A stretch of 64,000 nt of DNA. It comes from Synechococcus sp. UW69. GTDB taxonomy: Bacteria > Cyanobacteriota > Cyanobacteriia > PCC-6307 > Cyanobiaceae. The stretch is taken from contig NZ_UCNW01000002.1 in the NCBI RefSeq assembly GCF_900474185.1, forward strand, positions 62,001 to 126,000. The letters are read 5' to 3'. Positions 1 to 64,000 of this stretch are shown piece after piece; the stretch's first letter is position 1, and each line of letters begins with the position of its first letter. The position numbers were made by a program, and so were the translations under genes. The notes below the pieces were generated by a model. That model was not told where the DNA came from, ran no database searches, and saw only the letters and a program-made list of their open reading frames with translations.

Positions 1-212
1 TGATCGCAGCGTTTGAGAATCAGGCTGGCCTGCAGCCAACGCAGCAGTGTTGCGGTGCCAGGAGCCGGCGCATCGCCGCTGCGACTCCAGGTCTGCTGCA
101 ACATCCAGCAGCCCGGTAATGCCTCGATCTGAATGTGGCTGCCCCCACGGCGAATCTCGCGCTCCCGGGCTAGGAGGGCTGCGGCAGGCTTACCAGGCAT
201 GGCTGAGATCAT
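1..212 (-). CDS. Hypothetical protein, partial (runs off left edge)
   Basis: Only the first 70 codons lie in the window; the frame stays open to base 1, so the gene continues to the left. The ATG at 212 has a GGGGAG about 12 bases upstream; an in-frame ATG at 200 is an alternative. The visible part has a basic N-terminus, a LPGCWMLQQTW stretch near residues 32-42, then a hydrophobic LLRWLQASLIL segment. I do not recognise the family. The G-W-L strand faintly recalls PAP/fibrillin-type proteins, but this is weak inference. It is divergent from the small membrane-protein ORF at 251. Confidence 0.55.
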   Translation of the reverse strand, partial: MISAMPGKPAAALLAREREIRRGGSHIQIEALPGCWMLQQTWSRSGDAPAPGTATLLRWLQASLILKRCD

Positions 213-250
213 GGGGCTCTGCAATCTCCCCATTTTTTCGGAGCCGACCC

Positions 251-442
251 ATGGAGCGCGACAAGCGCCGGACACCTCCCATAACGGACCTGCTTCTGCG
301 GGGTCTACGCATCGGCTCCAGCACCATCGCTCTTGTCGAACTGCTCCGCAGCGATTGGATTGGAGGTGGTCTAGCCAGCCTGGCCTGGCTGGTCTTCGTT
401 CAGGTGGAGCGGCGCCGTACCCCCCTCAAGCCTCCGTCCTGA
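251..442 (+). CDS. Small membrane protein, unknown
   Basis: 63 residues from the ATG at 251. The N-terminus is charged and basic (MERDKRRTPP), and residues about 20-53 form a mostly hydrophobic region with one or two possible membrane segments ending in VQVERRR. The positive ends suggest a membrane microprotein. No family is recognised. Its tail overlaps the tail of the minus-strand gene at 426-611 by 17 bases. A real gene is plausible because it fills the space between two others, but only length and composition support it. Confidence 0.4.
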   Translation: MERDKRRTPPITDLLLRGLRIGSSTIALVELLRSDWIGGGLASLAWLVFVQVERRRTPLKPPS

Positions 443-611
443 GAATCGAATCAATGCAGTTCGGATGTTGACGGATGTAAGCGTTGAACTCCATGGCCAG
501 CAGGCGCGCCTCAAAGGCGTCGGTGGCGTAAAAGCACGATTCCAGCTTTTCTCCGTTGGAAGTCTTGTGGCGCACTGTGTAAGCAGCCCGTCCCTGAGCA
601 ATGCTGGCCAT
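426..611 (-). CDS. Conserved-looking small protein, unknown
   Basis: 61 residues when started at the ATG at 611 (MASIAQGRAAYTVRHKT). The frame is open to another ATG at 674, which would add 21 residues. The protein is soluble, mixed in charge, with Cys residues at FYATD-flanking and C-terminal positions, and has no signal peptide or membrane segment. It looks like a normal small cytoplasmic protein of picocyanobacteria, but I cannot name a family or function. It is divergent from the secreted protein gene at 746. Confidence 0.5.
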   Translation of the reverse strand: MASIAQGRAAYTVRHKTSNGEKLESCFYATDAFEARLLAMEFNAYIRQHPNCIDSILRTEA

Positions 612-745
612 GGATGAATCGAGCAACGGTTTCAAGCTGGCACTCCTGCCATGTGGAATTCCATAACCATTCATTCATGTTTGCGTTTCAACGCTTCGTA
701 AAGCTGTTTGAAGCATTCGCCAGTCGTTCCGATCCCTCTGTCCGC

Positions 746-1171
746 ATGGTTTTGCCCATGGTCTCTTCCTCTCTGGCGTTCAGAATCGCTCTGGCGTCTC
801 TGCTGTCCTTGGGGACCGTTCCGGCGCTGGCCGATTGGCAACCTGTGGAGGAACCGGCGGTCTGGCAGTCGCGTCGGAGCCGCTTGCTGCCAGGTAACGG
901 TTGGATCTTCATGGAAGCGCTGGAGACCCCATCTCTCAAAGCGGCTGAATACATTCGCTCTCCCCAAGCCGTGGACGGTGCTGTCGAGGTGGAGGCGGGA
1001 TTGTTGATCCAGCGTGGAGGACAAGACCGGTGGACCCACCGAGTTCTGCCGATGCGTGCCAACTGCGCCAGCGGTCAGCTTGAGCAACGCGATTCCGACG
1101 GTGCGTGGACTGTCTACCCCGGTCGCGACGGAACTGTGGTTAAGGTCCGCTGGATTTGTGCGTTGCGATGA
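746..1171 (+). CDS. Secreted protein, unknown
   Basis: About 141 residues. The start is the ATG at 746 or the one at 758. Either gives a classic signal peptide with hydrophobic core (SSLAFRIALASLLSLG) and an ALA-DW cleavage site near residue 30. The exported part has many Trp residues and two Cys (near RANCAS and RWICALR) that could pair. The C-terminal half resembles the Cys- and Trp-rich end of small surface-adhesion-like cyanobacterial proteins, but no family is firmly recognised. Its stop overlaps the ATG of the Hli gene (ATGA), so the two are probably co-transcribed. Confidence 0.65.
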   Translation: MVLPMVSSSLAFRIALASLLSLGTVPALADWQPVEEPAVWQSRRSRLLPGNGWIFMEALETPSLKAAEYIRSPQAVDGAVEVEAGLLIQRGGQDRWTHRVLPMRANCASGQLEQRDSDGAWTVYPGRDGTVVKVRWICALR

Positions 1172-1389
1172 GTCGGCCTGCTTTTCATTATGAAAAATAT
1201 GAGCGCTTCGGCGAGTCGCTGACTACAGCACGTCCCTGGAACCGTTCCGCTCTGACCGATGTGGAACGCCTTAACGGCCGTGTGGCCATGCTTGGTTTCG
1301 TCGCTGCGGTGGTGCTTGAAAAGCTGACCGGATTGGGAATCTCAGGTCAGCTCGGTGCTGCTTTGCATTGGTACCTGCAGTTGGGTTGA
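1168..1389 (+). CDS. hli: High-light-inducible protein (Hli/SCP)
   Basis: 73 residues with the chlorophyll-binding helix motif ERLNGRVAMLGF at residues 33-44, followed by a hydrophobic stretch that completes one transmembrane helix. Hli proteins are single-helix relatives of plant light-harvesting proteins. They sit in the thylakoid membrane, bind chlorophyll and carotenoid, and protect photosystem II assembly under excess light. The start at 1168 is set by the ATGA overlap with the upstream secreted protein gene; a GTG further upstream is in frame but lies inside that gene. The methyltransferase gene begins three bases after its stop, so these genes probably form one unit. Confidence 0.93.
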   Translation: MSRPAFHYEKYERFGESLTTARPWNRSALTDVERLNGRVAMLGFVAAVVLEKLTGLGISGQLGAALHWYLQLG

Positions 1390-1392
1390 TCG

Positions 1393-2049
1393 ATGGCGGT
1401 TGTTTCTGTTCTTGAGGACTCCCAACGGTTCAAGTTGGATTCCTCGGATGACGCGATCTTCTATAGCGAGCCCCGCTTTGTTCATCATCTGGATGCCGGT
1501 TTTCGGGCTCGACTGACGACCCTCTATCGCGAGCGCATTCCCCCCTGCGCTCAGGTGCTGGATCTGATGAGCAGTTGGGTGAGCCATCTCCCGGAGGATG
1601 TCAGTTACGACAAGGTCATCGGCCATGGCCTCAATGGAGATGAACTGAAAGCCAATCCCCGTTTGGATCAGCACTGGGTTCAGAACCTGAACCAGGACCA
1701 GACCATTCCGGTGGAGGCTGATTCGATCGATGCCACCCTCATCGTTGCCGGTTGGCAGTACCTGCAGCAGCCGGAGCCGATCGCTGCTGAGCTGATGAGG
1801 ATCACCCGCCCCCGTGGTCAGGTGATCGTCGCGTTTTCCAATCGGATGTTCTTCACTAAGGCTCCACAGGTTTGGACCGATGGTGATGACGGCGATCACC
1901 TGCGTTACATCGCTGATGTGCTGATGGCACAGGGCTGGCCCCAGCCGGAAATAATTGCCGAAGACACCCGAGCCGAAGGCGTGATGGGTTTGTTCGGTGG
2001 CAAGGGTGATCCCTTTTTCGCTGTCGTGGCTCAGAAGCCTCTCCACTAA
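1393..2049 (+). CDS. SAM-dependent methyltransferase-like protein
   Basis: 218 residues. It has the general order of a class I methyltransferase of the type-11 group: an N-terminal lead (EPRFVHHLD), a motif-I-like strand VLDLMSSWVSHLP near residues 53-65, an Asp-containing strand IDATLIVAGWQYLQQP, and a post-motif III ELMRITRPRGQVIVAFSNR. The glycine-rich loop of motif I is degenerate, as in several cyanobacterial members. The substrate is unknown. It lies directly behind hli, which may hint at a pigment or membrane role, but this is only context. Confidence 0.75.
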   Translation: MAVVSVLEDSQRFKLDSSDDAIFYSEPRFVHHLDAGFRARLTTLYRERIPPCAQVLDLMSSWVSHLPEDVSYDKVIGHGLNGDELKANPRLDQHWVQNLNQDQTIPVEADSIDATLIVAGWQYLQQPEPIAAELMRITRPRGQVIVAFSNRMFFTKAPQVWTDGDDGDHLRYIADVLMAQGWPQPEIIAEDTRAEGVMGLFGGKGDPFFAVVAQKPLH

Positions 2050-2126
2050 TCCCTTCACTTTTCTCGGAATTGAGTGATGGACGTTGGCCTGAATTGCGGC
2101 AGCTTGAGGCGAGAACCACAATCTCC

Positions 2127-2309
2127 ATGAGCTTCACCCTTCCGGGTCTTCTCCCCTGGCGGTTCAGGATCGTTTTGATCGGTCAGCAGATTGTTCTTGA
2201 GGCTTCTGCAGAGGGTCAACAACTGAGCACGTTTCTTGAACCTGGTGGAAGCCGCATCCGGTGTGGGTACGACCTCATCGATGCCCCGCAATGTGCGTTG
2301 ATCAAGTGA
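2127..2309 (+). CDS. Small hypothetical protein
   Basis: 60 residues from the ATG at 2127; the frame is open to an earlier ATG at 2070. The N-terminus is moderately hydrophobic (LPGLLPWRFRIVLIGQQIVL), followed by a mixed tail with one Cys pair candidate. No family is recognised. It fits the 276-base space between the methyltransferase and the hydrolase on the same strand, and its stop is 16 bases before the hydrolase start, which suggests co-transcription. Support is limited to size and position. Confidence 0.4.
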   Translation: MSFTLPGLLPWRFRIVLIGQQIVLEASAEGQQLSTFLEPGGSRIRCGYDLIDAPQCALIK

Positions 2310-2325
2310 TCAGCACGATCTGATC

Positions 2326-3033
2326 TTGTCCGGCACGTCTCGCCTGTCCCAGCCCGTTGTTATTTTCGGCGGCTTTCTGATTACCGATGAGGCGTATCGC
2401 CCCCTCGCCGATTGGATTCATCAAGCCACCGGCGTTCCAGTGCGCATCGTGCCTGCATCCAGGTGGGATTGGCTGGCAACGAGCTGGGGCTTCGGCTGGT
2501 GTCGCCTGTTGGACCGTGTCGATGCCTGTGTGTGCGAGCTTCAGAGCCAGTCTCCGACCGAGCGCGTCACCTTGATCGGTCACAGTTCCGGTGGGGTGAT
2601 GTTGCGGCCGTATTTGGTCGATCAGACCTTTCTGGGACGCTGCTTCAACGGCGCAACCCGGTGCAACCGCCTGATCACCCTGGGCAGTCCCCATCAGGCT
2701 ATGCGTGCCACACCGCTACGGGCGCAGGTGGATCGTGCGTTCCCCGGTTGCCCTGAAGCTGATCAGGTGGATTACGTGGCTGTTGCGGGTCGGCTTGATC
2801 CTCTGGGATCAAATGCATCAACCTTTTCAACCCGCACCTCTGCCCGTAGCTATCGCCAGATCATGGGTGACCCGGATTTGGAGGGCGATGGCCTGGTTCC
2901 GGTTCAATCGGCTCTGCTGCGGGATGCCCGTTGGATCGAGCTTTCCGATACGGCCCATGGAGGCTTGTTCGGTCAAAGTTGGTATGGCTCGCCGGATCGA
3001 ATCGACCATTGGTGGTCGCAGCTGGGTGATTGA
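2326..3033 (+). CDS. Alpha/beta hydrolase, lipase-like
   Basis: 235 residues from a TTG start. The central LIGHSSGG (residues 83-90) is a nucleophile elbow with Ser87. An Asp in EGDGLVPVQSA and a His in SDTAHGGLFG complete a likely catalytic triad in the expected order. It therefore resembles esterases and triacylglycerol-lipase-type hydrolases of cyanobacteria and plastids. There is no signal peptide, so it is probably cytoplasmic or peripheral to membranes. The substrate is unknown. The next gene's open frame begins within the stop region, so the two may be coupled. Confidence 0.8.
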   Translation: MSGTSRLSQPVVIFGGFLITDEAYRPLADWIHQATGVPVRIVPASRWDWLATSWGFGWCRLLDRVDACVCELQSQSPTERVTLIGHSSGGVMLRPYLVDQTFLGRCFNGATRCNRLITLGSPHQAMRATPLRAQVDRAFPGCPEADQVDYVAVAGRLDPLGSNASTFSTRTSARSYRQIMGDPDLEGDGLVPVQSALLRDARWIELSDTAHGGLFGQSWYGSPDRIDHWWSQLGD

Positions 3034-3074
3034 GCTCCCCGCGGCCTTTTCGCGGCGTCACGCGATCGGGCATT

Positions 3075-3419
3075 GTGGCGTGCTTCGGGGATCAAGTTGT
3101 GCAGGAATTGAAAGGCTTTGGTGGAAAGGCCAGCACGTCCAAGCGGAAATCAAGCAAGAAGCGCAAGCCAGGAACGTCGAACCATCGACGTGACCAATGC
3201 CCAATGGGGCGCGATCCCGGTCTCGAAGCCATTCAGGCTCGACAGTGCCTTGCGTTGCCGTTGACCGGTCGCTTGACCCTTTCACAGGTGAAGCGGGCCC
3301 ACAAATTGCTGGCCGTTCAACATCACCCAGACAAAGGGGGGGATCCCGCGCTGATGACGCGTTTCAACACAGCCCGCGATGTGTTGCTTGAGCCAGAGAT
3401 GGAGCTGCTTGCTGCGTGA
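3075..3419 (+). CDS. J-domain protein (small DnaJ-like)
   Basis: About 114 residues from the GTG at 3075; a TTG at 3030, overlapping the upstream stop, is also in frame. The N-terminal half is Lys/Ser-rich (KASTSKRKSSKKRK) and probably disordered. The C-terminal half is a J domain with helix VKRAHKLLAVQ and the HPD tripeptide at residues 84-86 of this model, which stimulates DnaK ATPase in this family. Helix III is short and there is no G/F region or zinc finger, so this is a type III J protein. The client is unknown. Confidence 0.75.
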   Translation: MACFGDQVVQELKGFGGKASTSKRKSSKKRKPGTSNHRRDQCPMGRDPGLEAIQARQCLALPLTGRLTLSQVKRAHKLLAVQHHPDKGGDPALMTRFNTARDVLLEPEMELLAA

Positions 3420-3425
3420 GGCCGG

Positions 3426-3548
3426 TCAGTTGCTACTGCTTCGGCCGAGAACCAACCAGGTGATCAGCATGAGACCACTCAGGCTGACAACGGTGTAAAT
3501 CCAATCGGCGTACGGCGTCCAGAACAGTCCCGCAACGGGGGCTGTCAT
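3426..3548 (-). CDS. Single-helix membrane microprotein
   Basis: 40 residues from the ATG at 3548 (MTAPVAGLFWTPYADW), with one hydrophobic helix (WIYTVVSLSGLMLITWLVLG) and a polar RSSSN tail. The length and topology resemble small thylakoid subunits, but no known photosystem or NDH subunit is matched. Its ATG overlaps the stop of another hydrophobic short frame just upstream (ATGA overlap), a sign of translational coupling. The tail faces the J-domain gene, with six bases between stops. Confidence 0.45.
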   Translation of the reverse strand: MTAPVAGLFWTPYADWIYTVVSLSGLMLITWLVLGRSSSN

Positions 3549-3637
3549 CTGTCCCAGACCAGCAGAAGCACGACGAATAACGCACCGAAGACGAGGAAGG
3601 GGGTGAGCAGAGTCAGCAGAGACTGTGTTTCGATCGT
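3545..3637 (-). CDS. Hydrophobic short ORF without a standard start codon
   Basis: This frame is closed upstream by a TGA. It then reads ACG-ATC-GAA-ACA-CAG and encodes about 30 residues with one long hydrophobic helix (FLVFGALFVVLLLVW) and a DR end. Its TGA overlaps the ATG of the following membrane microprotein by ATGA, as in coupled pairs. No ATG, GTG or TTG occurs before the helix; ACG at 3637 stands where a start would be expected. It may be a real gene with an ACG start, a gene whose start was mutated, or chance. Confidence 0.3.
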   Translation of the reverse strand, partial: TIETQSLLTLLTPFLVFGALFVVLLLVWDR

Positions 3638-3756
3638 TCAAGCTGCAGCAAGCGGATCATCCGGCCGTCTGTTTTGATCTGTCAAATCTCTGTCATTCAG
3701 TGAGATTCAGCCCAGAGCTCGAGGCCAACCAACGTTCAACGCGATGGAGAGGTGGA

Positions 3757-4020
3757 ATGAACAATCGTCAGCGTCAACTTCTGGTTGTTTTCCTGGCTTC
3801 GATGGGTTTTGGTTTGTTGGGTGGCCTGGCTTATCGCGTCACGTCGCAAATGATTAGGCCGGGCAAGATTGATCTGAATCGGGCGTCGCCTGATCAACAG
3901 ATCAGGCCCGCGGTGAAGGGTGCGCCGTTCCCTGCGCAAAACAGCCGCCCCAAAGGATCCGACTGTGTCGTCCCTCCTGGTGGTGGTCCGCCGGTCACGA
4001 AGGAATTCCAGCCCTGTTGA
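3757..4020 (+). CDS. Small membrane-anchored protein, unknown
   Basis: 87 residues from the ATG at 3757, which has a GGAGAGG a few bases upstream. An N-terminal basic stretch (MNNRQRQ) is followed by one transmembrane helix (LLVVFLASMGFGLLGGLAY). A soluble tail follows with KIDLNRASPDQQ, then a Pro/Gly-rich end with two Cys. The IDLNRAS phrase resembles the start of ComEA-type helix-hairpin-helix domains, but the rest of that domain is missing, so DNA binding is not claimed. Function unknown. Confidence 0.6.
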   Translation: MNNRQRQLLVVFLASMGFGLLGGLAYRVTSQMIRPGKIDLNRASPDQQIRPAVKGAPFPAQNSRPKGSDCVVPPGGGPPVTKEFQPC

Positions 4021-4168
4021 ATCCATCCTTGCTGCAGGATCTCTGGACAATCTTCAAAAGAAAAAATAAAAAAGTGCCTCCTGGATGCTCGGAATTGTTT
4101 CAGTTGTTCTCTCTGATACCGAAATCAATGCGGCTTGCAGAGAATGTTCCCTCTCTTGTTAACCACGT

Positions 4169-4318
4169 ATGAACACCGACCAGCGACTCAGCTACTTGCA
4201 CCTGATGAACAAAGCCGCTGAATCTGAAGACAGGCAGAGCTACTTCTACTATCTCAAGCTTGCTGAGGAAGCACTGCAGCGCCAGGACCCTGAAGCTCTC
4301 TGGAAGCCTGCAAGCTGA
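4169..4318 (+). CDS. Small soluble protein, unknown
   Basis: 49 residues from the ATG at 4169 (MNTDQRLSYLHLMNKAAES). It is rich in Glu, Tyr and Leu with an amphipathic pattern that predicts two helices. There is no signal peptide or membrane segment. It resembles many short, acidic, helical proteins of marine Synechococcus that have no assigned role. Its stop is one base from the end of the opposite-strand gene at 4320. Coding is supported by clean composition and the absence of another gene here. Confidence 0.55.
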   Translation: MNTDQRLSYLHLMNKAAESEDRQSYFYYLKLAEEALQRQDPEALWKPAS

Positions 4319-4319
4319 T

Positions 4320-4574
4320 TCATCGAATGATGTTGGCCTTGAAAAACCCGAATCCAAGCCCAAATGATGATGATTTATCGCGATGCAGTGTGACCGCAAC
4401 ATCGAAATTGAGCAGATCGGAGTTTTCGATGTCCTCACGCTTCAGGTGATGAGCATTGTCGGCTTCGAATCGATCGATGATTGAATCGCGATTGGTCTCC
4501 AGATAATCCACGACCTGTTTCAGCACATGGTCGCGCCAAGCCTCGCTGGCTTTGTTGCTGACTCGCTCAGACAT
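4320..4574 (-). CDS. Small conserved-looking protein, unknown
   Basis: 84 residues from the ATG at 4574 (MSERVSNKASEAWRDHVLKQ). The sequence looks like a folded soluble protein: an N-terminal helix (VLKQVVDYLETNRDSIIDRF), then a strand-rich tail (DVAVTLHRDKSSSFGLGFGFF). No signal peptide. The family is not recognised. It is followed tail-to-tail by the small plus-strand gene ending at 4318, and preceded by the His-rich secreted protein gene on the same strand with an 18-base gap, so the two may share a transcript. Confidence 0.6.
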   Translation of the reverse strand: MSERVSNKASEAWRDHVLKQVVDYLETNRDSIIDRFEADNAHHLKREDIENSDLLNFDVAVTLHRDKSSSFGLGFGFFKANIIR

Positions 4575-4592
4575 GGGGGGATTGGAACCTGT

Positions 4593-4907
4593 CTACAGAT
4601 TGAACCCAAGCCCGACGTTGACGCGAGTGCCGTAGTTGTATGGACGAACAGGAGCAAGCCAGGGCGCTGGAGCAACGACGACTCTCCGGCGTAAGGGTTC
4701 ATAGACCGGGGCGTAAGTGCGGTAGTAGGGGCGATAGGTCTGTTTAACCGCCTTGGTGTAGCCCTTCCTGTAACCCTTGTTGTAAGCCTTCTGCTTTTTA
4801 TGGGAGTGGTGATGGTGATTGTCATGGGCCTGCGCTGCGGGGCTCATGCTGATTCCCATGACGACAACGAGGAGCGCTGCGGTGCTGAGACGTCGTTCGA
4901 GCGACAC
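4593..4907 (-). CDS. Secreted His-rich basic protein
   Basis: About 104 residues from the GTG at 4907; a TTG at 4913 would add two. A signal peptide (LSTAALLVVVMGISMSPAAQA) is followed at once by a metal-site-like HDNHHHHSHKK cluster. A Lys/Tyr/Arg-rich repeat-like region comes next (NKGYRKGYTKAVKQTYRPYYRTY). It ends in VNVGLGFNL, a pattern resembling an outer-membrane-type C-terminus. It probably acts in the periplasm, possibly binding a divalent metal, which is inference from the His cluster. No family name is certain. Confidence 0.65.
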   Translation of the reverse strand: MSLERRLSTAALLVVVMGISMSPAAQAHDNHHHHSHKKQKAYNKGYRKGYTKAVKQTYRPYYRTYAPVYEPLRRRVVVAPAPWLAPVRPYNYGTRVNVGLGFNL

Positions 4908-5009
4908 GGTCAATCCGTTGACTAAGCCGACCCTATCCAGCCTGAATTGGAAAACCGTTTCAGCATCCCGTTCAAATATGACTGAATGCTCCTCGGGGCT
5001 TCCCGATGC

Positions 5010-5102
5010 TTATTCCGTGTCCGTGCGTTGCTCCAGCACAAAGCGCAAAGCCCACAGTCCGGCATAGGAGCCGGTCAGGAGGAGGAGGATCAGAATCAAC
5101 AC
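5010..5102 (-). CDS. Membrane microprotein, 30 residues
   Basis: The GTG at 5102 has a GAGG seven bases upstream and opens a 30-residue frame: one helix (LILILLLLTGSYAGLWALRF) with a charged tail (VLEQRTDTE). Size, single helix and polar end are like small thylakoid-complex subunits, but no named subunit is matched. The Shine-Dalgarno bases lie in one arm of a short hairpin (5108-5123), so initiation could be structure-dependent; that is speculative. Not supported by a protein family. Confidence 0.4.
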   Translation of the reverse strand: MLILILLLLTGSYAGLWALRFVLEQRTDTE

Positions 5103-5281
5103 GTCGCATCCTCATTGGAGGATTGTTTTAGCTGAACTGCGTTTGTTCTGTGGATGTAGCAGTTCAATCCACTCCCACCTAGTTCGAATGTCATCGGAGG
5201 CAACCTCGGTTCTCCTTTGCTGGGTTGGTTCAAAGCTCCGATTCAGGGCTCAATCTTGTTGTTGTTTAAAGGCTCATTTGT

Positions 5282-5830
5282 TCATATCTTCCAGTAGCCA
5301 TACCAGTCGGGATGTGGTGGTGCTTCTTCGATATTTGGGTCAGCTGTCAGTTTCAAATGCCACTGACCATTGCCTTGAATCGGCAGCAGATCATCCAGTG
5401 CGCTGTCCATCTGAACACCGTGCAGATCATCCTTGTGAACCTGTTCCAGACCCCTTAGCCAACGCTGGCGAGCCCGCGCTTTTGCGGATGCGGATGAATG
5501 CGCCACGATCACTCCGAACGAGTGCTGTTCCGCCATGGACGTGGGGTTATAGGCCCCAAGGTTGATGAACCACAGACGCTGTGCTTGATCAGCAGTGGAT
5601 GAATCCTGAGCCTGCTCAACAACCTCTACGCAGTGTCCATCGACGTGGTCGATGCAGCGATAGCTGTCGATGTGCAAGCCACGGCGGAGACCGATCCATT
5701 CCTGACGCAGGGTCGGCAGCGTGGCCTCGATGGTCTCACCCACCACCCAGCGCACATCGTGTTGCTCGATATGGCACCCCTTGCAACGCCCGCCCAACAC
5801 CACCAGAAACAGTTTCTTTCCGGTGGTCAT
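5282..5830 (-). CDS. DUF1543 domain-containing protein
   Basis: 182 residues. The N-terminal part carries the DUF1543 signature: KLFLVVLGGR, then GCHIEQHDVRWVVGETIE (residues ~18-35) and LHIDSYRCIDHVDGHCVEVV. A second, shorter copy-like segment follows (RLWFINLGAYN, then EQHSFGVIVAHS). The family is common in cyanobacteria and proteobacteria and has no established biochemical role. The start ATG shares one base with the stop of the preceding minus-strand gene (TAATG), so translation of the two is probably coupled. Confidence 0.85.
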   Translation of the reverse strand: MTTGKKLFLVVLGGRCKGCHIEQHDVRWVVGETIEATLPTLRQEWIGLRRGLHIDSYRCIDHVDGHCVEVVEQAQDSSTADQAQRLWFINLGAYNPTSMAEQHSFGVIVAHSSASAKARARQRWLRGLEQVHKDDLHGVQMDSALDDLLPIQGNGQWHLKLTADPNIEEAPPHPDWYGYWKI

Positions 5831-6234
5831 TACTTCGCTGTTGACGTTGTTTCTGCATGGGCGACGACGGCGCGGCAGTGGGTGATGAATTCCTCGGCGT
5901 TCATCGTGCCCTTGGCCTCTTTGGTCTGGTGGCTGAGGATCTCAAATTGGGCGATGGTTTCGTTGGCAACTGGGCAGACCGTCGGACACCGGCTGCCTTC
6001 CAGACGTTCACCGTCCAAGGGCAGTCCGTCGTAGGGATCCCTTCCGTTACAACGGTGAAAGGCTGCATGGATGGCATCAATAGCCTCCTTCACCTGATAG
6101 GTCGCTCCTCGTTTCTTGGCGCGCTTGGTGATTGTTACCGCTGTGCGGTTCAGCAGCCGCTTGTAGGTGTCTGCGTCGATGTTGAGCCAGGTGGGTGGCG
6201 CAAAAGTCATCGGATGGCTCCTCATGCCAGCCAT
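5830..6234 (-). CDS. Hypothetical protein
   Basis: 134 residues from the ATG at 6234, which has AGGAA seven bases upstream; a TTG at 6264 and ATGs at 6225 and 6210 are in frame. The N-terminal half is basic and helical (ITKRAKKRGATYQVKEAIDAI). A central CNGRDPYDGLPLDGERL segment looks like a small-domain loop, faintly recalling HNH-type nuclease zinc loops but without the full motif. Function unknown. It is the middle gene of a minus-strand trio (6451, 6234, 5830). Confidence 0.6.
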   Translation of the reverse strand: MAGMRSHPMTFAPPTWLNIDADTYKRLLNRTAVTITKRAKKRGATYQVKEAIDAIHAAFHRCNGRDPYDGLPLDGERLEGSRCPTVCPVANETIAQFEILSHQTKEAKGTMNAEEFITHCRAVVAHAETTSTAK

Positions 6235-6250
6235 CAGCCGTTCCTGGTGC

Positions 6251-6451
6251 TCAGACTTTTTCAAGCCAGTCCATAAACAACCGCTTGATCTCCTCTTCGT
6301 TCGTTACCCGCTCACTCAGAGAGGCGGTCACAGCGCCTGGATATTCACGCTGAACAATCTGTTCAGCCTCATAGGCATCTCTTGCTTCCACAGGCTTGAA
6401 CCCAGCTCCAACGCCCACTGGAGAGCAATAAAAGACGGGGAAACGACTCAT
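6251..6451 (-). CDS. Small hypothetical protein
   Basis: 66 residues from the ATG at 6451 (MSRFPVFYCSPVGVGAGFKP). It has an N-terminal strand-like stretch, then two amphipathic helices (ARDAYEAEQIVQREYPG and NEEEIKRLFMDWLEKV). The frame is open upstream to 6583, but that extension is poor in composition and lacks a ribosome site. No family recognised. It leads the minus-strand trio that ends with the DUF1543 gene. Confidence 0.6.
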   Translation of the reverse strand: MSRFPVFYCSPVGVGAGFKPVEARDAYEAEQIVQREYPGAVTASLSERVTNEEEIKRLFMDWLEKV

Positions 6452-6613
6452 CAGCTCGGTGGTTGAAACCTCCAACCGATAGCAACGATCTTGCGATGGG
6501 AGTCTCAGCCAATAACAAAGGAGCAGGCCCCTCAGCTCGCCCCTCCACGACGCATGAGAGGGACCACTGCCAACGCTTTGCACCGCCCACGCTTGGTTTC
6601 CCTCACCTGCATC

Positions 6614-6633
6614 ACCCTTGTCCAGGGTTTTTT
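6614..6633 (+). terminator. Short hairpin with T run
   Basis: A five-base-pair stem (ACCCT / AGGGT) with a TGTCC loop runs straight into six T's and C. This is a weak rho-independent terminator on the plus strand. No convincing plus-strand gene lies just upstream, so it may end a small RNA or an unrecognised short transcript from the 6452-6610 region. Confidence 0.4.
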
Positions 6634-6694
6634 CTTAAGTCCTGAGCATCAACTCCTTCAGATCAATAGGTTGAGTGCACTCTGCTAAGAAGCT

Positions 6695-6853
6695 TTGGCT
6701 TTTGACTCTGGAGATAAGACAGACAGGTTCATTGCAGCAGCCAAGTCACGTGCGGAAGCTGCGCTGAATGAGTCTGCACCAAAACTCACGGCCCTCGAGA
6801 AAGGCATGCTCGAGTCCATGCGACAGGGAGGTAGGCCCGTAAGGCACCGCTGA
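6695..6853 (+). CDS. Small basic protein, TTG start
   Basis: 52 residues from a TTG at 6695; a TAA lies two codons upstream, so this is the only start position. The sequence has protein-like composition, with an Ala/Glu/Lys helix (FIAAAKSRAEAALNES) and LTALEKGMLESMRQGGRP. It ends in basic residues. The pattern resembles short picocyanobacterial proteins of unknown role. It may also be the surviving end of a larger gene, since the N-terminal side is cut off by a stop. The stop is three bases from the end of the opposite gene. Confidence 0.45.
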   Translation: MAFDSGDKTDRFIAAAKSRAEAALNESAPKLTALEKGMLESMRQGGRPVRHR

Positions 6854-6855
6854 TC

Positions 6856-7056
6856 TCAGCGCATCAGTAGCCAAACGGCCAAACCTCCTAAACCAAACCC
6901 TTTGAAGAACTGAGCCCAAGTCAGGCCGTAGGTGTCGAGCGAGAAGGTTCTCATCATCAGGTTCAGAACCTCTTTGTGCTTCCGGATCAGAAGCGAGCTG
7001 TTTGCAGTGTTCAGCTGCGGAACTTGCTTGAGTTTGATCTCCCCGAGCTTTTGCAC
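6856..7056 (-). CDS. Small membrane protein, unknown
   Basis: 66 residues from a GTG at 7056, or 33 residues if started at the ATG pair near 6957/6954 (MMRTFSLDTYGLTWAQ). The C-terminal half is the credible part: a hydrophobic helix GFGLGGLAVWLLMR after an aromatic lead. The N-terminal extension is polar and basic. Single-helix proteins of this kind are frequent in marine Synechococcus and mostly uncharacterised. No function can be inferred. Confidence 0.5.
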   Translation of the reverse strand: MQKLGEIKLKQVPQLNTANSSLLIRKHKEVLNLMMRTFSLDTYGLTWAQFFKGFGLGGLAVWLLMR

Positions 7057-7676
7057 CTTTGGTGATCCGGTTTGACGCGGACTTTAGGGACCTTCTTCAA
7101 GCTTCACTGCCTCACCCCAGGCCGGATCCTTCAAGCGCTTGCCGCCTTGGCCCTGGGATAAGGCGCTAGGTACGCCACCTCCACAATCGGACAAATAGCC
7201 CCAGGAGGCAATGAGCACGACAGCTGATTGCCTGATGCTCCACCAGTGACGAGAGTATGTGCATCGAGATCGGAGGAGCCCATGACGGCCGACACTCCAC
7301 CTGAGCAAACCGCAGAAGCAGCCTGACTTTTTTGGCCCCTGCTCCAACTTTTCAACCCAAACGTGAGCACTTCGTCTGTGACGACACTGTTGGTCGTCTG
7401 ATCAGTCGACACTCCTCTGCACCGTGCGTAGGTGCCCCGTAGGAGTTCCGCTTCACACCTGGTTCAAATGGCCCCAGGGTTGCTACAAGCCAGACGCTTC
7501 GACCTTCTTTTTTCAGTTCACTGTCGTTCGACTGAGCATCTCGCTTCACGGAACCAGCATCACTGATTAGGTCGACTGCAATGCATAAACGAGCGAGCTA
7601 GGCCGTCTTTCCATCGGGGAGGGCGGCCTTCCTCTTTGTGCTCGATGATGGCTTTGAGTTTTCTGCTCAGGGAGTG
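7057..7676. other. Gene-poor stretch with weak short ORFs
   Basis: About 620 bases without a convincing gene. Two very short plus-strand ORFs follow good Shine-Dalgarno sequences: 7211-7249 (12 residues, AGGAGG two bases before ATG) and 7282-7326 (14 residues, GGAGG five bases before the first spacer end). Longer minus-strand frames at 7131-7412 and 7352-7549 are open but poor in composition. No terminator, repeat or RNA family is recognised here. Confidence 0.4.
7352..7549 (-). CDS. Doubtful hypothetical ORF
   Basis: 65 codons from a GTG at 7549. The first half (SNDSELKKEGRSVWLVATLG) reads like a real protein. The second half (HGAEECRLIRRPTVSSQTKC) reads like random frame. It could be a decayed remnant, or the N-terminal part of a gene that continues by frameshift into the overlapping frame at 7131-7412. 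No family, no ribosome site of note. Listed only because nothing else explains this stretch. Confidence 0.2.
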   Translation of the reverse strand: MKRDAQSNDSELKKEGRSVWLVATLGPFEPGVKRNSYGAPTHGAEECRLIRRPTVSSQTKCSRLG

Positions 7677-7835
7677 ATGGAACAACAGAACAAGGACAAG
7701 GACTATTGGATTGACGAGATCGCTTTTCTCGAGTCGCGTTTAAACGGCAGCCAAGGTGACATCGATAACGATGATCGTGCTGCTTGCGAGGAAGCCTTAA
7801 AAGCTGCAAGGGAAAAGCTGGCCTCTTTTCGTTAA
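7677..7835 (+). CDS. Small acidic protein, unknown
   Basis: 52 residues from the ATG at 7677, with GGGAG directly upstream. The protein is highly charged and helical (MEQQNKDKDYWIDEIAFLES, then a CEEALKAAREKLASF tail), probably a two-helix hairpin or coiled coil. The frame is open to an ATG at 7638, but the ribosome site favours 7677. No family is recognised. It is convergent with the 29-residue ORF at 7881-7970. Confidence 0.6.
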   Translation: MEQQNKDKDYWIDEIAFLESRLNGSQGDIDNDDRAACEEALKAAREKLASFR

Positions 7836-7880
7836 GTCAGCTCCCCTGTGCTCCATGGCCATGAATGCCTGTGAAGTTCA

Positions 7881-7970
7881 TCAATCTGGCGACCCTCCTG
7901 TGATCAGCACGAGTTGCTTCAAACGATTTTTCAAAGCATCAGGTGAGGGCTCACTGACCTCGTGATTCAT
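7881..7970 (-). CDS. 29-residue protein with strong ribosome site
   Basis: The ATG at 7970 has AAGGAG seven bases upstream, the best-placed Shine-Dalgarno in this region. It opens a 29-residue frame (MNHEVSEPSPDALKNRLKQL, then a short VLITGGSPD tail). The composition is a short acidic lead and one amphipathic helix. It is too short for family recognition. The TGA overlaps the ATG of an even shorter 13-residue frame that runs toward 7840, which is probably chance. Confidence 0.45.
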   Translation of the reverse strand: MNHEVSEPSPDALKNRLKQLVLITGGSPD

Positions 7971-8010
7971 CACCGCTCCTTAGGCACAACATGAGTGGAC
8001 ACTTCATTTG

Positions 8011-8036
8011 AACCTCCCCCTCCAGGGAGGTTTTTT
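8011..8036 (+). terminator. Rho-independent terminator
   Basis: An eight-base-pair stem AACCTCCC / GGGAGGTT (8011-8018 with 8025-8032), a six-base loop and a following T run. The nearest plus-strand gene upstream is the acidic protein ending at 7835, about 175 bases away, so this could end that transcript or a small RNA in between. Confidence 0.65.
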
Positions 8037-8050
8037 CTTAGGGACGAACA

Positions 8051-8128
8051 ATGAAGCTGATGCTGCTGCTTGTACTGGGAACGATCGCTCTAGGCACAGC
8101 CCTGGGAATGTCGTACCCGGTGATGTGA
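8051..8128 (+). CDS. Possible 25-residue hydrophobic peptide
   Basis: The ATG at 8051 opens 25 residues that are almost entirely hydrophobic (LMLLLVLGTIALGTALG). It could be a single-helix membrane peptide or a stand-alone signal-like peptide. The ribosome site is weak (GGGA ten bases upstream). It starts 15 bases after a terminator, so it would need its own promoter. Kept as a low-confidence candidate. Confidence 0.22.
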   Translation: MKLMLLLVLGTIALGTALGMSYPVM

Positions 8129-8244
8129 TCGAGACATGGGTGACGGAAGCGAGCCATAGGAGTGTTCAACCCATTCCTGTCCTGGTGGGCTTGCCTCTCA
8201 ACCCTGCATCACAACAAGGGTTCAAGCATGAACAAACAAATGCG

Positions 8245-8457
8245 CTATGCCCTTTTTTCTTCAGGAAGGGAGGCGTCCCTCTTTGGCGTTGCGCTGTCCT
8301 TAAGGGCTCGTTCCAAGTGATCGACATGACGTTCTAGGGCGACGACTTTCTTCTCCAGCTCTTGCTCGCGGATATGTTCAGCATCATCAAGGTGCTGACG
8401 GCCCCCGTTCATCATTTCCGTATAGGTCAGGGCTCTGGGCTTCGTTGGTTCAGTCAT
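8245..8457 (-). CDS. Small coiled-coil protein, unknown
   Basis: 70 residues from the ATG at 8457 (MTEPTKPRALTYTEMMNGGR). Residues about 25-53 form a heptad-like, highly charged helix (REQELEKKVVALERHVDHLE) typical of a short coiled coil, followed by a polar tail. No signal peptide. The ATG overlaps the stop of a short upstream frame (8457-8513), which suggests coupling or the remains of an upstream gene. Function unknown. Confidence 0.6.
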   Translation of the reverse strand: MTEPTKPRALTYTEMMNGGRQHLDDAEHIREQELEKKVVALERHVDHLERALKDSATPKRDASLPEEKRA

Positions 8458-8578
8458 CAGTTCTGTAGTGCCAGGGCTCGCTCTTCCAATGCATTGGGCT
8501 GCAGCTTGATCATGCTGATGGGTTGAGCCTCACGGCGTAGGCAGCCGTAATCGTTTGCAGCTCATCGTTATTCCACAT
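8457..8578 (-). pseudogene. Possible frameshifted small gene
   Basis: An ATG at 8578 starts MWNNDELQT, but that frame soon ends in TGA. From about 8561 another frame reads a protein-like stretch (NDYGCLRREAQPISMIKLQP) through to ALEERALALQN and stops at 8457 on the start of the next gene. Joining the two frames by a single-base change near the ELQT codons gives a believable protein of about 40 residues. It may be a frameshifted gene, a sequencing error, or just an 18-residue ORF starting at the ATG at 8513. Confidence 0.35.
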
Positions 8579-8639
8579 GCCGGTTATTCCACATCCCGTT
8601 CACTTGTACGCAAAATGCCTGCCCTTGGTCACCCTTCGA

Positions 8640-8864
8640 TCAAGCCGCTGAGTGGTCTGCGGTTTCTTGGAAAGCTTTCTCCTGCAGTTGTTGGACTGCA
8701 CAGATGGCTTCGTGAGCAGGCCACCCATGGCGTTTCATCAGCTCCTCAACCAGGTAGTCAGGCGAGTTTGAGATTCGTGCATTTAATTCAGCCACTGCCC
8801 TGTTATCACGCGCTAAAGCAGAGAGCCGAAGTGATCGGAGTTGTCGAGCATTCGGCTGTTTCAT
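8640..8864 (-). CDS. Small basic helical protein, unknown
   Basis: 74 residues from the ATG at 8864 (MKQPNARQLRSLRLSALARD). It is predicted to be all helix: a basic N-terminal helix, NRAVAELNARISNSPDYLVEE, and EAICAVQQLQEKAF. The frame is open upstream to 9128, but that part is Cys/Arg-rich non-coding composition lying between this gene and the helicase stop. No family recognised; it might be the last gene of the ligase-helicase transcript, 202 bases downstream. Confidence 0.55.
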   Translation of the reverse strand: MKQPNARQLRSLRLSALARDNRAVAELNARISNSPDYLVEELMKRHGWPAHEAICAVQQLQEKAFQETADHSAA

Positions 8865-9066
8865 CCCTACACTCTGCACGTTGGTGGCTCGATGCCTTGG
8901 GGTGCCTCGACCTCTGATGTTGCCGCAGGCGCTCAGAACAGCTGCAGTGACTTCGTTCTGCCCGCTTCCAGGTGCTGCGATCCATCGATACAGCCCTTCA
9001 CTGCAACTGCAGAAGCAGTCTTCAAAGCACCGATTCAGACACCCCCAGCGCATTGCTCGTTGATCA

Positions 9067-11544
9067 CTATCCCTCCTTGCGGAGTGCCTCATCTCGCATC
9101 CGCTGAACCCGCTCCAAAACGGATTCATTGCTCATCCTGTTGTTGAGGCGTTCCACAAGCAGTGGAAATGCCAGCGGGCTGGGCCTCGGGGTTTCAACGT
9201 GCAGCCATTCCTGGCTCGCAGCACGCTCCAAGGCTGCCTCCAGTCGAGAGATCTCTAACTGGTCGTTGAGCACCTCCTGTTGTGCCTGCAGCAGCAACCT
9301 GTTTTGTGGTTCATGGCGGGTGAACACATCGAAGAGCAGTGACGCACTGATTTGAAGCTGCCCCGTGCTCTTGCTTGATCCGGGGAATCCTCGGTTCATC
9401 AGGCCAGCGATCTGGGCAATGGCTCGGAAGCGTCGCCGTTGCAGCTCGGAAAGATTCAGGGCGTTTTTCAGATCGTGCTCCAGCTTTTGTCGATCGAGTA
9501 GCAGATCGATGTGGTCTTCCAGCAGCTCCGCCATGGGGTAGCTCTTCGGTGCCAACAGTTCAAAGCCGTAGTCGTTGACCGACACCGTGATGGTGCCGCG
9601 TTCCAGACGGGTCAGCCGCGAAGCCCAGAGAAAGCCGATGCCTTCATGCACGAAGCGACCTTCAAAGGGGTATGCGAAGAGATGCGTTCCCTCCCGGGTG
9701 CGACAGGTTTCGATCAATAGTTGTCCAACCGTTGGGAGCACGGAGAGGTCCTGTTGCCGTTCAAACAGTGGCTTTAAAGCCTGTAGTTCAGCGGTGTCGA
9801 GATCCCCGCGGCTGGCGCGGTCCACCTCCAGCCGCAGGTGATGGGTGAGCAGATCGGAGAGCGCCATCTGCCCCCCAGCCCAGGCGGGAACCGTGCGCGT
9901 TTTCTTCGTGCTCACCTTCACGTAGGCGGTCATGTCCCGCAGGCGAACAAATTCCAGCTGGCGTCCGGAGAAGAAGAACACATCTTTCGGTTTCAGCTGG
10001 CTGATGAAGGTCTCCTCCACATGGCCGAGCACGGCACCACGCACAAACCGCACCGTGATCGCCGGTGCAGCCGTGATTGTTCCGACGTTGAGACGGTGCA
10101 GGCGTGCGATGGCACTTTCTCGAACCCGGTATCGCTGGCTGGTCTCCTCCCACTCGAGCTTGCGGTACCGGGGATAGGCCCCGAGGCACTCCCCGCCCTG
10201 CTCCAGAAACAACATGCACCAGTCCCAGTCGTGTTGGCTCAGATCGGCGTAGGCCGCACAGCTCCGTACGGCTTGCAAGGTCTGATCGGGATCGAAGCCA
10301 GGGCCGCAGGCCAAACCTGTGAGGTGCTGCAGCAGCACATCCAGAGGCGCTTTGGGAGGTTTGCGTTGTTCCACCAGACCTTCCGCGAGTCCCCGACGCA
10401 CAGCACTGAGCTCGAGCAGTTCCAGGGCATTGGTGGGCATGAACAGCACCTGGGATGTTCCGCCGGGCAAGTGGGCTGATCGCCCCGCCCGCTGCAGCAG
10501 TCGCGCCAGATTCTTGGGGCTTCCGATCTGCACCACCTGTTCGACGGGTTGGAAGTCCACCCCCAGATCAAGAGAGCTGGTGCACACCACCCAACGGATG
10601 CTGCCCGCTTTTACGGAGGCCTCGATGGCTTCACGTTCGCTGCGATCGATGGCGCTGTGGTGAAGGGCCAACCCCTCTTCCATCTCCGGACAGGCAAAGC
10701 GCAGACACTGGTGCCAACGCTCTGACTGATTGCGGGTATTGGTGAACAGCAAGGTGCTGATCCCGGGATTGAGGCGGGCCACCAGCTCTTCGTACATCCG
10801 CAACCCGAGGTGCCCGGCCCAGGGGAAGCCATCGATCGTTTCCGGGAGGATGCTCTGAATCTCCGTACCGCGGGCCGGGGCTCCTCCGATCAGCTGCGGT
10901 TCAGCTGTCGTTCCCAGCGCGTGGCGAGCAGCCTGATCGATGTTGCCGATGGTGGCACTGATCGCCCAGGTCTGGAGCTGAGGGCGGAGCTGCCGCAACC
11001 AGCTCAGGTTTAGCTCCGTCTGGCTGCCCCTTTTGCTGCCCATTAACTCGTGCCATTCGTCGAGGATCACCGTCTGGAGCTGACCGAATAGCTCTTCAGC
11101 TTTGGCATTACTGAGCAGGAGAGCCAGGGATTCCGGTGTTGTGACCAGAATCTGTGGTGGTGCCTTGAGTTGTTTGGTGCGTTCGCTGCTGCTGCTGTCG
11201 CCGTTGCGGATGCCTACTCGAATCGGCCAACCCATCGCCTCGATCGGTTCGCGGATCGCCAGAGACAAGTCGCGGCTTAAGGCGCGCAAGGGCGTGATGT
11301 ACAGCAGACGTATTCCCTTCAATGGCTGATCGTCTGCCAACATCCGCGCGATGGGTCCCATGACGGCGGCGAAGGTTTTGCCGGACCCTGTGGGCACTTG
11401 AATCAACCCATTCCGCCCCGCCAGATAGGCGCTCCAGGTCTCTTGCTGGAACGGGAGAGGGGTCCAGTTTTTGTGGGCGAACCAGGCCTTGATTGGGCTC
11501 AACCGTGGGTCGCTGGCGTTTGGCTTGCTCTCGGAACGTGCCAT
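9067..11544 (-). CDS. Ligase-associated DEXH-box helicase (Lhr-like)
   Basis: 825 residues, the usual size of the ligase-associated subgroup of Lhr helicases. Walker A is PTGSGKT at residues 51-57 and the Walker B is LDEWHE, i.e. a DEWH variant of DEXH. Further helicase motifs are visible: TTPESLALLL, SATIG, LLFTNTRNQSE, a CTSSLDLGVDF motif V and QRAGRSAH motif VI. The C-terminal third is the Lhr winged-helix/core region. Family knowledge: 3'-5' helicases partnered with an ATP-dependent ligase and an MBL exonuclease in DNA repair. The ATG overlaps the ligase TGA by one base (TGATG), so the two are translationally coupled. Confidence 0.93.
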   Translation of the reverse strand: MARSESKPNASDPRLSPIKAWFAHKNWTPLPFQQETWSAYLAGRNGLIQVPTGSGKTFAAVMGPIARMLADDQPLKGIRLLYITPLRALSRDLSLAIREPIEAMGWPIRVGIRNGDSSSSERTKQLKAPPQILVTTPESLALLLSNAKAEELFGQLQTVILDEWHELMGSKRGSQTELNLSWLRQLRPQLQTWAISATIGNIDQAARHALGTTAEPQLIGGAPARGTEIQSILPETIDGFPWAGHLGLRMYEELVARLNPGISTLLFTNTRNQSERWHQCLRFACPEMEEGLALHHSAIDRSEREAIEASVKAGSIRWVVCTSSLDLGVDFQPVEQVVQIGSPKNLARLLQRAGRSAHLPGGTSQVLFMPTNALELLELSAVRRGLAEGLVEQRKPPKAPLDVLLQHLTGLACGPGFDPDQTLQAVRSCAAYADLSQHDWDWCMLFLEQGGECLGAYPRYRKLEWEETSQRYRVRESAIARLHRLNVGTITAAPAITVRFVRGAVLGHVEETFISQLKPKDVFFFSGRQLEFVRLRDMTAYVKVSTKKTRTVPAWAGGQMALSDLLTHHLRLEVDRASRGDLDTAELQALKPLFERQQDLSVLPTVGQLLIETCRTREGTHLFAYPFEGRFVHEGIGFLWASRLTRLERGTITVSVNDYGFELLAPKSYPMAELLEDHIDLLLDRQKLEHDLKNALNLSELQRRRFRAIAQIAGLMNRGFPGSSKSTGQLQISASLLFDVFTRHEPQNRLLLQAQQEVLNDQLEISRLEAALERAASQEWLHVETPRPSPLAFPLLVERLNNRMSNESVLERVQRMRDEALRKEG

Positions 11545-13235
11545 CAGCGGTATTGGATCAAAGCCATCGCGGTTTGCAGCGAATCCGCTTCCTCTGCGGG
11601 TTTGTCGCGGCGCCAGCGCAGGATTCGCGGGAACCGCACAGCGATTCCCGATTTGTGGCGTTTTGACGGGTGGATGCCCTCAAAGCCGATTTCAAACACC
11701 AATTCTGTTTTGAGCGATCGCGCCGGGCCGAAGCGTTGCACTGTGTTCCGACGGATCCACCGGTCGAGCTCAAGGATTTCGGCATCGTTCAGGCCGGAAT
11801 AGGCCTTGGCGAAGGTCACCAGTTGCGGTTCTTCAGCGTTGGTCCAGAGGCCGAAGGTGTAATCGGTGAACAGATTGGCGCGACGTCCACTGCCTGCCTG
11901 GGCATAGATGAGCACCGCGTCGAGCGTCATCGGCTCGAGTTTGTGTTTCCACCAATGGCCGCGTTTTCGTCCGCTCAGATAAGGCGCCTCCACGTGTTTG
12001 AGCATCAGCCCTTCGGCGTTGTGCTGACGGGCCTGGTTGCGTTGTTGATCCAGCTCCTCCCAGGTGTCGATCGACCAGGACCGGCTCTGCTGCAACCGCC
12101 ACGACTCGGGATGCTCGATCTTGCCAAGTAGCTCAGCCAGCTGATTCTGGCGCTGCCTCAATGCCTGCTGGCGAATGTCGATGCCCTGATGTTCCAGTAG
12201 GTCGTAGGCGATGAATCGCATCGGACATTCCCTTTTCAACCCCGCTCCAACGGTTTTGCGGCCGAGACGTCGTTGCAGCTGATCGAAGCCAAGCGGTGTT
12301 GCTTCGTTCTGCTGCCAGCAGATCAGTTCACCGTCCAGAACGCTTCCGGAGGGCAAGGCCTGGGCGACATCCACTAGTTCAGGGAAGCTGTCGTTAACCA
12401 ACTCTTCCCCACGACTCCAGAGATAGATCCCTGACCCGCGATGAATCAGTTGACCGCGGATCCCATCCCATTTCCACTCCAGTTTCCAATCGTTCACCGA
12501 TGTCTCCCGAAGCCGTTCGGGCTCCAGTGGACTGGCGAGATAAAAGGGGTATGGCGTGCCACTGGAGCGGTGCTCTTCCGGCGTCGCAGGGGCGGTGAGT
12601 TGAACGAATCGCTCAGCGGAGGGCTCAAACCCGCCCATCAGCCGTTGCACTACCAGTGTTTCTTCGAGATCAAACGCCTCGGCAATGGCGCGGCTGATCA
12701 GTCCCGTCGACACGCCGACACGGAACCCCCCTGTGAGCAACTTATTAACGATGAAGTGCTGGTCGAGCGGGATCCTGTGCCAGAGCCAGATCACCGCATT
12801 GGCCTGCTCGTCGTCGCTTCTGGTGCTGATGGCCGGCAGCAGGGTCTCCATCCACCAGCTGAGGGGCATGTCCCCCTCACCGCTGGGCAGGCCTGGATCC
12901 GTGGCTTCAACGCGCTCTTGCACGGCGGGCCAGAGCAGGCTGATGGTTTCAGCTGAGTCGCCCACTTGGCCGTAGCACTCGTCGATCAGCCAATCCGGAA
13001 GACCGCCACGGTCACGCAGGATGTCGCGGAGGCGGCGACCGGTGATCAAGCGGCGGCGGCGTTTGCCCAACAGGAGCGTCAACGCCCAAGCCGCTTCCCC
13101 TGGATCGACCTCCTGAAAGTGATCCACCAGCGCCTGCACCTTGGCCTTGGTGCCCGTGACCTGATCCAGCTGATTGAACAGGTCCTGAAAGGCACGCATG
13201 CGCGCTTGAACGGGGTGCGTCAACGGTCCCGCCAT
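11544..13235 (-). CDS. ATP-dependent DNA ligase
   Basis: 563 residues. An N-terminal helical DNA-binding domain (1-~225) is followed by the nucleotidyltransferase core. Lys255 in EWKWDGIRGQL is the adenylated lysine of motif I. SVLDGELICWQ (motif III), EGLMLKHVEAPY (motif IV) and WWKHKLEPMTLD (motif V) follow, then an OB-fold domain with the FEIGFEGIHPSKRHKSG region. This is the group fused functionally, though not physically, to Lhr helicase and MBL exonuclease. It is separate from the essential NAD-dependent LigA that bacteria use for replication. Located directly upstream of the helicase and divergent from the small gene at 13319. Confidence 0.94.
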   Translation of the reverse strand: MAGPLTHPVQARMRAFQDLFNQLDQVTGTKAKVQALVDHFQEVDPGEAAWALTLLLGKRRRRLITGRRLRDILRDRGGLPDWLIDECYGQVGDSAETISLLWPAVQERVEATDPGLPSGEGDMPLSWWMETLLPAISTRSDDEQANAVIWLWHRIPLDQHFIVNKLLTGGFRVGVSTGLISRAIAEAFDLEETLVVQRLMGGFEPSAERFVQLTAPATPEEHRSSGTPYPFYLASPLEPERLRETSVNDWKLEWKWDGIRGQLIHRGSGIYLWSRGEELVNDSFPELVDVAQALPSGSVLDGELICWQQNEATPLGFDQLQRRLGRKTVGAGLKRECPMRFIAYDLLEHQGIDIRQQALRQRQNQLAELLGKIEHPESWRLQQSRSWSIDTWEELDQQRNQARQHNAEGLMLKHVEAPYLSGRKRGHWWKHKLEPMTLDAVLIYAQAGSGRRANLFTDYTFGLWTNAEEPQLVTFAKAYSGLNDAEILELDRWIRRNTVQRFGPARSLKTELVFEIGFEGIHPSKRHKSGIAVRFPRILRWRRDKPAEEADSLQTAMALIQYR

Positions 13236-13318
13236 CCTGACAAGACATTTTGTGAGCAGTGCTGGAAATCCGGTGGAGACCTGTGTTGATCTGAGCGACA
13301 GCTTCTTGAATCAGCCGG

Positions 13319-13579
13319 ATGGCACTCCTCTGGGACAACCTGGCGCAACAACTCAGCAACGTGCGCGCTAGCGCCTCAGCCACGGCTGTCGTGACCCCCG
13401 TGGACGGCTCTGGCACCTCGGATGATCCTTCCGACCGTCGTCGTCGTCTTCAGAAGGCGCTTGAGGCCGTTAAAGACAGCGGCAACGCCATGATGATCGA
13501 GTCGCTCAATGCCGCGATCGAAGGCCGTGAAGCGAACCTGAACCTTCCCGAGCTGCCTGACGGCATCGCCAAGTTTTAG
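13319..13579 (+). CDS. Small cytoplasmic protein, unknown
   Basis: 86 residues from the ATG at 13319 (MALLWDNLAQQLSNVRASAS). A low-complexity Ala/Ser/Thr-rich first third leads to a charged helix (DRRRRLQKALEAVKDSG) and a second helix (MMIESLNAAIEGREANL). No family recognised. It lies between the divergent ligase gene and the convergent exonuclease gene, overlapping the exonuclease stop by four bases. Its position inside a DNA-repair cluster is suggestive but proves nothing about function. Confidence 0.65.
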   Translation: MALLWDNLAQQLSNVRASASATAVVTPVDGSGTSDDPSDRRRRLQKALEAVKDSGNAMMIESLNAAIEGREANLNLPELPDGIAKF

Positions 13580-14562
13580 TCCGCTTCCCCTTCAAACAGG
13601 GTCTCCAGCGCTTCCGCATCCACACCCTCCACCTCCCGGAGGTAACGGGCCAGAACGTCGCTCTGCCCATGGGTGACGTACACCTTGCGGGCTCCGCTGT
13701 CGCGAACGGTCTGGAGCAATCCAGGCCAGTCGGCATGGTCACTGAGCACGAACCCTCGCTCGTAACCCCGGCGTCTCCGGGCTCCGCGCACGGCCATCCA
13801 ACCGGAGGCAAAGGCGGTTTGGGGTGACTTGAAGCGGCGCATCCAGCTGGAGCGATGGGCCGATGGCGGCGCCAGGATCAATCGCCCATGGAGAGGATCC
13901 TTGCGGGGCAGTTCACTGACGGGACGACTGGGGGTCATCGGAACCCCCACCTCGCGGTAGTGACGGGTCACGGTCTCCACGGCGCCGTGCAGCAGCACTT
14001 CCTCCTCCACGCCAATGGCCTTGAGTTCGGCCAGCAAGCGTTGGGCCTTGCCGAAGGCGTAGCAGAACAGCAGTGATGGCCTGCTGCGATCACTGGTCCA
14101 CCAGGCATGGATGTCCTGGGCTACCTCGGCACCGCTCTGCCAGCGATAGATCGGCATCCCGAAGGTTGCTTCGGTGATCAGCACATCGCAGCGCACCGGT
14201 TCAAAGGGATCGCAGCTGGGGTCGTCATCGCGCTTGTAATCACCGCTGACCAGCCACACTTCACCCTCGGATTCCAGGCGGATCTGCGCTGAGCCGAGCA
14301 CGTGTCCGGCACTGTGAAACGACACCTTGCATTGCCCCAGCCAGTGTTCTTCGCCATAGGCCACCGGGTGAAGCGTGATGTCTTGTCCGAGCCTCTGGCG
14401 AAGAACCCCTTCACTGGACGCCACAGCCCAATACTCTCCGCATCCGGGCCTTGCATGATCGGCATGGGCGTGGGTGATCAGAGCCCTAGGGACTGGGCGC
14501 CATGGGTCGACCCAGGCCTTTGCTGCTCGGCAGTACAACCCTTCGGGAGTGCGTTCGATCAA
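13576..14562 (-). CDS. Ligase-associated MBL-fold DNA exonuclease
   Basis: About 328 residues from a TTG at 14562 (LIERTPEGLYCRAAKAWVDP). The open frame extends to 14727, but the extension overlaps the start of the opposite-strand gene at 14629 and is poor in composition. The metallo-beta-lactamase metal motif HAHADHA is near residue 30, followed by SAGHVLGSAQI, VSGDYKRDDD and, at the C-terminus, VLSDHADWPGLL and YVTHGQSD, as in beta-CASP/Artemis/SNM1-type nucleases. It is the usual third member of the Lhr-ligase-exonuclease set. Overlaps the small plus-strand gene by four bases at its end. Confidence 0.9.
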   Translation of the reverse strand: MIERTPEGLYCRAAKAWVDPWRPVPRALITHAHADHARPGCGEYWAVASSEGVLRQRLGQDITLHPVAYGEEHWLGQCKVSFHSAGHVLGSAQIRLESEGEVWLVSGDYKRDDDPSCDPFEPVRCDVLITEATFGMPIYRWQSGAEVAQDIHAWWTSDRSRPSLLFCYAFGKAQRLLAELKAIGVEEEVLLHGAVETVTRHYREVGVPMTPSRPVSELPRKDPLHGRLILAPPSAHRSSWMRRFKSPQTAFASGWMAVRGARRRRGYERGFVLSDHADWPGLLQTVRDSGARKVYVTHGQSDVLARYLREVEGVDAEALETLFEGEAD

Positions 14563-14628
14563 GCCCAGCTGCTGATCGCTGCAGACAGTCTGAAAGCCCC
14601 GTAGCTTGATCGCGTTGTTGTCATCGCG

Positions 14629-14862
14629 ATGAAACTGCTCGTTGCCGCTCTCTTTGCCTCGGCTTTGGCTGTTCCCAGTTCCGCCCTGGCCCAGAAGAAG
14701 ATTCCGAAAGCGCAAGGTCACAACCAATGCCCTTTGGGTTACGTCAACACCTTGGGCACCACCTGTGTGTCACCGATCTATTACGAGATGATGCCCACCA
14801 ACGGTGAAGCCTGCCCTTCCGGATGGATGAATGTTGGCGCTGGTTATTGCCGTAAGAAGTAA
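14629..14862 (+). CDS. Small secreted cysteine protein
   Basis: 77 residues. The signal peptide LLVAALFASALAVPSSALA is cleaved before QKK. The mature part is about 55 residues with four Cys (QCPLGY, TTCVSP, EACPSG, GYCRKK) spaced evenly in two similar halves of pattern C-P-x-G-x, so two disulfides and a small internal repeat are likely. It would be periplasmic or lumenal. No named family; similar short Cys-pair proteins occur in marine picocyanobacteria. It ends against the thioredoxin-like gene on the other strand. Confidence 0.7.
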   Translation: MKLLVAALFASALAVPSSALAQKKIPKAQGHNQCPLGYVNTLGTTCVSPIYYEMMPTNGEACPSGWMNVGAGYCRKK

Positions 14863-15285
14863 TCAATTCTGTTGGAGTGGTTTCAGACCACTCCAGCGTT
14901 CGAGGGTGTTGATCGACTGAACACCCTCGAGCCGCGCTGATCCAGGTCGTGTCCAGGTAGGTATCGATTGAATTCCGGCATCCCGGCATTGGCTCACCTG
15001 CTTTGGATACTTGTCGGGCAGACCGCACTCCACGTAATTCAGTCTTCCTCCGGCATGTTTGCCGAAGAGTTTCATCTGCTCCTTGCAGGCTGGGCACCAA
15101 TGCGCCCCAAAAAACTTGGCGCCAACCGTATTGAGTTGGTCGGCCAATTCAATTGTTTGTGGTGTGGATTCCGTAGCGGGTTGAGGGATTGGTTGATTCC
15201 AGGGTTGTGCAGCCACCTTCAGGCTCGAACCCCCCGCGACGAGAGCCAGACCGGCCAAGACGTCGATGCCCCATACACGGCTCAC
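14863..15285 (-). CDS. Secreted thioredoxin-like protein (VKOR-associated type)
   Basis: 140 residues from a GTG at 15285. A signal peptide or anchor (VLAGLALVAGGSSLKVAA) is followed by a thioredoxin-like domain with FFGAHWCPACKEQMKLFGK, a CPAC redox pair, and a cis-Pro region QSIPTW. A further Cys pair (VECGLP and SQCRDAG) matches the thioredoxin domain fused to cyanobacterial vitamin K epoxide reductase. Here the domain stands alone. It probably acts in disulfide exchange in the periplasm or thylakoid lumen; the partner is not visible in this window. Confidence 0.85.
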   Translation of the reverse strand: MSRVWGIDVLAGLALVAGGSSLKVAAQPWNQPIPQPATESTPQTIELADQLNTVGAKFFGAHWCPACKEQMKLFGKHAGGRLNYVECGLPDKYPKQVSQCRDAGIQSIPTWTRPGSARLEGVQSINTLERWSGLKPLQQN

Positions 15286-15323
15286 AGGACGCTCCTCAAC
15301 ACAATGTTTTAGGGCTCGAAAAT

Positions 15324-15629
15324 CTATTCCAATCCCATGGATTGGACGTCGCAGGCTGTGTCAACCTCTCGGGCAAGCTGCTTGAGATCACCGTCGATGT
15401 AGGTGACTCCAGTCCGTGGTCCGCCAGATCGGAGTTTCAACTGCTTGCCGGTGGCGATGGAGTAGGTCGCCTTGAGTTGATCCATATTTTTTGTGCCTCG
15501 TGCCCATTCCTCACAGAGGAACGCCTTCCTCTCTTGCTTGCTCATGGTTGAGCAGGCTGCGAGGAGCACCGCCGTGCCCAGTGCACACCATTGCTGAAAA
15601 CCTTTGATGGTCGCCTGATCCGGTTTCAC
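15324..15629 (-). CDS. Putative lipoprotein
   Basis: 101 residues from a GTG at 15629 that overlaps the nadA stop (GTGA). A basic start, hydrophobic stretch and lipobox LLAAC (Cys near residue 26) indicate membrane anchoring by lipid. The exported part has three further Cys and a strand-rich [19 protein letters not shown]. No family recognised. Although it overlaps nadA, a shared function is not implied. Confidence 0.65.
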
Positions 15630-16558
15630 CGGCTCATCTCAAGCATGCGCTGCATGGGTTTCAGGGCCTTCAGGCGCAAGGTTTCATCCATGTCGATTGC
15701 AGGCGTGAGGGTTTCCAGGCAGGCCTTCAGTTTTTCAAGGGTGTTGAGCCGCATGTAAGGGCAGGCATTGCAGCTGCAGCCATCCAGCCCAGGGACGTCG
15801 AGCAGCGTCTTCTCGGGCACCCGTTGCTGCATCTGATGCAGGATCCCCGGTTCCGTCAGAACGATGAAACTGTCTGAGGCACTTTGTTCTGTGTAGTTCA
15901 AGAGTTTGCTGGTGGAACCAATGAAGTCCGCCAGGTCCAGCAGGTTCTGCTGGCATTCAGGGTGGGCAATAACTTCCGCCGAGGGATGTTCGTGCTTGAG
16001 CGCAAGCACGGCTTCTTCGCTGAATGTTTCGTGGACGATGCAGCGTCCAGGCCAGAGGGTCAGCTCGCGACCGCTCTGTTGCTGCACCCAGCGCCCCAGG
16101 TTTTGATCTGGTGCGAACAGAACCGACTGATCCCGTGGCAGTTGATTGACCAGATCGACGGCATTGCTGCTGGTGCAGATCAGATCGCTCTGCGCTTTCA
16201 CTGCTGCCGTGCAGTTGATGTAACTCACCACGAAGTGATCGGGGTGATTCGAACGAAACCGGGCGAAGTCGTCTGCTGGGCAGTCATCTGCCAGGGAGCA
16301 ACCAGCATCCAAATCCGGCAGAACCACCGTTTTTTCTGGGCTGAGAATCTTGGCGGTCTCTGCCATGAAATGCACACCGCAGAACACGATTACATCTGCA
16401 TCGGTGCTGGCAGCTTGTCGTGATAGTTCCAGTGAGTCGCCAACGAAATCGGCGATGTCTTGAATCTCCGGTTCCTGGTAGTAATGCGCCAGGATCACGG
16501 CATTGCGGTCTTCGCGAAGCCGGTTGATCGCCGCAACAAGGGCGGTGTCAGCGCTCAT
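15626..16558 (-). CDS. nadA: Quinolinate synthase A
   Basis: 310 residues from the ATG at 16558 ([17 protein letters not shown]); the frame is open to 16597 but the shorter start leaves a gap to the divergent gene. NadA condenses iminoaspartate with dihydroxyacetone phosphate to quinolinate in de novo NAD synthesis and carries a 4Fe-4S cluster. Visible signatures: [20 protein letters not shown] near the start, [44 protein letters not shown] and [18 protein letters not shown]. The three cluster Cys are in CGVHFM, HPEC-adjacent and CNAC contexts. The overlapping lipoprotein gene follows. Confidence 0.95.
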
Positions 16559-16602
16559 CAGGACCGGTTCGGGGCAGGATGAACACAGCCTAGGCATCCG
16601 CT

Positions 16603-17460
16603 CTGACGCACCTGCGACTTGCCATTGCTGGTGATCTGCATGGCGCCTGGGGCGATGCGGATGAGCAGCTTCTGCAGATCCTCAAGCCCGATGCTGTTCT
16701 CTTCGTTGGTGATCTCTCCGATGGCGACCTGCGTCTGACGCGCAGGATCACGCGTCTTCCGTTTCCCGTGGCCGTGATCCTGGGGAATCACGATCGTGGG
16801 CGGGATCGCAGTGGCGGCATCCTTGAGCAGCAACTGGCTGTACTCGGTGATCTTCACTGTGCTTGGCGGGCCATCCAATGGCCGGAGCTCCCCTTGACGA
16901 TTGTCGGTGCACGTCCCTGTAGTGCTGGAGGTGGTTTTCATCTCTCAAATGCCGTGGAGGCGGTGTACGGACCGGTGTCGCTTGAGGCGTCCGCCGATCG
17001 GATCGTTCAGGCCGCGGCAGGTGTCCCCGCCGATCAGCCCTTGATCGTGATGGCCCATTGCGGTCCCACGGGGCTGGGCTCGGATGCAGCCAGTCCGTGT
17101 GGTCGGGATTGGAAAACGCCAGCTCTTGACTGGGGTGATCAGGATCTTGCCCTCGCCTTGGATCGCATGGCGCGGAATCGACCTGCAGATCTGGTGATTT
17201 TCGGCCACATGCACCATGCCCTCAAACGGGGCTCCGGGCTCCGGCAGAACCTGCTGCGCCACCGCCACGGAACGGCACTGATCAATGCTGCCTGCGTGCC
17301 GCGCTCCGGGCTTGATGGGAATGATCGGCCGCTTATGCATCTTTCCTGGGCTGAATTCCAGGGCTCCCAACTGACTCAGCTGGCCCATCGTTGGTACACC
17401 TCAGACGCTGAGTTGATCCATCAGGAGCAGTTGCCGATGGATGCTCCCTCGTCGTGCTGA
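16603..17460 (+). CDS. Metallophosphoesterase (TIGR04168-like), unusual start
   Basis: The reading frame clearly codes from about 16603: GDLHGAW (residues 10-16), VGDLSDGD (35-42) and GNHD (61-64) are the first metal-binding motifs, followed by MAHCGPTG and FGHMHHAL. This is a calcineurin-type metallophosphoesterase of the cyanobacterial TIGR04168 kind; the substrate is unknown. There is no ATG, GTG or TTG before the motifs: the frame has CTG at 16603 (CTG-ACG-CAC) after a TAG at 16591. An in-frame ATG at 16579 is followed four codons later by that TAG. A later GTG at 16768 would remove the first two metal motifs. Either CTG is used, or the gene carries a nonsense mutation or sequence error. 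Confidence 0.8.
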
Positions 17461-18551
17461 TCTACACCTGCAGCAGCAGCCATGGCTTTGGCCACGCGGC
17501 TCGGGATGCGGCAGTGCTGCAGGCGCTTCGACGCCTGCGGCCCGAGTGGACTCTGGTCATCAGTTCGGGTCTCCCCCCCCCTGTGCTGAAGCGTCTGCTG
17601 GGGGATTCGTCCATTCAGCAACGTTCCTGTCAGTGGGATGTGGGCATGGTGCAAGCGGATGCTCTCGGTGTGAATCATGCGGCCACGCTCACCGCCTTGG
17701 ATCTGCTCGAGCAAAGGTTGCCGGCCTTGATTGAGGCCGAAGCCGGCTGGTTGGCGGCACAGGAGCAGCCAGTGCTCATCTTCGGCGACATTCCCCCGGC
17801 CGCCGCCGCCTTGGCGCAGCGGCTGAGGGCACCCCTTGTCTGGATGAGCAATTTTGGATGGGATGACATCTATGCACCCTTGGGACCTGCGTTTCAACGG
17901 GCTGCTGAGGATGCAGCTGAGGCCTATCGCTGCGGTGATCTGCTGCTTCGTTGTCCGTTTGATCTACCCATGAACTGGGGCTTACCCGACAGCAGACTCG
18001 GGTTGGTGTGTGCCGCGCCGCGGCCCATTCCGGCGGATCTGGAGGCTTGCTTGGATGCCCTCCACGTTCCAGTGGTTCTTGTTGGGTTCGGTGGCATCGG
18101 TCTGTCCCTTCGCAGTGATCTGTTTCAGCTTTGGCCCAACCACCATTTCCTCATTCCGGCCTCAGCCACGGCCTCGCAACAGCCTGAGCTGGCTGAACTC
18201 CCCAATCTCACAGTTCTGCCGGAGGGTGTGCGTCCTGTCGATGTGCTCGGCCGCTGTGCCCGTTCTCTGGGGAAGCCGGGATTTAGCAGCTTTTGTGAGG
18301 CGATGGCCCAGGGTGTTGGGCTTCACGTGGTTGCGCGCAGCGGATTTGCTGAAGCGTCTGTGCTGATGGATGGCCTGCAACGGCACGGTCAGCACCGATT
18401 CCTCAGCCGGCTGGAGCTGGACGCAGGGGCATGGCAGTTGGACCAGCCTTTGTTGGCGCCCACGGAGGCACCTCTTTCTGCATTAGGGGCTCATGAAGCC
18501 GCTTTGGCACTGGTGAGCTGGGTTGAAAGCATTTTTAATTTTCAGCGTTAA
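17454..18551 (+). CDS. GT-B glycosyltransferase-like protein
   Basis: 365 residues from a GTG at 17454 that overlaps the phosphoesterase stop by seven bases. The N-terminal Rossmann half has YTCSSSHGFGHAARDAAVLQ, like the acceptor-side loop of GT28/MurG-type enzymes and of L-arabinokinase N-terminal domains. The C-terminal half has VVLVGFGGIGL and the donor-site pattern GKPGFSSFCEAMAQGVGLH. The product is unknown. The overlap with the phosphoesterase gene suggests that the two work together, perhaps making and trimming a glycosylated or phosphorylated compound. Confidence 0.75.
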   Translation: MLIYTCSSSHGFGHAARDAAVLQALRRLRPEWTLVISSGLPPPVLKRLLGDSSIQQRSCQWDVGMVQADALGVNHAATLTALDLLEQRLPALIEAEAGWLAAQEQPVLIFGDIPPAAAALAQRLRAPLVWMSNFGWDDIYAPLGPAFQRAAEDAAEAYRCGDLLLRCPFDLPMNWGLPDSRLGLVCAAPRPIPADLEACLDALHVPVVLVGFGGIGLSLRSDLFQLWPNHHFLIPASATASQQPELAELPNLTVLPEGVRPVDVLGRCARSLGKPGFSSFCEAMAQGVGLHVVARSGFAEASVLMDGLQRHGQHRFLSRLELDAGAWQLDQPLLAPTEAPLSALGAHEAALALVSWVESIFNFQR

Positions 18552-18745
18552 AACAATCTTTGGCGCGCCAATTCGCGCCCACGCTGATGACTTGTCCAAT
18601 TGTTTGACTGGCATATATACCTATTGCTTTGAACCTTTGGTTCGACAAAGTCACCGCGAGTGGAAATTTTTTCCGCCTGAGCACCTCATCCGCTTCTGAT
18701 GTGCTTCTCGTCCTCTTTTGAGGGCATGCTCTTTGAACGCTTTTT

Positions 18746-19462
18746 ATGGCTATCTCTGCATTCATCGGTCGTCAGACGCTTTCAGCGGCCGTGATCGTCG
18801 GAGTTCTGCCTGCCGTTTGTTCCGTTCTGCCCGCTCAAGCCAGCTTGCTGCCCCCTGCCTCGCGGGCGCAGTTGGTTCACACCCCCGAAGTCCAGCCCAG
18901 CCTGGCAATTCCCTACGTGATTACGCCCGAACGTCGGGCAATGCTCAACACGATTCGCTTCGCTGAAGGCACCTGGAAAGGTGGTCTGGATGTTGGCTAT
19001 CGGGTGATGTTCGGTGGTGGCTTGATGCCCTCTCTCGACCGTCATCCCAATCGCGTGATCTACAGCTCCCGCTACGCCAGTGCGGCTGCCGGGGCCTACC
19101 AGTTCATGCCGTTCACCTGGAATCTGGTCCAACGCAGCATCGGTGTACGGGGGTTTGGTCCTGAGGCACAAGATCAGGGAGCTTTGTTTTTGATTCAGCG
19201 CCGTAAAGCCCTTGTTCTGACCGACAGCGGCGTCCTCAGCCCAATCCTCGCTGCCAAGCTGGCTCCTGAATGGGCGTCATTTCCCACCCTTGCTGGTCGG
19301 AGCTACTACGGCCAGCCCGTCAAAAAATATGCGCGGCTGCGCTCGTTTTACGACGTGAATCTTGCTGAGCTCCGACGCCTCCGCGATCTGAAGCGTCAGG
19401 CCCTCGTTGCCCCTCCTTCGATCTGCACCGGGTCGCGCATCGCTTGCGCAACCCAGCTCTGA
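18746..19462 (+). CDS. Secreted lysozyme-like muramidase (GH104/endolysin type)
   Basis: 238 residues. A signal peptide (AAVIVGVLPAVCSVLPAQA) precedes a domain like the lambda endolysin family: catalytic Glu74 in TIRFAEGTWKGG, then GYRVMFGGGLM, DRHPNRVI, SAAAGAYQFMPFTWN and EAQDQGALFLI. It should cut peptidoglycan between N-acetylmuramic acid and N-acetylglucosamine in the periplasm. No holin or phage gene is near, and base composition is like its neighbours, so it looks like a resident wall-remodelling enzyme. The 194 bases upstream hold a TTGGCGCGCCAA palindrome near 18560 but no gene. Confidence 0.85.
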   Translation: MAISAFIGRQTLSAAVIVGVLPAVCSVLPAQASLLPPASRAQLVHTPEVQPSLAIPYVITPERRAMLNTIRFAEGTWKGGLDVGYRVMFGGGLMPSLDRHPNRVIYSSRYASAAAGAYQFMPFTWNLVQRSIGVRGFGPEAQDQGALFLIQRRKALVLTDSGVLSPILAAKLAPEWASFPTLAGRSYYGQPVKKYARLRSFYDVNLAELRRLRDLKRQALVAPPSICTGSRIACATQL

Positions 19463-19478
19463 GGGGCATTAATTCTCT

Positions 19479-20288
19479 TCAACCTTCTGTGTCGCTCTGT
19501 AGGCGACGCCCCACTGTCACCTGGGCGATCAGATAGGCAGCAATGCCGCCACCGAGGAAGCCAACGGTGTTTCTCAGAATGGGCAAATATTCAGATGTTC
19601 TGGTGATGACGGGCGCGATTCCGAAGACGCCAAACAACATCACCCAAAGTGGTGACAGCAAAAGCATCCAGCCCCAGGCAATCGTTTCATCGTCCTTGCG
19701 GGGGTAGGCCGCAAAGCCTGCAATTAAGCCTCCAAAAACCGATGTGGTTAGCGTCCACAGCCACTGTTCTTGCGGAAGTCCTGGCACGACCTGACAGCCG
19801 CCCCGGTCAAGACAGATCTCCACAGCATTGAGCGCGTCGAGCACAGCTCCGTCTTCACCGTGCTCCTTTACGTAGTACTGGTTGCCGTAACGGGTCTGCA
19901 GTTCGACCCAGTAGGTGCGCGGCATCATCGCGAAGTAGGCATCGCCGACGTTGAAGTTCAGCAGATTCCCCCCCCGTGGGTCTGCCACCAGCAGCAGGCT
20001 GCTTTCATCCAGCCCCCAGAACTCGCGAATGGCTAGTCCTGGCGTGCGTTCGTACTGCGTCAACACTCGCATTTTCCAGCCAGTTCGCTCTTCCACATCA
20101 CCAAGGGATGCCTCCAACTGGGCCCTTTGGGTATCACTGAAAACCTTGGCGAGGTCGATCACCGGGGTGGGGTGATCTGGCAGCAGCTCGGGGTTGTCGT
20201 AGGCATCAGCGGGAGTCACCAGAACACCCAGGCTGACCAGAGCCACCACGACGAAGCTCCACAGATGTTGGATGCGATGTGTTCCCAT
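19479..20288 (-). CDS. TPM-domain membrane protein
   Basis: 269 residues from the ATG at 20288 (MGTHRIQHLWSFVVVALVSL); the frame is open upstream but only through non-coding sequence. The signal peptide ends at TPADA-YDN. The lumenal/periplasmic domain has PVIDLAKVFSDTQRAQLE and GWKMRVLTQYERTPG, the TPM (TLP18.3/Psb32/MOLO1) family pattern. Two or more hydrophobic helices follow (FGGLIAGFAAY, WMLLLSPLWVMLFGVFGIAP, FLGGGIAAYLIAQV). Relatives in plants and cyanobacteria (TLP18.3, Psb32) help repair photosystem II; a similar role here is inference. Confidence 0.85.
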   Translation of the reverse strand: MGTHRIQHLWSFVVVALVSLGVLVTPADAYDNPELLPDHPTPVIDLAKVFSDTQRAQLEASLGDVEERTGWKMRVLTQYERTPGLAIREFWGLDESSLLLVADPRGGNLLNFNVGDAYFAMMPRTYWVELQTRYGNQYYVKEHGEDGAVLDALNAVEICLDRGGCQVVPGLPQEQWLWTLTTSVFGGLIAGFAAYPRKDDETIAWGWMLLLSPLWVMLFGVFGIAPVITRTSEYLPILRNTVGFLGGGIAAYLIAQVTVGRRLQSDTEG

Positions 20289-20319
20289 GGAACTGCTGCA
20301 GTGACCGGCATTCTCTCCA

Positions 20320-21519
20320 ATGAAACCGATGGCTGCGGCCTGTCCCGACTGGTTGGCAACGCATCTGCAACAGGCGGGGGGTGCCGTTCCGTTTTCCCGG
20401 TTCATGGATCTGGCTCTCAACGAGCAAGAGCATGGCTACTACGGAGCAGGCCGTGCCCGCATCGGAACCCAGGGTGATTTCGTCACGTCTCCATCCCTGG
20501 GCAGCGACTTCGCTGCCCTGCTGGCGCCCCAACTCCTGACCTGGCTCGCTTCGCTGTCCAGAACGGATTCTGATCAGCGCCTTTCGATTGTGGAAATCGG
20601 GCCTGGGGAAGGCCATCTTGCCCATGATCTAATCGCCCAACTTCGCTGTTCCGACTCAGCGCTACTGCCTCATATCGAGATGGTGTTGGTGGAGGTCAAC
20701 CCCGGCATGCGTCAGCGGCAACAGGCTTTGCTGCAGCAGGTGGATGGTTTGTCGGTGCGGTGGTGCTCCCTTGAGCAGCTGCGGAGTGATCCGGTGCGTG
20801 GGGTGGTGATCGCCCATGAGTTGCTGGATGCCCTCCCGGTAGAGCGATTGGTGTGGCTTGATGGATCACTCCAACAGGAGTGGGTTGAACTTGATCAAAC
20901 CCATGGGCTGCGGACGACCCATCGGCCCCTGCCAGTTGCATTGCAGGACGAGATCAAGCGTGTGTGCATCAATCACGGCATCCAGCTGCCTCCCCCCGAT
21001 GCAGAGGAGGGTTGGACCACGGAGTGGAACAGTGCACTGCCCGATTGGTTCGCCACGGTGGGCGCCGCTTTGGATGCAGGAGTACTCCTCGTGATTGATT
21101 ACGCCCTGGAAGCCCATCGCTACTACACGGCTCGGCGCTCGGAGGGCACCCTCATGGCTGTTCGAGCCCAAGCGGCGGGCCTGTCGCCGTTGCATCAGCC
21201 CGGCGAGCAGGACCTGACGGCCCACCTCTGCATCGAGCTGGTTCATGCGGCTGCCGAGTGCAGCGGCTGGGCGGTGGGGGATCAGACCAAGCAGGGGGAG
21301 GCCCTCCTGGCGCTGGGTCTGGCGCAACGACTTCATGCGCTTCAGCAGTTGCCAGGCCAACAGCTGGCGGAAGCCCTGCAGCGCCGGGAAAGCCTGCTGC
21401 GTCTGGTTGACCCCGCAGGCCTGGGTGCGTTCCGCTGGCTCTCTTATCTGCGCGGTGTGCCGGAGGGGGGCTTCAGCTTTGCAGCCGCTTCAAACAGCTC
21501 AGAATCTCCTCGCGACTGA
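20320..21519 (+). CDS. Class I SAM-dependent methyltransferase, MidA/NDUFAF7 family
   Basis: 399 residues from the ATG at 20320. Characteristic features: [18 protein letters not shown] near the N-terminus, [18 protein letters not shown], motif [29 protein letters not shown], and [19 protein letters not shown]. Mitochondrial NDUFAF7/MidA methylates an Arg of a complex I subunit; cyanobacterial members could act on the NDH-1 complex, but that is inference. It ends in a 47-base tail-to-tail overlap with aroB. Confidence 0.88.
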
Positions 21520-22588
21520 CGTCATCACGGATCTCAACCGATCCGATGCTGGTGGGCAGCACGAAGCGCAATCGACCATCGCGCACCTTTTTGTCGCCCT
21601 GCAAGCTGTTCAGTACGGCTTCTGCGGAGAGATCGGGCCAGGCAGTTGGCAGGCCCGCTCTTTCGATTGCCCGGCGTTGCCGATCCGCGTCTTCGCGACT
21701 CCAGCTATTCCGCAGCACGGCGAGTTCGCCCACCGCCACCATTCCGATGGCGACTGCTTCTCCATGCAGCCAGGTGCCGTAGCCGCACAGTGTTTCAACC
21801 ACGTGGCCGAAGGTATGGCCGTAATTCAGGATTGCTCGCAAACCTCCTTCCCGTTCATCAGCCTCCACCACTCGTGCCTTTGCAGCAGCGGATCGACCCA
21901 GGATTGAGCTCAAGCGCTCGGCTCCAAGCCCCGAGGGCGTGCTCGGGTCATTGCAGGCCTCCAGCTCATCAAACAATTCCGTATCTCCGAGAATTCCGTA
22001 TTTGATCACCTCCGCCATGCCGGCACGGAATTCCCGTTCGGGAAGGGTGTTGAGGGTTGAAGGATCGATCAGCACCAGGCGCGGCTGGTGAAAGGCTCCG
22101 ATCAGGTTCTTGCCGCGGGGATGGTTGACGCCGGTCTTGCCACCGATGGATGCATCCACCATCGCCAGCAGGGTGGTTGGAACCTGCACAACCTGAATGC
22201 CCCGCAGCCAGGTGGCTGCCGCAAAACCGGTCATGTCTCCGACAACGCCGCCGCCGAGGGCCACCATCAGCGAGCTGCGTTCGAGCTTGGCGCCGTAAGC
22301 GGCATCGTGAATTGATGCCACCGTTGCTGGGGTTTTCTGGTGTTCGCCGGCGTCGATCACCAGAAGTTCAGTGCTGAAGCCTGCATCCTTGAGGCTGTTC
22401 AGGCAGCCGTCTCCATAGGGCGTTGCGACATCCGGGTTGCTCACCACCAGCACACGCCGACCGGGTTGGACCCCCGCGTCCAGCATCTGCTGGCCGAGGC
22501 TGGCCAGGCTGCCGGCACCGATCACAACGTCGTAGGGATTGCGCTCCAGCGCAACGCGGATGTGATGCAACGGGGTGATTGTGGTCAT
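21473..22588 (-). CDS. aroB: 3-Dehydroquinate synthase
   Basis: 371 residues from the ATG at 22588 ([20 protein letters not shown]). AroB converts DAHP to 3-dehydroquinate in the shikimate pathway, using NAD and a divalent metal. Signatures: [72 protein letters not shown] and [13 protein letters not shown], with the metal-binding His and Glu in the last two. The last 47 bases overlap the methyltransferase gene on the opposite strand. Confidence 0.96.
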
Positions 22589-23522
22589 GAAACCGTTGGA
22601 ACCCACCTACTCTCGCAACAGTGTCGCTGGTTCAGTGCGCGAGAGAGCAGTGCGCAACTCCCTTTCGGCCTGGGCATTTCTCCTGCCGGCGGTGATCCTG
22701 ATCAGCCTGTCGGTGCTGCTGCCGGCGTTGATGGCTCTGGTGATGAGTTTCACCGCCACGGGGCTGGACGTCAGTGAACCGCTGCGATTCGTGGGCCTGG
22801 CCAATCTTCAGCGGTTGGTGTCGGATCCCATGGCGCGTCAGGTGCTGGTCACCACATTTCTGTATCTGATCGGTGTTGTGCCCCCAATCGTTCTGGGGGC
22901 ATTGGCGCTAGCTGTTCTGGTCAACCAGGGTTTGCCAGGACGTTCCTTGCTGCGGGGTGCCTTTTACACCCCCGTGCTGGTGTCAATCGTGGTTGCTGCG
23001 ATTGCCTTTCGCTGGCTTTATGCCGAGAACGGTCTGATCAACGGATGGTTGAGCGTGCTGCTCGGAGATGCCTTTAGCCCGATCGGTTTTCTCACAACCC
23101 CGCAGCTAGCGCTTCCAGCGGTGATGTTGGTGACCCTCTGGAAGGGTCTCGGCTACTACATGGTCATCTTTCTGGCGGGTCTCCAGGGCATCCCCAAGGA
23201 GCTCTACGAGGCAGCTGAGTTGGATGGCAGCGAGGGCTGGAGAAAGCATCTCGACATCACCTTGCCCTTGATGGGCCCCTACGTGACCCTGGTTGCTGTC
23301 GTGTCGTCGATTGCTGCCACGAAGGTTTTTGAGGAGGTGTTTCTGATGACCCAGGGAGGTCCGGCCGATGCCACGCGAACCATCGTGTATTACGTCTACG
23401 ACCAGGCCTTTGCTGAATTGGAGATCAGCTACGCCTGCACCTTGGGCTTGGCCCTGTTCCTAGTGGTCCTTCTATTCACGATGATTCGTCTGGCCTTTGC
23501 CGGCGATCGTCCGTTGATTTGA
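22587..23522 (+). CDS. Sugar ABC transporter permease (MalF-like)
   Basis: 311 residues from the ATG at 22587, which shares two bases with the divergent aroB start. Six hydrophobic helices are visible, e.g. [20 protein letters not shown] and [14 protein letters not shown]. The cytoplasmic EAA loop for contact with the ATPase is [24 protein letters not shown]-like, near residues 215-238. The family imports di- and oligosaccharides or glycerol-phosphates in a MalF-MalG-MalK2 complex. No partner permease, binding protein or ATPase lies next to it, so the rest of the transporter is encoded elsewhere. It is not the ggt system at 43385-47299. Confidence 0.9.
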
Positions 23523-23574
23523 CGCTGTCATCGGCCCCGCTAGGTGGCAAGCTGCGGGAGACGGCTCGGACACG

Positions 23575-24735
23575 ATGATCGGTGTTGTGGGAGGTGGTCA
23601 GCTGGCACGGATGCTTGTGCAGGCCGCCACGCAACGAGAGGTTCCGATCGCGGTGCAAACCTCCAATGCAGCGGATCCTGCCGCCGGCTTGGCGGCGCGT
23701 CATGTTGAGGCGGATCCCCGGGACGTGGCTGGAACCCGTGAACTGGTGGTGGGTTGTGACGGTGTCACCTTCGAGAACGAGTGGGTCAACATCGACGCCC
23801 TTCTTCCGCTTGAGCAGCAGGGGGTTCGCTTCCGCCCGTCGTTGGCCGCTCTGTCGCCACTTGTCGACAAACTCTCGCAGCGTCAGCTGCTCGACGACCT
23901 GGCGATTCCCAGTTCACCCTGGTGTCCGCTCAGTTTGATTTCTCCGGCCCAACCTGCTCTTCCCCAGGGTTGGACCTTTCCTGTGATGGCGAAGGCGTCC
24001 CGTGGGGGATACGACGGCAAGGGCACGGTGGTGCTGCGCGATATCGATGACCTTGCGCAGTTGTTGCGGGCCGTCACAGCAGACGACTGGCTCCTGGAAT
24101 CGTGGGTGGATTACGAGCTGGAGCTGGCTCTCGTTGTCAGCCGAGATCAAAAAGGAAGGATCCGCCACTTCCCACTGGTGCAAACCCACCAGCATCAACA
24201 AGTCTGTGACTGGGTTCTGGCACCTGCGCCGGTGGACCCGTCGGTGGCGGCTTTGGCCTACAACGTTGCGGCATCGCTGATGACGAAGCTCAGTTACGTC
24301 GGCGTGCTGGCTTTGGAATTCTTTTACGGGCCAGCAGGTCTGCAAGTGAATGAAATTGCCCCTCGCACCCACAATTCAGGCCATTTCTCCATCGAGGCTT
24401 GCACCAGCAGTCAGTTTGATCAGCAGCTCTGCATCGCTGCCGGCCTCCCCGTGCCGGAGCCAGAGCTGAGCAGCTGCGGTGCCTTGATGGTCAACCTGCT
24501 GGGCCTGGATCCAGCCCGCCATGCCCCTTTGGATCAGCGGCTTCAGGCGCTTGAGGCCATACAGGGTCTTCATCTGCACTGGTACGGCAAGTCGCCGGAG
24601 ACACCGGGTCGCAAGTTGGGGCATGTGACGCTGCTTCTCGAGGGCGACACGGTTCTGAAGCGGCGCGATGAGGCCGACTTAGCACTGGCGGCCATTCGCA
24701 GGATCTGGCCTCTCCAGAGCGAGAGTCCCGATTAG
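23575..24735 (+). CDS. purK: 5-(carboxyamino)imidazole ribonucleotide synthase
   Basis: 386 residues, ATP-grasp fold. It carboxylates aminoimidazole ribonucleotide with ATP and bicarbonate in purine synthesis, feeding PurE. Visible: IGVVGGGQLARMLVQAA at the start, VTFENEWVN, a FPVMAKASRGGYDGKGTVV ATP-grasp lysine/glycine loop, ESWVDYELELALVVSR and the metal-site region EIAPRTHNSGHFSIEAC. Length and motif order are those of PurK. The following 390 bases have no clear gene. Confidence 0.96.
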   Translation: MIGVVGGGQLARMLVQAATQREVPIAVQTSNAADPAAGLAARHVEADPRDVAGTRELVVGCDGVTFENEWVNIDALLPLEQQGVRFRPSLAALSPLVDKLSQRQLLDDLAIPSSPWCPLSLISPAQPALPQGWTFPVMAKASRGGYDGKGTVVLRDIDDLAQLLRAVTADDWLLESWVDYELELALVVSRDQKGRIRHFPLVQTHQHQQVCDWVLAPAPVDPSVAALAYNVAASLMTKLSYVGVLALEFFYGPAGLQVNEIAPRTHNSGHFSIEACTSSQFDQQLCIAAGLPVPEPELSSCGALMVNLLGLDPARHAPLDQRLQALEAIQGLHLHWYGKSPETPGRKLGHVTLLLEGDTVLKRRDEADLALAAIRRIWPLQSESPD

Positions 24736-25126
24736 TGTTGTGGATGAACTGCTGTGTTGGTGACGGCCTTTCTTTAGTGCTCTGATCTGACTCTCTTTCG
24801 ACTTGGGGAGACTGTCGTGATGGTGACGTAGACCGGCCATGCAGCCGGAAACGAAGCCCCACTTTGTCGCCCCTTCTGGTTCTTCCAGGTCGATCACTGG
24901 GGCTCGCACGGCATGGCGGTTCACCCTCTTCAACCTCTGCCTGGCGTGAGGAATTTCTCGATAAATTGTGAGAAATGGCTCTTGTGTATTTCATTAATAA
25001 CTTGAATGCGCTTGATTGCGAAGGCTATTTTTTGTAATGCTGTCTTCGGTGAATAAGTTTTTGGGCTTCTAACTGATTGTCTTGTTGGTTTTGTTGTCTG
25101 ACTTTGGGTGAGGAGGGATGTTCTTG
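24736..25126. other. Gap without a clear gene, becoming AT-rich
   Basis: About 390 bases after purK. A minus-strand frame at 24679-24933 (starting from TTG, or from a GTG six codons later) has a protein-like middle (EPEGATKWGFVSGCMAGL) but runs into the end of purK. I give it little weight. From about 24950 the sequence turns AT-rich against the GC-rich background, with a seven-base-pair hairpin at 24953-24976 (ATTTCTC / GAGAAAT). Nothing else is recognised. Confidence 0.35.
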
Positions 25127-25219
25127 TTAGTGGGGTAATCCTCTCATCATCCAAGACTCTGCAAGAAAGAACAAAATGAAGAATGTGCCGATGCAAATGA
25201 CCAGGGTCTTGCCGTTCAC
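25127..25219 (-). CDS. Membrane microprotein, 30 residues
   Basis: A GTG at 25219 opens 30 codons: MNGKTL, a hydrophobic helix (VICIGTFFILFFLAESW) and a short MMRGLPH tail. The topology is that of a single-pass membrane peptide like small photosynthetic subunits, none of which it matches. The ribosome site is weak. It lies in the AT-rich gap after purK, where longer frames on either strand look non-coding, so this is the best coding candidate there. Confidence 0.38.
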   Translation of the reverse strand: MNGKTLVICIGTFFILFFLAESWMMRGLPH

Positions 25220-25325
25220 TCTGTAATCGTTAGCTCTTGTGGAGTCTAAATTCTTTGCGTCGAGGCTGCACTAAACAATGTTCAAGCGAAGGTGTAATGG
25301 TTGATTCAATCAAGCTTTTCGTGAT

Positions 25326-25538
25326 CTAGCCTTCGGAATGGTTGAAATCTTGGAGTGCATATTGGGCGAGGCATTTGTTTTTTTCTGTATCGGTGAGCGA
25401 GATGGTGGTCACATTCTGATGCCAGTTTCGACGGTTGATCAGTTCGTTGAATTCGGTTAGCGCATCTTCAAGATCGTCGAAGACTCCAATGCTCTCGCTG
25501 CTTTGTGGTCCTTGCCTGACTGCAATTTCAAGGGGCAT
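25326..25538 (-). CDS. Small acidic protein, unknown
   Basis: 70 residues from the ATG at 25538 (MPLEIAVRQGPQSSESIGVF). It reads as a compact alpha/beta fold: a strand, an acidic helix (DDLEDALTEFNELINRR), a strand (VTTISLTDTEKN) and a short C-terminal helix. No signal peptide or metal motif. No family recognised. It is divergent from the 50-residue gene at 25666. Confidence 0.6.
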   Translation of the reverse strand: MPLEIAVRQGPQSSESIGVFDDLEDALTEFNELINRRNWHQNVTTISLTDTEKNKCLAQYALQDFNHSEG

Positions 25539-25665
25539 GGGAGATCTTTGGAGTTTTCGAAGGCTACCTGTGAGGTGATGTGTAGTCGATGATGCTTACT
25601 GCTATGTGAACATGGCTTGTCAATCACTTAGCCGTCTTTAAGGTCTGGATGGTTGCAGTGCTGTG

Positions 25666-25818
25666 ATGCGCGATCCTCGGCTCGATGAGTTGATTCAAAT
25701 GGAAACCTGGGATTGGTGGAAGGCTCAGGTTTTTTATCTGCGGGAAAAGAAGGATTATGCAGGTGCCGAAGCCTTGTTTTTAGAATTCAAGTTAACGTCC
25801 CCGGAATCAAAAGCTTGA
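25666..25818 (+). CDS. Small soluble protein, unknown
   Basis: 50 residues from the ATG at 25666 (MRDPRLDELIQMETWDWWKA). Tryptophan-rich start, then a helix-turn-helix-like arrangement (QVFYLREKKDYAGAEALFLE), resembling one TPR-like hairpin. Composition is protein-like throughout. No known family. The following 93 bases to the next gene are AT-rich. Confidence 0.55.
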   Translation: MRDPRLDELIQMETWDWWKAQVFYLREKKDYAGAEALFLEFKLTSPESKA

Positions 25819-25911
25819 GGCTGGATTGATCTTCTCAGGATTATGAAAGTTAAGATCTAGTCTCTTTTTATCCAAATTCTCTTGATTAATTAAGTCTTCA
25901 CTGTCACCTGA

Positions 25912-26172
25912 ATGTCAACCATCCATACTTTTGCCGCCGTGTTCATGGTGACAGCCGGAATGTCGTGCTTCGACCTTTCCAGCAGCCCCAGGGTGAGCGC
26001 CGTCACCTTTCTGACTGATGACGCTGAAATTGCTTGCCGAGCGATTCTTCCCCAGTGCTTCAAGCGATCCGACTGGGCTGCGCTCTGCGCTGGTGATCCC
26101 GACTTTGCGGAGGGCCATCCAGAGTCCTGTCGAGCTGCAGGCTTCGAGCAAGAACCACCTCAGGGGCGGTGA
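25912..26172 (+). CDS. Small secreted cysteine protein
   Basis: 86 residues from the ATG at 25912. An N-terminal hydrophobic stretch (IHTFAAVFMVTAGMSCFDL) acts as a signal peptide or lipobox-like segment. The mature part has Cys at IACRAILPQCF, AALCAGDP and ESCRAAG, consistent with two disulfides. The ending is polar. Similar short Cys-rich exported proteins are common in marine cyanobacteria; role unknown. Its tail overlaps the DUF2103 gene by 13 bases on the opposite strand. Confidence 0.55.
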   Translation: MSTIHTFAAVFMVTAGMSCFDLSSSPRVSAVTFLTDDAEIACRAILPQCFKRSDWAALCAGDPDFAEGHPESCRAAGFEQEPPQGR

Positions 26173-26474
26173 TGCAATATAGCCCTCTCCAGGTCAGGTC
26201 GACTCATGGATGTCACGACAAAAACCTCTTGGGCTGAGCTTCCTTTGCGCGCGACCAGCTTGTACCCCCCATGGATTTGCGTCGACACCCGTAGCTGAAG
26301 ATCGGGACATCTCCCACGGACCCTGCAGATCACAGCAGGGGTAATCGTTTGAATATTCGTCTCCTGAGCCAGCGCCTTCAGCCATGGGATCAATCCCTGC
26401 ACATAGGTGCTGTGGGTGATGACAACCCGGCCCAAAGCTGAATGAAAACCTGAGAACTGGTGAAAGCTAGCCAC
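26160..26474 (-). CDS. DUF2103 family protein (predicted metal-binding)
   Basis: About 104 residues from a GTG at 26474; the open frame reaches 26555 but would overlap the divergent gene at 26507. DUF2103 pattern: GRVVITHSTYVQGLIPWLK, then TITPAVICRVRGRCPDLQLR, GGYKLVARKGSSAQEVFVV and a C-terminal RPDLERAI. The family is annotated as a predicted metal-binding protein because of its His and Cys residues, but no reaction is known. Found widely in cyanobacteria. Confidence 0.85.
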   Translation of the reverse strand: MASFHQFSGFHSALGRVVITHSTYVQGLIPWLKALAQETNIQTITPAVICRVRGRCPDLQLRVSTQIHGGYKLVARKGSSAQEVFVVTSMSRPDLERAILHHRP

Positions 26475-26509
26475 TTTGGCTATGCCAGAGAGAGCGCTCC
26501 GGAGCTGTG

Positions 26510-26737
26510 ATGCTGAAATCAGTTGACGCTCTTCGCCTCGTGATTCGCGGCCCACTGGAAGATGCGTGCGGCCCTCAGGCCCGCATGCTCACCGCAGAGG
26601 TGCACGGAACGGAAGTACGGGGTCTGGCCCTCTGCCCTGGCCGTGTGGTTCGTTTTGTGATGGATGAACGGTTACAGCGTCTGCAGATTGATGATCGACT
26701 CCGGTTGACCAAGGCCAGCCGCAAACCAGCTGCCTAG
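26510..26737 (+). CDS. Small conserved-looking protein, unknown
   Basis: 75 residues from the ATG at 26510; a GTG directly before it at 26507 is also possible. Beta-rich pattern: LRLVIRGPLEDACG, MLTAEVHGTEVRGLALCPG, VVRFVMDERLQRLQIDDRL. There are two Cys and no signal peptide. It may form a small beta barrel, but no family is recognised. Its stop is one base from the clpS stop on the other strand. Confidence 0.6.
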   Translation: MLKSVDALRLVIRGPLEDACGPQARMLTAEVHGTEVRGLALCPGRVVRFVMDERLQRLQIDDRLRLTKASRKPAA

Positions 26738-26738
26738 A

Positions 26739-27035
26739 TCAACAGCGTTCTATTGGGGCCATGGTGAGTCCCTCGGCCTGCAACTGCTGGTGGTAGAGCT
26801 CGGCTTGCTCTAGGGGGCCACACCAAACCTCAGCTGAACCCTGTCGATCAATCTTGTTCGCAAGGTTCCAGGCATTGTCCTCACTCATGCCAGGAATGAT
26901 CTTGCGCAGGCAATCCACCACATGCTGAAAGGTGTTGACATCGTCGTTCAACACGATGACGCGAGCTTGGGGATAGCGCTGGGTCGTCTCCTGGGGCTCC
27001 ATCACTGCAGAGGAACCGGGGCTGGAGCTGGTCAT
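26739..27035 (-). CDS. clpS: ATP-dependent Clp protease adaptor ClpS
   Basis: 98 residues from the ATG at 27035 (MTSSSPGSSAVMEPQETTQR); an upstream extension in frame to 27236 overlaps petN antisense and is rejected. The ClpS core is clear: ARVIVLNDDVNTFQHVVDCL, with the N-degron pocket residues (NDD...T), then NAWNLANKIDRQGSAEVWCG and EQAELYHQQLQAEGL. ClpS delivers proteins with N-terminal bulky residues to ClpC/ClpA-ClpP. It is divergent from petN with 72 bases between starts. Confidence 0.93.
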   Translation of the reverse strand: MTSSSPGSSAVMEPQETTQRYPQARVIVLNDDVNTFQHVVDCLRKIIPGMSEDNAWNLANKIDRQGSAEVWCGPLEQAELYHQQLQAEGLTMAPIERC

Positions 27036-27107
27036 GACAGTTGCCTCCGGCAGTACGAAATCATGCTTGACCCTAGGTAGGATCTCGACAATCAAGCGGT
27101 CAAGCGC

Positions 27108-27209
27108 ATGTTGTTCACTCTGGGTTGGGCTTCCTTGGCCGCCATGTTCAGTTTCTCTATCGCCATGGTCGTCTGGGGACGCAACGGTGACGGAACCCTG
27201 AACTTCTGA
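27108..27209 (+). CDS. petN: Cytochrome b6f complex subunit 8
   Basis: 33 residues from the ATG at 27108: [20 protein letters not shown] forms the single transmembrane helix and WGRNG follows, the hallmark ending of PetN. It is the smallest subunit of the plastoquinol-plastocyanin oxidoreductase in thylakoids and is needed for complex stability. Too short for ordinary ORF listings but the match to the PetN pattern is strong. The next membrane microprotein gene starts nine bases after its stop. Confidence 0.9.
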
Positions 27210-27217
27210 TCGAATCT

Positions 27218-27367
27218 GTGCTTCAAGACGCACCACTTCTTAGCCAGACCCTGGCGGTCACGGCAGCAGTGCTTCTTGGCTTCGTCAGCGTTGCGGTGAT
27301 CTACCTCTCAACGATCGAATGGAGAGACCGCCGACGCCGCAAGGGTCCAACCAAATCATCATCCTGA
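27218..27367 (+). CDS. Membrane microprotein downstream of petN
   Basis: 49 residues from a GTG at 27218: a polar lead, one helix (LAVTAAVLLGFVSVAVIYLS), then a strongly basic tail (EWRDRRRRKGPTK). The positive-inside rule places the tail in the cytoplasm. It begins nine bases after petN and its last 49 bases overlap the start of the next gene, so all three are probably one transcript. No known b6f or photosystem subunit matches; a role in membrane-complex assembly is only inference. Confidence 0.6.
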   Translation: MLQDAPLLSQTLAVTAAVLLGFVSVAVIYLSTIEWRDRRRRKGPTKSSS

Positions 27368-28674
27368 TTGGTTCCATCCGAAGGCAGCTGGTTGCCTTTC
27401 CGTGCACGGCTCTACTGCTGGGTCTGATTCTTGTTGTTCCTAGCCTGCTGCTCAGCGCGTCCAACCTCACGCCTGCTCTGAATCGCCGAGGAACAGCAGA
27501 GCTGTTCGAGATCACAAGAAGCGCTCGGCTTGTTCAGAGTTTTGAAGCTGATCCAACGTCTCCTGTACCCCTGATTTGGCAGAAGCGGCTTTCTCCTGAT
27601 GCTGCTCTTGATCGTTGGAAACGCCTCGGACGTGCTGTTTGGTGGCTGATCTGGCTGGATGACGGTGAACCCGTTCTTGCTCTCCCGAGCTCATCGGATC
27701 CGTCTTCTCTGGATCTTCTTTTTGCTGATGAGCTGCATCGCATCAGCTTTGATCAACTCCCCGCGCTTGAGTCACGTACACCGTCGCCACTGGAGCAGAA
27801 CTGCCTGAAGCGTCTCACCAGCGCAACGGCTGTTCAGTGGCAACCCTCAGGGTTGGCGTCGATCAGTGGGCCCCTGTTCCCCTCCTTGGCAGGTGCGTCT
27901 CATGGCTGCCTGCGTGTTGTGCTTCGGGGAGATCGGCTCATGGCTGAGGGGCCTGTCGCCTCCAGACCCTTTGTCTCCCTAAAGGATCGACAGGCTCGTG
28001 GTCGAACCAAGCGTGTTCGGTTCGATTCCTCCTTGAGTTATCTCCAGCTGAACAGCGTTGCTTTGCAGCCACTGCTCGGATCATTTCTGAACAACCCTTT
28101 GATCGCTGAGCAGCTGACCAGCCGTTATGGACTCCCTCAGGAGCTTCGTGATGTTCTGCTCGCTGCTCCTGTCGTTCTGCGCGTGGATGGCTTGAACGAT
28201 GGTCGCTTTCGCGCCTCCGTTCAAGCCAGGTTGATGGTTCCTGCTGATCAAATCGGCCAACTCAAGGCCAGCCTTGATGCTGTTTCAACAGCATTGTTGC
28301 GGCGGGGATTCCAACGTGAGCAACGCCCACTGCTGATGCCCAAGGGGCCAAGCTCCAACCGTTTTGCCGATGTCTGGCTTGATCCCCAGGGTGATCCCAG
28401 CGGTGGATGGTCGATTGGTTCTGAGATGCAGGGACGGGTTGAGGTGCTGCTTGGCCTGGGCGAAGCACCGACTCTTGATCAGGGCCCTCTGAAACGCCAT
28501 GGTCAACAACGTCTTCGTCTCCGAGGCCGACCCAATGAATTGGTTCGGCTGGGCTGGCTTGGACCGGGCTGGCCCAGTGTGATTCGCAACGCATCTCAGC
28601 TGGAACTTGAGATGACAGCACTGCCTAAAGAGCGACAGCCCGGATGGCTGCGGCTTCAGCTGTCACTGCCCTGA
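27319..28674 (+). CDS. Membrane-anchored protein, unknown, 451 residues
   Basis: The ATG at 27319 gives a basic N-terminus and one hydrophobic helix near residues 26-46 (FPCTALLLGLILVVPSLLLS), then about 400 residues outside or at the membrane. The soluble part is strand- and Leu-rich with an Arg/Ser-rich middle (RQARGRTKRVRFDSSLSYLQ) and a C-terminal LELEMTALPKERQPGW. I do not recognise a family; it is somewhat like cyanobacterial DUF3352-type envelope proteins but not clearly so. The tail overlaps thf1 by 19 bases. Its place after petN suggests a thylakoid link. Confidence 0.7.
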   Translation: MERPPTPQGSNQIIILIGSIRRQLVAFPCTALLLGLILVVPSLLLSASNLTPALNRRGTAELFEITRSARLVQSFEADPTSPVPLIWQKRLSPDAALDRWKRLGRAVWWLIWLDDGEPVLALPSSSDPSSLDLLFADELHRISFDQLPALESRTPSPLEQNCLKRLTSATAVQWQPSGLASISGPLFPSLAGASHGCLRVVLRGDRLMAEGPVASRPFVSLKDRQARGRTKRVRFDSSLSYLQLNSVALQPLLGSFLNNPLIAEQLTSRYGLPQELRDVLLAAPVVLRVDGLNDGRFRASVQARLMVPADQIGQLKASLDAVSTALLRRGFQREQRPLLMPKGPSSNRFADVWLDPQGDPSGGWSIGSEMQGRVEVLLGLGEAPTLDQGPLKRHGQQRLRLRGRPNELVRLGWLGPGWPSVIRNASQLELEMTALPKERQPGWLRLQLSLP

Positions 28675-29315
28675 GCCTGTTCCGCTAGACGGCGCTCCTT
28701 TTTCCGCTTTTCTGCTGCAATGGTTTCTTGCACCAGGTCAACCGCCTGGTCCATCCGTTCCCTGTTTGTTCCAAACAGCGACAGATCTTTCTCGACACGA
28801 TCTGCGGGTAAGCCGAGGCTTTCGGCGAGTTCCTTGCACTGTTCGCCCAGGGCCTGACTGTCAGGGCTGGTGCCATCCACTCCGGCAGCCTCAAGCAGGC
28901 GCATCAGGCCTACTGCCATCAATCGCGAATAGTGGCCGCCATCGGGGAGACGTTTGGAGGACAGCCAGGTCTTGATGCTGTCTAGATCTTTGCCTTTGGC
29001 CTCATCAATCAGCATTGTGCTGGTCTTACGCAGGGCTGCAGCGTCAAAGCCATTGCTGCTACAGAGGGCGCTGAACAACCCTTCTGTCTGGGCTTCCGGC
29101 CGATATCCCTTCGTAAAAGTGTCGAACACGGTGCAGAGTCCGACGCTGAAGAGCTCATTGGCTTCAAAGCGACTCTGATGGCTCAGCAGGTGTAGCTCCA
29201 CCAGCAACTCGTCAGCGAGCCGGCGATACAGCGGCGCGATGACGTGGGGAAAGGACTGATGAAACGACCGTTTGCTGTCCGCGATGGTCTGACTTTCGGC
29301 CAACGTGCAGTCCAT
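28656..29315 (-). CDS. thf1: Protein Thf1 (Psb29)
   Basis: 219 residues, all-helical. Family pattern: TIADSKRSFHQSFPHVIAPL at the start, RRLADELLVELHLLSHQSRF, FSVGLCTVFDTFTKGYRPEA, and a C-terminal coiled coil (IAAEKRKKERRLAEQ). Thf1/Psb29 is needed for photosystem II biogenesis and repair and stabilises FtsH protease complexes in cyanobacteria and chloroplasts. That links it to ftsH at 30198 in this window. It is divergent from clpP with only six bases between the longest starts. Confidence 0.93.
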   Translation of the reverse strand: MDCTLAESQTIADSKRSFHQSFPHVIAPLYRRLADELLVELHLLSHQSRFEANELFSVGLCTVFDTFTKGYRPEAQTEGLFSALCSSNGFDAAALRKTSTMLIDEAKGKDLDSIKTWLSSKRLPDGGHYSRLMAVGLMRLLEAAGVDGTSPDSQALGEQCKELAESLGLPADRVEKDLSLFGTNRERMDQAVDLVQETIAAEKRKKERRLAEQAQGSDS

Positions 29316-29321
29316 GAATGA

Positions 29322-29978
29322 ATGGCCGGAACCCTAGCGCCGCAGACATCGCCGTTAGGATTGTCCGACCCTGCTCAAGCTCAAATGATCCCGATTGTGA
29401 TTGAGGAGTCCGGCCGGGGGGAAAGGGCCTTTGACATTTATTCCCGACTTCTGCGCGAGCGGATCATCTTCCTTGGTGAAGCAGTCACGAGTGACTCTGC
29501 CAATCGGATCGTTGCTCAGATGTTGTTCCTCGAAGCTGAGGATCCTGAAAAAGATATCTACCTCTATATCAACTCACCTGGAGGCTCGGTTTACGACGGC
29601 CTCGGCATCTTCGACACCATGCAGCACATCAAACCGGATGTGCACACCGTTTGTGTAGGCCTTGCCGCCAGCATGGGTGCCTTTCTTCTCTGTGCCGGCA
29701 CCAAGGGCAAGCGCAGCAGCCTTCAGCATTCCCGAATCATGATTCACCAGCCCTTGGGTGGTGCACAGGGACAGGCGAGTGACATTCGGATCCAGGCTGA
29801 TGAAATTCTCTTCCTGAAGGATCGACTCAATCAGGAGCTCGCTGATCGCACAGGTCAACCGCTGGACCGTATTCAGCACGACACGGACCGTGATTTCTTC
29901 ATGTCCCCTACCGAAGCGGTGAACTACGGCTTGATTGATTCGGTAATCGACAAGCGCCCCGTTCAGGCTGTCGCTTGA
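29322..29978 (+). CDS. clpP: ATP-dependent Clp protease proteolytic subunit
   Basis: 218 residues from the ATG at 29322, or 197 from the ATG at 29385 ([20 protein letters not shown]), which is closer to usual ClpP starts. The serine protease triad is present: Ser in [11 protein letters not shown], His in [11 protein letters not shown], Asp in [11 protein letters not shown]. Other ClpP features are [12 protein letters not shown] and [17 protein letters not shown]. All catalytic residues are there, so it is an active ClpP, not an inactive ClpR. Cyanobacteria have several; which paralogue this is cannot be set from this window. The stop overlaps the start of the DUF2256 gene. Confidence 0.94.
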
Positions 29979-30145
29979 AGCGGGGTGGATCCAAAAACGG
30001 AGGTTTAAAAAACAACCGTCCCAGCAAGATTTGCCCGGTATGCGCCCGACCATTTGAGTGGCGTAAGGCCTGGAGAAATTGTTGGGATGACGTTGTCTAC
30101 TGTTCCGATCGCTGTCGTCGACGCAAGAACAAATCGAACCCATAA
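29975..30145 (+). CDS. DUF2256 domain-containing zinc-ribbon-like protein
   Basis: 56 residues if started at the TTG at 29975, which overlaps the clpP stop (TTGA). The C-terminal 38 residues are the DUF2256 signature: [20 protein letters not shown] then [14 protein letters not shown], with Cys pairs for one zinc. A strong GGAGG lies inside the frame at 29999-30003, but no ATG, GTG or TTG follows it at a proper distance. The real start is therefore uncertain: TTG by coupling to clpP, or a rare codon after the GGAGG. Family function unknown. Confidence 0.75.
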
Positions 30146-30180
30146 AAAAAGCCCCCGCCTGAGTAAGGCGGGGGCTTTTG
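30143..30180. terminator. Bidirectional rho-independent terminator
   Basis: A nine-base-pair GC stem (GCCCCCGCC at 30151-30159 with GGCGGGGGC at 30167-30175), a seven-base TGAGTAA loop, an A run before it and a T run after it. It lies between the convergent DUF2256 gene (plus) and ftsH (minus), and can serve both strands. Confidence 0.92.
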
Positions 30181-30197
30181 GTTGTTGGATCTTGGAC

Positions 30198-32117
30198 TCA
30201 GTCCAGGGTGACGACGGTGCGGTCTTTTTCAGGAACAGCGGTGAATTCAGCGACAACAGCCTTGAACTCATCACCATTCATGGTTTCCTTCTCAATCAGC
30301 AATTCCACCAGGCGGTCAATAGCTTCACGATTGGAAGCCACGATCTCCACGGTTTCGTCATAACAGCGCTTAACCATGTCGCGCACCTGGATATCGATCT
30401 GCTGGGAAATCGACTCGGAGATTTCGCTACGAGACATCAAATCCCTGCCTAGAAAGACTTCCTGACCACCACCCTCAAGGGCAACAGGTCCAAGATCACT
30501 CATGCCTAGCCGGGTCACCATGTTCCTGGCCATCGAAGCCACCTGCTGGATGTCGCCACCGGCTCCAGTGGTGACTTCTTGGTGACCGAAAACAACGTCT
30601 TCGGCTGCCCGACCGCCAAGAGCACCCATGATCCTCGCCTTGAGCTGTGCACGGGTGACAAGGGTTTGCTCCTCATCCGGCGAGAACCAGGTGAGACCTT
30701 GGGCTTGACCACGAGGAACCAGGGTGACCTTCTGAACAGGGTCGTGATCCTTAACCAGCGTTCCGATCAGGGCGTGACCAACCTCGTGGTAAGCGATCAG
30801 ACGCTTGCTGCGACCGTCGGTAAGGGGACGTCCTTCCATGCCGGCGATGATGCGGTCGACTGCGTCGTCGATCTCACTCAGACCGATGGAGTCCTTCCTG
30901 CGGCGGGCGGTGAGGATGGCTGCCTCGTTCATCAGGTTGGCCAGGTCAGCACCGGTGAAACCTGGAGTCCGTCGGGCAATGCTTTCTAGAGAGAGCTCTG
31001 TGTCAAGCTTTTTGTTGCGGCAGTGAACATCGAGGATGGCAAGACGTCCTTTGATGTCAGGAGCATCAACGGTCACCTGGCGATCAAAACGACCGGGTCG
31101 CATTAACGCTGAATCGAGTACGTCGGGACGGTTGGTCGCCGCAATGATGATGATTCCGCTATTTCCTTCAAAACCATCCATCTCCGTCAGGAGCTGGTTT
31201 AGCGTCTGCTCGCGCTCGTCGTTGCCTCCACCGATTCCCGCACCGCGCTGACGGCCAACGGCATCGATTTCATCGATAAAGATCAAGCAAGGGCTGTTTT
31301 CTTTGGCCTTTTTGAACAAGTCACGGACACGGCTGGCACCAACACCAACAAACATCTCAACAAACTCAGAGCCCGAAAGAGCAAAGAACGGAACCCCTGC
31401 TTCACCTGCAATGGCTTTGGCGAGAAGTGTTTTGCCTGTTCCAGGAGGGCCGACCAGCAGCAGGCCACGCGGGATCTGAGCACCCACGGAAGTAAATCGC
31501 TCGGGCTGCTTGAGGAAGGTGACGACCTCTTCGAGTTCCTGCTTGGCTTCTGTGACGCCTGCGACGTCGTCAAACATCACGCCAGTTTCGGCTTCCATCA
31601 TGAACTTCGCCTTGCTCTTGCCAAATTGCATGGCTTGACCAGGGCCGCCTGGCATGTTGCTGTTGCGGCGAGCCAGAAAAATCAGCGCACCAATCAGCAA
31701 AAGTGGGAACAGGAGATTGCCCAGCACGCCAAGGGCAGGTGGTGCCGTGCGAGGGGGATGGATATCGAAGCTGATGCCTTCAGTTTTGAGTGTGTTGATC
31801 AGCTCCGGAGCAAGGCCTGGGAGGTCAACGCGAAGTCTCTGAACTCTGTTGTCGAGGTCTGGATCGACGGCTTCCACAACAGCGTTGCGGCCGCCGTCAT
31901 AGATATCAACGGCTGTCACACGACCTGCTTCGACGTAGTCGAGGAAGCGGCCATAGCTCATGCGGGCCACCGCTGCATTGCGTGGAGCAACAGTTGTGCC
32001 ATTGCTGTCTTGGCTGAGGCTATTGATGCCTCCGTTGCTGACCACCTGCCAACCAATCAGCAAAACGACGCCGATCGGCAGAAGCCAGAGGGCAAGAAGG
32101 CGCCAGCGCTGATTCAT
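30198..32117 (-). CDS. ftsH: ATP-dependent zinc metalloprotease FtsH
   Basis: 639 residues. N-terminal membrane helix ([17 protein letters not shown]), a lumenal/periplasmic domain, a second helix near 132-149, then the AAA module: Walker A GPPGTGKT (223-230), Walker B LIFIDEID (278-285), the SRH with [20 protein letters not shown], and the zinc-protease site HEVGH (444-448). Cyanobacterial FtsH complexes remove damaged D1 from photosystem II and other membrane proteins. Transcribed toward the shared terminator. Downstream in the transcription order of pyk and the MacB-like gene but with a 58-base gap. Confidence 0.96.
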
Positions 32118-32175
32118 GAGCCAAAAGAAATCGTTAACTAGTGTAAAGGAGATGGACTGGATTTCGGGGCCTTCT

Positions 32176-33405
32176 TTAGAGGCTTCTCAGGGCAACAATC
32201 GGGTCGAGCTTGGCGGCTCTACGGGCGGGAACGACGCCGAAGAACAGTCCGATGGATCCTGAGAGTCCCACCGTGACAACAACTGTTGTCGCGCCGATTG
32301 CGGCCGGGAGTGGTGTGAATGCAGCCACAAGGCTCACTGTTCCCAGTCCAACCAAGGTGCCGATGGCACCGCCCAGGCTGGCGAGCACCAGCGACTCCAC
32401 AAGAAACTGCTGCAGCACATCGCTGCTGCGGGCTCCCAAGGCCTTGCGCAGACCGATCTCCTCGGTGCGCTCGCTCACGGAGACCAGCATGATGTTCATG
32501 ATCCCGATGCCGCCTACCAGGAGAGAGATCCCTCCGATGGCAGCGAGCATCAGAGTGAGGCCTCCGGTGATGGTGCCGACGATGGTGAGGGCATCCTTCT
32601 GGGAACGCACCGCGAAATCGTCATCCCGAAGAATCCGGTGACGCTGTCTCAGCAGATTGGTGATCTGGAACTTGGCTGCGCCCGTGCTTTGTTCATCCCT
32701 TGCTTCAACACTGATGAAGGTGAGGCTGACGCCGTAAATGGGATCCCGACCGGTGATCCGGCTCACCATTGTTGAGAGAGGGATATAGGCATTTTCATCC
32801 TGGTTGCTCCCGAACACGGCTCCTTTCGGGGCCATCACACCGACAACCTTGAACGCCTGATTGCCAATCCGAACCTGCTGACCGATCGCCGCACCGGTTG
32901 GAAACAGTTTGGTCCGCAGATCAGAGCCCAAAACCGCAACAGCTCGAGCGCCTGATTCGTCCTGGGAACTGATGAAACGTCCCTTCGCAACCTCAAAGCT
33001 GCGAACCGGCACAAACTCCGGTGTGACGCCGTAGATCGAACTTGTGGCACTGCGCGCCCCGGCCTGAACCACCTGGTTGCTGTTGATTTGGGGCGCCACC
33101 CGCTTGACGCTGGGGACTTGTTCCGCGATGGCTTCTGCGTCTTCAAGCACGAGGGTCTTCGGACGCGTTACTCCCTGGCGACGGGTGTTGTTGTTGCCCG
33201 GAACCACAAACAAGACGTTGGCGCCGAGATTGGTCAGCTGCTCTTCAGCCAGCCCCTGAGCACCACGTCCAACGCCCACCAGGGTGATCACCGAGGCGTT
33301 TCCGATCACGATGCCCACCATGGTGAGCAGGCTGCGAAGTCGGTTGCTCCGCAGGGTGGACAGGGCCATCCGCACCGTTTCAGTGGCGGGCATGCGCCGG
33401 TTCAT
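32176..33405 (-). CDS. MacB-like ABC transporter permease (FtsX family)
   Basis: 409 residues with the MacB/LolC-type topology. There is a first helix after a basic N-terminus ([25 protein letters not shown]), a large periplasmic domain ([11 protein letters not shown] to about residue 280), then three C-terminal helices in the FtsX domain ([38 protein letters not shown] region). The [15 protein letters not shown] loop contacts the ATPase in this family. Such transporters move lipoproteins, lipids or peptides by mechanotransmission. No ATPase or membrane-fusion partner lies nearby. It follows pyk by 13 bases. Confidence 0.9.
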
Positions 33406-33418
33406 GGTGTGTTGTCGT

Positions 33419-34870
33419 TCAGAGCAGTGTCGCCTCAGCTTCGTTGCTCACGATGCTCACTTTGACCAGATCAGTGGATCCAGAGACCCCTGCATGGGTG
33501 CCTGCGGACTGAATGACGAGATCTCCCTCCTTGAGCAGATTCAGCTCCCTGGCTTTAACCATGGCCGCGTGAAAGGTCTGCGTGGTGCGTTCTCCCTGAG
33601 GGATGACAAGGGGGGTGACCCCCCACACCAGCTGAAGGCGACAGGCAACGGTGCGATCAGGTGTGATGGCCAGGATCGGCGCCGCCGGTCGGAACTTGCT
33701 GACGTTGCGTGCCGTTGCGCCACTTTTGGTGAGGGGAACAATCGCCGATGCGTTGAGTTGGCTGGCGATAGTGCTGACCGCACCACTCAATGCGTTGGGA
33801 ATTGTGCTGGGTAAGTGGCTGTCGATCGAGCGCTGGGGATAGTCCTTCTCGATCCGTTGGGCGATGGTGGCCATGGTCTGCACGGCTTCCACGGGGAAAT
33901 CCCCCACAGCGGTCTCGTTGGACAGCATCACAGCGTCGGTGCCATCAAGGATGGCGTTAGCTACATCGCTAACTTCGGCACGGGTCGGCCGGGGGCTGGA
34001 GGCCATTGAATCCAGCATCTGGGTCGCCGTGATGATCGGAATGCCCAGGCTGTTGGCCTTGCGGATGAGTTCCTTCTGCAGCAAAGGAACTTCCTCCGCC
34101 GGCATCTCCACTCCCAGGTCACCACGGGCCACCATTACGCCGTCGCAGAGCGGAAGAATGGAATCGATCTGATCGATGGCCTCAAATTTCTCGATCTTTG
34201 CCACGACAGGGGTTTCATGACCGTGGTCACGGATCAGCCCGCGGATTTCCTCCATGTCGGAGGGGTTGCGCACGAAGCTGAGGGCAACCCAGTCCACCCC
34301 CTGACTGAGACCGAAAGCCAGATCAGTCTTGTCCTTGTCGGTCAGGGCACGGACGGAAAGCTGAACGTCGGGGAAGTTGACGCCCTTGTTGTTCGAAAGA
34401 ACACCGCCAACGGTGACGGTGCAATGCAGGGTCTGCTCCGCTTTGTCGACGGCATCGACCTTCATCTCGACACGGCCGTCGTCGAGAAGAATCCTGCTCC
34501 CGGCGGTGACTTCGTCGGCCAGTTTGTCGTAGGTCACCGTTGCGATGGTTTTGTCGCAGCTCACCGGTCGTGAGGTGAGCGTGAACGGATCCCCGTTGGC
34601 CAGGGTGATCGGCCCCTCAGCGAATCGCCCCAGCCTGATTTTTGGACCCTGAAGGTCCTGGAGGATGCCGATGGTCTGCCCCAATTCTTCAGACACCTGA
34701 CGAATGGTGGCGATGCGTGCGGCGTGTTCGCTGTGGTCTCCGTGGGAGAAATTCAGCCTGAACGTCGTCGCGCCAGCCCTCACAAGTTCCTTGATGCGCT
34801 CTGGACTCTCAGTGGCTGGTCCGATGGTGGCCACGATCTTGGTCCGTCGGTTCAGGTCGAACTGGCCCAT
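33419..34870 (-). CDS. pyk: Pyruvate kinase
   Basis: 483 residues from the ATG at 34870 (MGQFDLNRRTKIVATIGPA); an in-frame upstream extension to 34903 overlaps the divergent gene region. Motifs: KIVATIGPATESPE, TFRLNFSHGDHSEH, KIEKFEAIDQID with the catalytic Lys, DGVMVARGDLGVEMPAEEVP and MLDSMASSPRPTRAEVSDVA. The C-terminal allosteric domain ends after VIQSAGTHAGVSG. It converts phosphoenolpyruvate and ADP to pyruvate and ATP. The length is that of standard bacterial Pyk; some cyanobacterial forms carry an extra C-terminal domain that is absent here. Confidence 0.95.
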   Translation of the reverse strand: MGQFDLNRRTKIVATIGPATESPERIKELVRAGATTFRLNFSHGDHSEHAARIATIRQVSEELGQTIGILQDLQGPKIRLGRFAEGPITLANGDPFTLTSRPVSCDKTIATVTYDKLADEVTAGSRILLDDGRVEMKVDAVDKAEQTLHCTVTVGGVLSNNKGVNFPDVQLSVRALTDKDKTDLAFGLSQGVDWVALSFVRNPSDMEEIRGLIRDHGHETPVVAKIEKFEAIDQIDSILPLCDGVMVARGDLGVEMPAEEVPLLQKELIRKANSLGIPIITATQMLDSMASSPRPTRAEVSDVANAILDGTDAVMLSNETAVGDFPVEAVQTMATIAQRIEKDYPQRSIDSHLPSTIPNALSGAVSTIASQLNASAIVPLTKSGATARNVSKFRPAAPILAITPDRTVACRLQLVWGVTPLVIPQGERTTQTFHAAMVKARELNLLKEGDLVIQSAGTHAGVSGSTDLVKVSIVSNEAEATLL

Positions 34871-34926
34871 ATCGTGGCTGAAAATCCTTGCGGAAACTAC
34901 CATCCGGGCGTTTCCTAACGGGCCCC

Positions 34927-35256
34927 ATGGAGATGAATTCCTATCAGGACGCTGCTCGAAAGACGGCTGCCTACCCGGATGTGGGCTGTAATCCGATCTA
35001 TCCGACCCTCGGTTTGACGGGAGAAGCTGGCGAGGTTGCCGACAAGGTCAAGAAGGTGATTCGCGATCGTCAGGGTGTCTTTGATGTTGAGACCCGCGAA
35101 GCGATCAAGTTGGAACTGGGCGATGTGCTCTGGTACGTGGCTCAGCTGGCCAGCGAAATGGGTTATGACCTGAACGATGTGGCAGAAGCCAATCTTCAAA
35201 AACTGTCGAGCCGAGCTGCCCGTGGGCGCATCGGCGGCAGCGGTGACCAACGTTGA
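34927..35256 (+). CDS. MazG-like nucleotide pyrophosphohydrolase
   Basis: About 109 residues from the ATG at 34927; an ATG at 34933 is also possible. All-alpha NTP-PPase fold: NSYQDAARKTAAYP, LTGEAGEVADKVKKVIRD with the E-x-x-E metal-binding acidic residues, and the second acidic motif ELGDVLWYVAQLASEMG. The family removes pyrophosphate from (often non-canonical) nucleoside triphosphates. Similar short MazG-like genes occur in cyanobacteria and their phages. The stop shares bases with the next gene's possible TTG start. Confidence 0.88.
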   Translation: MEMNSYQDAARKTAAYPDVGCNPIYPTLGLTGEAGEVADKVKKVIRDRQGVFDVETREAIKLELGDVLWYVAQLASEMGYDLNDVAEANLQKLSSRAARGRIGGSGDQR

Positions 35257-35264
35257 TCTGCCCG

Positions 35265-35750
35265 ATGTTTCGTCGTTTTTTTACGCTTCTTTTGAGCCTG
35301 CCGCTGCTGCTGGGACTGGCGCTGCCCTGTGATGCCGCTGAACTGCAACTCAGTGGGGTTCGTTTGGATCCCTGCAGTGAACAGGACCCCGGTAATCAGC
35401 CCGACTTGAGCCGTCCGGTGGGTGCCAGCTGCTATGTGCTGACGGGTGACGTTGAGAACAGCAGCCGGGACAGCGTTGTCGACACCGACGTTTACGCACG
35501 AATCCTGGACGCCAGTGGTGAACCTGTGCTTCCAAACAGAACCCGGGTGGGATCGATCGGCGATGTGAACCCCGGTCAATCCCAGTTTGCGTTGCGTATT
35601 TCGGTTCCTGCCGGAACGCCAGGACCGTTCGAGATTAAAAATGCCCGGGCGCGTGGTTTCAAAGCGCCAGTTCGAACCCGCGTCGATGCCGACGACGACG
35701 ATCTGCTGCCGCTTGAACGGGGTATCAATCTGGATTCTTTACCAGGTTGA
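35265..35750 (+). CDS. Secreted protein, unknown
   Basis: 161 residues from the ATG at 35265 (MFRRFFTLLLSLPLLLGLAL), with signal peptide cleavage near CDAAE; a TTG at 35253 overlaps the previous stop. The mature protein looks beta-rich (CYVLTGDVENSSRDSVVDTD, then QSQFALRISVPAGTPGPFEI), a pattern like FxLYD/immunoglobulin-like domains that describe additive strand pairs. It ends in an acidic DADDDDLLPLE tail. Probably periplasmic. No function known. Its tail overlaps the YggT gene by 12 bases. Confidence 0.7.
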   Translation: MFRRFFTLLLSLPLLLGLALPCDAAELQLSGVRLDPCSEQDPGNQPDLSRPVGASCYVLTGDVENSSRDSVVDTDVYARILDASGEPVLPNRTRVGSIGDVNPGQSQFALRISVPAGTPGPFEIKNARARGFKAPVRTRVDADDDDLLPLERGINLDSLPG

Positions 35751-36035
35751 TCCCGACATGTAAAAAGCACTGATGGACTGCCCCACCAGGCTCTGAAGCA
35801 GATTCAAGGCCAGGAACGCCAGGATGGCGGAAAGATCGATTCCTCCCAGGGGCGGAATTAGTCCCCGGAAAGCGTTGAGGTAGGGATCGGTGATCGCACT
35901 GACGCTGCTCAGCACCGGGTTGCCCCAGTCGAGGTTGGGGAACCAGCTCAGCAGAACCCGAACGATCAAGACCAGGGAGTAAATCTGCAGGGTCTGGGAC
36001 AGCACCTGCAGCAGGGTGACGGGAAGAGATTCCAT
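35739..36035 (-). CDS. YggT family membrane protein
   Basis: 98 residues with two hydrophobic segments: TLLQVLSQTLQIYSLVLIVR and LSAILAFLALNLLQSLVGQ. Between them lies the family pattern RVLLSWFPNLDWGNPVLSSV and ITDPYLNAFRGLIPPLGGID. Cyanobacterial and plastid YggT homologues (CCB3) are involved in haem attachment to cytochrome b6; others affect osmotic tolerance or chlorophyll membrane distribution. Which applies here is unknown. Confidence 0.88.
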   Translation of the reverse strand: MESLPVTLLQVLSQTLQIYSLVLIVRVLLSWFPNLDWGNPVLSSVSAITDPYLNAFRGLIPPLGGIDLSAILAFLALNLLQSLVGQSISAFYMSGSTW

Positions 36036-36059
36036 GACGAGGGCTGATCTCCTCCGACT

Positions 36060-36557
36060 TTATGCAGCTTCTGTCAGATCGGTTGCACCGAGATCAGGAA
36101 GCACTGAGAAGGTGCGATGGAATTTTTCGGTGAGGGTGATCCAGTAGGAGCGGCCTTCACTTTGACGGCGGCGTTCGATGAACTCCTGCGCCACCAGTTC
36201 CTTGATGTGGTCATAGGCACCCGATCCACGCAGATCCACGAGATCGGATTGGAGAATCCGCTTCTTCAGGGCAATGGTTGCGAGGGTTCGCAACGTTGCG
36301 GTGGAGAGATTCACCGGCAGCAGGTCTTTCACGAGATCGCCCATGCCCGGCCTCAGCTGCAGGCCGTAGCGACCGCTCTGCTCAACGATCTCCAGTGCAC
36401 TGTCTCGCTGGGCGTAGGAGGCGGTGAGAGCTACGAGCGCTTCCTCCACGTCGCGACGCTCGGTTCCTGCCAGCTCAGCCAGTTCGCCGACACTGACGGG
36501 TCTGCCCTTCAAATAAAGAACGGCCTCGAGCCGTGTGGGCAGGGATGCAGACGTCAT
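36060..36557 (-). CDS. scpB: Segregation and condensation protein B
   Basis: 165 residues from the ATG at 36557 (a GTG precedes it directly). ScpB is a kleisin-interacting partner in the SMC-ScpAB condensin complex. Visible winged-helix features: LPTRLEAVLYLKGRPVSVGE, RRDVEEALVALTASYAQRDS, RYGLQLRPGMGDLV, LSTATLRTLATIALKKRILQ, and GSGAYDHIKELVAQEFIERR. The partner scpA and smc are not in this window. Confidence 0.92.
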   Translation of the reverse strand: MTSASLPTRLEAVLYLKGRPVSVGELAELAGTERRDVEEALVALTASYAQRDSALEIVEQSGRYGLQLRPGMGDLVKDLLPVNLSTATLRTLATIALKKRILQSDLVDLRGSGAYDHIKELVAQEFIERRRQSEGRSYWITLTEKFHRTFSVLPDLGATDLTEAA

Positions 36558-36596
36558 CACAACCCCTCAAGAGCACTCAAGTTACCGTCCAGAAAC

Positions 36597-38126
36597 TCAG
36601 AGGAACAGTGCATAGGCAGGGTTGTTTGTTTCATCCCAGTGGCGATACCCCAGGGCACTGAGAAAGTCGGTCCACCCTTCCATCTCCTGTTTCGGCACCA
36701 GAACTCCCACCACGATTCGCCCTACGTCGGCACCGTGGTTCCTGTAGTGGAAGATGCTGATGCTCCATCCCGGGTGTAGGGCATCAACGAAGCTCATCAG
36801 GGCACCCGGTCGTTCGGGGAATTCGAAGCGATACAGCAGCTCTCGGCATTCCCCGGCGCAGGCCGTTCGCGCTGAAGAGGGCAGCCGACCTCCCACCATG
36901 TGGCGCAAATGGACCTTGGCGAATTCGTTGTCGCTGAGATCAAGAGAGGGAAAGCCACCCTGCTCCAGTTGGTTCAGTAGCGATGACCGATCGTCCTCAT
37001 CCTTCACCTGCACACCGATGAAGATCTGCGCCGTGGCGCCATCGGTCATGCGGTAACTGAATTCCGTGAGGCTGCGTTCCCGCAGTAGTTCGCAGAGGCG
37101 CCTGAGGCTGCCGGGTGATTCGGGAATCTCCACGGCCAACATCGCTTCCCGCTCTTCACCGAGCTCAGCCCGTTCGGCGATGAAGCGCAGGCGGTCGAAA
37201 TTCATGTTGGCGCCGCAGGCCACCGCTACGAGATTGCGACCTGCTTGGTTGCGATCGGCCACGTCCTGCTTGAGACCGGCAATCGCCAATGCGCCCGCAG
37301 GTTCCAGGATGGAGCGGGTGTCTTCGAAGACATCTTTGATGGCGGCACAGATGGCGTCGGTGTCGACCCGGACCATCCGATCGACAAACCGTTGGGCCAA
37401 CTCAAAGGTGTGTTCACCCACTTTCCTCACGGCGACACCGTCGGCAAATAGGCCCACCTGCTCCAGCTCCACCCTCTGCCCCTGCTCCAAGGAGCGGGTC
37501 AGGGCATCGGCATCGATCGGTTCCACACCAATGATCTCGGTTTCAGGCCAGAGCCGTTTGACGTAGGCGGCGATTCCGGCGATCAGGCCACCTCCACCAA
37601 CTGCCACGTAGATGGCGTTGGGTGGCTGCTCTGCCTGGCGCATGATCTCCATCCCGATCGTCCCCTGACCAGCTATCACCTCGGGATCGTCAAAGGGGTG
37701 GATAAAGGTGAGACCTTCGGCTTTGCAGCGCCGCTGTGCTTCTGCGGAACACTCGTCGTAGGTCTCGCCATGGAGCACGACTTCACCGCCCAGGGCGCGC
37801 ACGGCGCGCACCTTGACCTCCGGCGTCGTGCTTGGCATCACAATCACCGCTCGACAGCCGAGTCGCTTGGCACTTAGCGCCACTCCTTGGGCATGGTTAC
37901 CTGCACTGGATGCAATGACACCGCGCTTCAGCTCGTCTGCGCTCAGCTGTGCCATGCGGTTGTAAGCGCCGCGCAGTTTGAAGGAGAACACCGGCTGGAG
38001 ATCCTCACGCTTCAACCAGACCGTGTTGTTCAGTCGGCGGCTCAGATTGGGGGCGTGATCCAGGGGGGTTTCACGCGCCACGTCGTAAACGCGTGCACGC
38101 AGGATCCGCTGCAGGTAGTCGGTCAT
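36597..38126 (-). CDS. ilvA: Threonine ammonia-lyase, biosynthetic
   Basis: 509 residues from the ATG at 38126 ([20 protein letters not shown]). PLP enzyme that deaminates threonine to 2-oxobutanoate, the first step to isoleucine. PLP Lys50 sits in [28 protein letters not shown] and [15 protein letters not shown] follow as in fold-type II enzymes. The C-terminal third has two ACT-like regulatory domains ([20 protein letters not shown] and [20 protein letters not shown]), the sites for feedback by isoleucine and valine. Divergent from dxs with about 80 bases between starts. Confidence 0.96.
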
Positions 38127-38206
38127 CTCACCATTCTTCCAAGGGTTCGATCCAGACAGCATCCGGGCTGGTTCCCGTAGATTGCTCGTATTGGAACTGG
38201 CAGTGC

Positions 38207-40138
38207 ATGCATCTCGGAGATCTCAAGCATCCGAATGAACTGCACGGACTCAGCCCGGCTCAGCTCGAGGATGTGGCACGGCAGATCCGTGAGAGGCATC
38301 TGCAGGTTGTGTCGACCAGTGGTGGACACCTTGGTCCTGGTCTGGGTGTTGTGGAGCTCACACTCGCTCTTTACCAGACCCTCGACCTCGATCATGACCG
38401 CGTGGTCTGGGATGTCGGTCATCAGGCATACCCCCACAAATTGATCACAGGGCGGTTCAACGATTTCGATTCCCTGCGCCAGCAGCGTGGGGTGGCTGGA
38501 TACCTCAAGCGTTCGGAGAGTGGCTTCGATCACTTCGGAGCCGGTCACGCGAGCACGTCGATATCCGCTGCGCTGGGGATGGCGATGGCGCGAGACAACA
38601 AGGGTGAGTCGTACAAATGCGTTGCTGTCATCGGTGATGGTGCCCTGACAGGCGGCATGGCCCTGGAAGCCATCAATCACGCGGGGCACCTTCCCAATAC
38701 CCCGCTCCTGGTGGTGCTGAACGACAACGACATGTCGATCTCCCCACCGGTGGGAGCCCTATCGAGTGTTCTGAACCGTGCGCGGCTCAGCCCACCGATG
38801 CAGTTCATCTCGGGAAGTGTCGAAGAGAGTGTTCGTCACCTGCCGTTTATGGGTGGAGAGCTTCCTGCGGAACTCAATCGCCTGAAGGGAAGCATGCGAC
38901 GTCTCGCTGTTCCCAAGGTTGGTGCCGTGTTCGAGGAACTCGGTTTCACTTACATGGGTCCGATCGACGGCCACGACATCGGTGAGATGGTGCGCACTTT
39001 TCAGGCGGCCCACCGTGAGGGTGGTCCTGTTCTGGTGCATGTGGTCACGACAAAGGGCAAGGGATATCCCTACGCCGAGGCTGATCAGGTCGGCTACCAC
39101 GCGCAATCAGCTTTCGATCTCAATACCGGTAAGGCGATCCCCTCATCGAAACCCAAGCCCCCCAGCTACAGCAAGGTGTTTGGTCAAACCCTCGTCAAGC
39201 TGTGCGAGCAAAACAGTCGGGTGGTGGGAATCACTGCGGCGATGGCCACCGGTACCGGGCTCGATCTGCTGCAGAAGGCCATCCCCAACCAGTATGTGGA
39301 CGTCGGCATTGCCGAGCAGCATGCCGTCACCCTTGCAGCGGGGATGGCATGTGAAGGCTTGCGTCCTGTCTGCGCGATCTACAGCACCTTTCTGCAGCGG
39401 GCCTACGACCAGTTGATCCACGACGTTGGAATCCAGAAGCTGCCGGTCACCTTCGTGCTGGATCGTGCGGGCATCGTCGGTGCCGATGGGCCGACGCACC
39501 AGGGTCAATACGACATCAGCTACATGCGTGCCATTCCCAATTTCACGGTGATGGCTCCGAAGGATGAGGCTGAGCTGCAGCAAATGCTGGTGACCTGCCT
39601 CAGTCACGACGGACCGACAGCCCTGCGCATTCCCCGGGGATCGGGTGAAGGCGTGCCCTTGATGGAAGAGGGTTGGGAATCCCTGCCGATCGGCCGTGGA
39701 GAACTGCTGCGGGAAGGTGACGACTTGATGATCGTTGCCTACGGCTCCATGGTGGCGCCGGCTCTTGCCACAGCCACCCTGCTTGAGGAAGCAGGTCTTT
39801 CGACCACGGTGATCAATGCCCGGTTCCTGCGGCCGCTGGACCAGGCCCTCATTCATCCTCTGGCTCGACGCATCCCCCGTGTGGTCACCATGGAGGAGGG
39901 AGCCCTCCCCGGAGGATTTGGGGCCGCCGTTCTCGAGTCGTTGAGCGATCAGGACATCACTGTCTCAATGCTGCGGATCGGCATCCCCGATCAGCTGGTC
40001 GATCACGCCACTCCTCAACAGAGCAAGGAAGCTCTTGGCCTAACTCCTGCACAGATGGCTGAACGCATCCTTGAGCGCTTCAGCAAGGCCGCTGGTGATA
40101 TGCCATCCAGCGCTTCGATCAAGGCTCTGCAGGCCTGA
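38207..40138 (+). CDS. dxs: 1-Deoxy-D-xylulose-5-phosphate synthase
   Basis: 643 residues from the ATG at 38207 ([20 protein letters not shown]); an in-frame extension to 38093 overlaps ilvA and is rejected. Dxs makes DXP from pyruvate and glyceraldehyde 3-phosphate, the entry of the MEP pathway to carotenoids, phytol and quinones. Visible: [35 protein letters not shown]-site [31 protein letters not shown] with the catalytic Glu, and a C-terminal transketolase domain. Followed by an FAD oxidoreductase gene 13 bases on. Confidence 0.97.
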
Positions 40139-40151
40139 AGCGGAAGGATCT

Positions 40152-41339
40152 GTGTCGGTTCTAATCGTTGGTGCGGGGCCTTCCGGTGCCCGCCTGGCGA
40201 TCCAACTGGCGCGCAGGGGTGCTGAGGTCACCCTGGTGGATCGCTTGATGGATCCGGATCGCAATGCCTATTCCAGCGCAGCTCTTCCTCTGGAGGCTGT
40301 TCGTCGGCTTGGCCTGCCGGATGAAATCATTGCCGCAACCTGGCAGGGCTGGCAGCTGCACGATCCTTCCGGTCTGGTGCATCAGTGGTGGTCTGACGAC
40401 GATCTGGGGGTGGTGCTCGACTTCGGCAGGCTCCGTTCCTTCCTCTGGTCGGAAGCGCGTCGCCATGGTGTGGAGTTGATTCAAGGCTGTCGGGCAGTTC
40501 TGAAAAGCCTCAGCGCAGAGAACGCCACCGTGCAGCTGCAGACGCGCGATGGTGTGGAGTCGTTGCGCTCAGTCCGGTGGCTGATTGACGCCACGGGTGC
40601 TCGTCGCGATCTGCTTCAGCAGGCTGGTGTCAAGCCCAATCCAGCTGATCCGCTGCTGCAGGGGATCGGTGTCGAGTGGCTGCTTCAAGCCGATGATCGC
40701 CACGCCGCAGCCTGGCGGGATCGGATCAGTTTTTTTCTGGGGACACCCTGGATCAGCCACGGATACGGCTGGATCTTCCCTATGCAAGGACAACGGCTGA
40801 AGGTGGGTGTCTGTCAGCTTCCTCCGCCCCATCGTCAGACCCCCGGCAGCCTGGCGCAGCCCCTGCAGCGGTTGATTCAACGCTGCGGCTTGTCCGACTG
40901 TCTCGTTCTGGATCGCCATGGTGGGCCTGTTTCCAGCTCGATCTCCCGATCTGAAGCGCTGGGTGCCGATGCGCTGTTGGCTGTTGGAGATGCGGCAAGT
41001 ACAGCCAATCTTCTCGGTGGAGAAGGCATCCGCCATGCGATGGACAATGCCGATCAACTGGCCGATCTGTTGATCGCTGATGGGATGCGCGGCGACTCAG
41101 CAACCATTCCCCATCGCTACAGACAGGAACTTGACGCCAAGCGGAGCTGGCGATGGTCGGTGTCAGGCCGTCTGGCGCGGCGCACCTGGTGGGGTCTCAA
41201 CAATTGCCGGGCTGATCAACGACTCCAACGTCTGATCAATGGACTTTCTTCCACAGCAAAAGCAAGTGCTCTCTCTGAGCTGCTGTTTGAGTACAGATTC
41301 GAGCGTTACGGCTTACGCCTGTTGCCCTATCTGCTTTGA
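40152..41339 (+). CDS. FAD-dependent oxidoreductase, unknown substrate
   Basis: 395 residues from a GTG at 40152 with GGAAGGA well placed upstream. FAD-binding fold: VLIVGAGPSGARLAIQLARR at the N-terminus, LVDRLMDPDRN, and a C-terminal ALLAVGDAASTANLLGGEGI motif where FAD pyrophosphate and ribityl bind. This is the group that includes geranylgeranyl reductases, lycopene cyclases and squalene monooxygenases. The position directly after dxs supports an isoprenoid, carotenoid or quinone substrate, but this is inference. The last residues are hydrophobic (YGLRLLPYLL). It ends before a strong hairpin. Confidence 0.85.
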   Translation: MSVLIVGAGPSGARLAIQLARRGAEVTLVDRLMDPDRNAYSSAALPLEAVRRLGLPDEIIAATWQGWQLHDPSGLVHQWWSDDDLGVVLDFGRLRSFLWSEARRHGVELIQGCRAVLKSLSAENATVQLQTRDGVESLRSVRWLIDATGARRDLLQQAGVKPNPADPLLQGIGVEWLLQADDRHAAAWRDRISFFLGTPWISHGYGWIFPMQGQRLKVGVCQLPPPHRQTPGSLAQPLQRLIQRCGLSDCLVLDRHGGPVSSSISRSEALGADALLAVGDAASTANLLGGEGIRHAMDNADQLADLLIADGMRGDSATIPHRYRQELDAKRSWRWSVSGRLARRTWWGLNNCRADQRLQRLINGLSSTAKASALSELLFEYRFERYGLRLLPYLL

Positions 41340-41348
41340 GCGATGTTG

Positions 41349-41382
41349 TTTCCGGGGAGGAGCCGTGGCTCCTTCCCGGAAA
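41349..41382. terminator. Strong hairpin between convergent genes
   Basis: An almost perfect 16-base-pair inverted repeat (41349-41364 with 41367-41382, one G-T pair) with two bases between the arms, so the real loop is slightly larger. It lies between the stops of the FAD oxidoreductase gene (plus) and psaK (minus). There is no T run on either side, so it may act as a stabilising or bidirectional terminator structure. Confidence 0.6.
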
Positions 41383-41391
41383 GGTGTTGCT

Positions 41392-41649
41392 TCAGAGCAC
41401 ACCGCGGGCTGCCAGACCCTGGATTGCACCGATGCCGATGATGTGGCCAAGGCTGGTGGTACCGAGCATGGCTGCATGTCCCATTCCACCGAAGAAGGTG
41501 GAGTTGGGAAGTGCAGCGCCTTCGTTGGGGTGCTTAATCGTGGCCTTGCCGACCATGATGGCAACCACATTGCAGAGGATCATCACCAGGGCGACCTTGG
41601 GAGACCAGGACACGGTGGCGGGAGCGATCGCGAAAAGGTGGGTCAGCAT
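41392..41649 (-). CDS. psaK: Photosystem I subunit X (PsaK)
   Basis: 85 residues from the ATG at 41649 (MLTHLFAIAPATVSWSPKVA). Two transmembrane helices (VALVMILCNVVAIMVGKATI and a C-terminal one ending in GIGAIQGL) flank the loop HPNEGAALPNSTFFGGMGHA, a clear PsaK pattern. PsaK sits at the edge of photosystem I and takes part in state-transition energy coupling with phycobilisomes. The two Ycf-like genes upstream on the same strand may share its transcript. Confidence 0.93.
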   Translation of the reverse strand: MLTHLFAIAPATVSWSPKVALVMILCNVVAIMVGKATIKHPNEGAALPNSTFFGGMGHAAMLGTTSLGHIIGIGAIQGLAARGVL

Positions 41650-41717
41650 TCGAGCCAATGAGCGACACCTCATCATCCGGGGCTTCCGCCCTCTTGCCTG
41701 AGTCTCTTAAGAGTTGT

Positions 41718-42005
41718 TCACCCTTTCTTGGGGGTCGGTAGCAGCAGTCCGATCACCAGAACGGTGTTGCCGAGCGTTAGGAAGGCTTCTGCACCACCGT
41801 GCAGCCAGTCGATCTCCACCAGTTCCGCTGAGCAGCAGCGCAGAGCTGCGATGGCGGCAACAATCGTGACGGCTACGAACAGCAGTGTGAGTTGAAAGCC
41901 GCGTTCCGCCATCTGCGGAAGTGCCTTACTCCTGTGGAGCCAGAAGAGAAACAACAAATAAGGGATTAGCGAGACCGCAAACAGGGGTGCGGGATCAAAG
42001 TTCAT
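41718..42005 (-). CDS. DUF3593 membrane protein
   Basis: 95 residues from the ATG at 42005 (MNFDPAPLFAVSLIPYLLFL). Three hydrophobic segments: FAVSLIPYLLFLFWL, FQLTLLFVAVTIVAAIAA and FLTLGNTVLVIGLLLP, with a basic loop HRSKALPQMAERG between the first two. The family occurs in cyanobacteria and plastids and often lies next to a DUF2499 gene, as here (11-base overlap). No biochemical role known; a thylakoid role is likely from its distribution. Confidence 0.85.
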   Translation of the reverse strand: MNFDPAPLFAVSLIPYLLFLFWLHRSKALPQMAERGFQLTLLFVAVTIVAAIAALRCCSAELVEIDWLHGGAEAFLTLGNTVLVIGLLLPTPKKG

Positions 42006-42291
42006 TGACCACCCCGTCAGCCACCCGACGCCGTTGGAGCTGCCATGCCGCAAACGCCAGGGTGCTGTTCCCGATCACGGTGAATAGGGCCTGAAGGGTG
42101 ACCAGGCCCCGCAGAGCGTCGCTGTTGTCAAACAAGTGCCATGTGCAGGCTGCCATCGCACTCACCAGGGCCGGAAGCATGGCCCAGGCCATGCCTGACA
42201 GTCCGCGTCGATGCATCAACACGATCGCCACACACCACTCGATCACTGAGGCGACGTGGATCCACCAGGTTCCGAGAGACAACGCGTGCAT
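41995..42291 (-). CDS. DUF2499 (Ycf49-like) membrane protein
   Basis: 98 residues from the ATG at 42291 (MHALSLGTWWIHVASVIEWC). The first helix continues as VAIVLMHRRGLSGMAWAMLP; two more follow (LVSAMAACTWHLFDNSD region and VTLQALFTVIGNSTLAFAAW). This is the Ycf49-like family found in cyanobacteria and some algal plastids, function unknown. Its end overlaps the start of the DUF3593 gene by 11 bases, indicating co-translation of the pair. The frame is open to 42399 but that region belongs to the divergent csaB start. Confidence 0.85.
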   Translation of the reverse strand: MHALSLGTWWIHVASVIEWCVAIVLMHRRGLSGMAWAMLPALVSAMAACTWHLFDNSDALRGLVTLQALFTVIGNSTLAFAAWQLQRRRVADGVVNEL

Positions 42292-42318
42292 AGCCCGAAT
42301 CCTAGGAATCCGTTGATA

Positions 42319-43452
42319 ATGCTTGGAGTGAACAGGCTGCTGCCCGTGGTCCGCCCCGCTGCACCTGTCCTTCTGCTTTGTGGCTACTACGGAGAACACA
42401 ATCTCGGGGACGATGCACTGCTTCAGGTGCTGGTGTCAGCGCTTCCCCAGTCGCAGCAGTTGTTGATCACAGTGCGTGATCCAGTTCCTGTCCTTGCCCT
42501 GGCACCGTCGGCCCTAACCGTTAATCGCCGCTCATTGGTGAGCTGCCTTCGTGCCGCTCTGCGCGCGGATGTGCTGGTTCTTGGGGGCGGCAGCCTGCTT
42601 CAGGACAGCACCAGCTTCAGCAGCCTTGTTTACTACGTGCTTCTGATGGCGGTCGCCCGTATCGGTGGCGCCGAGGTGCTTCTCTGGGGCCAGGGCCTGG
42701 GGCCATTGCAGCGTCGGATCAGTCGGATGCTGGTGCGCGCTGTGTTGCCGTTCTGCAAGGCGGCGAGTTGGCGCGATCAGCGCTCCTTTGAATTGGCTCG
42801 GCGCTGGGCGCGATCGTTACCGATGGTGCTGGCCGCAGATCCGGTCTGGCAGATGCCGGCGCGTCCATGGATCGGTGGCGACGCCATCGTTCTGAGCTGG
42901 CGTCCAACACCACTCCTGGATCACTCGGGCTGGCGTCGGTTGACGGAGGCTTTGGATGCTCTCAGTGCCGAGTTGGCAGCCCCGGTGATCTGGTTGGCGT
43001 TCCATGAGCATCAGGATGCACCGTTGCTGCAGCAACTGAGCGATGCGGGGCTGCTGCCAATGCGTCTGAAGGGGCGCAGCACAACCCTGGTGCCCCAGTC
43101 GCTGGAGGTTGTTTCTGATGTAGTCCAACGGGCACGCCTTGTTCTGCCCATGCGACTGCATGCCTTGATCCTGGCCCGTCTTTCCAACAGTCCGATGGCT
43201 GCTCTTAGCTACGACCCGAAGGTTGAGGCCGCCGCTGCCATGGCGTCCGTGCCTTGCACCCCATTGACCTCCTTGCCTTCTGTGGATGCATTGCTGAATC
43301 TGTGGCGAGCTGAAGTGGATCGTCCGGCGGATCCCAATCAAACGGAAGAATTGCGATGCCAGGCATCGGCTCACAGCGACCTGCTCAAGCGGATGGCAGT
43401 CGACGACCGGAGATCGTATCGAAGCGATGCTCACAATCGCTCGACCAACTGA
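42319..43452 (+). CDS. csaB: Polysaccharide pyruvyl transferase CsaB
   Basis: 377 residues from the ATG at 42319. N-terminal pattern LLLCGYYGEHNLGDDALLQV, then VLVLGGGSLLQDSTSFSSLV and VLLWGQGLGP are typical of CsaB, which adds a pyruvyl ketal to surface polysaccharide to anchor S-layer proteins. C-terminal substrate region: VVLPMRLHALILARLSNSPM and ALSYDPKVEAAA. In marine Synechococcus it probably modifies a cell-wall glycan. The last 68 bases overlap the end of ggtA on the other strand. Confidence 0.92.
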   Translation: MLGVNRLLPVVRPAAPVLLLCGYYGEHNLGDDALLQVLVSALPQSQQLLITVRDPVPVLALAPSALTVNRRSLVSCLRAALRADVLVLGGGSLLQDSTSFSSLVYYVLLMAVARIGGAEVLLWGQGLGPLQRRISRMLVRAVLPFCKAASWRDQRSFELARRWARSLPMVLAADPVWQMPARPWIGGDAIVLSWRPTPLLDHSGWRRLTEALDALSAELAAPVIWLAFHEHQDAPLLQQLSDAGLLPMRLKGRSTTLVPQSLEVVSDVVQRARLVLPMRLHALILARLSNSPMAALSYDPKVEAAAAMASVPCTPLTSLPSVDALLNLWRAEVDRPADPNQTEELRCQASAHSDLLKRMAVDDRRSYRSDAHNRSTN

Positions 43453-44362
43453 TCCGCGGTTCAGCCGCGATCGTCGTTTCTCCGGAGCAGACCATCCGTA
43501 GGTCGCCGCGATCGCAGCGGACCAGAAGCATCTGATTGGCACCGAACCATTCACGGCTGAGGATTGTGCACGGCCAGCCATCGGAATCGAGCCGCAGGTC
43601 GTCCGGTCGGACGCCGATGGTCACGCCGTTCTGAGCTGGCAACAGATTCATCTGCGGGCGGCCGATGAACTGGGCGACGTAGGTGCTGGCCGGCTGCAGA
43701 TAGAGCTCGCGAGGTGTTCCAATCTGTTCGATGCTTCCATTGCGCATCACGGCGATGCGATCCGCCAACGCCATTGCCTCCTGCTGGTCATGGGTGACGT
43801 AGACCACGGGTTGGTCACCACCGATCATCAGACGGCGCAACTGGGGACGCAGGTCCTCACGCAATTGCGCATCCAGATTGCTCATCGGCTCATCCAGCAG
43901 ATAAACCAGTGGATCCCTGAGCAACGCTCTGGCCAGGGCGACCCGTTGGCGCTGTCCGCCGGAGAGTTGTGATGGCCGTTGCTTGGCATATTCCCTGAGC
44001 TGCAGCACCTCCAGAACGCTGCTGATCCGCTTATGGCGGCTGCCGGTGGTGCCACCTCGAATTCTCAAACCCAGTTCGAGGTTTTCCCACACGTTGAGAT
44101 GCGGGAACAGGGCATAGCTTTGAAAGACCATGCCCACCCGGCGCCGTTCGGCGGGAACGTCAACCATCTCGGCATCATTAATGCGAATGGAGCCTTGATC
44201 CGGTTGATCGAGCCCCGCGATTAGACGCAAAGCCGTGCTTTTCCCACAGCCACTGGCACCCAGCAGAGCGACGCATTCCCCATCGGCCACGTTGAGGTCG
44301 AGCTGCTTGAGAACCGGGCGTTCGCCGAAGCTCTTGCTGATGGCCCGTAGTTCCAGTGTCAT
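43385..44362 (-). CDS. ggtA: Glucosylglycerol ABC transporter, ATP-binding protein
   Basis: 325 residues. Walker A GASGCGKST (35-43), signature LSGGQRQRVALARALLRDPL, Walker B VYLLDEPMSNLDAQLRE and VTHDQQEAMALADRI. A C-terminal OB-type regulatory domain is present but short (after about residue 235), as in MalK-type ATPases. Identification as GgtA rests on its place behind ggtD and the ggpS synthase gene in one operon. GgtA drives reuptake of glucosylglycerol, and often sucrose and trehalose, across the inner membrane. The ATG overlaps the ggtD stop (ATGA). Confidence 0.9.
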   Translation of the reverse strand: MTLELRAISKSFGERPVLKQLDLNVADGECVALLGASGCGKSTALRLIAGLDQPDQGSIRINDAEMVDVPAERRRVGMVFQSYALFPHLNVWENLELGLRIRGGTTGSRHKRISSVLEVLQLREYAKQRPSQLSGGQRQRVALARALLRDPLVYLLDEPMSNLDAQLREDLRPQLRRLMIGGDQPVVYVTHDQQEAMALADRIAVMRNGSIEQIGTPRELYLQPASTYVAQFIGRPQMNLLPAQNGVTIGVRPDDLRLDSDGWPCTILSREWFGANQMLLVRCDRGDLRMVCSGETTIAAEPRISWSSDCEHRFDTISGRRLPSA

Positions 44363-45174
44363 CCCTTAATTGCTCCGTTGGTGAGTCCACTGACGATCTG
44401 CCGCTGGAACACCAGCACCAGCACCAGCAGAGGTATGGCACCGAGCACAGTCGCGGCTGCGTAGGTGCCGTAGGGGACCGAATAGGTGGATGATCCCGCA
44501 ATCCGGGCCATCGCCACCGGCAATGTGAGCAGATCGCTGCGGCTTAGCCAGGTGAGGGCCACTGGATACTCGTTCCAGGCAAACAGGAACACCAGGATCG
44601 CTGTGCTGGCGGAGGCTGGTGCAATCAAGGGAAGCAGCACCCAGCGCAGCCGTTGCCAGAGAGACAGACCCTCAAGCTTCGCCGCGTCCTCCAGATCATT
44701 GGGTAGGGCTTCGAAGGCAGCGGTGAGCAGAAGCAGGGCCAGGGGCATCGACAGAGCGCTATAGGGAATGGAAATGGCGATGAGGTTGTTGCCCAGCGAA
44801 AACGTGCGGGCCAGTTCGAGCAGTGCCAGAAACAGCAGCACATAGGGAAACAAGGCGGCTCCCACCACGGCGGCCCGGAGGCTTCCCCTCCATCGAATGG
44901 GGAGTTTCGCCAGTCCGTAGGCGGCCGGGATCGCCAGCACCAAGGTGAGCAGTGTTGTGAGGGAGGCCACCAGGCTGCTGTTGAACAGGTATCTCCAGAA
45001 CGGCGGATCGGTGCTCAGCAGATCCCTGTAGTTGTTCAGCGTCCAGCGGTTCCAGAAGCTCAGTTGTTCGTTGACCAGGGCATCGGCCGTGGTGAATGAA
45101 CTCACCAATTGCCACAGCATCGGGGCGAGGGACCAGACCAGCAGCAGTGCAATCCAGATGGAACGTCGCGTCAT
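44359..45174 (-). CDS. ggtD: Glucosylglycerol ABC transporter permease (MalG-like)
   Basis: 271 residues, six hydrophobic helices starting with IWIALLLVWSLAPMLWQLVS. The EAA loop is DLEDAAKLEGLSLWQRLRWV LLPL-like, the contact with the ATPase. It pairs with the MalF-like GgtC. Start and stop overlap the neighbours by four bases (ATGA) on both sides. The substrate is taken from the operon context. Confidence 0.9.
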   Translation of the reverse strand: MTRRSIWIALLLVWSLAPMLWQLVSSFTTADALVNEQLSFWNRWTLNNYRDLLSTDPPFWRYLFNSSLVASLTTLLTLVLAIPAAYGLAKLPIRWRGSLRAAVVGAALFPYVLLFLALLELARTFSLGNNLIAISIPYSALSMPLALLLLTAAFEALPNDLEDAAKLEGLSLWQRLRWVLLPLIAPASASTAILVFLFAWNEYPVALTWLSRSDLLTLPVAMARIAGSSTYSVPYGTYAAATVLGAIPLLVLVLVFQRQIVSGLTNGAIKG

Positions 45175-46037
45175 CGATCCAGGGGCCTCAACACACCGAA
45201 GGTTTTCAGCACCAGCGTTCCCGCCAGGATCAGGGCTGTGAGCAACAGGAATCCCGCGAGCATCACCGTGGCGCTGTAACCGAAATCAAGGAAGCGCATG
45301 CCGTTGAGATAGGCATAAAGGGCGATGCTTTCTGTGCTGCCGGCAGGACCACCACCGGTCAACACCTGCACCAGATCAAACACCCCGAAGGCCTGGGCCA
45401 AGCGGAACAGAAGGCTCAGCAGGATGTAGGGCAGGAGCAGCGGCAAGGTGACGCGGCGCAGGGCCTGCAGAGGGGTTCCGCCTTCCAGACGGAAGGCGCT
45501 GTAAAGGTCGTCGGGAATGCTTTGGAGCCCAGCCAAAAGGATCAGCGTGATGAAGGGTGTTGTCTTCCAGACATCGGCGAAAACCGTCACCAACCAGGTG
45601 ATCGATGGGGTGGACAACAGATCCAGGGAGTCGAGTCCAAGGGTTCGGGCCAGCACCTCGATTGGGCCGTAAGGAGTGTTGAAGATCCAGCGCCAGCCAA
45701 GGGCCATCATTGTTGTGGGGAGTGCCCAGGGGAGCAGGGTCAGGGCTCGAACGGCGCCTCTGCCACGCCAGCTCTGATGAAGCAGGAGCGCGATGGCCAG
45801 TGCCAATAGCAATTCCATTCCCACGGAGATCAGGGCGAATCGCGCGGTCTGCCCCGCATCCAGCCAGAACCGCTGATCAAACGCCAGCCGCATCCAGTTG
45901 GCTCCGCCGTTGGCCACCGGTTCCAGTCCGGTGAGGACGGAATCAGCGTGGAAGCTCAGCCAGGCGTAACGAAGCATCGGCCAGCCGAAGACGACGGCGA
46001 TCAGCAGTAGGGCTGGAACAGCCAGGAGAACGGTCAT
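45171..46037 (-). CDS. ggtC: Glucosylglycerol ABC transporter permease (MalF-like)
   Basis: 288 residues with six helices (AVPALLLIAVVFGWPMLRYA at the start). The EAA loop reads DLYSAFRLEGGTPLQALRRV and the C-terminal RSATVMLAGFLLLTALILAG-like helix closes the bundle. It forms the channel with GgtD. The ATG overlaps the ggtB stop by ATGA. Confidence 0.9.
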   Translation of the reverse strand: MTVLLAVPALLLIAVVFGWPMLRYAWLSFHADSVLTGLEPVANGGANWMRLAFDQRFWLDAGQTARFALISVGMELLLALAIALLLHQSWRGRGAVRALTLLPWALPTTMMALGWRWIFNTPYGPIEVLARTLGLDSLDLLSTPSITWLVTVFADVWKTTPFITLILLAGLQSIPDDLYSAFRLEGGTPLQALRRVTLPLLLPYILLSLLFRLAQAFGVFDLVQVLTGGGPAGSTESIALYAYLNGMRFLDFGYSATVMLAGFLLLTALILAGTLVLKTFGVLRPLDR

Positions 46038-47299
46038 GGCGTCGCTCCCGCTGCACGAAGCAGGGTCTGGCTTCGCTGCTGACTGGTCGCCATCGCTTCA
46101 TCAGCGGATCCAGTTTCGGTGAACAATCCGTTGAGTTCGCGCTGCACCACATCACTGAGTTGGGCGTAGAGGGGTGTTGGCGGACGCACAACCGCGTGGT
46201 TTAGGGCTACCTGCAGCTCCGGAAGCACAGGGGAACTCTTCAACATCTCCGGATCGCTGAACAAATTCGCTTGGGTGGGTGAGTAGCCGTTGTTGAGAAA
46301 GCGAGCTCGCTGGGAGGCTTCATTGGTGAGGTATCGAATGGCTTCCACCGCCGCCTCCTGATGGGGCGACTGACGCATCAAGCTCAACCCCCAGCTGCCC
46401 AGGGTCGCTCCGGGTCGTTCGCCCGGTTGCGCCACCATCAGGCTGATGCCCACGTTGCCTTTCACATTGCTGTCGTCCTTCTGCAGTTCAGCCCAGGCAT
46501 AGGGCCAGTTCCGCATCAGTGCGGCATCGCCGGATTTGAAGGCTTGAAGCGACTCCGATTCGGCGTAATTGGTGACGGCATAGGGACTGATCCCTTCGTT
46601 GATCAGATCGTTCAACCAGGCTGCAGCCCCTGTTGCCTCAGGCGAATCCAGCTGCATGGTGTTGGTGGTGGTGTCCATCCACTCGCCGCCGAAGCCCTGC
46701 AGCACTTCTAGGAAGTCGCAGCTCAGCCCCTCGTACTGACGCCCCTGCCAGACGAAGCCATTGGCAACGGAGTTGGTCTGGACCAGCTGTCCTGCAACGG
46801 ACATCAACTCGTCTGGTGTTTTCGGTGGCTCTTTCATGAGATCCGTCCGCCAGTAGAGCAGTCCCACATCGGCCACCAAGGGCCAGCGGTAGAGATGGCC
46901 GTCGTAGTCGTTGCCCAGCCGTGCTCCCTCCACCAGCTGTTCCTGGTCGGCCTGATCAAACCAAGGATCCAGGGGTTCCAGCCATCCCGCGGCTGCATAT
47001 TTCGGTAGCCAGGTGACATCCATCAACAGCGCGTCGAAGGGTGCATCCCCGAGCAGAAGGCTGCTGATTGCAAGATCTGAAATCGATTCCGTGTTCAACG
47101 GACCTCGGATCAAATTCAGATGAATCCGGCCGCGATGCTCGCGGTTGAAGGTTTTCACCAGCTCAGCGCTGGCGTCGGTGAAGGAGGAGGGCATGAGGAT
47201 GTTCACCTCTTCCGCCCGGAAGGACGCTGACCCCACCAGGCAGCCGAGGGCCATGACCAGCGCTAAGGCCCCGCTCGCCAGCCAGCGGCGCAGCTTCAC
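46034..47299 (-). CDS. ggtB: Glucosylglycerol ABC transporter, substrate-binding protein
   Basis: 421 residues from a GTG at 47299 that overlaps the ggpS stop (GTGA). A signal sequence (LASGALALVMALGCLVGSAS) contains a possible lipobox Cys. The mature part is a MalE-type bilobed binding protein: VNILMPSSFTDASAELVKTF, LLGDAPFDALLMDVTWLPKY, FVWQGRQYEGLSCDFLEVL and SLMRQSPHQEAAVEAIRYLT. It captures compatible solutes, mainly glucosylglycerol, in the periplasm. Identification comes from the operon with ggpS. Confidence 0.92.
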   Translation of the reverse strand: MKLRRWLASGALALVMALGCLVGSASFRAEEVNILMPSSFTDASAELVKTFNREHRGRIHLNLIRGPLNTESISDLAISSLLLGDAPFDALLMDVTWLPKYAAAGWLEPLDPWFDQADQEQLVEGARLGNDYDGHLYRWPLVADVGLLYWRTDLMKEPPKTPDELMSVAGQLVQTNSVANGFVWQGRQYEGLSCDFLEVLQGFGGEWMDTTTNTMQLDSPEATGAAAWLNDLINEGISPYAVTNYAESESLQAFKSGDAALMRNWPYAWAELQKDDSNVKGNVGISLMVAQPGERPGATLGSWGLSLMRQSPHQEAAVEAIRYLTNEASQRARFLNNGYSPTQANLFSDPEMLKSSPVLPELQVALNHAVVRPPTPLYAQLSDVVQRELNGLFTETGSADEAMATSQQRSQTLLRAAGATP

Positions 47300-48786
47300 T
47301 GGGCGTTTGAGGGCGTCAGACCAGACATTTGTTCATCGGCCCAGTCACGAACGGTGTAGCTCTCCACGGCATCGGTCATGCGACTCATTCGATCGCGTTG
47401 CTCGTCTTCGTCCATTTCCAGCGCCGATTCGATTGCATCGTCCATGCGGCGATTCGAATAGGGGTTGGTCAGAACGGCGCCATCGAGGACAACCGAAGCA
47501 CCGGTGAATTCGGAAAGAACAAGAACACCGCCGCGGTTTCGCCGAGCAGCCGCATATTCCTTGGCTACCAGATTCAGTCCATCGCGCAGCGGTGTGATCC
47601 AGCAGACATCTGCTTGGCAGAACCAGGCAATCATTTCGTCGTAGGGGATCCGACGGGTTGAAAACCGGATCGGGACCCAATCAATTTGGCTGAAGCGTCC
47701 GTTGATCCGCCCCGCCATTTCTTCAATCGAGCGTTGCGTGTCTTCGTAGATTTTCATCCCACTGGCAGCGGCGACGCAGGCGAGCATCAGTACAACTTGC
47801 CCATGCAAATCCTTGCGTCGTTCCAGCAGGCGTTCGAAGGCCAGCAGCAACTCCTCATTGCCCTTCGTGTAATCAACACGACTCGCGGAGAGGATTAGTT
47901 TTCGTCCCTTTTTGGTGTCTTGAACGATCAATTCACCATGGCTTTCAACAGATGGGCTCCAGCACAACTCCTGAATTAGATCAGGAGATGTGCCCACCGG
48001 TGAGCTGAGTAACTGAATGGTACGGCCTTTGTGCTCGAGATGACTGGTGACCGTGCCTTCGGAAAGGGCTGTTCCTACTCCAATGAATTTGCGATCTACT
48101 GAAACTTTTGGACCACGCTTGGCTCCTACAAGTGTGCTGGCGGCACGGGCAAAGTTTTCGGTGTAGCGCGGGATATGGAAACCAACGACATCGCAACAGA
48201 GCAAACTTTCAAGAATTTGCTCACGCCAAGGCAGGATGGCGAAGACATCATTCCCTGGGAAGGGGGTGTGATGGAAAAAGGCAATCTTTAGGTCGGGACG
48301 TTCAGCTCGGATGTAACCGGGAACCAGCCAGAGGTTGTAATCGTGTACCCATACCGTTGCACCCTCGGCAGCCTCGGCACATGCCGCAGAGGCGAATCGT
48401 TTGTTGACCTCTTCAAAGATCTTCCAGTTCGCATTATTAACGTTGAAGTATGTGGGAAATGTGTGCAGGATCGGCCAAAAGCATTCTTTTGACGTGATGT
48501 GATAGAAACTGGAGATCTGCTCGTCTTCTAGAGGGATTCGGCAGAGTGTGAATGGAGATGGATTGTCCATTTCAATCCGTTCTGTGCCTTCATTCGACTG
48601 ATCGTCGACGCGTCTCCAGGCAATCCATGTACCTTTCTCGCAGCTCCGAAAGAGATTGCGAAGGGTAGGAATTATTCCGTTAGGACTTTTCTGGTCGACC
48701 CAAATTCTTGATCCGTTTTTGTCTTTTGATTCGTCAAACGGGGTGCGGTGGTAGAGGATTATGAACGAACTTTGACCCGCACCCAT
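47296..48786 (-). CDS. ggpS: Glucosylglycerol-phosphate synthase
   Basis: 496 residues from the ATG at 48786. A GT20-type enzyme related to trehalose-6-phosphate synthase: FIILYHRTPFDES at the start, VWVHDYNLWLVPGYIR, IAFFHHTPFPGNDVFAILPW, VVGFHIPRYTENF, LSASRVDYTKGNEELLLAFE and PLRDGLNLVAKEYAAA. GgpS joins ADP-glucose and glycerol 3-phosphate to glucosylglycerol phosphate, the main salt-stress solute of moderately halotolerant cyanobacteria. The distinction from a trehalose synthase is supported by the GGxxx-free N-terminus and by the ggt genes that follow. The phosphatase gene is not here. Confidence 0.93.
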   Translation of the reverse strand: MGAGQSSFIILYHRTPFDESKDKNGSRIWVDQKSPNGIIPTLRNLFRSCEKGTWIAWRRVDDQSNEGTERIEMDNPSPFTLCRIPLEDEQISSFYHITSKECFWPILHTFPTYFNVNNANWKIFEEVNKRFASAACAEAAEGATVWVHDYNLWLVPGYIRAERPDLKIAFFHHTPFPGNDVFAILPWREQILESLLCCDVVGFHIPRYTENFARAASTLVGAKRGPKVSVDRKFIGVGTALSEGTVTSHLEHKGRTIQLLSSPVGTSPDLIQELCWSPSVESHGELIVQDTKKGRKLILSASRVDYTKGNEELLLAFERLLERRKDLHGQVVLMLACVAAASGMKIYEDTQRSIEEMAGRINGRFSQIDWVPIRFSTRRIPYDEMIAWFCQADVCWITPLRDGLNLVAKEYAAARRNRGGVLVLSEFTGASVVLDGAVLTNPYSNRRMDDAIESALEMDEDEQRDRMSRMTDAVESYTVRDWADEQMSGLTPSNAQ

Positions 48787-48838
48787 CTATTCGAACAACA
48801 CTTCGTTCGTTCCACCATTCAGCAAAAGCTGTTTTTTG

Positions 48839-49399
48839 TCAAATGGTGGTTTTGTTCTGAAGTGTCGTCAAGGAATCCAGCACTTCCCTGGCGTGACCGT
48901 TTGGTCGAACTGCCACCCAGCGCTCACGTAGAACGCCATCGGGATCGATCAGGAAGGAGTGGCGCAACGAATAGGGCGCCATCCAGGAGCCGTAGGCCTT
49001 GCTCACGGTTCCGTCAGGATCAGAGAGCAGGGGAAAACTCAGCCCTTCGCTTTCACAGAAGGATTCGTGCTCGTCGACACTGTCGGCGCTGATGCCGATG
49101 ACCTCGGCACCGGCCTGAAGAAACTCCGCGTGCAGGCTTTCGAAGCCCCTGGCTTCGATGGTGCAGCCACCGGTGAAGTCTCTTGGGTAGAAATAAACCG
49201 CCAACCAACGACCGCGCAGATCTCCGGTGCTCCAACGGTTACGGTCGGGTTCGGATTGGCTGGATCCGGGCAGATCAAAGTCGGGCACTGTGCTGCCCGT
49301 TTCCAAAACAACACCCCCGAGAGCCGAAGCCCGCGAGGGTGAAAGCGTCAGAGCTGCAAGGAAAAGGCCGGACTTGACTAGTAATTCCCGCCGATTCAC
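48839..49399 (-). CDS. Exported peroxiredoxin (BCP/PrxQ-like)
   Basis: 186 residues from a GTG at 49399. The N-terminus NRRELLVKSGLFLAALTL looks like a twin-arginine export signal, ending near SRASA. The thioredoxin-fold domain has the peroxidatic Cys79 in YPRDFTGGCTIEARGF, i.e. the P-x3-T-x2-C pattern. The usual partner Cys five residues later is missing; Cys115 (ESFCESEG) is the only other one and may resolve. FLIDPDGVLRERWV is at the C-terminus. It reduces peroxides in the periplasm or lumen. It lies 12 bases after rpmB. Confidence 0.9.
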   Translation of the reverse strand: MNRRELLVKSGLFLAALTLSPSRASALGGVVLETGSTVPDFDLPGSSQSEPDRNRWSTGDLRGRWLAVYFYPRDFTGGCTIEARGFESLHAEFLQAGAEVIGISADSVDEHESFCESEGLSFPLLSDPDGTVSKAYGSWMAPYSLRHSFLIDPDGVLRERWVAVRPNGHAREVLDSLTTLQNKTTI

Positions 49400-49411
49400 C
49401 CGTTCAAGATC

Positions 49412-49648
49412 TCAGATCTTGGCCAGGTTAATGCCCAGAGACTTGGCATAGGCGCCGAGGCCTTTCTTCTGGATGGTTTTGAGGGCGCGGGTGGTCACGC
49501 GCAGCTTCACCCAGCGGTTGCCTTCCGCCCACCAGAGGCGCCGCTGCTGCAGGTTGGCCTGCTGCAGCTTCTTGGTGCGGATGTGGGAATGGCTCACGGC
49601 CATGCCGTTGTTGGCGCGAGTACCGGTGAGCTGACACACCCGTGACAT
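49412..49648 (-). CDS. rpmB: 50S ribosomal protein L28
   Basis: 78 residues from the ATG at 49648 ([20 protein letters not shown]). Conserved core: [20 protein letters not shown], then [20 protein letters not shown]. Length and pattern match bacterial and plastid L28, part of the large ribosomal subunit. The 79 bases upstream separate it from htpG. Highly reliable. Confidence 0.97.
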
Positions 49649-49727
49649 GACGATGTCCTTCTACTGAGAGGTTGTTTGGAGCTGAATTAACAGTTCCAAA
49701 CGACCAAGTTAGCAAAAGGTCTTCACC

Positions 49728-51632
49728 TCAAAGGCCTCTCTGCATCAGAGCACCCATCAATTCAGCACTGCGGGTCTGGAATCCGCCAAGTTCATTGGGC
49801 TCCAGACCGCCCACGCCCAGCCGAGCCATGTCATAAAGATGACGGGCCACATCCTGGGCGAGGCTTGCTGTGGGTGAGGCTTCCGCCGATCCCACCAGCA
49901 CGCCACCGGCCCGCAGCTTGAGCATCCCTTCCACCAGGGGATGGCGCCGGTTCACCAGAAGTACGTGATGCTCAGGAAGGCCTGGTAGGCGCTGTTCCAT
50001 TAAGGCGCCCATGTCGTTCAGCCTGCGCATCTGTTCAGGCAGAAGAATCATCGCCGGAGGTGCCCCTTCCGCTTTCAGGGCCTGTACCTGAACGGTGACC
50101 TTCTCATTGGCCAGGGATTCCTTGATCAGATCACGCAGTCGGTCTGATTCCGTTGTTCCATCTTGATCGGTGAGTTCCGCATCGTTGTCTTTCAGGCTCT
50201 CGTCCAGTTCCGAGTCGACGCGTTGGAAGGTGAGTTCCTCGTGGCGATGTTCGAGCCAGGGGATGAACTGAGTGTCGATCACCGTTTCCAGCTTCAGCAC
50301 TTCCGCGCCCTGGGATGTCCAGAGATTGAGCGCACCAGCCTGGGAAACGTCATCGGTGCTGTAGAGCACGCGCTTGTTCTGATCTGCGGCCAGTCGGCTG
50401 AGGTATCCATCCAGAGTGGTGAAAGCACGGCCATCGCAGGCGATCGGGTCACCGTCGTCGCCTTCCCCGGCGGCAGCGGTGGTGGCGAACAGGATCAATT
50501 CGGCGACCTGCTCGGCGAACTTCTCGTCTTCCATGGCGCCGATCTTCACGAAGGGTGCCAGGGCATCCCACGCCTCGGCATAGGCCTTGGGGTCCTCCTT
50601 TTTCAATCCCCGCAGCCGATCTGACACCTTCTTGGCGACAAAATTTCCGATCGAGCGAACGCGTCGGTCGGTCTGCAGAGCACTGCGGCTCACATTGAGA
50701 GGAATGTCGGGTGAATCGATCACTCCCCGCAAGGGCAGCAGGTAGCGCGGCACAACTTCCTTGATCGAATCGCTGACGAACACCTGGTTGCAGTAGAGCT
50801 TGATTTCGCCCTTCTCCCAGTCGGCACGACCGGTCTGCTTGGGGAAAAAGAGAATTCCCTGAAGGTTGTAGGGGTAGTCGGTATTGAGGTGAACCCAGAG
50901 CAGGGGATCGCCTTGAAAGGGATAGAGATAGTGGTAGAGGTCGATGTAATCCTGATCACTGAGATCTCTGGCGCTCTTGCGCCAGGGGGCGTCCATCTTG
51001 TTGATCGTTTCCCCCTCGAGCTGCACCGGCACTGCCATGAAGTCGCAGTAGGTGTTGATCAGAGTTCGGATCCGTGCCGGTTCCAGATATTCGAGCTCGT
51101 CCTCCATTAGATGAAGGATCACGTCTGTGCCCGGCTGCTCTTTCTCGGCGGCGCTGAGGCTGAAGTTCGGGGAACCATCACAGCTCCAGCGCACAGCTTC
51201 AGCGTCGGGCCGAGCTGAACGGGTCAGCAGTTCAACCTTCTCGGCCACCATGAAGCTGGAATAAAAACCAAGGCCGAAGTGGCCGATGATGGCGTCGTTT
51301 TCCTGCTTGTATTTCTCCAGGAAATCCTCGGCACTGGAGAAGGCCACCTGGTTGATGTAGCGCTTCACCTCATCGGCCGTCATGCCGATGCCGTTGTCAC
51401 TGATGGTGACGGTCTTGGCCTCCTGATCCACTGTGATGCGAATGGCACCGTCATCCCCTTCGCTGCAATCGCCCGCCATGGCAGCCATGCGGCGCTTGCT
51501 GATGGCATCAACGCCATTGCTGACAAGTTCCCGGAGAAACACCTCGTGGCCGGAGTACACGGCCTTCTTGATGATCGGGAAAATGTTTTCGGTGTGGATC
51601 TGAATTTGACCCTGTTCCTCCAGCACCGCCAT
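49728..51632 (-). CDS. htpG: Chaperone HtpG (Hsp90)
   Basis: 634 residues. GHKL ATPase N-terminal domain: VFLRELVSNGVDAISKRRMA, VTISDNGIGMTADEVKRYIN, and GHFGLGFYSSFMVAEKVELL. A middle domain with RGVIDSPDIPLNVSRSALQT and the Arg for ATP hydrolysis follows, and then a dimerisation domain (LLVNRRHPLVEGMLKLRAGG). HtpG is a stress chaperone that in cyanobacteria also protects phycobilisome linkers and haem-synthesis enzymes. It has a separate transcript start likely in the 100-base gap before the ferredoxin gene. Confidence 0.97.
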   Translation of the reverse strand: MAVLEEQGQIQIHTENIFPIIKKAVYSGHEVFLRELVSNGVDAISKRRMAAMAGDCSEGDDGAIRITVDQEAKTVTISDNGIGMTADEVKRYINQVAFSSAEDFLEKYKQENDAIIGHFGLGFYSSFMVAEKVELLTRSARPDAEAVRWSCDGSPNFSLSAAEKEQPGTDVILHLMEDELEYLEPARIRTLINTYCDFMAVPVQLEGETINKMDAPWRKSARDLSDQDYIDLYHYLYPFQGDPLLWVHLNTDYPYNLQGILFFPKQTGRADWEKGEIKLYCNQVFVSDSIKEVVPRYLLPLRGVIDSPDIPLNVSRSALQTDRRVRSIGNFVAKKVSDRLRGLKKEDPKAYAEAWDALAPFVKIGAMEDEKFAEQVAELILFATTAAAGEGDDGDPIACDGRAFTTLDGYLSRLAADQNKRVLYSTDDVSQAGALNLWTSQGAEVLKLETVIDTQFIPWLEHRHEELTFQRVDSELDESLKDNDAELTDQDGTTESDRLRDLIKESLANEKVTVQVQALKAEGAPPAMILLPEQMRRLNDMGALMEQRLPGLPEHHVLLVNRRHPLVEGMLKLRAGGVLVGSAEASPTASLAQDVARHLYDMARLGVGGLEPNELGGFQTRSAELMGALMQRGL

Positions 51633-51732
51633 TCCTGTGTCCCGAAAAACCAGACACTAGAGACCGGTTTCACTCCGGCTCAACGGCCTGTTCAGGGGGT
51701 TCTCCGTACCTTCATGTGCTCCGCATGCCTGC

Positions 51733-51957
51733 TCAAGGCGTCTTCTGAAGGTCAGGACGCTCTTCCGCAACGATGGCGCCCTCAACCGGACAGACCTGCA
51801 GGCAGATGCCGCAATCGATGCAGGTGTCGAAATTGATCCAGTAAAAGTCTGTCCCTTTCTTGTTTTTTCCATTGCCTTGGTCAATGCAGGCCACAGGGCA
51901 GGCATCGACGCAGTCAGCAATGCCCTCGCAAACGTCGGTGACGATGGAATGAGCCAT
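51733..51957 (-). CDS. Ferredoxin, two 4Fe-4S clusters
   Basis: 74 residues from the ATG at 51957. Cys at 10, 16, 20 and 24, and 46, 49, 52 and 56. The second set is the classic C-x2-C-x2-C-x3-C-P (CIDCGICLQVCP). The first is a widened C-x5-C-x3-C-x3-C, as in seven-iron/eight-iron ferredoxins of the FdxA/PsaC-like cyanobacterial group. Electron carrier in the cytoplasm; partner unknown. Lies between hisZ and htpG. The upstream in-frame extension overlaps the end of hisZ and is not part of the protein. Confidence 0.92.
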   Translation of the reverse strand: MAHSIVTDVCEGIADCVDACPVACIDQGNGKNKKGTDFYWINFDTCIDCGICLQVCPVEGAIVAEERPDLQKTP

Positions 51958-51982
51958 GGAGGACCTGCTGATCTGCCGGATC

Positions 51983-53161
51983 CTAAGGATCGACCCAATC
52001 GAGCTGTAGACCGCCCTGTGCTTTCGCCAGCTGTTCAGCCTTCTCCCTGGAATCGAACGGTTCCAGGGCCAACACAGCGGTGCGACCTTGCTGATGCCAA
52101 CCCCGCTGATGCTCCATGGCCGCTTCCAGGCTTGTGGCTGCTGAAAAGGCCACGAGTACATCGGTCTGTTGCTGGTCTGCTGTATCGAATTCCGAGATCA
52201 GTTCCCGGATCGGGTCGATCGCCAGGCTGAACCCAGCGCCATAGGCCTTGTGATCGGTCGCGCCGCAACGCTGCACCAGGTCGTCGTAACGGCCGCCACG
52301 GGCAATCACCACAGGAGAGCTGCGGCCATCACAGACCAGCTGGAACACCAAGCCGGTGTACAGCTCGAAATGGGGCTGGAATGTCGGGTCGAGCTGAATC
52401 GTTACCGACTGATCCTGAGCTGCTTTTGAGAGGTGGGCGCAGAGACGGCGAAGCTTGTCGAAGACCGGCTGATCACCTCCCATGCTGGCGAGCTGGGTCA
52501 GGACCTGGTCGGGGGTTCCGCGGCAGTCAAGGAGTGCAAGAAGCCTGGCCTTGGCGTCCTTGGTCAGCTCGAAATTCTCAATGGCCAGACGGTCGAAATC
52601 GATCAAGGCTGTGCGGATCTGATCGCGCATCTCACCGTTGAACGGGCTGAGAATCAGATCCATCAGAGCGGTGTGGCCCAGCAACAGCCTTGGTTTCTGG
52701 CTGGGCTGCAGCTCCAGGGTCTGAATTGCTGCCATCAACAGGCTGAGCAGTTCCATCTCCGCTTCGCTGCCGCTAACCCCGAACAGTTCAACGCCGCTCT
52801 GCAGGTTCTCTTCGATCGATTGCCCCCCTTCATCGGCGGAACGGGTGCGGAACACCGTTCCGGAGGCCCAGAGACGCAACGGCCGTTGGCGATCGGCGAA
52901 TCGTGTGCAAGCCGCTCTGGCGATGGATGCCGTCATCTCTGGCCGTAGCCCGAGAGGGTCATCTGCAACGAGACGAACGATGTCTGAACTGTCGATGGCA
53001 CCCCCGGCCATCAACGTTGCCAGACGCTCCACCCGCGGTGGCGACACCTCCTCATAGCCCCACAGACGGAAAACCGATGCAAGACGTTCCGTCAGCTGTC
53101 GATTGGTCTCCACCTGACGTGGATTCAGATCCTTTGCGCCAGCTGCAGGTTGCAGCGCCAT
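51983..53161 (-). CDS. hisZ: ATP phosphoribosyltransferase regulatory subunit HisZ
   Basis: 392 residues from the ATG at 53161 ([20 protein letters not shown]). It is a paralogue of histidyl-tRNA synthetase without the anticodon-binding part: [57 protein letters not shown], and a class II core with [12 protein letters not shown]. HisZ complexes with the short HisG and gives it feedback regulation in histidine synthesis. The hisG gene is not here. It follows the IMPase gene by 22 bases. Confidence 0.94.
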
Positions 53162-53183
53162 CTCACGTCCTCGCGGCCACGAC

Positions 53184-54077
53184 TCAGGATCCCATGGCCG
53201 TGACCTCCGGGGCACCGAAGGCGGCTCCAGGAAGCGGTTTGACCTGAGACAAGCCATCCCTGATTGCGTCATGCAAGCCAGGACCAGCCGCTACGACTCG
53301 GCCGCTGGTGAGATCAAAGGGTTGATTCCCATATCCCGTGACGGTTCCCCCCGCTAGGTCCACCAAGGCCACGCCCGCGGCCAGGTCCCAGGGAGACAGG
53401 CCCCTTTCCCAGTAGCCGTCCTGGCGGCCAGCAGCCACGAAGGCCAAATCAACCGCCGCGGCGCCGCCGCGACGGACCCCATGGGTGCGATGGGTGAACC
53501 AGCAGAACTCGGCGTAGTTGTTGTCGAGACGGGTGTGGCGGTCATAGGCAAACCCGGTAACGAGGAGAGCATCCTCGAGCCGATCACAGCTGCTCACCTG
53601 AAGTGCTGTGTCGTTGCAGAACGCCCCGATTCCCGGCGCTCCCCAGTAGATCTCCTTGAGGAAGGGCACGGCGATGGCACCAAGGATGGGTTGTTGCCCC
53701 AGGGTGAGCCCGATCGAGGTAGCAAAGAAGGGATAACCGTGGGCGAAGTTGGTGGTCCCATCCAGGGGGTCAACACACCACCTCAGACCGTCCTGCTGTC
53801 CTGTTGCCCCGCTTTCTTCCGCCAGCACGGCGATCTCAGGGGTCTGGTCCGCCAGCATCTCCAAGACGATGCGTTCAGCTGCAACGTCGGCATTCGTCAC
53901 CAGGTCGCCGATGCGCCCTTTACTTTCGATCGATGACAAGCGTCCGTAATGGCGCATGAGCTCCTGGCCACCGGCATCGGCCGCCGAGCGGGCCACGGCC
54001 AGATAACGCTCCAGATCGCTTGGGCTGAGTCCGCCATCGCGGGCGGCACGGCTGCAGATCGACTCCTGCATGGTCAC
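53184..54077 (-). CDS. Inositol monophosphatase family protein
   Basis: 297 residues from a GTG at 54077 that overlaps the preceding ferredoxin stop (GTGA); ATG at 54071 is also possible. The Mg-dependent phosphatase motifs are present: [30 protein letters not shown] with the metal-binding D-P-L-D-G-T, and [19 protein letters not shown]. Relatives hydrolyse inositol phosphate, fructose bisphosphate, histidinol phosphate or PAP. Next to hisZ, a histidinol-phosphatase role is possible, but this is only context. Confidence 0.92.
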
Positions 54078-54442
54078 TCCTCTTCGATGGGGATCCTGGT
54101 GGTGACGCGTCCTTTCCCAAAGTGGCGCCCGAATTGCAGCTCATATACCTCGTCTTCGTCTTGGGTTTCTGCTTCAAGAGGGGCAACTGCCCGGGCCACA
54201 CAGAGCAGGCCGTAACCCTGGGACCTCAGCTCCTGAGAAAGACCCATGGCCTCGCGTTGGTCGAGGGTTCCGCTTTGCACCCGAACGGCACAGCTGGTGC
54301 AGCATCCGTTTCTGCAGGAGAAGGGAAGTGGGTCTCCTTGCTCTTCAAAGCTCTGCAGGATGTACTCACCCTCTGGGACGTCGTGGGTGATGGTGCGACC
54401 CTCCTGGCGCCAGTGAATGGTGATCCTGTGGCTGGGACGCAT
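54074..54442 (-). CDS. 2Fe-2S ferredoxin
   Basis: 122 residues from the ATG at 54442 (MRPSHRITIHWRQEGRTITH). Plant-type cluster loop FSCRNGCCTSCAVRV gives ligands Cys43, Cys48 and Cys51, with Cys81 (LLCVARAV) as the fourth; Cys47 is an extra. It ends with an acidic/basic tail (about 25 residues beyond the core). Not the main photosynthetic PetF, which has a different sequence and no tail of this kind. Electron acceptor/donor pair unknown. The extension upstream to 54643 overlaps the tRNA antisense and is rejected. Confidence 0.9.
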   Translation of the reverse strand: MRPSHRITIHWRQEGRTITHDVPEGEYILQSFEEQGDPLPFSCRNGCCTSCAVRVQSGTLDQREAMGLSQELRSQGYGLLCVARAVAPLEAETQDEDEVYELQFGRHFGKGRVTTRIPIEEE

Positions 54443-54495
54443 AAAGCTCTGCCGGCAGTGCCCTGCTACATTCTCACCTGCCCCATTTAGCCGGT

Positions 54496-54582
54496 GGAGA
54501 GCTGGCCGAGTGGTCGAAGGCGCAGCACTGGAAATGCTGTATAGGGGCAACTCTATCGAGGGTTCGAATCCCTCGCTCTCCG
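54496..54582 (+). tRNA. tRNA-Ser (GGA)
   Basis: 87 bases with a long variable arm. Acceptor stem GGAGAGC / GCTCTCC, D arm TGGCCGAGTGGTCGAAGG, anticodon stem CAGCA / TGCTG enclosing CTGGAAA with anticodon GGA, variable arm with ATAG / CTAT, and T arm GAGGGTTCGAATCCCTC. The 3' CCA is not encoded. It reads UCC and UCU serine codons. A terminator hairpin follows directly. Confidence 0.96.
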
Positions 54583-54586
54583 CTTC

Positions 54587-54614
54587 TCCGGTCCGCAAGG
54601 TCCGGATTTTTTTT
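54587..54614 (+). terminator. Rho-independent terminator after tRNA-Ser
   Basis: TCCGG-T-CC / GG-T-CCGGA stem with one T-T mismatch and a GCAA tetraloop, then eight T's. It is placed five bases after the tRNA end. Confidence 0.9.
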
Positions 54615-54717
54615 GTCCATCTGAGGCGGCGCTTCAGACCCACGCACGGCCGTCAAACCTTGGCGAGGCTTGGGCTTGAGTGTTCCTGACAGCTGCGTCG
54701 TTGCTGAGGGGTCGGGA

Positions 54718-55539
54718 TCAGCCGAACCGACCGGAGACGTAGTCCTGGGTGGCTTGCTGTTGGGGCGCGTTGAAGATCTTGTCTGTGTCGTTGAATTCCA
54801 CGAGGTAGCCCACTTTTCCGGTTCCGCCCTCGACGGCTTCGGCGTTGAAGAAAGCCGTCATGTCGCTGACACGGACGGCCTGCTGCATGTTGTGGGTCAC
54901 GATCACGATGGTGAAGCTCTTCTTGAGCTCATGCATCGTCTCTTCGATCTTCAACGTCGAGATTGGATCCAGGGCTGAACAGGGCTCATCCATCAAGATG
55001 ACTTCTGGCTGGATGGCGATGGTTCGGGCGATACAAAGACGTTGTTGCTGTCCGCCAGAGAGTGAATAGCCGCTCTCATTCAGTTTGTCTTTGCATTCAT
55101 CCCAAACTGCTGCCTGCCGTAGAGATTGTTCAACGAGTTCATCCATATTTCCCGTATATCCATTGATGCGCGCGCCAAAGGCAATGTTTTCGTAGATGCT
55201 TTTCGGGAATGGGTTGGGTTGCTGGAACACCATCCCGATACGACGTCGCACCTCTACAGGATCGACACTGGAACCGTACAAGTCGACCCCACCAAACAAA
55301 ATGCTTCCCTTGAGGGAGCATGAATCGATCAGGTCATTCATGCGGTTCAAGGCTCGGAGAACCGTTGATTTTCCGCAGCCGGATGGACCGATGAAAGCCG
55401 TGACCTTGCCGCGAGGAATGTCGCAAAACACATTTTTTACGGCTTCAAAGTTGCCGTAGCTGATCGTGACGTTCTGCAGCGAAAGTGCTGTGTCTGCGCT
55501 CTTGATATCGGGATCTTGGGGTGGGCTGATAGTGGTCAT
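54718..55539 (-). CDS. pstB: Phosphate ABC transporter ATP-binding protein PstB
   Basis: 273 residues. Walker [10 protein letters not shown] (51-59), signature [20 protein letters not shown], Walker [16 protein letters not shown], and [19 protein letters not shown]. The pattern of PstB, with [15 protein letters not shown] in between, separates it from other ATPases. It powers inorganic phosphate import through PstC/PstA. Last gene of the pstCAB transcript; 21 bases after pstA. Confidence 0.97.
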
Positions 55540-55560
55540 TGATTTAAGTGGAAAATTGGT

Positions 55561-56478
55561 TTATTTGGCTGCAAATCGTGCCAGCCATCGAGATAAAAGA
55601 TTGAGCGTCAAAATCATCATCACCAGTACGAAAGATGCGGCCCAGGCCAATTCGTTGTGAAACTCATAGGGCATGATCGCAAAGTTGTAGATCATCACGG
55701 AGAGGGTTGCGATGGGAGCGAAGATGCCCTCGGGTGTGAGCAGATCTGACCAGAACGGTGAGAAGAGTGCCGTGAAGATCAAAGGAGCCGTTTCCCCTGC
55801 GGCTCTTGCGATTCCAAGAACCACCCCTGTCGCGATCGGGGTTAAGGCTGCAGGGAGTGTGATTCGCACAACAGTGACAAATCTGGATGCCCCCACTCCC
55901 AAAGCACCACGACGCAGGTCATCAGGAACCAGCTTCAGACCTTCGTCGGTCGTTTTAATAACTGTGGGGAGCATCAACACAGCCAGGGCCATGCCCCCCG
56001 CAACGGCGCTGTAGGCGTTCCCGAAGAGAATTCGGCTGGTGACGATGGTTCCGTAGATGAACACGCCAGCAATGATCGATGGCACACCAGCCAACACATT
56101 GGTGCCGAATCGAATGAACTGAGCGAACCATCCTGAACGGGAGTATTCGGCAAGGAAGATCCCACCTCCGACGCCCACTGGAATGGCAATCAATCCAGCG
56201 ATGCCTGTTACGACGAGGGTTCCAATAATCGCGTTAGCGATACCGCCTTCCTCCAGTCCCGGTGGTGGTGGAAGTTCCGTCAGCAGGGCCAGACTGATCT
56301 TGCTGCCCCCTTGTACAAGCACGTAGCCCAAAACCAGGACAAGGGGCAGAACAGCGATAACTGCAAATAATCCCGCCAAGAAGGAGAGAAGGCCGCTGCG
56401 GATATTTCTGCGCAGAAACGGCTTGTAGCTCAGATCAGGAGCTGAGTCGGATCGGGTGTGGGTGAGCGTTTGCGTCAT
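55561..56478 (-). CDS. pstA: Phosphate ABC transporter permease PstA
   Basis: 305 residues with six helices (LLSFLAGLFAVIAVLPLVLV at the start). Permease pattern: AIPVGVGGGIFLAEYSRSGW, NVLAGVPSIIAGVFIYGTIV, LMLPTVIKTTDEGLKLVPDD, and GIARAAGETAPLIFTALFSP, the last being strongly PstA-like. It forms the inner-membrane phosphate channel with PstC. One base separates it from the pstC stop. Confidence 0.96.
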   Translation of the reverse strand: MTQTLTHTRSDSAPDLSYKPFLRRNIRSGLLSFLAGLFAVIAVLPLVLVLGYVLVQGGSKISLALLTELPPPPGLEEGGIANAIIGTLVVTGIAGLIAIPVGVGGGIFLAEYSRSGWFAQFIRFGTNVLAGVPSIIAGVFIYGTIVTSRILFGNAYSAVAGGMALAVLMLPTVIKTTDEGLKLVPDDLRRGALGVGASRFVTVVRITLPAALTPIATGVVLGIARAAGETAPLIFTALFSPFWSDLLTPEGIFAPIATLSVMIYNFAIMPYEFHNELAWAASFVLVMMILTLNLLSRWLARFAAK

Positions 56479-56479
56479 G

Positions 56480-57427
56480 TCAGTACTTCAGGCTCAAGCG
56501 CTTCACAATCCACTGGGCAAAAATATTCACGCACAACGTCAGGATGATCAGCACAAATGCTGCATACATCAGCGATGACACTTGGGAACCATCCGCTTCA
56601 CCAAACTGGTTAGCAAGCATCGCTGCGATGGTGTTGCCCGGTGCCAAGAGCGAAAGGCTGAAATTGTTGGAATTGCCGATGATCATCGTGACGGCCATGG
56701 TCTCGCCCATGGCTCGGCCCAGTGCCAGCATCACGCCACCAATGATTCCGGAAATCGCTGCCGGAAGAATCACATTGATGATCGCTCCCCAACGTGTTGT
56801 CCCCACGCCATAGGCCGCTTGTCGGAGTTGTGTCGGTACCTGATTCAGACAATCACGGGAAATAGCCGTGATGATCGGAAGGATCATCACCACCAGGATC
56901 AACACTGCTGGGATGGTGCCTGGACCCATCGGCGGTGTGCTGAAGAGGGGGAACCAATTGAAGAGCTCATAGAGAAGCTCAAGCCCCGGACGGATGAATG
57001 GTTCCAACACAAAGATGGCCCACAGGCCGAGTACCACGGATGGGATTGCGGCGAGAAGTTCAACCATCAAGCCGATCAGACTGCGAATCCGGCTGGGGAT
57101 GATGTTTTCGGTGATGAAGATGGCTGTTCCAACCCCCAAGGGCACAGCGATCATCAAGGCCAGCAGTGATGTAATCAGGGTGCCGTAGATGGCTGCACCG
57201 GCGCCGTACTCGTCATCCACAGGGTTCCAATCCGAGGTGATCAGAAATTGCCAGCCGTAGCGGGCCATGGATTCCAAGCTTCCTTGGAAGACGACGATCA
57301 GGATGGAGAACAGAACGATCGCCACCACCGAGGCCATGGCAATGGCCAGATTCTTGAAACCGACGTCCACCAATTTTTCGAACGGTGGACGTCTTCGGAA
57401 CAGGTATCGCTTGTCCGGGTCGGACAT
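56480..57427 (-). CDS. pstC: Phosphate ABC transporter permease PstC
   Basis: 315 residues. A first helix (NLAIAMASVVAIVLFSILIV) is followed by PstC signatures: SDWNPVDDEYGAGAAIYGTL, AVPLGVGTAIFITENI, LLAAIPSVVLGLWAIFVLEP, AISRDCLNQVPTQLRQAAYG and GRAMGETMAVTMIIGNSNNF. First gene of pstC-pstA-pstB; there is no pstS binding-protein gene in the window. Pho-box-like repeats lie 37-66 bases upstream. Confidence 0.96.
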   Translation of the reverse strand: MSDPDKRYLFRRRPPFEKLVDVGFKNLAIAMASVVAIVLFSILIVVFQGSLESMARYGWQFLITSDWNPVDDEYGAGAAIYGTLITSLLALMIAVPLGVGTAIFITENIIPSRIRSLIGLMVELLAAIPSVVLGLWAIFVLEPFIRPGLELLYELFNWFPLFSTPPMGPGTIPAVLILVVMILPIITAISRDCLNQVPTQLRQAAYGVGTTRWGAIINVILPAAISGIIGGVMLALGRAMGETMAVTMIIGNSNNFSLSLLAPGNTIAAMLANQFGEADGSQVSSLMYAAFVLIILTLCVNIFAQWIVKRLSLKY

Positions 57428-57474
57428 TTACCCAAAGGCGCGCCAGTACAACGTATGTCCCGATCCTCTTGACA

Positions 57475-57493
57475 TGATTAAGAACGCCTTAAG
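57475..57493 (-). promoter_or_regulatory. Pho-box-like direct repeats upstream of pstC
   Basis: Read on the minus strand, CTTAAGGC (57493-57486), GTT, CTTAATCA (57482-57475) form two 8-base units at an 11-base spacing, matching the known cyanobacterial Pho box (CTTAA-type units three bases apart) for PhoB/SphR. A third, poorer unit (CAAGAGGA, 57471-57464) follows at the same spacing. They lie 37-66 bases before the pstC start, a suitable position for activation under phosphate limitation. Confidence 0.6.
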
Positions 57494-57580
57494 CGATGGG
57501 CTCTGTTCTGCCATTTATCGCGACTGGGGCTGGAGCAGGTTGGAAGCTGCCGTTAGCGTGGAGATCAAGCTTTAAGGGAT

Positions 57581-59572
57581 ATGGGGCGGATCGTCGGCAT
57601 CGATCTGGGGACCACCAATTCGGTTGTCGCTGTGCTGGAGGCGGGTCGTCCCCATGTGATTGCCAATGCCGAGGGCGGACGAACCACCCCATCCGTAGTG
57701 GGCTACACCAAGGATCAGGAGCTGCTGGTGGGGCAGCTGGCCCGACGCCAACTCGTGCTCAGCCCCCGAAACACCTTCTCCAATTTGAAGCGGTTTGTTG
57801 GTCGTGACTGGGACGAGTTGGAGGACAGCAGCCTGTCCGTGCCCTACACAGTTCGTGCCAATGACCAGGGTCAGGTTCGCGTCCCCTGCCCGGTAACGGA
57901 AAGGGAGTATGCGCCCGAAGAGATTGTCGCCAGCATCATCCGCAAACTGGTCGACGATGCATCGACTTACCTAGGCGAGCCGGTTGAAGCGGCTGTTGTG
58001 ACTGTTCCGGCCTATTTCAATGATGCTCAGCGTCAGGCCACCCGTGATGCCGGACGGTTGGCGGGCATTTCAGTGGAACGCATTCTTAATGAGCCAACCG
58101 CCGCTGCTCTCGCTTACGGCTTTGATCGCAGTGCGGTCAAACGGGTGCTCGTGTTTGACCTGGGTGGAGGCACATTTGACGTGTCGCTGCTGCGCATCGC
58201 CAATGGCGTCTTTGACGTCAAGGCGACGAATGGAGACACCCAGCTCGGTGGCAACGATTTTGATCAACGCATCGTCAACTGGCTGGCCGATGCGTTCGCT
58301 GAGGAGCATGGCGTTGATCTGCGGCGGGATCGTCAGGCCCTTCAGCGATTGACGGAGGCTGCTGAAAAAGCGAAGCAGGAACTCTCCGGTGTGCTGAGCA
58401 CCCCGATTTCGCTGCCGTTCATTGCTACCGGCAGTGATGGTCCGCTGCACATTGAAACTCGTCTGGACCGTGCCACCTTCGAGGGTCTCTGCCCGGATCT
58501 TCTCGACCGTTTGCTGAGTCCGGTCCAAGCGGCACTGCGCGACTCGGGTTGGTCTGCAAACGACATTGATGACGTTGTGCTGGTGGGGGGCGCCACCCGG
58601 ATGCCCATGGTGCAGCAATTGGTTCGCACCCTTGTGCCCATCGATCCCTGCCAATCGGTGAATCCCGATGAGGTGGTGGCGATCGGTGCTGCCGTTCAGG
58701 CGGGGATCCTCACAGGGGAACTCAGGGACCTGTTACTGAATGACGTCACACCTCTCTCGCTCGGACTGGAGACGATTGGCGGACTGATGAAGGTGCTGAT
58801 CCCTCGCAACACGCCGATCCCGGTGCGCCAGTCCGATGTGTTCAGCACTTCGGAAGCCAATCAGTCGTCCGTTGAAATCCATGTCTGGCAAGGGGAGCGC
58901 CAGATGGCATCGGACAACAAATCTCTTGGTCGTTTCCGCCTCTCCGGCATTCCACCGGCTCCGAGGGGTGTGCCTCAGGTGCAAGTGGCGTTCGATATTG
59001 ATGCCAATGGCCTGCTTCAGGTCAGCGCCACCGACCGCACCACGGGGCGCAAGCAGTCGGTTTCGATTCAGGGCGGTTCGAATCTCAACGAGGAGGATGT
59101 GACCGCTCTGTTGGCGGAAGCGGAGGCACGGGCCGATGAGGATCGGCGCAAACGCAATCAAATCGAGCGTCGCAACCGTGCCCAAACGTTGCTTGCTCAG
59201 GCGGAACGGCGTCTGCGGGACGCTTCGCTGGAGCTGGGGCCCTATGGCGCTGAACGGCAGCAACGGGCTGTTGAAATGGCCATGCGCGATGTGCAGGACT
59301 GCCTCGCCAACGACGACCTCCAGGAGCTGGATCTGTGTGTAAGCGGTCTTGAGGAGGCTCTCTTCGGTCTGAACCGTCGTCTTTCGGCGGAGCGTCAGGG
59401 CGATGGCAGTCCGCTTCAGGGCATTCGCAACACCCTTGGGTCCCTCAAGGATGAGCTGTTTGCCGATGATTGGGATGACGACCCCTGGGGTCCCCCCAGT
59501 CGTCCGGGTGAACGCGGTCGAGGCCTGAGCCGTCGTGACTCTGCACCTTGGGACGATGACATCTACCGCTGA
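57581..59572 (+). CDS. dnaK1: Hsp70 chaperone DnaK1-type
   Basis: 663 residues. ATPase domain: GRIVGIDLGTTNSVVAV, VVTVPAYFNDAQRQATRDAG, ILNEPTAAALAYGFDRS, VFDLGGGTFDVSLL and VVLVGGATRMPMVQQLV. The substrate-binding domain follows after DVTPLSLGLETIGGLM. The C-terminus is acidic with DDWDDDPWGPP and ends DDDIYR instead of the EEVD-like DnaK2 tail, which points to one of the extra cyanobacterial DnaKs; DnaK1 fits length and the J-protein neighbour, though DnaK3 cannot be excluded. The next gene starts inside its last codons. Confidence 0.9.
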   Translation: MGRIVGIDLGTTNSVVAVLEAGRPHVIANAEGGRTTPSVVGYTKDQELLVGQLARRQLVLSPRNTFSNLKRFVGRDWDELEDSSLSVPYTVRANDQGQVRVPCPVTEREYAPEEIVASIIRKLVDDASTYLGEPVEAAVVTVPAYFNDAQRQATRDAGRLAGISVERILNEPTAAALAYGFDRSAVKRVLVFDLGGGTFDVSLLRIANGVFDVKATNGDTQLGGNDFDQRIVNWLADAFAEEHGVDLRRDRQALQRLTEAAEKAKQELSGVLSTPISLPFIATGSDGPLHIETRLDRATFEGLCPDLLDRLLSPVQAALRDSGWSANDIDDVVLVGGATRMPMVQQLVRTLVPIDPCQSVNPDEVVAIGAAVQAGILTGELRDLLLNDVTPLSLGLETIGGLMKVLIPRNTPIPVRQSDVFSTSEANQSSVEIHVWQGERQMASDNKSLGRFRLSGIPPAPRGVPQVQVAFDIDANGLLQVSATDRTTGRKQSVSIQGGSNLNEEDVTALLAEAEARADEDRRKRNQIERRNRAQTLLAQAERRLRDASLELGPYGAERQQRAVEMAMRDVQDCLANDDLQELDLCVSGLEEALFGLNRRLSAERQGDGSPLQGIRNTLGSLKDELFADDWDDDPWGPPSRPGERGRGLSRRDSAPWDDDIYR

Positions 59573-60488
59573 TCCTGATTATTGGTCTCTGCTGGGGGTT
59601 GATCCCGACTGCACGGATCAGCAGCTGAAACGTGCCTTTCGCCGCGAGGCGCGCCGTTGGCATCCGGATCTGAACAGCAATGATCCCGTTGCTGAGGATC
59701 GCTTCAAGCTGGTCAATGAGGCCTATGCGGTGCTCAGTGATCCCCGCCGCCGCGATGCTTGGCAACGGGGCGGTGGTACAGGCGCGGGTGTTGCTGATCC
59801 CTTCGCGCACGGGTTCCCCGATTTCGAGGACTATCTCGACGTGATTTTCGGTGGGGGGGCAGGGCGATCAACGGCTGAGTCCGACATGGAGCCGGATCCA
59901 CCCTTCCGGGGTGATGACGTCAGAAGTGAAACCAGAAGAACTGAACCTCCGGTTTCAGCACCGCCGCCGCCGCCGCCCGTGCGTGCTGTGGAGGACCTCG
60001 AATCGGTCGTTCATCTCACCGCTGATCAGGCTCTGCAGGGCACCCAGGTGGAACTCACGCTCGACGACGGCACGGTGATCGAGCTGAACACTCCTCCCTT
60101 CGCTGGTGATGGCTGGCGACTTCGGCTTGAGGGTGTCGCCCCGGGTGGTCGTGATCATTTCCTGCAGCTCCGGGTTGTGACCGAAGACGGGCTTCGGATC
60201 GATGGTCTTCGCGTGCTCTACAAGCTGCTGTTGTTTCCGCCAGATGCTGCTCTTGGCTGCGCTGTGGATGTGCCCACGCTGGATGGACCCGTGACGCTGC
60301 AAGTTCCACCCGGTTCATCGAGCGGACGCTTGCTGCGACTTCGTGGTCGTGGGCTGCAGCTGGAGAACGAACGGGGGGACCAACTGGTGGAGATTGTTGT
60401 GGTGATTCCTTCAGATCTGGGCGATGCGGAACGGGCTCTTTATCGCCGCCTTCAGGAACTGGCGAGCGAATCCGAGCAGGTTGGATGA
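59556..60488 (+). CDS. DnaJ-type co-chaperone without zinc domain
   Basis: 310 residues from the ATG at 59556, 17 bases inside the dnaK1 end; a GTG at 59535 is also possible. J domain at residues 8-70 with HPD at 36-38. Then an acidic linker, a Pro run (SAPPPPPPVRA) and the C-terminal substrate domains (LTADQALQGTQVELTLDDGT, PTLDGPVTLQVPPGSSSGRL). The four CxxCxGxG zinc motifs of type I DnaJ are missing, so it is a type II-like J protein. It should serve the adjacent DnaK. Confidence 0.9.
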   Translation: MTSTADPDYWSLLGVDPDCTDQQLKRAFRREARRWHPDLNSNDPVAEDRFKLVNEAYAVLSDPRRRDAWQRGGGTGAGVADPFAHGFPDFEDYLDVIFGGGAGRSTAESDMEPDPPFRGDDVRSETRRTEPPVSAPPPPPPVRAVEDLESVVHLTADQALQGTQVELTLDDGTVIELNTPPFAGDGWRLRLEGVAPGGRDHFLQLRVVTEDGLRIDGLRVLYKLLLFPPDAALGCAVDVPTLDGPVTLQVPPGSSSGRLLRLRGRGLQLENERGDQLVEIVVVIPSDLGDAERALYRRLQELASESEQVG

Positions 60489-60530
60489 CGATGGGTGAGA
60501 CTCCGGTCCGATTGATCTGACGTTTTCTCG

Positions 60531-60989
60531 ATGCGCGTCCACGTCCTGCTCTTTGATGCCGGTACGGATAGTGAAGGCATCCACTCGCTTGAAATTGCCG
60601 GACGCACTGTGGTTCTTCTGTTTGAGAACCCCGACGATGCCGAGCGTTATGCCGGCCTTCTGGAGGCGCAGGACTTTCCGGTCCCGACGGTGGAGGCCCT
60701 GGACCGAGAAGACGTGGATTTGTTTTGTCGTGAGGCCGGCTATGAGGCCCGCGTGATCGAGTCGGGTTTTGTGCCGAGCAATGACGAGGAGCGCCTGTTC
60801 ATGGCGCCGCCGCAGAGCAACCGCGATGTGAGCAACTGGAAGGACGACACCAACCCTGATAACCCAATCCCTGACAACGCCAACCCTGAACAACACGCCG
60901 CTGAACCTGCGCGCCAGGGACTGGAGACCGAGCCCGAGTCAAATCCTGAACTCGATGAACTGCGTCGGCGGTTGGAGGGCCTGCTCTGA
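60531..60989 (+). CDS. DUF3110 domain-containing protein
   Basis: 152 residues from the ATG at 60531. The N-terminal 90 residues are the cyanobacterial/plastid DUF3110: RVHVLLFDAGTDSEGIHSLE, VVLLFENPDDAERYAGLLEA, and REAGYEARVIESGFVPSNDE. The C-terminal third is polar, Asn/Pro/Glu-rich and probably disordered. Function unknown; its presence next to dnaK1/dnaJ is seen here but no link is proven. murQ starts three bases after its stop. Confidence 0.88.
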   Translation: MRVHVLLFDAGTDSEGIHSLEIAGRTVVLLFENPDDAERYAGLLEAQDFPVPTVEALDREDVDLFCREAGYEARVIESGFVPSNDEERLFMAPPQSNRDVSNWKDDTNPDNPIPDNANPEQHAAEPARQGLETEPESNPELDELRRRLEGLL

Positions 60990-60992
60990 ACC

Positions 60993-61946
60993 ATGGCCCT
61001 GTTTGACCCTGATCTCCAGCCCTCCAGCGACCGCGGCCATCTGCTGACCGAGCAGAGCAATCAGCGCAGTTCACGGTTGGATCAACTCGACACCCTCGAG
61101 CTCGTCGCCCTGTTTGCGGACGAGGATCGGCGTCCCCAAGAGGCTGTCGCCGCGGCCGCTCCTGACCTTGCTCAGGCCGTTGATGCCGTTTCTGAGCGAC
61201 TTCGTGCCGGCGGTCGTCTCTTCTATCTCGGTGCTGGCACCTCAGGCCGGCTGGGGGTCTTGGACGCCGCGGAGTGCCCACCCACTTTTTGCAGTGATCC
61301 CGAGCAGGTGCAGGGGGTTCTCGCTGGTGGTTCAGCAGCGCTGTTGCGCAGTTCCGAAGGGCTCGAGGATGTTGAGGCTGCCGGTCGGGCTGACCTGGAG
61401 GAGCGGGGGTTTTGCTCCAAGGACTGTCTTGTGGGGATCGCCGCAGGTGGCACCACGCCATACGTTCGCGGCGGCCTGGCGTTTGCGACAAGCATTGGCG
61501 CTCTGGCGATTGCCATGGCCTGTGTTCCGACGGAACAGGCTCCCCTTCCCTGCGATATCGACATTCGTCTGCTCACCGGCCCTGAGCTGCTGACTGGATC
61601 CACGCGGATGAAGGCCGGCACGGCCACAAAACTTGCCTTAAACACGCTGTCGACCGCCGTGATGGTGAAGCTCGGCAAGGTCTATGGGAATCGGATGGTG
61701 GATGTAGCCGCAAGCAACAGCAAGTTGGTGGACCGATCGCTGCGGATCCTGAGGGATCTGGCCGGTGTCGAGCGGGAGCGTGGGCTGACGCTGCTTGAGG
61801 ACGCCGGCGGATCGGTCAAACTCGCTTTGTTGATGGCGTCTGCTGACTTGCCTGTCGACCAGGCATGTGCGCTGCTTCAGCAGCATGACCAGCAGCTTCG
61901 CTCGGCACTGGCCTCCTGCGGAGCTCAGCTGAAGGACCTCAGCTGA
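60993..61946 (+). CDS. murQ: N-acetylmuramic acid 6-phosphate etherase
   Basis: 317 residues with a SIS sugar-isomerase domain. Signatures: FYLGAGTSGRLGVLDAAECP, CLVGIAAGGTTPYVRGGL, and TGSTRMKAGTATKLALNTLS. MurQ splits MurNAc 6-phosphate into GlcNAc 6-phosphate and lactate in peptidoglycan recycling. The catalytic Glu in this family is in the AAEC context. No MurK/AnmK or PTS genes are near. Its tail overlaps mtnP by eight bases on the other strand. Confidence 0.93.
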   Translation: MALFDPDLQPSSDRGHLLTEQSNQRSSRLDQLDTLELVALFADEDRRPQEAVAAAAPDLAQAVDAVSERLRAGGRLFYLGAGTSGRLGVLDAAECPPTFCSDPEQVQGVLAGGSAALLRSSEGLEDVEAAGRADLEERGFCSKDCLVGIAAGGTTPYVRGGLAFATSIGALAIAMACVPTEQAPLPCDIDIRLLTGPELLTGSTRMKAGTATKLALNTLSTAVMVKLGKVYGNRMVDVAASNSKLVDRSLRILRDLAGVERERGLTLLEDAGGSVKLALLMASADLPVDQACALLQQHDQQLRSALASCGAQLKDLS

Positions 61947-62847
61947 TGGAGGACTGATCGAACGATCCCCAGTAAGGGGAGGTGAACAGATCGAGCTTTG
62001 ATCGGGTCTCGGCAGGCACCTGGTCCTTGGGCGTGATCAAGGCATTGGCGAGGGCTGTGTGGGCCGTCGAAGCAGGAGGCTTTTGCTTCAGCTGCTGCAT
62101 CAAACCGCTCAGGATCGGTTCGGTGGCCGAGGCATTGGCCTGCAGGTTGCTAATCACCATCTCCACAGAGACCGCGTCATGGTCTTCATGCCAGCAGTCA
62201 AAGTCGGTGACCATGCTCAGGGAGGCATAGGCCAATTCGGCTTCCCGGGCCAGGCGGGCCTCGGTGTGATTGGTCATCCCGATGACTGAACAACCCCAGG
62301 AGCGGTAGAGCTTGCTTTCGGCCTGGGTGGAAAAGGCGGGGCCCTCCATGCAGAGATACGTTCCTCCGCGATGCAGCTTTTGCCCCTTCGGCAAGCCCCT
62401 CTCGGCAGCATCGGCCAGTAGGGCACTTAACTGCGGGCAGAAAGGTTCGGCAAGGCTGACGTGAGCCACACAGCCGTTCCCGAAAAAACTGGATGGCCTT
62501 TGACGCGTGCGGTCAATGAACTGATCCGGTACGACCATGTCCCGCGGATGCAAATGGCCCTGAAGTGATCCAACCGCGGAGAGGGAGATCAACCAGCGCA
62601 CCCCCAGCGACCGCATCGCCCAGATGTTGGCCCGGTAGGGAACTTCACTGGGCAGCAGCTGGTGATGCCGGCCATGGCGGGCCAGGAAGACGGTCTCGAC
62701 CCCCTCAAGTTCTCCCAATCGCAGTTGATCGGATGGCGTCCCGAACGGTGTTGGTATCGCACGTTCTTCCACCTGGCTTAAGCCGGGAATCGAATACAGG
62801 CCGCTACCGCCGATGACGCCAACCCGGGCTCCCTCGAGATCTGCCAT
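61939..62847 (-). CDS. mtnP: S-methyl-5'-thioadenosine phosphorylase
   Basis: 302 residues from the ATG at 62847 ([20 protein letters not shown]); the upstream frame is non-coding or antisense to the cyclophilin gene. Class II phosphorylase motifs: [73 protein letters not shown] and [19 protein letters not shown]. It recycles methylthioadenosine from polyamine and other SAM-dependent reactions. Divergent from the cyclophilin gene with 40 bases between starts. Confidence 0.93.
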
Positions 62848-62887
62848 GCCACTACTCTCACTACACTCCAGTTTTGCTCGCGCGATC

Positions 62888-63331
62888 ATGACTAAGGCCT
62901 TGATGGACACCGAAGCAGGCCTGATCGAGCTCGAGCTATTTGATGCCGATGCCCCGAACACTGTCGCCAACTTCGTGAAGCTGGTGAAAGACGGCTTTTA
63001 CGACGGCCTGGCCTTTCACCGGGTGATCCCAGGTTTTATGGCCCAGGGAGGATGCCCCAACAGCCGTGAGGGCGCCCGCGGTATGGCTGGAACCGGAGGT
63101 CCCGGTTACCAAATCGATTGCGAGATCAACCCGCAGAAGCACCAGGCCGGAACCCTCGCCATGGCCCATGCCGGCCGCAACACCGGTGGTTCGCAGTTCT
63201 ACATCTGCCATGAGGCACAGTCCCACCTCGACGGTGTTCATACGGTGTTTGGCCACACCGGCAACATGGATGTGGTGTTGAAGCTCTCCAACGGCTCCCG
63301 GATCAACAAAGTGACGATCCAGGAGGGCTGA
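62888..63331 (+). CDS. Peptidyl-prolyl cis-trans isomerase, cyclophilin type
   Basis: 147 residues from the ATG at 62888 ([20 protein letters not shown]). Cyclophilin core: [40 protein letters not shown] with the catalytic Arg-equivalent region, [20 protein letters not shown] and [12 protein letters not shown]. No signal peptide, so it is cytoplasmic. It catalyses proline isomerisation in protein folding. Its stop is directly against the end of ribBA. Confidence 0.95.
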
Positions 63332-64000
63332 TCAGCGCCGCGTCCAGTGCAGGAGTGACGGGCCGTTTTCGATCAGTCCGTCACTGCTCATGTCGATCAG
63401 CTCATTGAGCTGATGCTCCACCCGCTCAAGATTCTGGGGCGGGTGCAGTGCCATCCGCTCGGTCGGAACCCGCATAAGTCCTACCCGTTCGGTAGCCGCC
63501 AGGGCCGCCAGGCTTTGCAGCAGAGGGCTGGCATCTCCACCATCTGGGGACAGTTTCCAGACGAATTGCGGACGGTCCCAGAGCGCCAACAGACGGGGCT
63601 CATGCAGGGCCTCGAGGCTGAAGCCATGGCGATGCGCGATTCCCTCCACTTCCAAGCGAATGGTGGGCCAGCTTTCCGGGCCAACGTTCACCGCCAGCGC
63701 CAGAACCACACAAGGACTCTCAGATTCGAAGAGATGTCCGAGCTTCTCCCGCTTGGCCGCTAGGTAGTCGGCGTTATGAACGCCTGGGTCCATCACCAGC
63801 GGCACCCGCTCTTCCACCTGAAGGCCATAGCCACCAAGTCCGGCAATCTTGCGCGGGTTGTTTGTGAGCAGGCGCAGCCGATGGATGCCCAGGTCAGAGA
63901 GAATCTGGGCGCCGACGCCGTAGTTGCGGAGATCCGCTGGGAAGCCGAGGCGTTCATTGGCTTCAACGGTGTCTAAACCTGCTTCCTGAAGGCTGTAGGC
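63332..64000 (-). CDS. ribBA: RibBA / GTP cyclohydrolase II, C-terminal part (runs off right edge)
   Basis: The frame is open to the right edge. The visible part has the end of GTP cyclohydrolase [42 protein letters not shown] and [11 protein letters not shown]-terminal extension of about 150 residues follows ([20 protein letters not shown] to [10 protein letters not shown]), as in fused cyanobacterial RibBA. The N-terminal part, with DHBP synthase, is outside. It provides both first substrates for riboflavin. Whether the fusion is complete cannot be seen here. Confidence 0.9.

Follow-up and report, generated by a model that had tools for sequence, protein, structure and literature searches.

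Introduction

Conserved non-AUG start codons are a known phenomenon, of which the AUU of infC, the gene for initiation factor IF3, is the classic example, and a survey by Gvozdjak and Samanta reportedly covers bacterial genes that prefer non-AUG starts. To our knowledge, CTG is almost never used as a start codon by bacteria. Like infC, the phosphoesterase gene described here would have an initiation codon that is near-cognate, probably of low efficiency, and constant in position among orthologues. It differs in that infC encodes a translation factor, begins with AUU and is autoregulated, whereas the present gene encodes a phosphoesterase and would begin with CUG. The infC gene of the same genome appears to begin with ATG.

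The described relatives of the gene product are the calcineurin-like metallophosphoesterases of PF00149 (purple acid phosphatases, TT1561 and the SbcD/Mre11 fold) and the NCBIfam hypothetical equivalog TIGR04168, for which we found no paper in the open-licence PMC literature. In the titles and abstract openings of open-licence PMC papers, we found no account of a CTG start for the phosphoesterase gene.

Results

The locus and its reading frame

The window is the whole stretch of DNA analyzed, 64,000 nucleotides corresponding to C2:62001-126000 of a 2.37-Mb genome, and a search of that genome found the phosphoesterase gene to be single-copy. A first-pass annotation had drawn attention to a frame at 16579-17460 on the forward strand in which the only upstream ATG is soon followed by an amber codon, with no ATG, GTG or TTG between the amber and the metal-binding motifs. 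The letters of the window bear this out. The frame begins with ATG16579, meets TAG16591 and is thereafter open to the TGA at 17458-17460, and an in-frame scan of the window found no ATG, GTG or TTG from TAG16591 to motif I. The codons after TAG16591 read GCA TCC GCT CTG(16603) ACG CAC CTG CGA CTT GCC ATT GCT GGT GAT CTG CAT, and CTG16603 sits nine codons ahead of the GD of the first metal motif. The use of GTG16768, the first standard start codon past TAG16591, would remove motifs I and II. Read from CTG16603, the protein is full-length and contains GDLHG, GDLSDG, GNHD and GHMHH, which agrees with the annotation's claim that all metal-binding motifs are encoded; the key residues are invariant in 21 sequences (Table 1).

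The divergent neighbor nadA adjoins the phosphoesterase gene in all 27 same-genus loci, in 30/30 loci of group g17, in 30/30 of group g5 and in 18 of the 21 named loci. The downstream gene, which may resemble a glycosyltransferase, matched nothing in Pfam or NCBIfam at E 0.001. Within the fetched flanks it was found near the phosphoesterase gene in 26/27 same-genus and 30/30 g5 loci, and in 0/30 g17 loci.

Table 1. Coordinates of the features of the phosphoesterase locus within the window
Feature	Position	Strand	Evidence or remark
nadA (quinolinate synthase), divergent neighbor	15626..16558	-	adjoins the gene in all but a few of the loci checked
GGCAGGATG block, contains ATG16579; possible -10 region	16573..16581	uncertain	aligned by eye with GGCAGTATAGAG/GGCAGTATAAT of other groups
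CCTAGGCA block, holds TAG16591	16589..16596	+	carried by 46/130 clade loci
In-frame TAG, four codons ahead of CTG; 5' boundary of the open frame, inside the conserved upstream block	16591..16593	+	same-genus comparison
Metallophosphoesterase (TIGR04168) CDS read from CTG, 285 codons + TGA	16603..17460	+	profile matches; relatives in 94/118 and 351/400 genomes
CTG, proposed initiation codon (read as fMet)	16603..16605	+	27/27 same-genus, 31/31 g17, 123/131 clade (6 shifted included; some rows by eye)
Metal motif I, GDLHG (residues 10-14 from CTG)	16630..16644	+	G10, D11 and H13 invariant in 21 sequences
Motif II, GDLSDG (residues 36-41)	16708..16725	+	G36 and D37 invariant in 21 sequences
GTG, first standard start codon past TAG	16768..16770	+	codon scan
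Motif III, GNHD (residues 61-64)	16783..16794	+	invariant in 21 sequences
GHMHH motif (residues 201-205)	17203..17217	+	invariant in 21 sequences
Unnamed downstream gene overlapping the phosphoesterase stop	17454..18551	+	adjoins the gene in most groups checked, not g17

The predicted protein

Profile matches and the modeled fold suggest that the gene product is a metal-dependent phosphoesterase of the calcineurin-like (PF00149) type. The window protein scored 330.6-330.7 bits against TIGR04168, for which the NCBI curated cut-off is 200, and 59.7 bits against PF00149 of Pfam, for which the gathering score is 21.5; TIGR04168 was matched by all 21 members of the protein alignment. An AlphaFold2 model of the protein from CTG, made with 20 relatives, had a pLDDT of 88.4 and a pTM of 0.90, and in this model strand 1 consists of residues 3-10 and runs directly into motif I. 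Foldseek returned 55 PDB chains at E 0.001 or better (best E 1.2e-8), with purple acid phosphatases at the top, and no PDB relative was found by sequence at E 0.01. The likeness to calcineurin-like metallophosphoesterases lies in the Pfam score and the Foldseek fold matches, whereas the 50 listed hits have 9-17% identity and query TM-scores of 0.37-0.54. The protein is also a match to TIGR04168 above the cut-off, but the first position of that profile corresponds to residue 24 of the protein from CTG, fourteen codons past the G of motif I, and so the profile is without the first metal motif.

The start codon among relatives

Searches matched the gene in 94 of the 118 genomes of relatives and in 351 of the 400 genomes of the family. 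The 220 loci collected include some from the 400-genome search, drawn from the better-scoring part of its matches. Seven of the 34 same-genus genomes gave no hit, and the completeness of each of the seven is below 80%. Among the best 30 loci of the 118-genome search, window included, the homologous codon is CTG in all 30, and TAG is found at the window's TAG position in 29, the exception being L013. The same-genus loci (n=27, window included), aligned over the start region as the first-pass annotation had advised, have CTG in 27/27 and TAG at the window's position in 26/27, again with L013 as the exception. The ATG is differently placed: the GGCAGGATG-type block that holds it is displaced from the frame by one base in L013, L014, L015, L016 and L026 and has ATA for ATG in L018, and several other genera have a version of the block without ATG, e.g. 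GTATAGAG.

These comparisons settle most of what the annotation had left undecided. It had expected relatives to have ATG at the position of CTG16603, and every same-genus locus has CTG. Its three options were a CTG start, a nonsense mutation and a base error. The first is strongly supported. The other two are ruled out, since genomes sequenced independently have both CTG and the upstream stop. A nonsense mutation or misread base peculiar to this genome, the start really being ATG16579 or an ATG in the place of CTG, would account for the fact that the sole upstream ATG in frame is cut off by TAG; it is refuted by the conservation of both codons in the same-genus loci and by the six loci that have the ATG in another frame or lack it, and we give it practically no credence. 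The gene is not broken, since nearly all close relatives keep CTG, and the annotation was right to argue against long-standing decay, the frame being intact to TGA and the CTG conserved across the clade defined below. Its stress on an amber codon directly after an ATG was misplaced, given the shifted and altered blocks. The same blocks bear on the suggestion that ATG16579-AAC-ACA-GCC-TAG is a conserved leader peptide, or a read-through amber, that regulates the gene. Although the window and many same-genus relatives do have the mini-frame, there is no conserved ATG-to-amber mini-frame, because the ATG block is out of frame in five loci and has ATA in L018; with blocks lacking ATG in other genera as well, a conserved upstream mini-frame was rejected on the same-genus comparison, and a regulatory role of this kind is extremely improbable.

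A tree of 174 protein rows (FastTree, start columns left out, midpoint root as drawn, g17 rows thinned to 9 of 31) splits into one side of 107 rows (support 99) and another of 67 rows (support 99). The 107 rows, together with the thinned-out g17 rows and with L056 and L139, which were placed by group, constitute a clade of 131 loci with 28 genus codes. The clade has CTG at the aligned codon in 117 loci and a shifted CTG with an N-terminal insertion in another 6 (L081, L087, L101, L111, L113 and L115, assigned by eye), for a total of 123/131 loci and 24/28 genus codes. The remaining 8 loci have TTG (5), GTG (1), ACG (1) and ATG (1). L056 (TTG), L139 (CTG), L105 (GTG) and L134 (ATG) were scored by eye. 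On the other side of the tree, the same codon is TTG in 31 rows, GTG in 4, ACG in 3, ATG in 2, CTG in 1 and some other codon in 26, with a standard start nearby in most of the last. The fewest changes of start-codon class on the whole tree number 20. From named records (Synechococcus sp. MU1642, Prochlorococcus sp. AG-409-P03, Cyanobium and Synechococcus RCC307 are among the loci) and base composition, we take the clade to be Prochlorococcus and marine Synechococcus, Cyanobium too, and g17 would be high-light Prochlorococcus.

Some loci have peculiarities of their own. L090, L153 and L160 (genus codes g29 and g81) have ACG at the start position, without ATG, GTG or TTG in the open frame before motif I, and this ACG might initiate more weakly still. 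L056 (G071:C1:183682-184516) has an interrupted gene, seen as two overlapping matches, one of which has an internal TAA; two other g39 genomes, G155 and G180, which have the same genus code, gave matches without stops.

Codon usage and coding signal around the CTG

In the same-genus set of 27, the CTG column has zero entropy, whereas the other 27 leucine columns all vary, with CTG at 4-74%. In g17, the most AT-rich group (gene GC 32%), the start is CTG in 31/31 loci versus 0.9% of 754 other leucine codons, and in the 50 clade members whose genes have a GC below 42% it is CTG in 49 and TTG in 1, versus CTG in 35/1352 leucine codons elsewhere. These CTG counts are descriptive, as the sequences share ancestry and are not independent trials. 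The same codon is found at the same place in orthologues and is more conserved than synonymous codons, as expected for a conserved non-AUG start of the infC type.

Variation by codon phase in the same-genus set is 2.53/2.99/2.91 in the 42 nucleotides before CTG and 0.89/0.62/4.72 after it. The third-position signal directly after CTG is strong in the same-genus and g34 sets, and no clear periodicity precedes CTG. The signal is weaker in a mixed set (n=40) and in g17, whose sequences vary little (0.13/0.00/0.38 after CTG). Position 2 of the protein is occupied by Thr, Lys or Ser in 27/27 same-genus loci and by Thr or Ser in 31/31 g17 loci, and from this position most g17 sequences read Thr-Asn-Leu.

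Other possible starts were sought in the open frame, up to 150 nucleotides upstream, in 197 loci; this set leaves out L060-L080, which are named records partly from the same genomes, and L219, which is the same place as L053. CTG without ATG, GTG or TTG in the open frame before motif I was found in 87/197. Of the 117 CTG loci in the set, 20 have a standard codon in the open frame 26 to 5 codons before GD (16 TTG, 4 ATG), and 10 others have one farther upstream. Nine of the 20 share one TTG, three codons past CTG, in a g34 subgroup, where it could serve as the start; the rest are scattered.

The upstream region

Among the clade loci that carry the CCTAGGCA block, CTG begins exactly 6 nucleotides past the block in 44/46 (39 by script, and L016, L017, L018, L020 and L027 by eye because of an earlier out-of-frame CTG); L033 has TTG there and L105 neither. 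The distance is kept in loci with N-terminal insertions too. The fixed CCTAGGCA-N6-CTG spacing fits a start codon or a DNA element alike and is not decisive. With nadA next to the gene in nearly all loci checked, some of the upstream conservation, and the constant distance as well, may stem from a DNA element. In its full form, this alternative would make the CTG itself belong to a regulatory element of DNA or RNA, for instance the divergent nadA promoter, with translation starting at the near-cognate ATT16624 or at a downstream GTG or TTG. The constancy of the nadA neighborhood and of the 6-nucleotide distance would be explained. However, g17 has no visible CCTAGGCA block upstream and still has CTG in 31/31 loci, the codons that replace CTG are initiator-like, the codons from CTG to motif I show coding periodicity, and the later starts would cost strand 1 or motif I. 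We therefore consider this alternative to be very unlikely.

No sigma-70 consensus promoter was found at 16400-16800, and the -10 and strand assignments are comparisons by eye. The only Rfam match around the start was at a chance-level E of 0.8, on the opposite strand inside the gene. Ahead of the CTG there is at best a weak AGG at eight bases. A leaderless mRNA beginning at CTG was considered, as TAGGCA ends 6 nucleotides ahead of CTG; against this, several other groups have a TATAAT-like box, identified by eye, about 18-20 nucleotides before the start, which would suggest a leader of about 12-14 nucleotides. L011 and L022 read GAC TAG GCA TCC ACT CTG in place of the GCC TAG GCA ... GCT CTG of most relatives. 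The two loci, which come from distant members of the genus, share both changes, whether by chance, recombination or coupled change.

Discussion

It is very probable, judging by comparison of orthologous sequences, that the gene is intact and that CTG16603 is its real start, decoded by the ordinary initiator fMet-tRNA, TAG16591 being merely the first in-frame stop upstream. The case consists of the conservation of CTG, the point at which coding periodicity sets in and the absence of another conserved start, and is supported by the position of strand 1 in the model from CTG and by the restricted residue 2. The standard codons near CTG in 20/117 loci and the weak phase signal of g17 count against it. 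The protein would then begin fMet-Thr-His-Leu-Arg-Leu-Ala-Ile-Ala-Gly-Asp. TAG16591 would lie within a conserved promoter or leader block, CCTAGGCA, of the short nadA spacer, outside the reading frame. A promoter in this compact nadA-phosphoesterase spacer would give rise to a short leader, probably without a strong Shine-Dalgarno sequence, and initiation at the CUG would be inefficient.

The decoding of the CUG deserves comment. The initiator-tRNA pattern GGGCTCANAACCC has 13 matches in the same genome at one mismatch or fewer, and the sole exact one, with CAT, is a tRNA-Met in L222. Among the three of the 13 matches that were checked, no initiator tRNA with a CAG anticodon was seen, and L223 and L224 are without a tRNA gene. 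That cyanobacteria can use CUG should not be taken for granted, because in one study CUG gave no GUS reporter expression in tobacco chloroplasts or Escherichia coli (PMC9845219). Translation initiation in Prochlorococcus may depend on S1-dependent or leaderless mechanisms, according to another (PMC5607370).

If CTG16603 is the start, it may still be a neutral relic, any initiator being adequate and none selected for weakness. The eight clade loci with TTG, GTG, ACG or ATG are consistent with such indifference, as is the prevalence of TTG in the 67-row part of the tree. A single transition would turn CTG into the standard start TTG, yet CTG is kept in 49 of the 50 low-GC loci, and in the reconstructions of PMC5622118 ancestral UUG starts became AUG in 43 of 2,468 cases and CUG in only 1 of 2,468. 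A neutral relic is possible, and we think it somewhat less than probable. Among 61,358 ancestral AUG starts, the same study gives 2 switches to CUG. The retention of CTG where TTG is one transition away and the rarity of switches to CUG in those published figures both favor a regulatory weak codon.

Selection may have kept initiation weak, so that little enzyme would be made or its output would follow the condition of the initiation machinery. By analogy with the AUU of infC, we tentatively suggest a lineage-wide regulatory CUG start, maintained through the radiation of Prochlorococcus and marine Synechococcus despite the strong AT mutation bias of Prochlorococcus, that would hold the enzyme at a low level or let it track initiation-factor or growth state. 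This is a real possibility that falls a little short of an even chance.

Existing gene models probably cut off the front end of this gene. In 111/130 clade loci, the first ATG, GTG or TTG from CTG onward falls past motif I. The next standard codon lies 5-48 codons past the GD of motif I in 125/129 clade loci and 2 codons past it in 4, and the distance is 11-14 codons in 57/129. That the TIGR04168 profile begins after motif I suggests that it was built on such truncated gene models.

Prochlorococcus and marine Synechococcus are the ocean's commonest photosynthetic bacteria. As read from the aligned orthologues, the CTG start of their phosphoesterase gene would add to the known conserved non-AUG starts, and the conservation of its CUG appears unusually clean and wide. 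Because the standard starts in those 111 loci and the NCBI profile all fall after motif I, the enzyme has probably so far been described without part of its active site.
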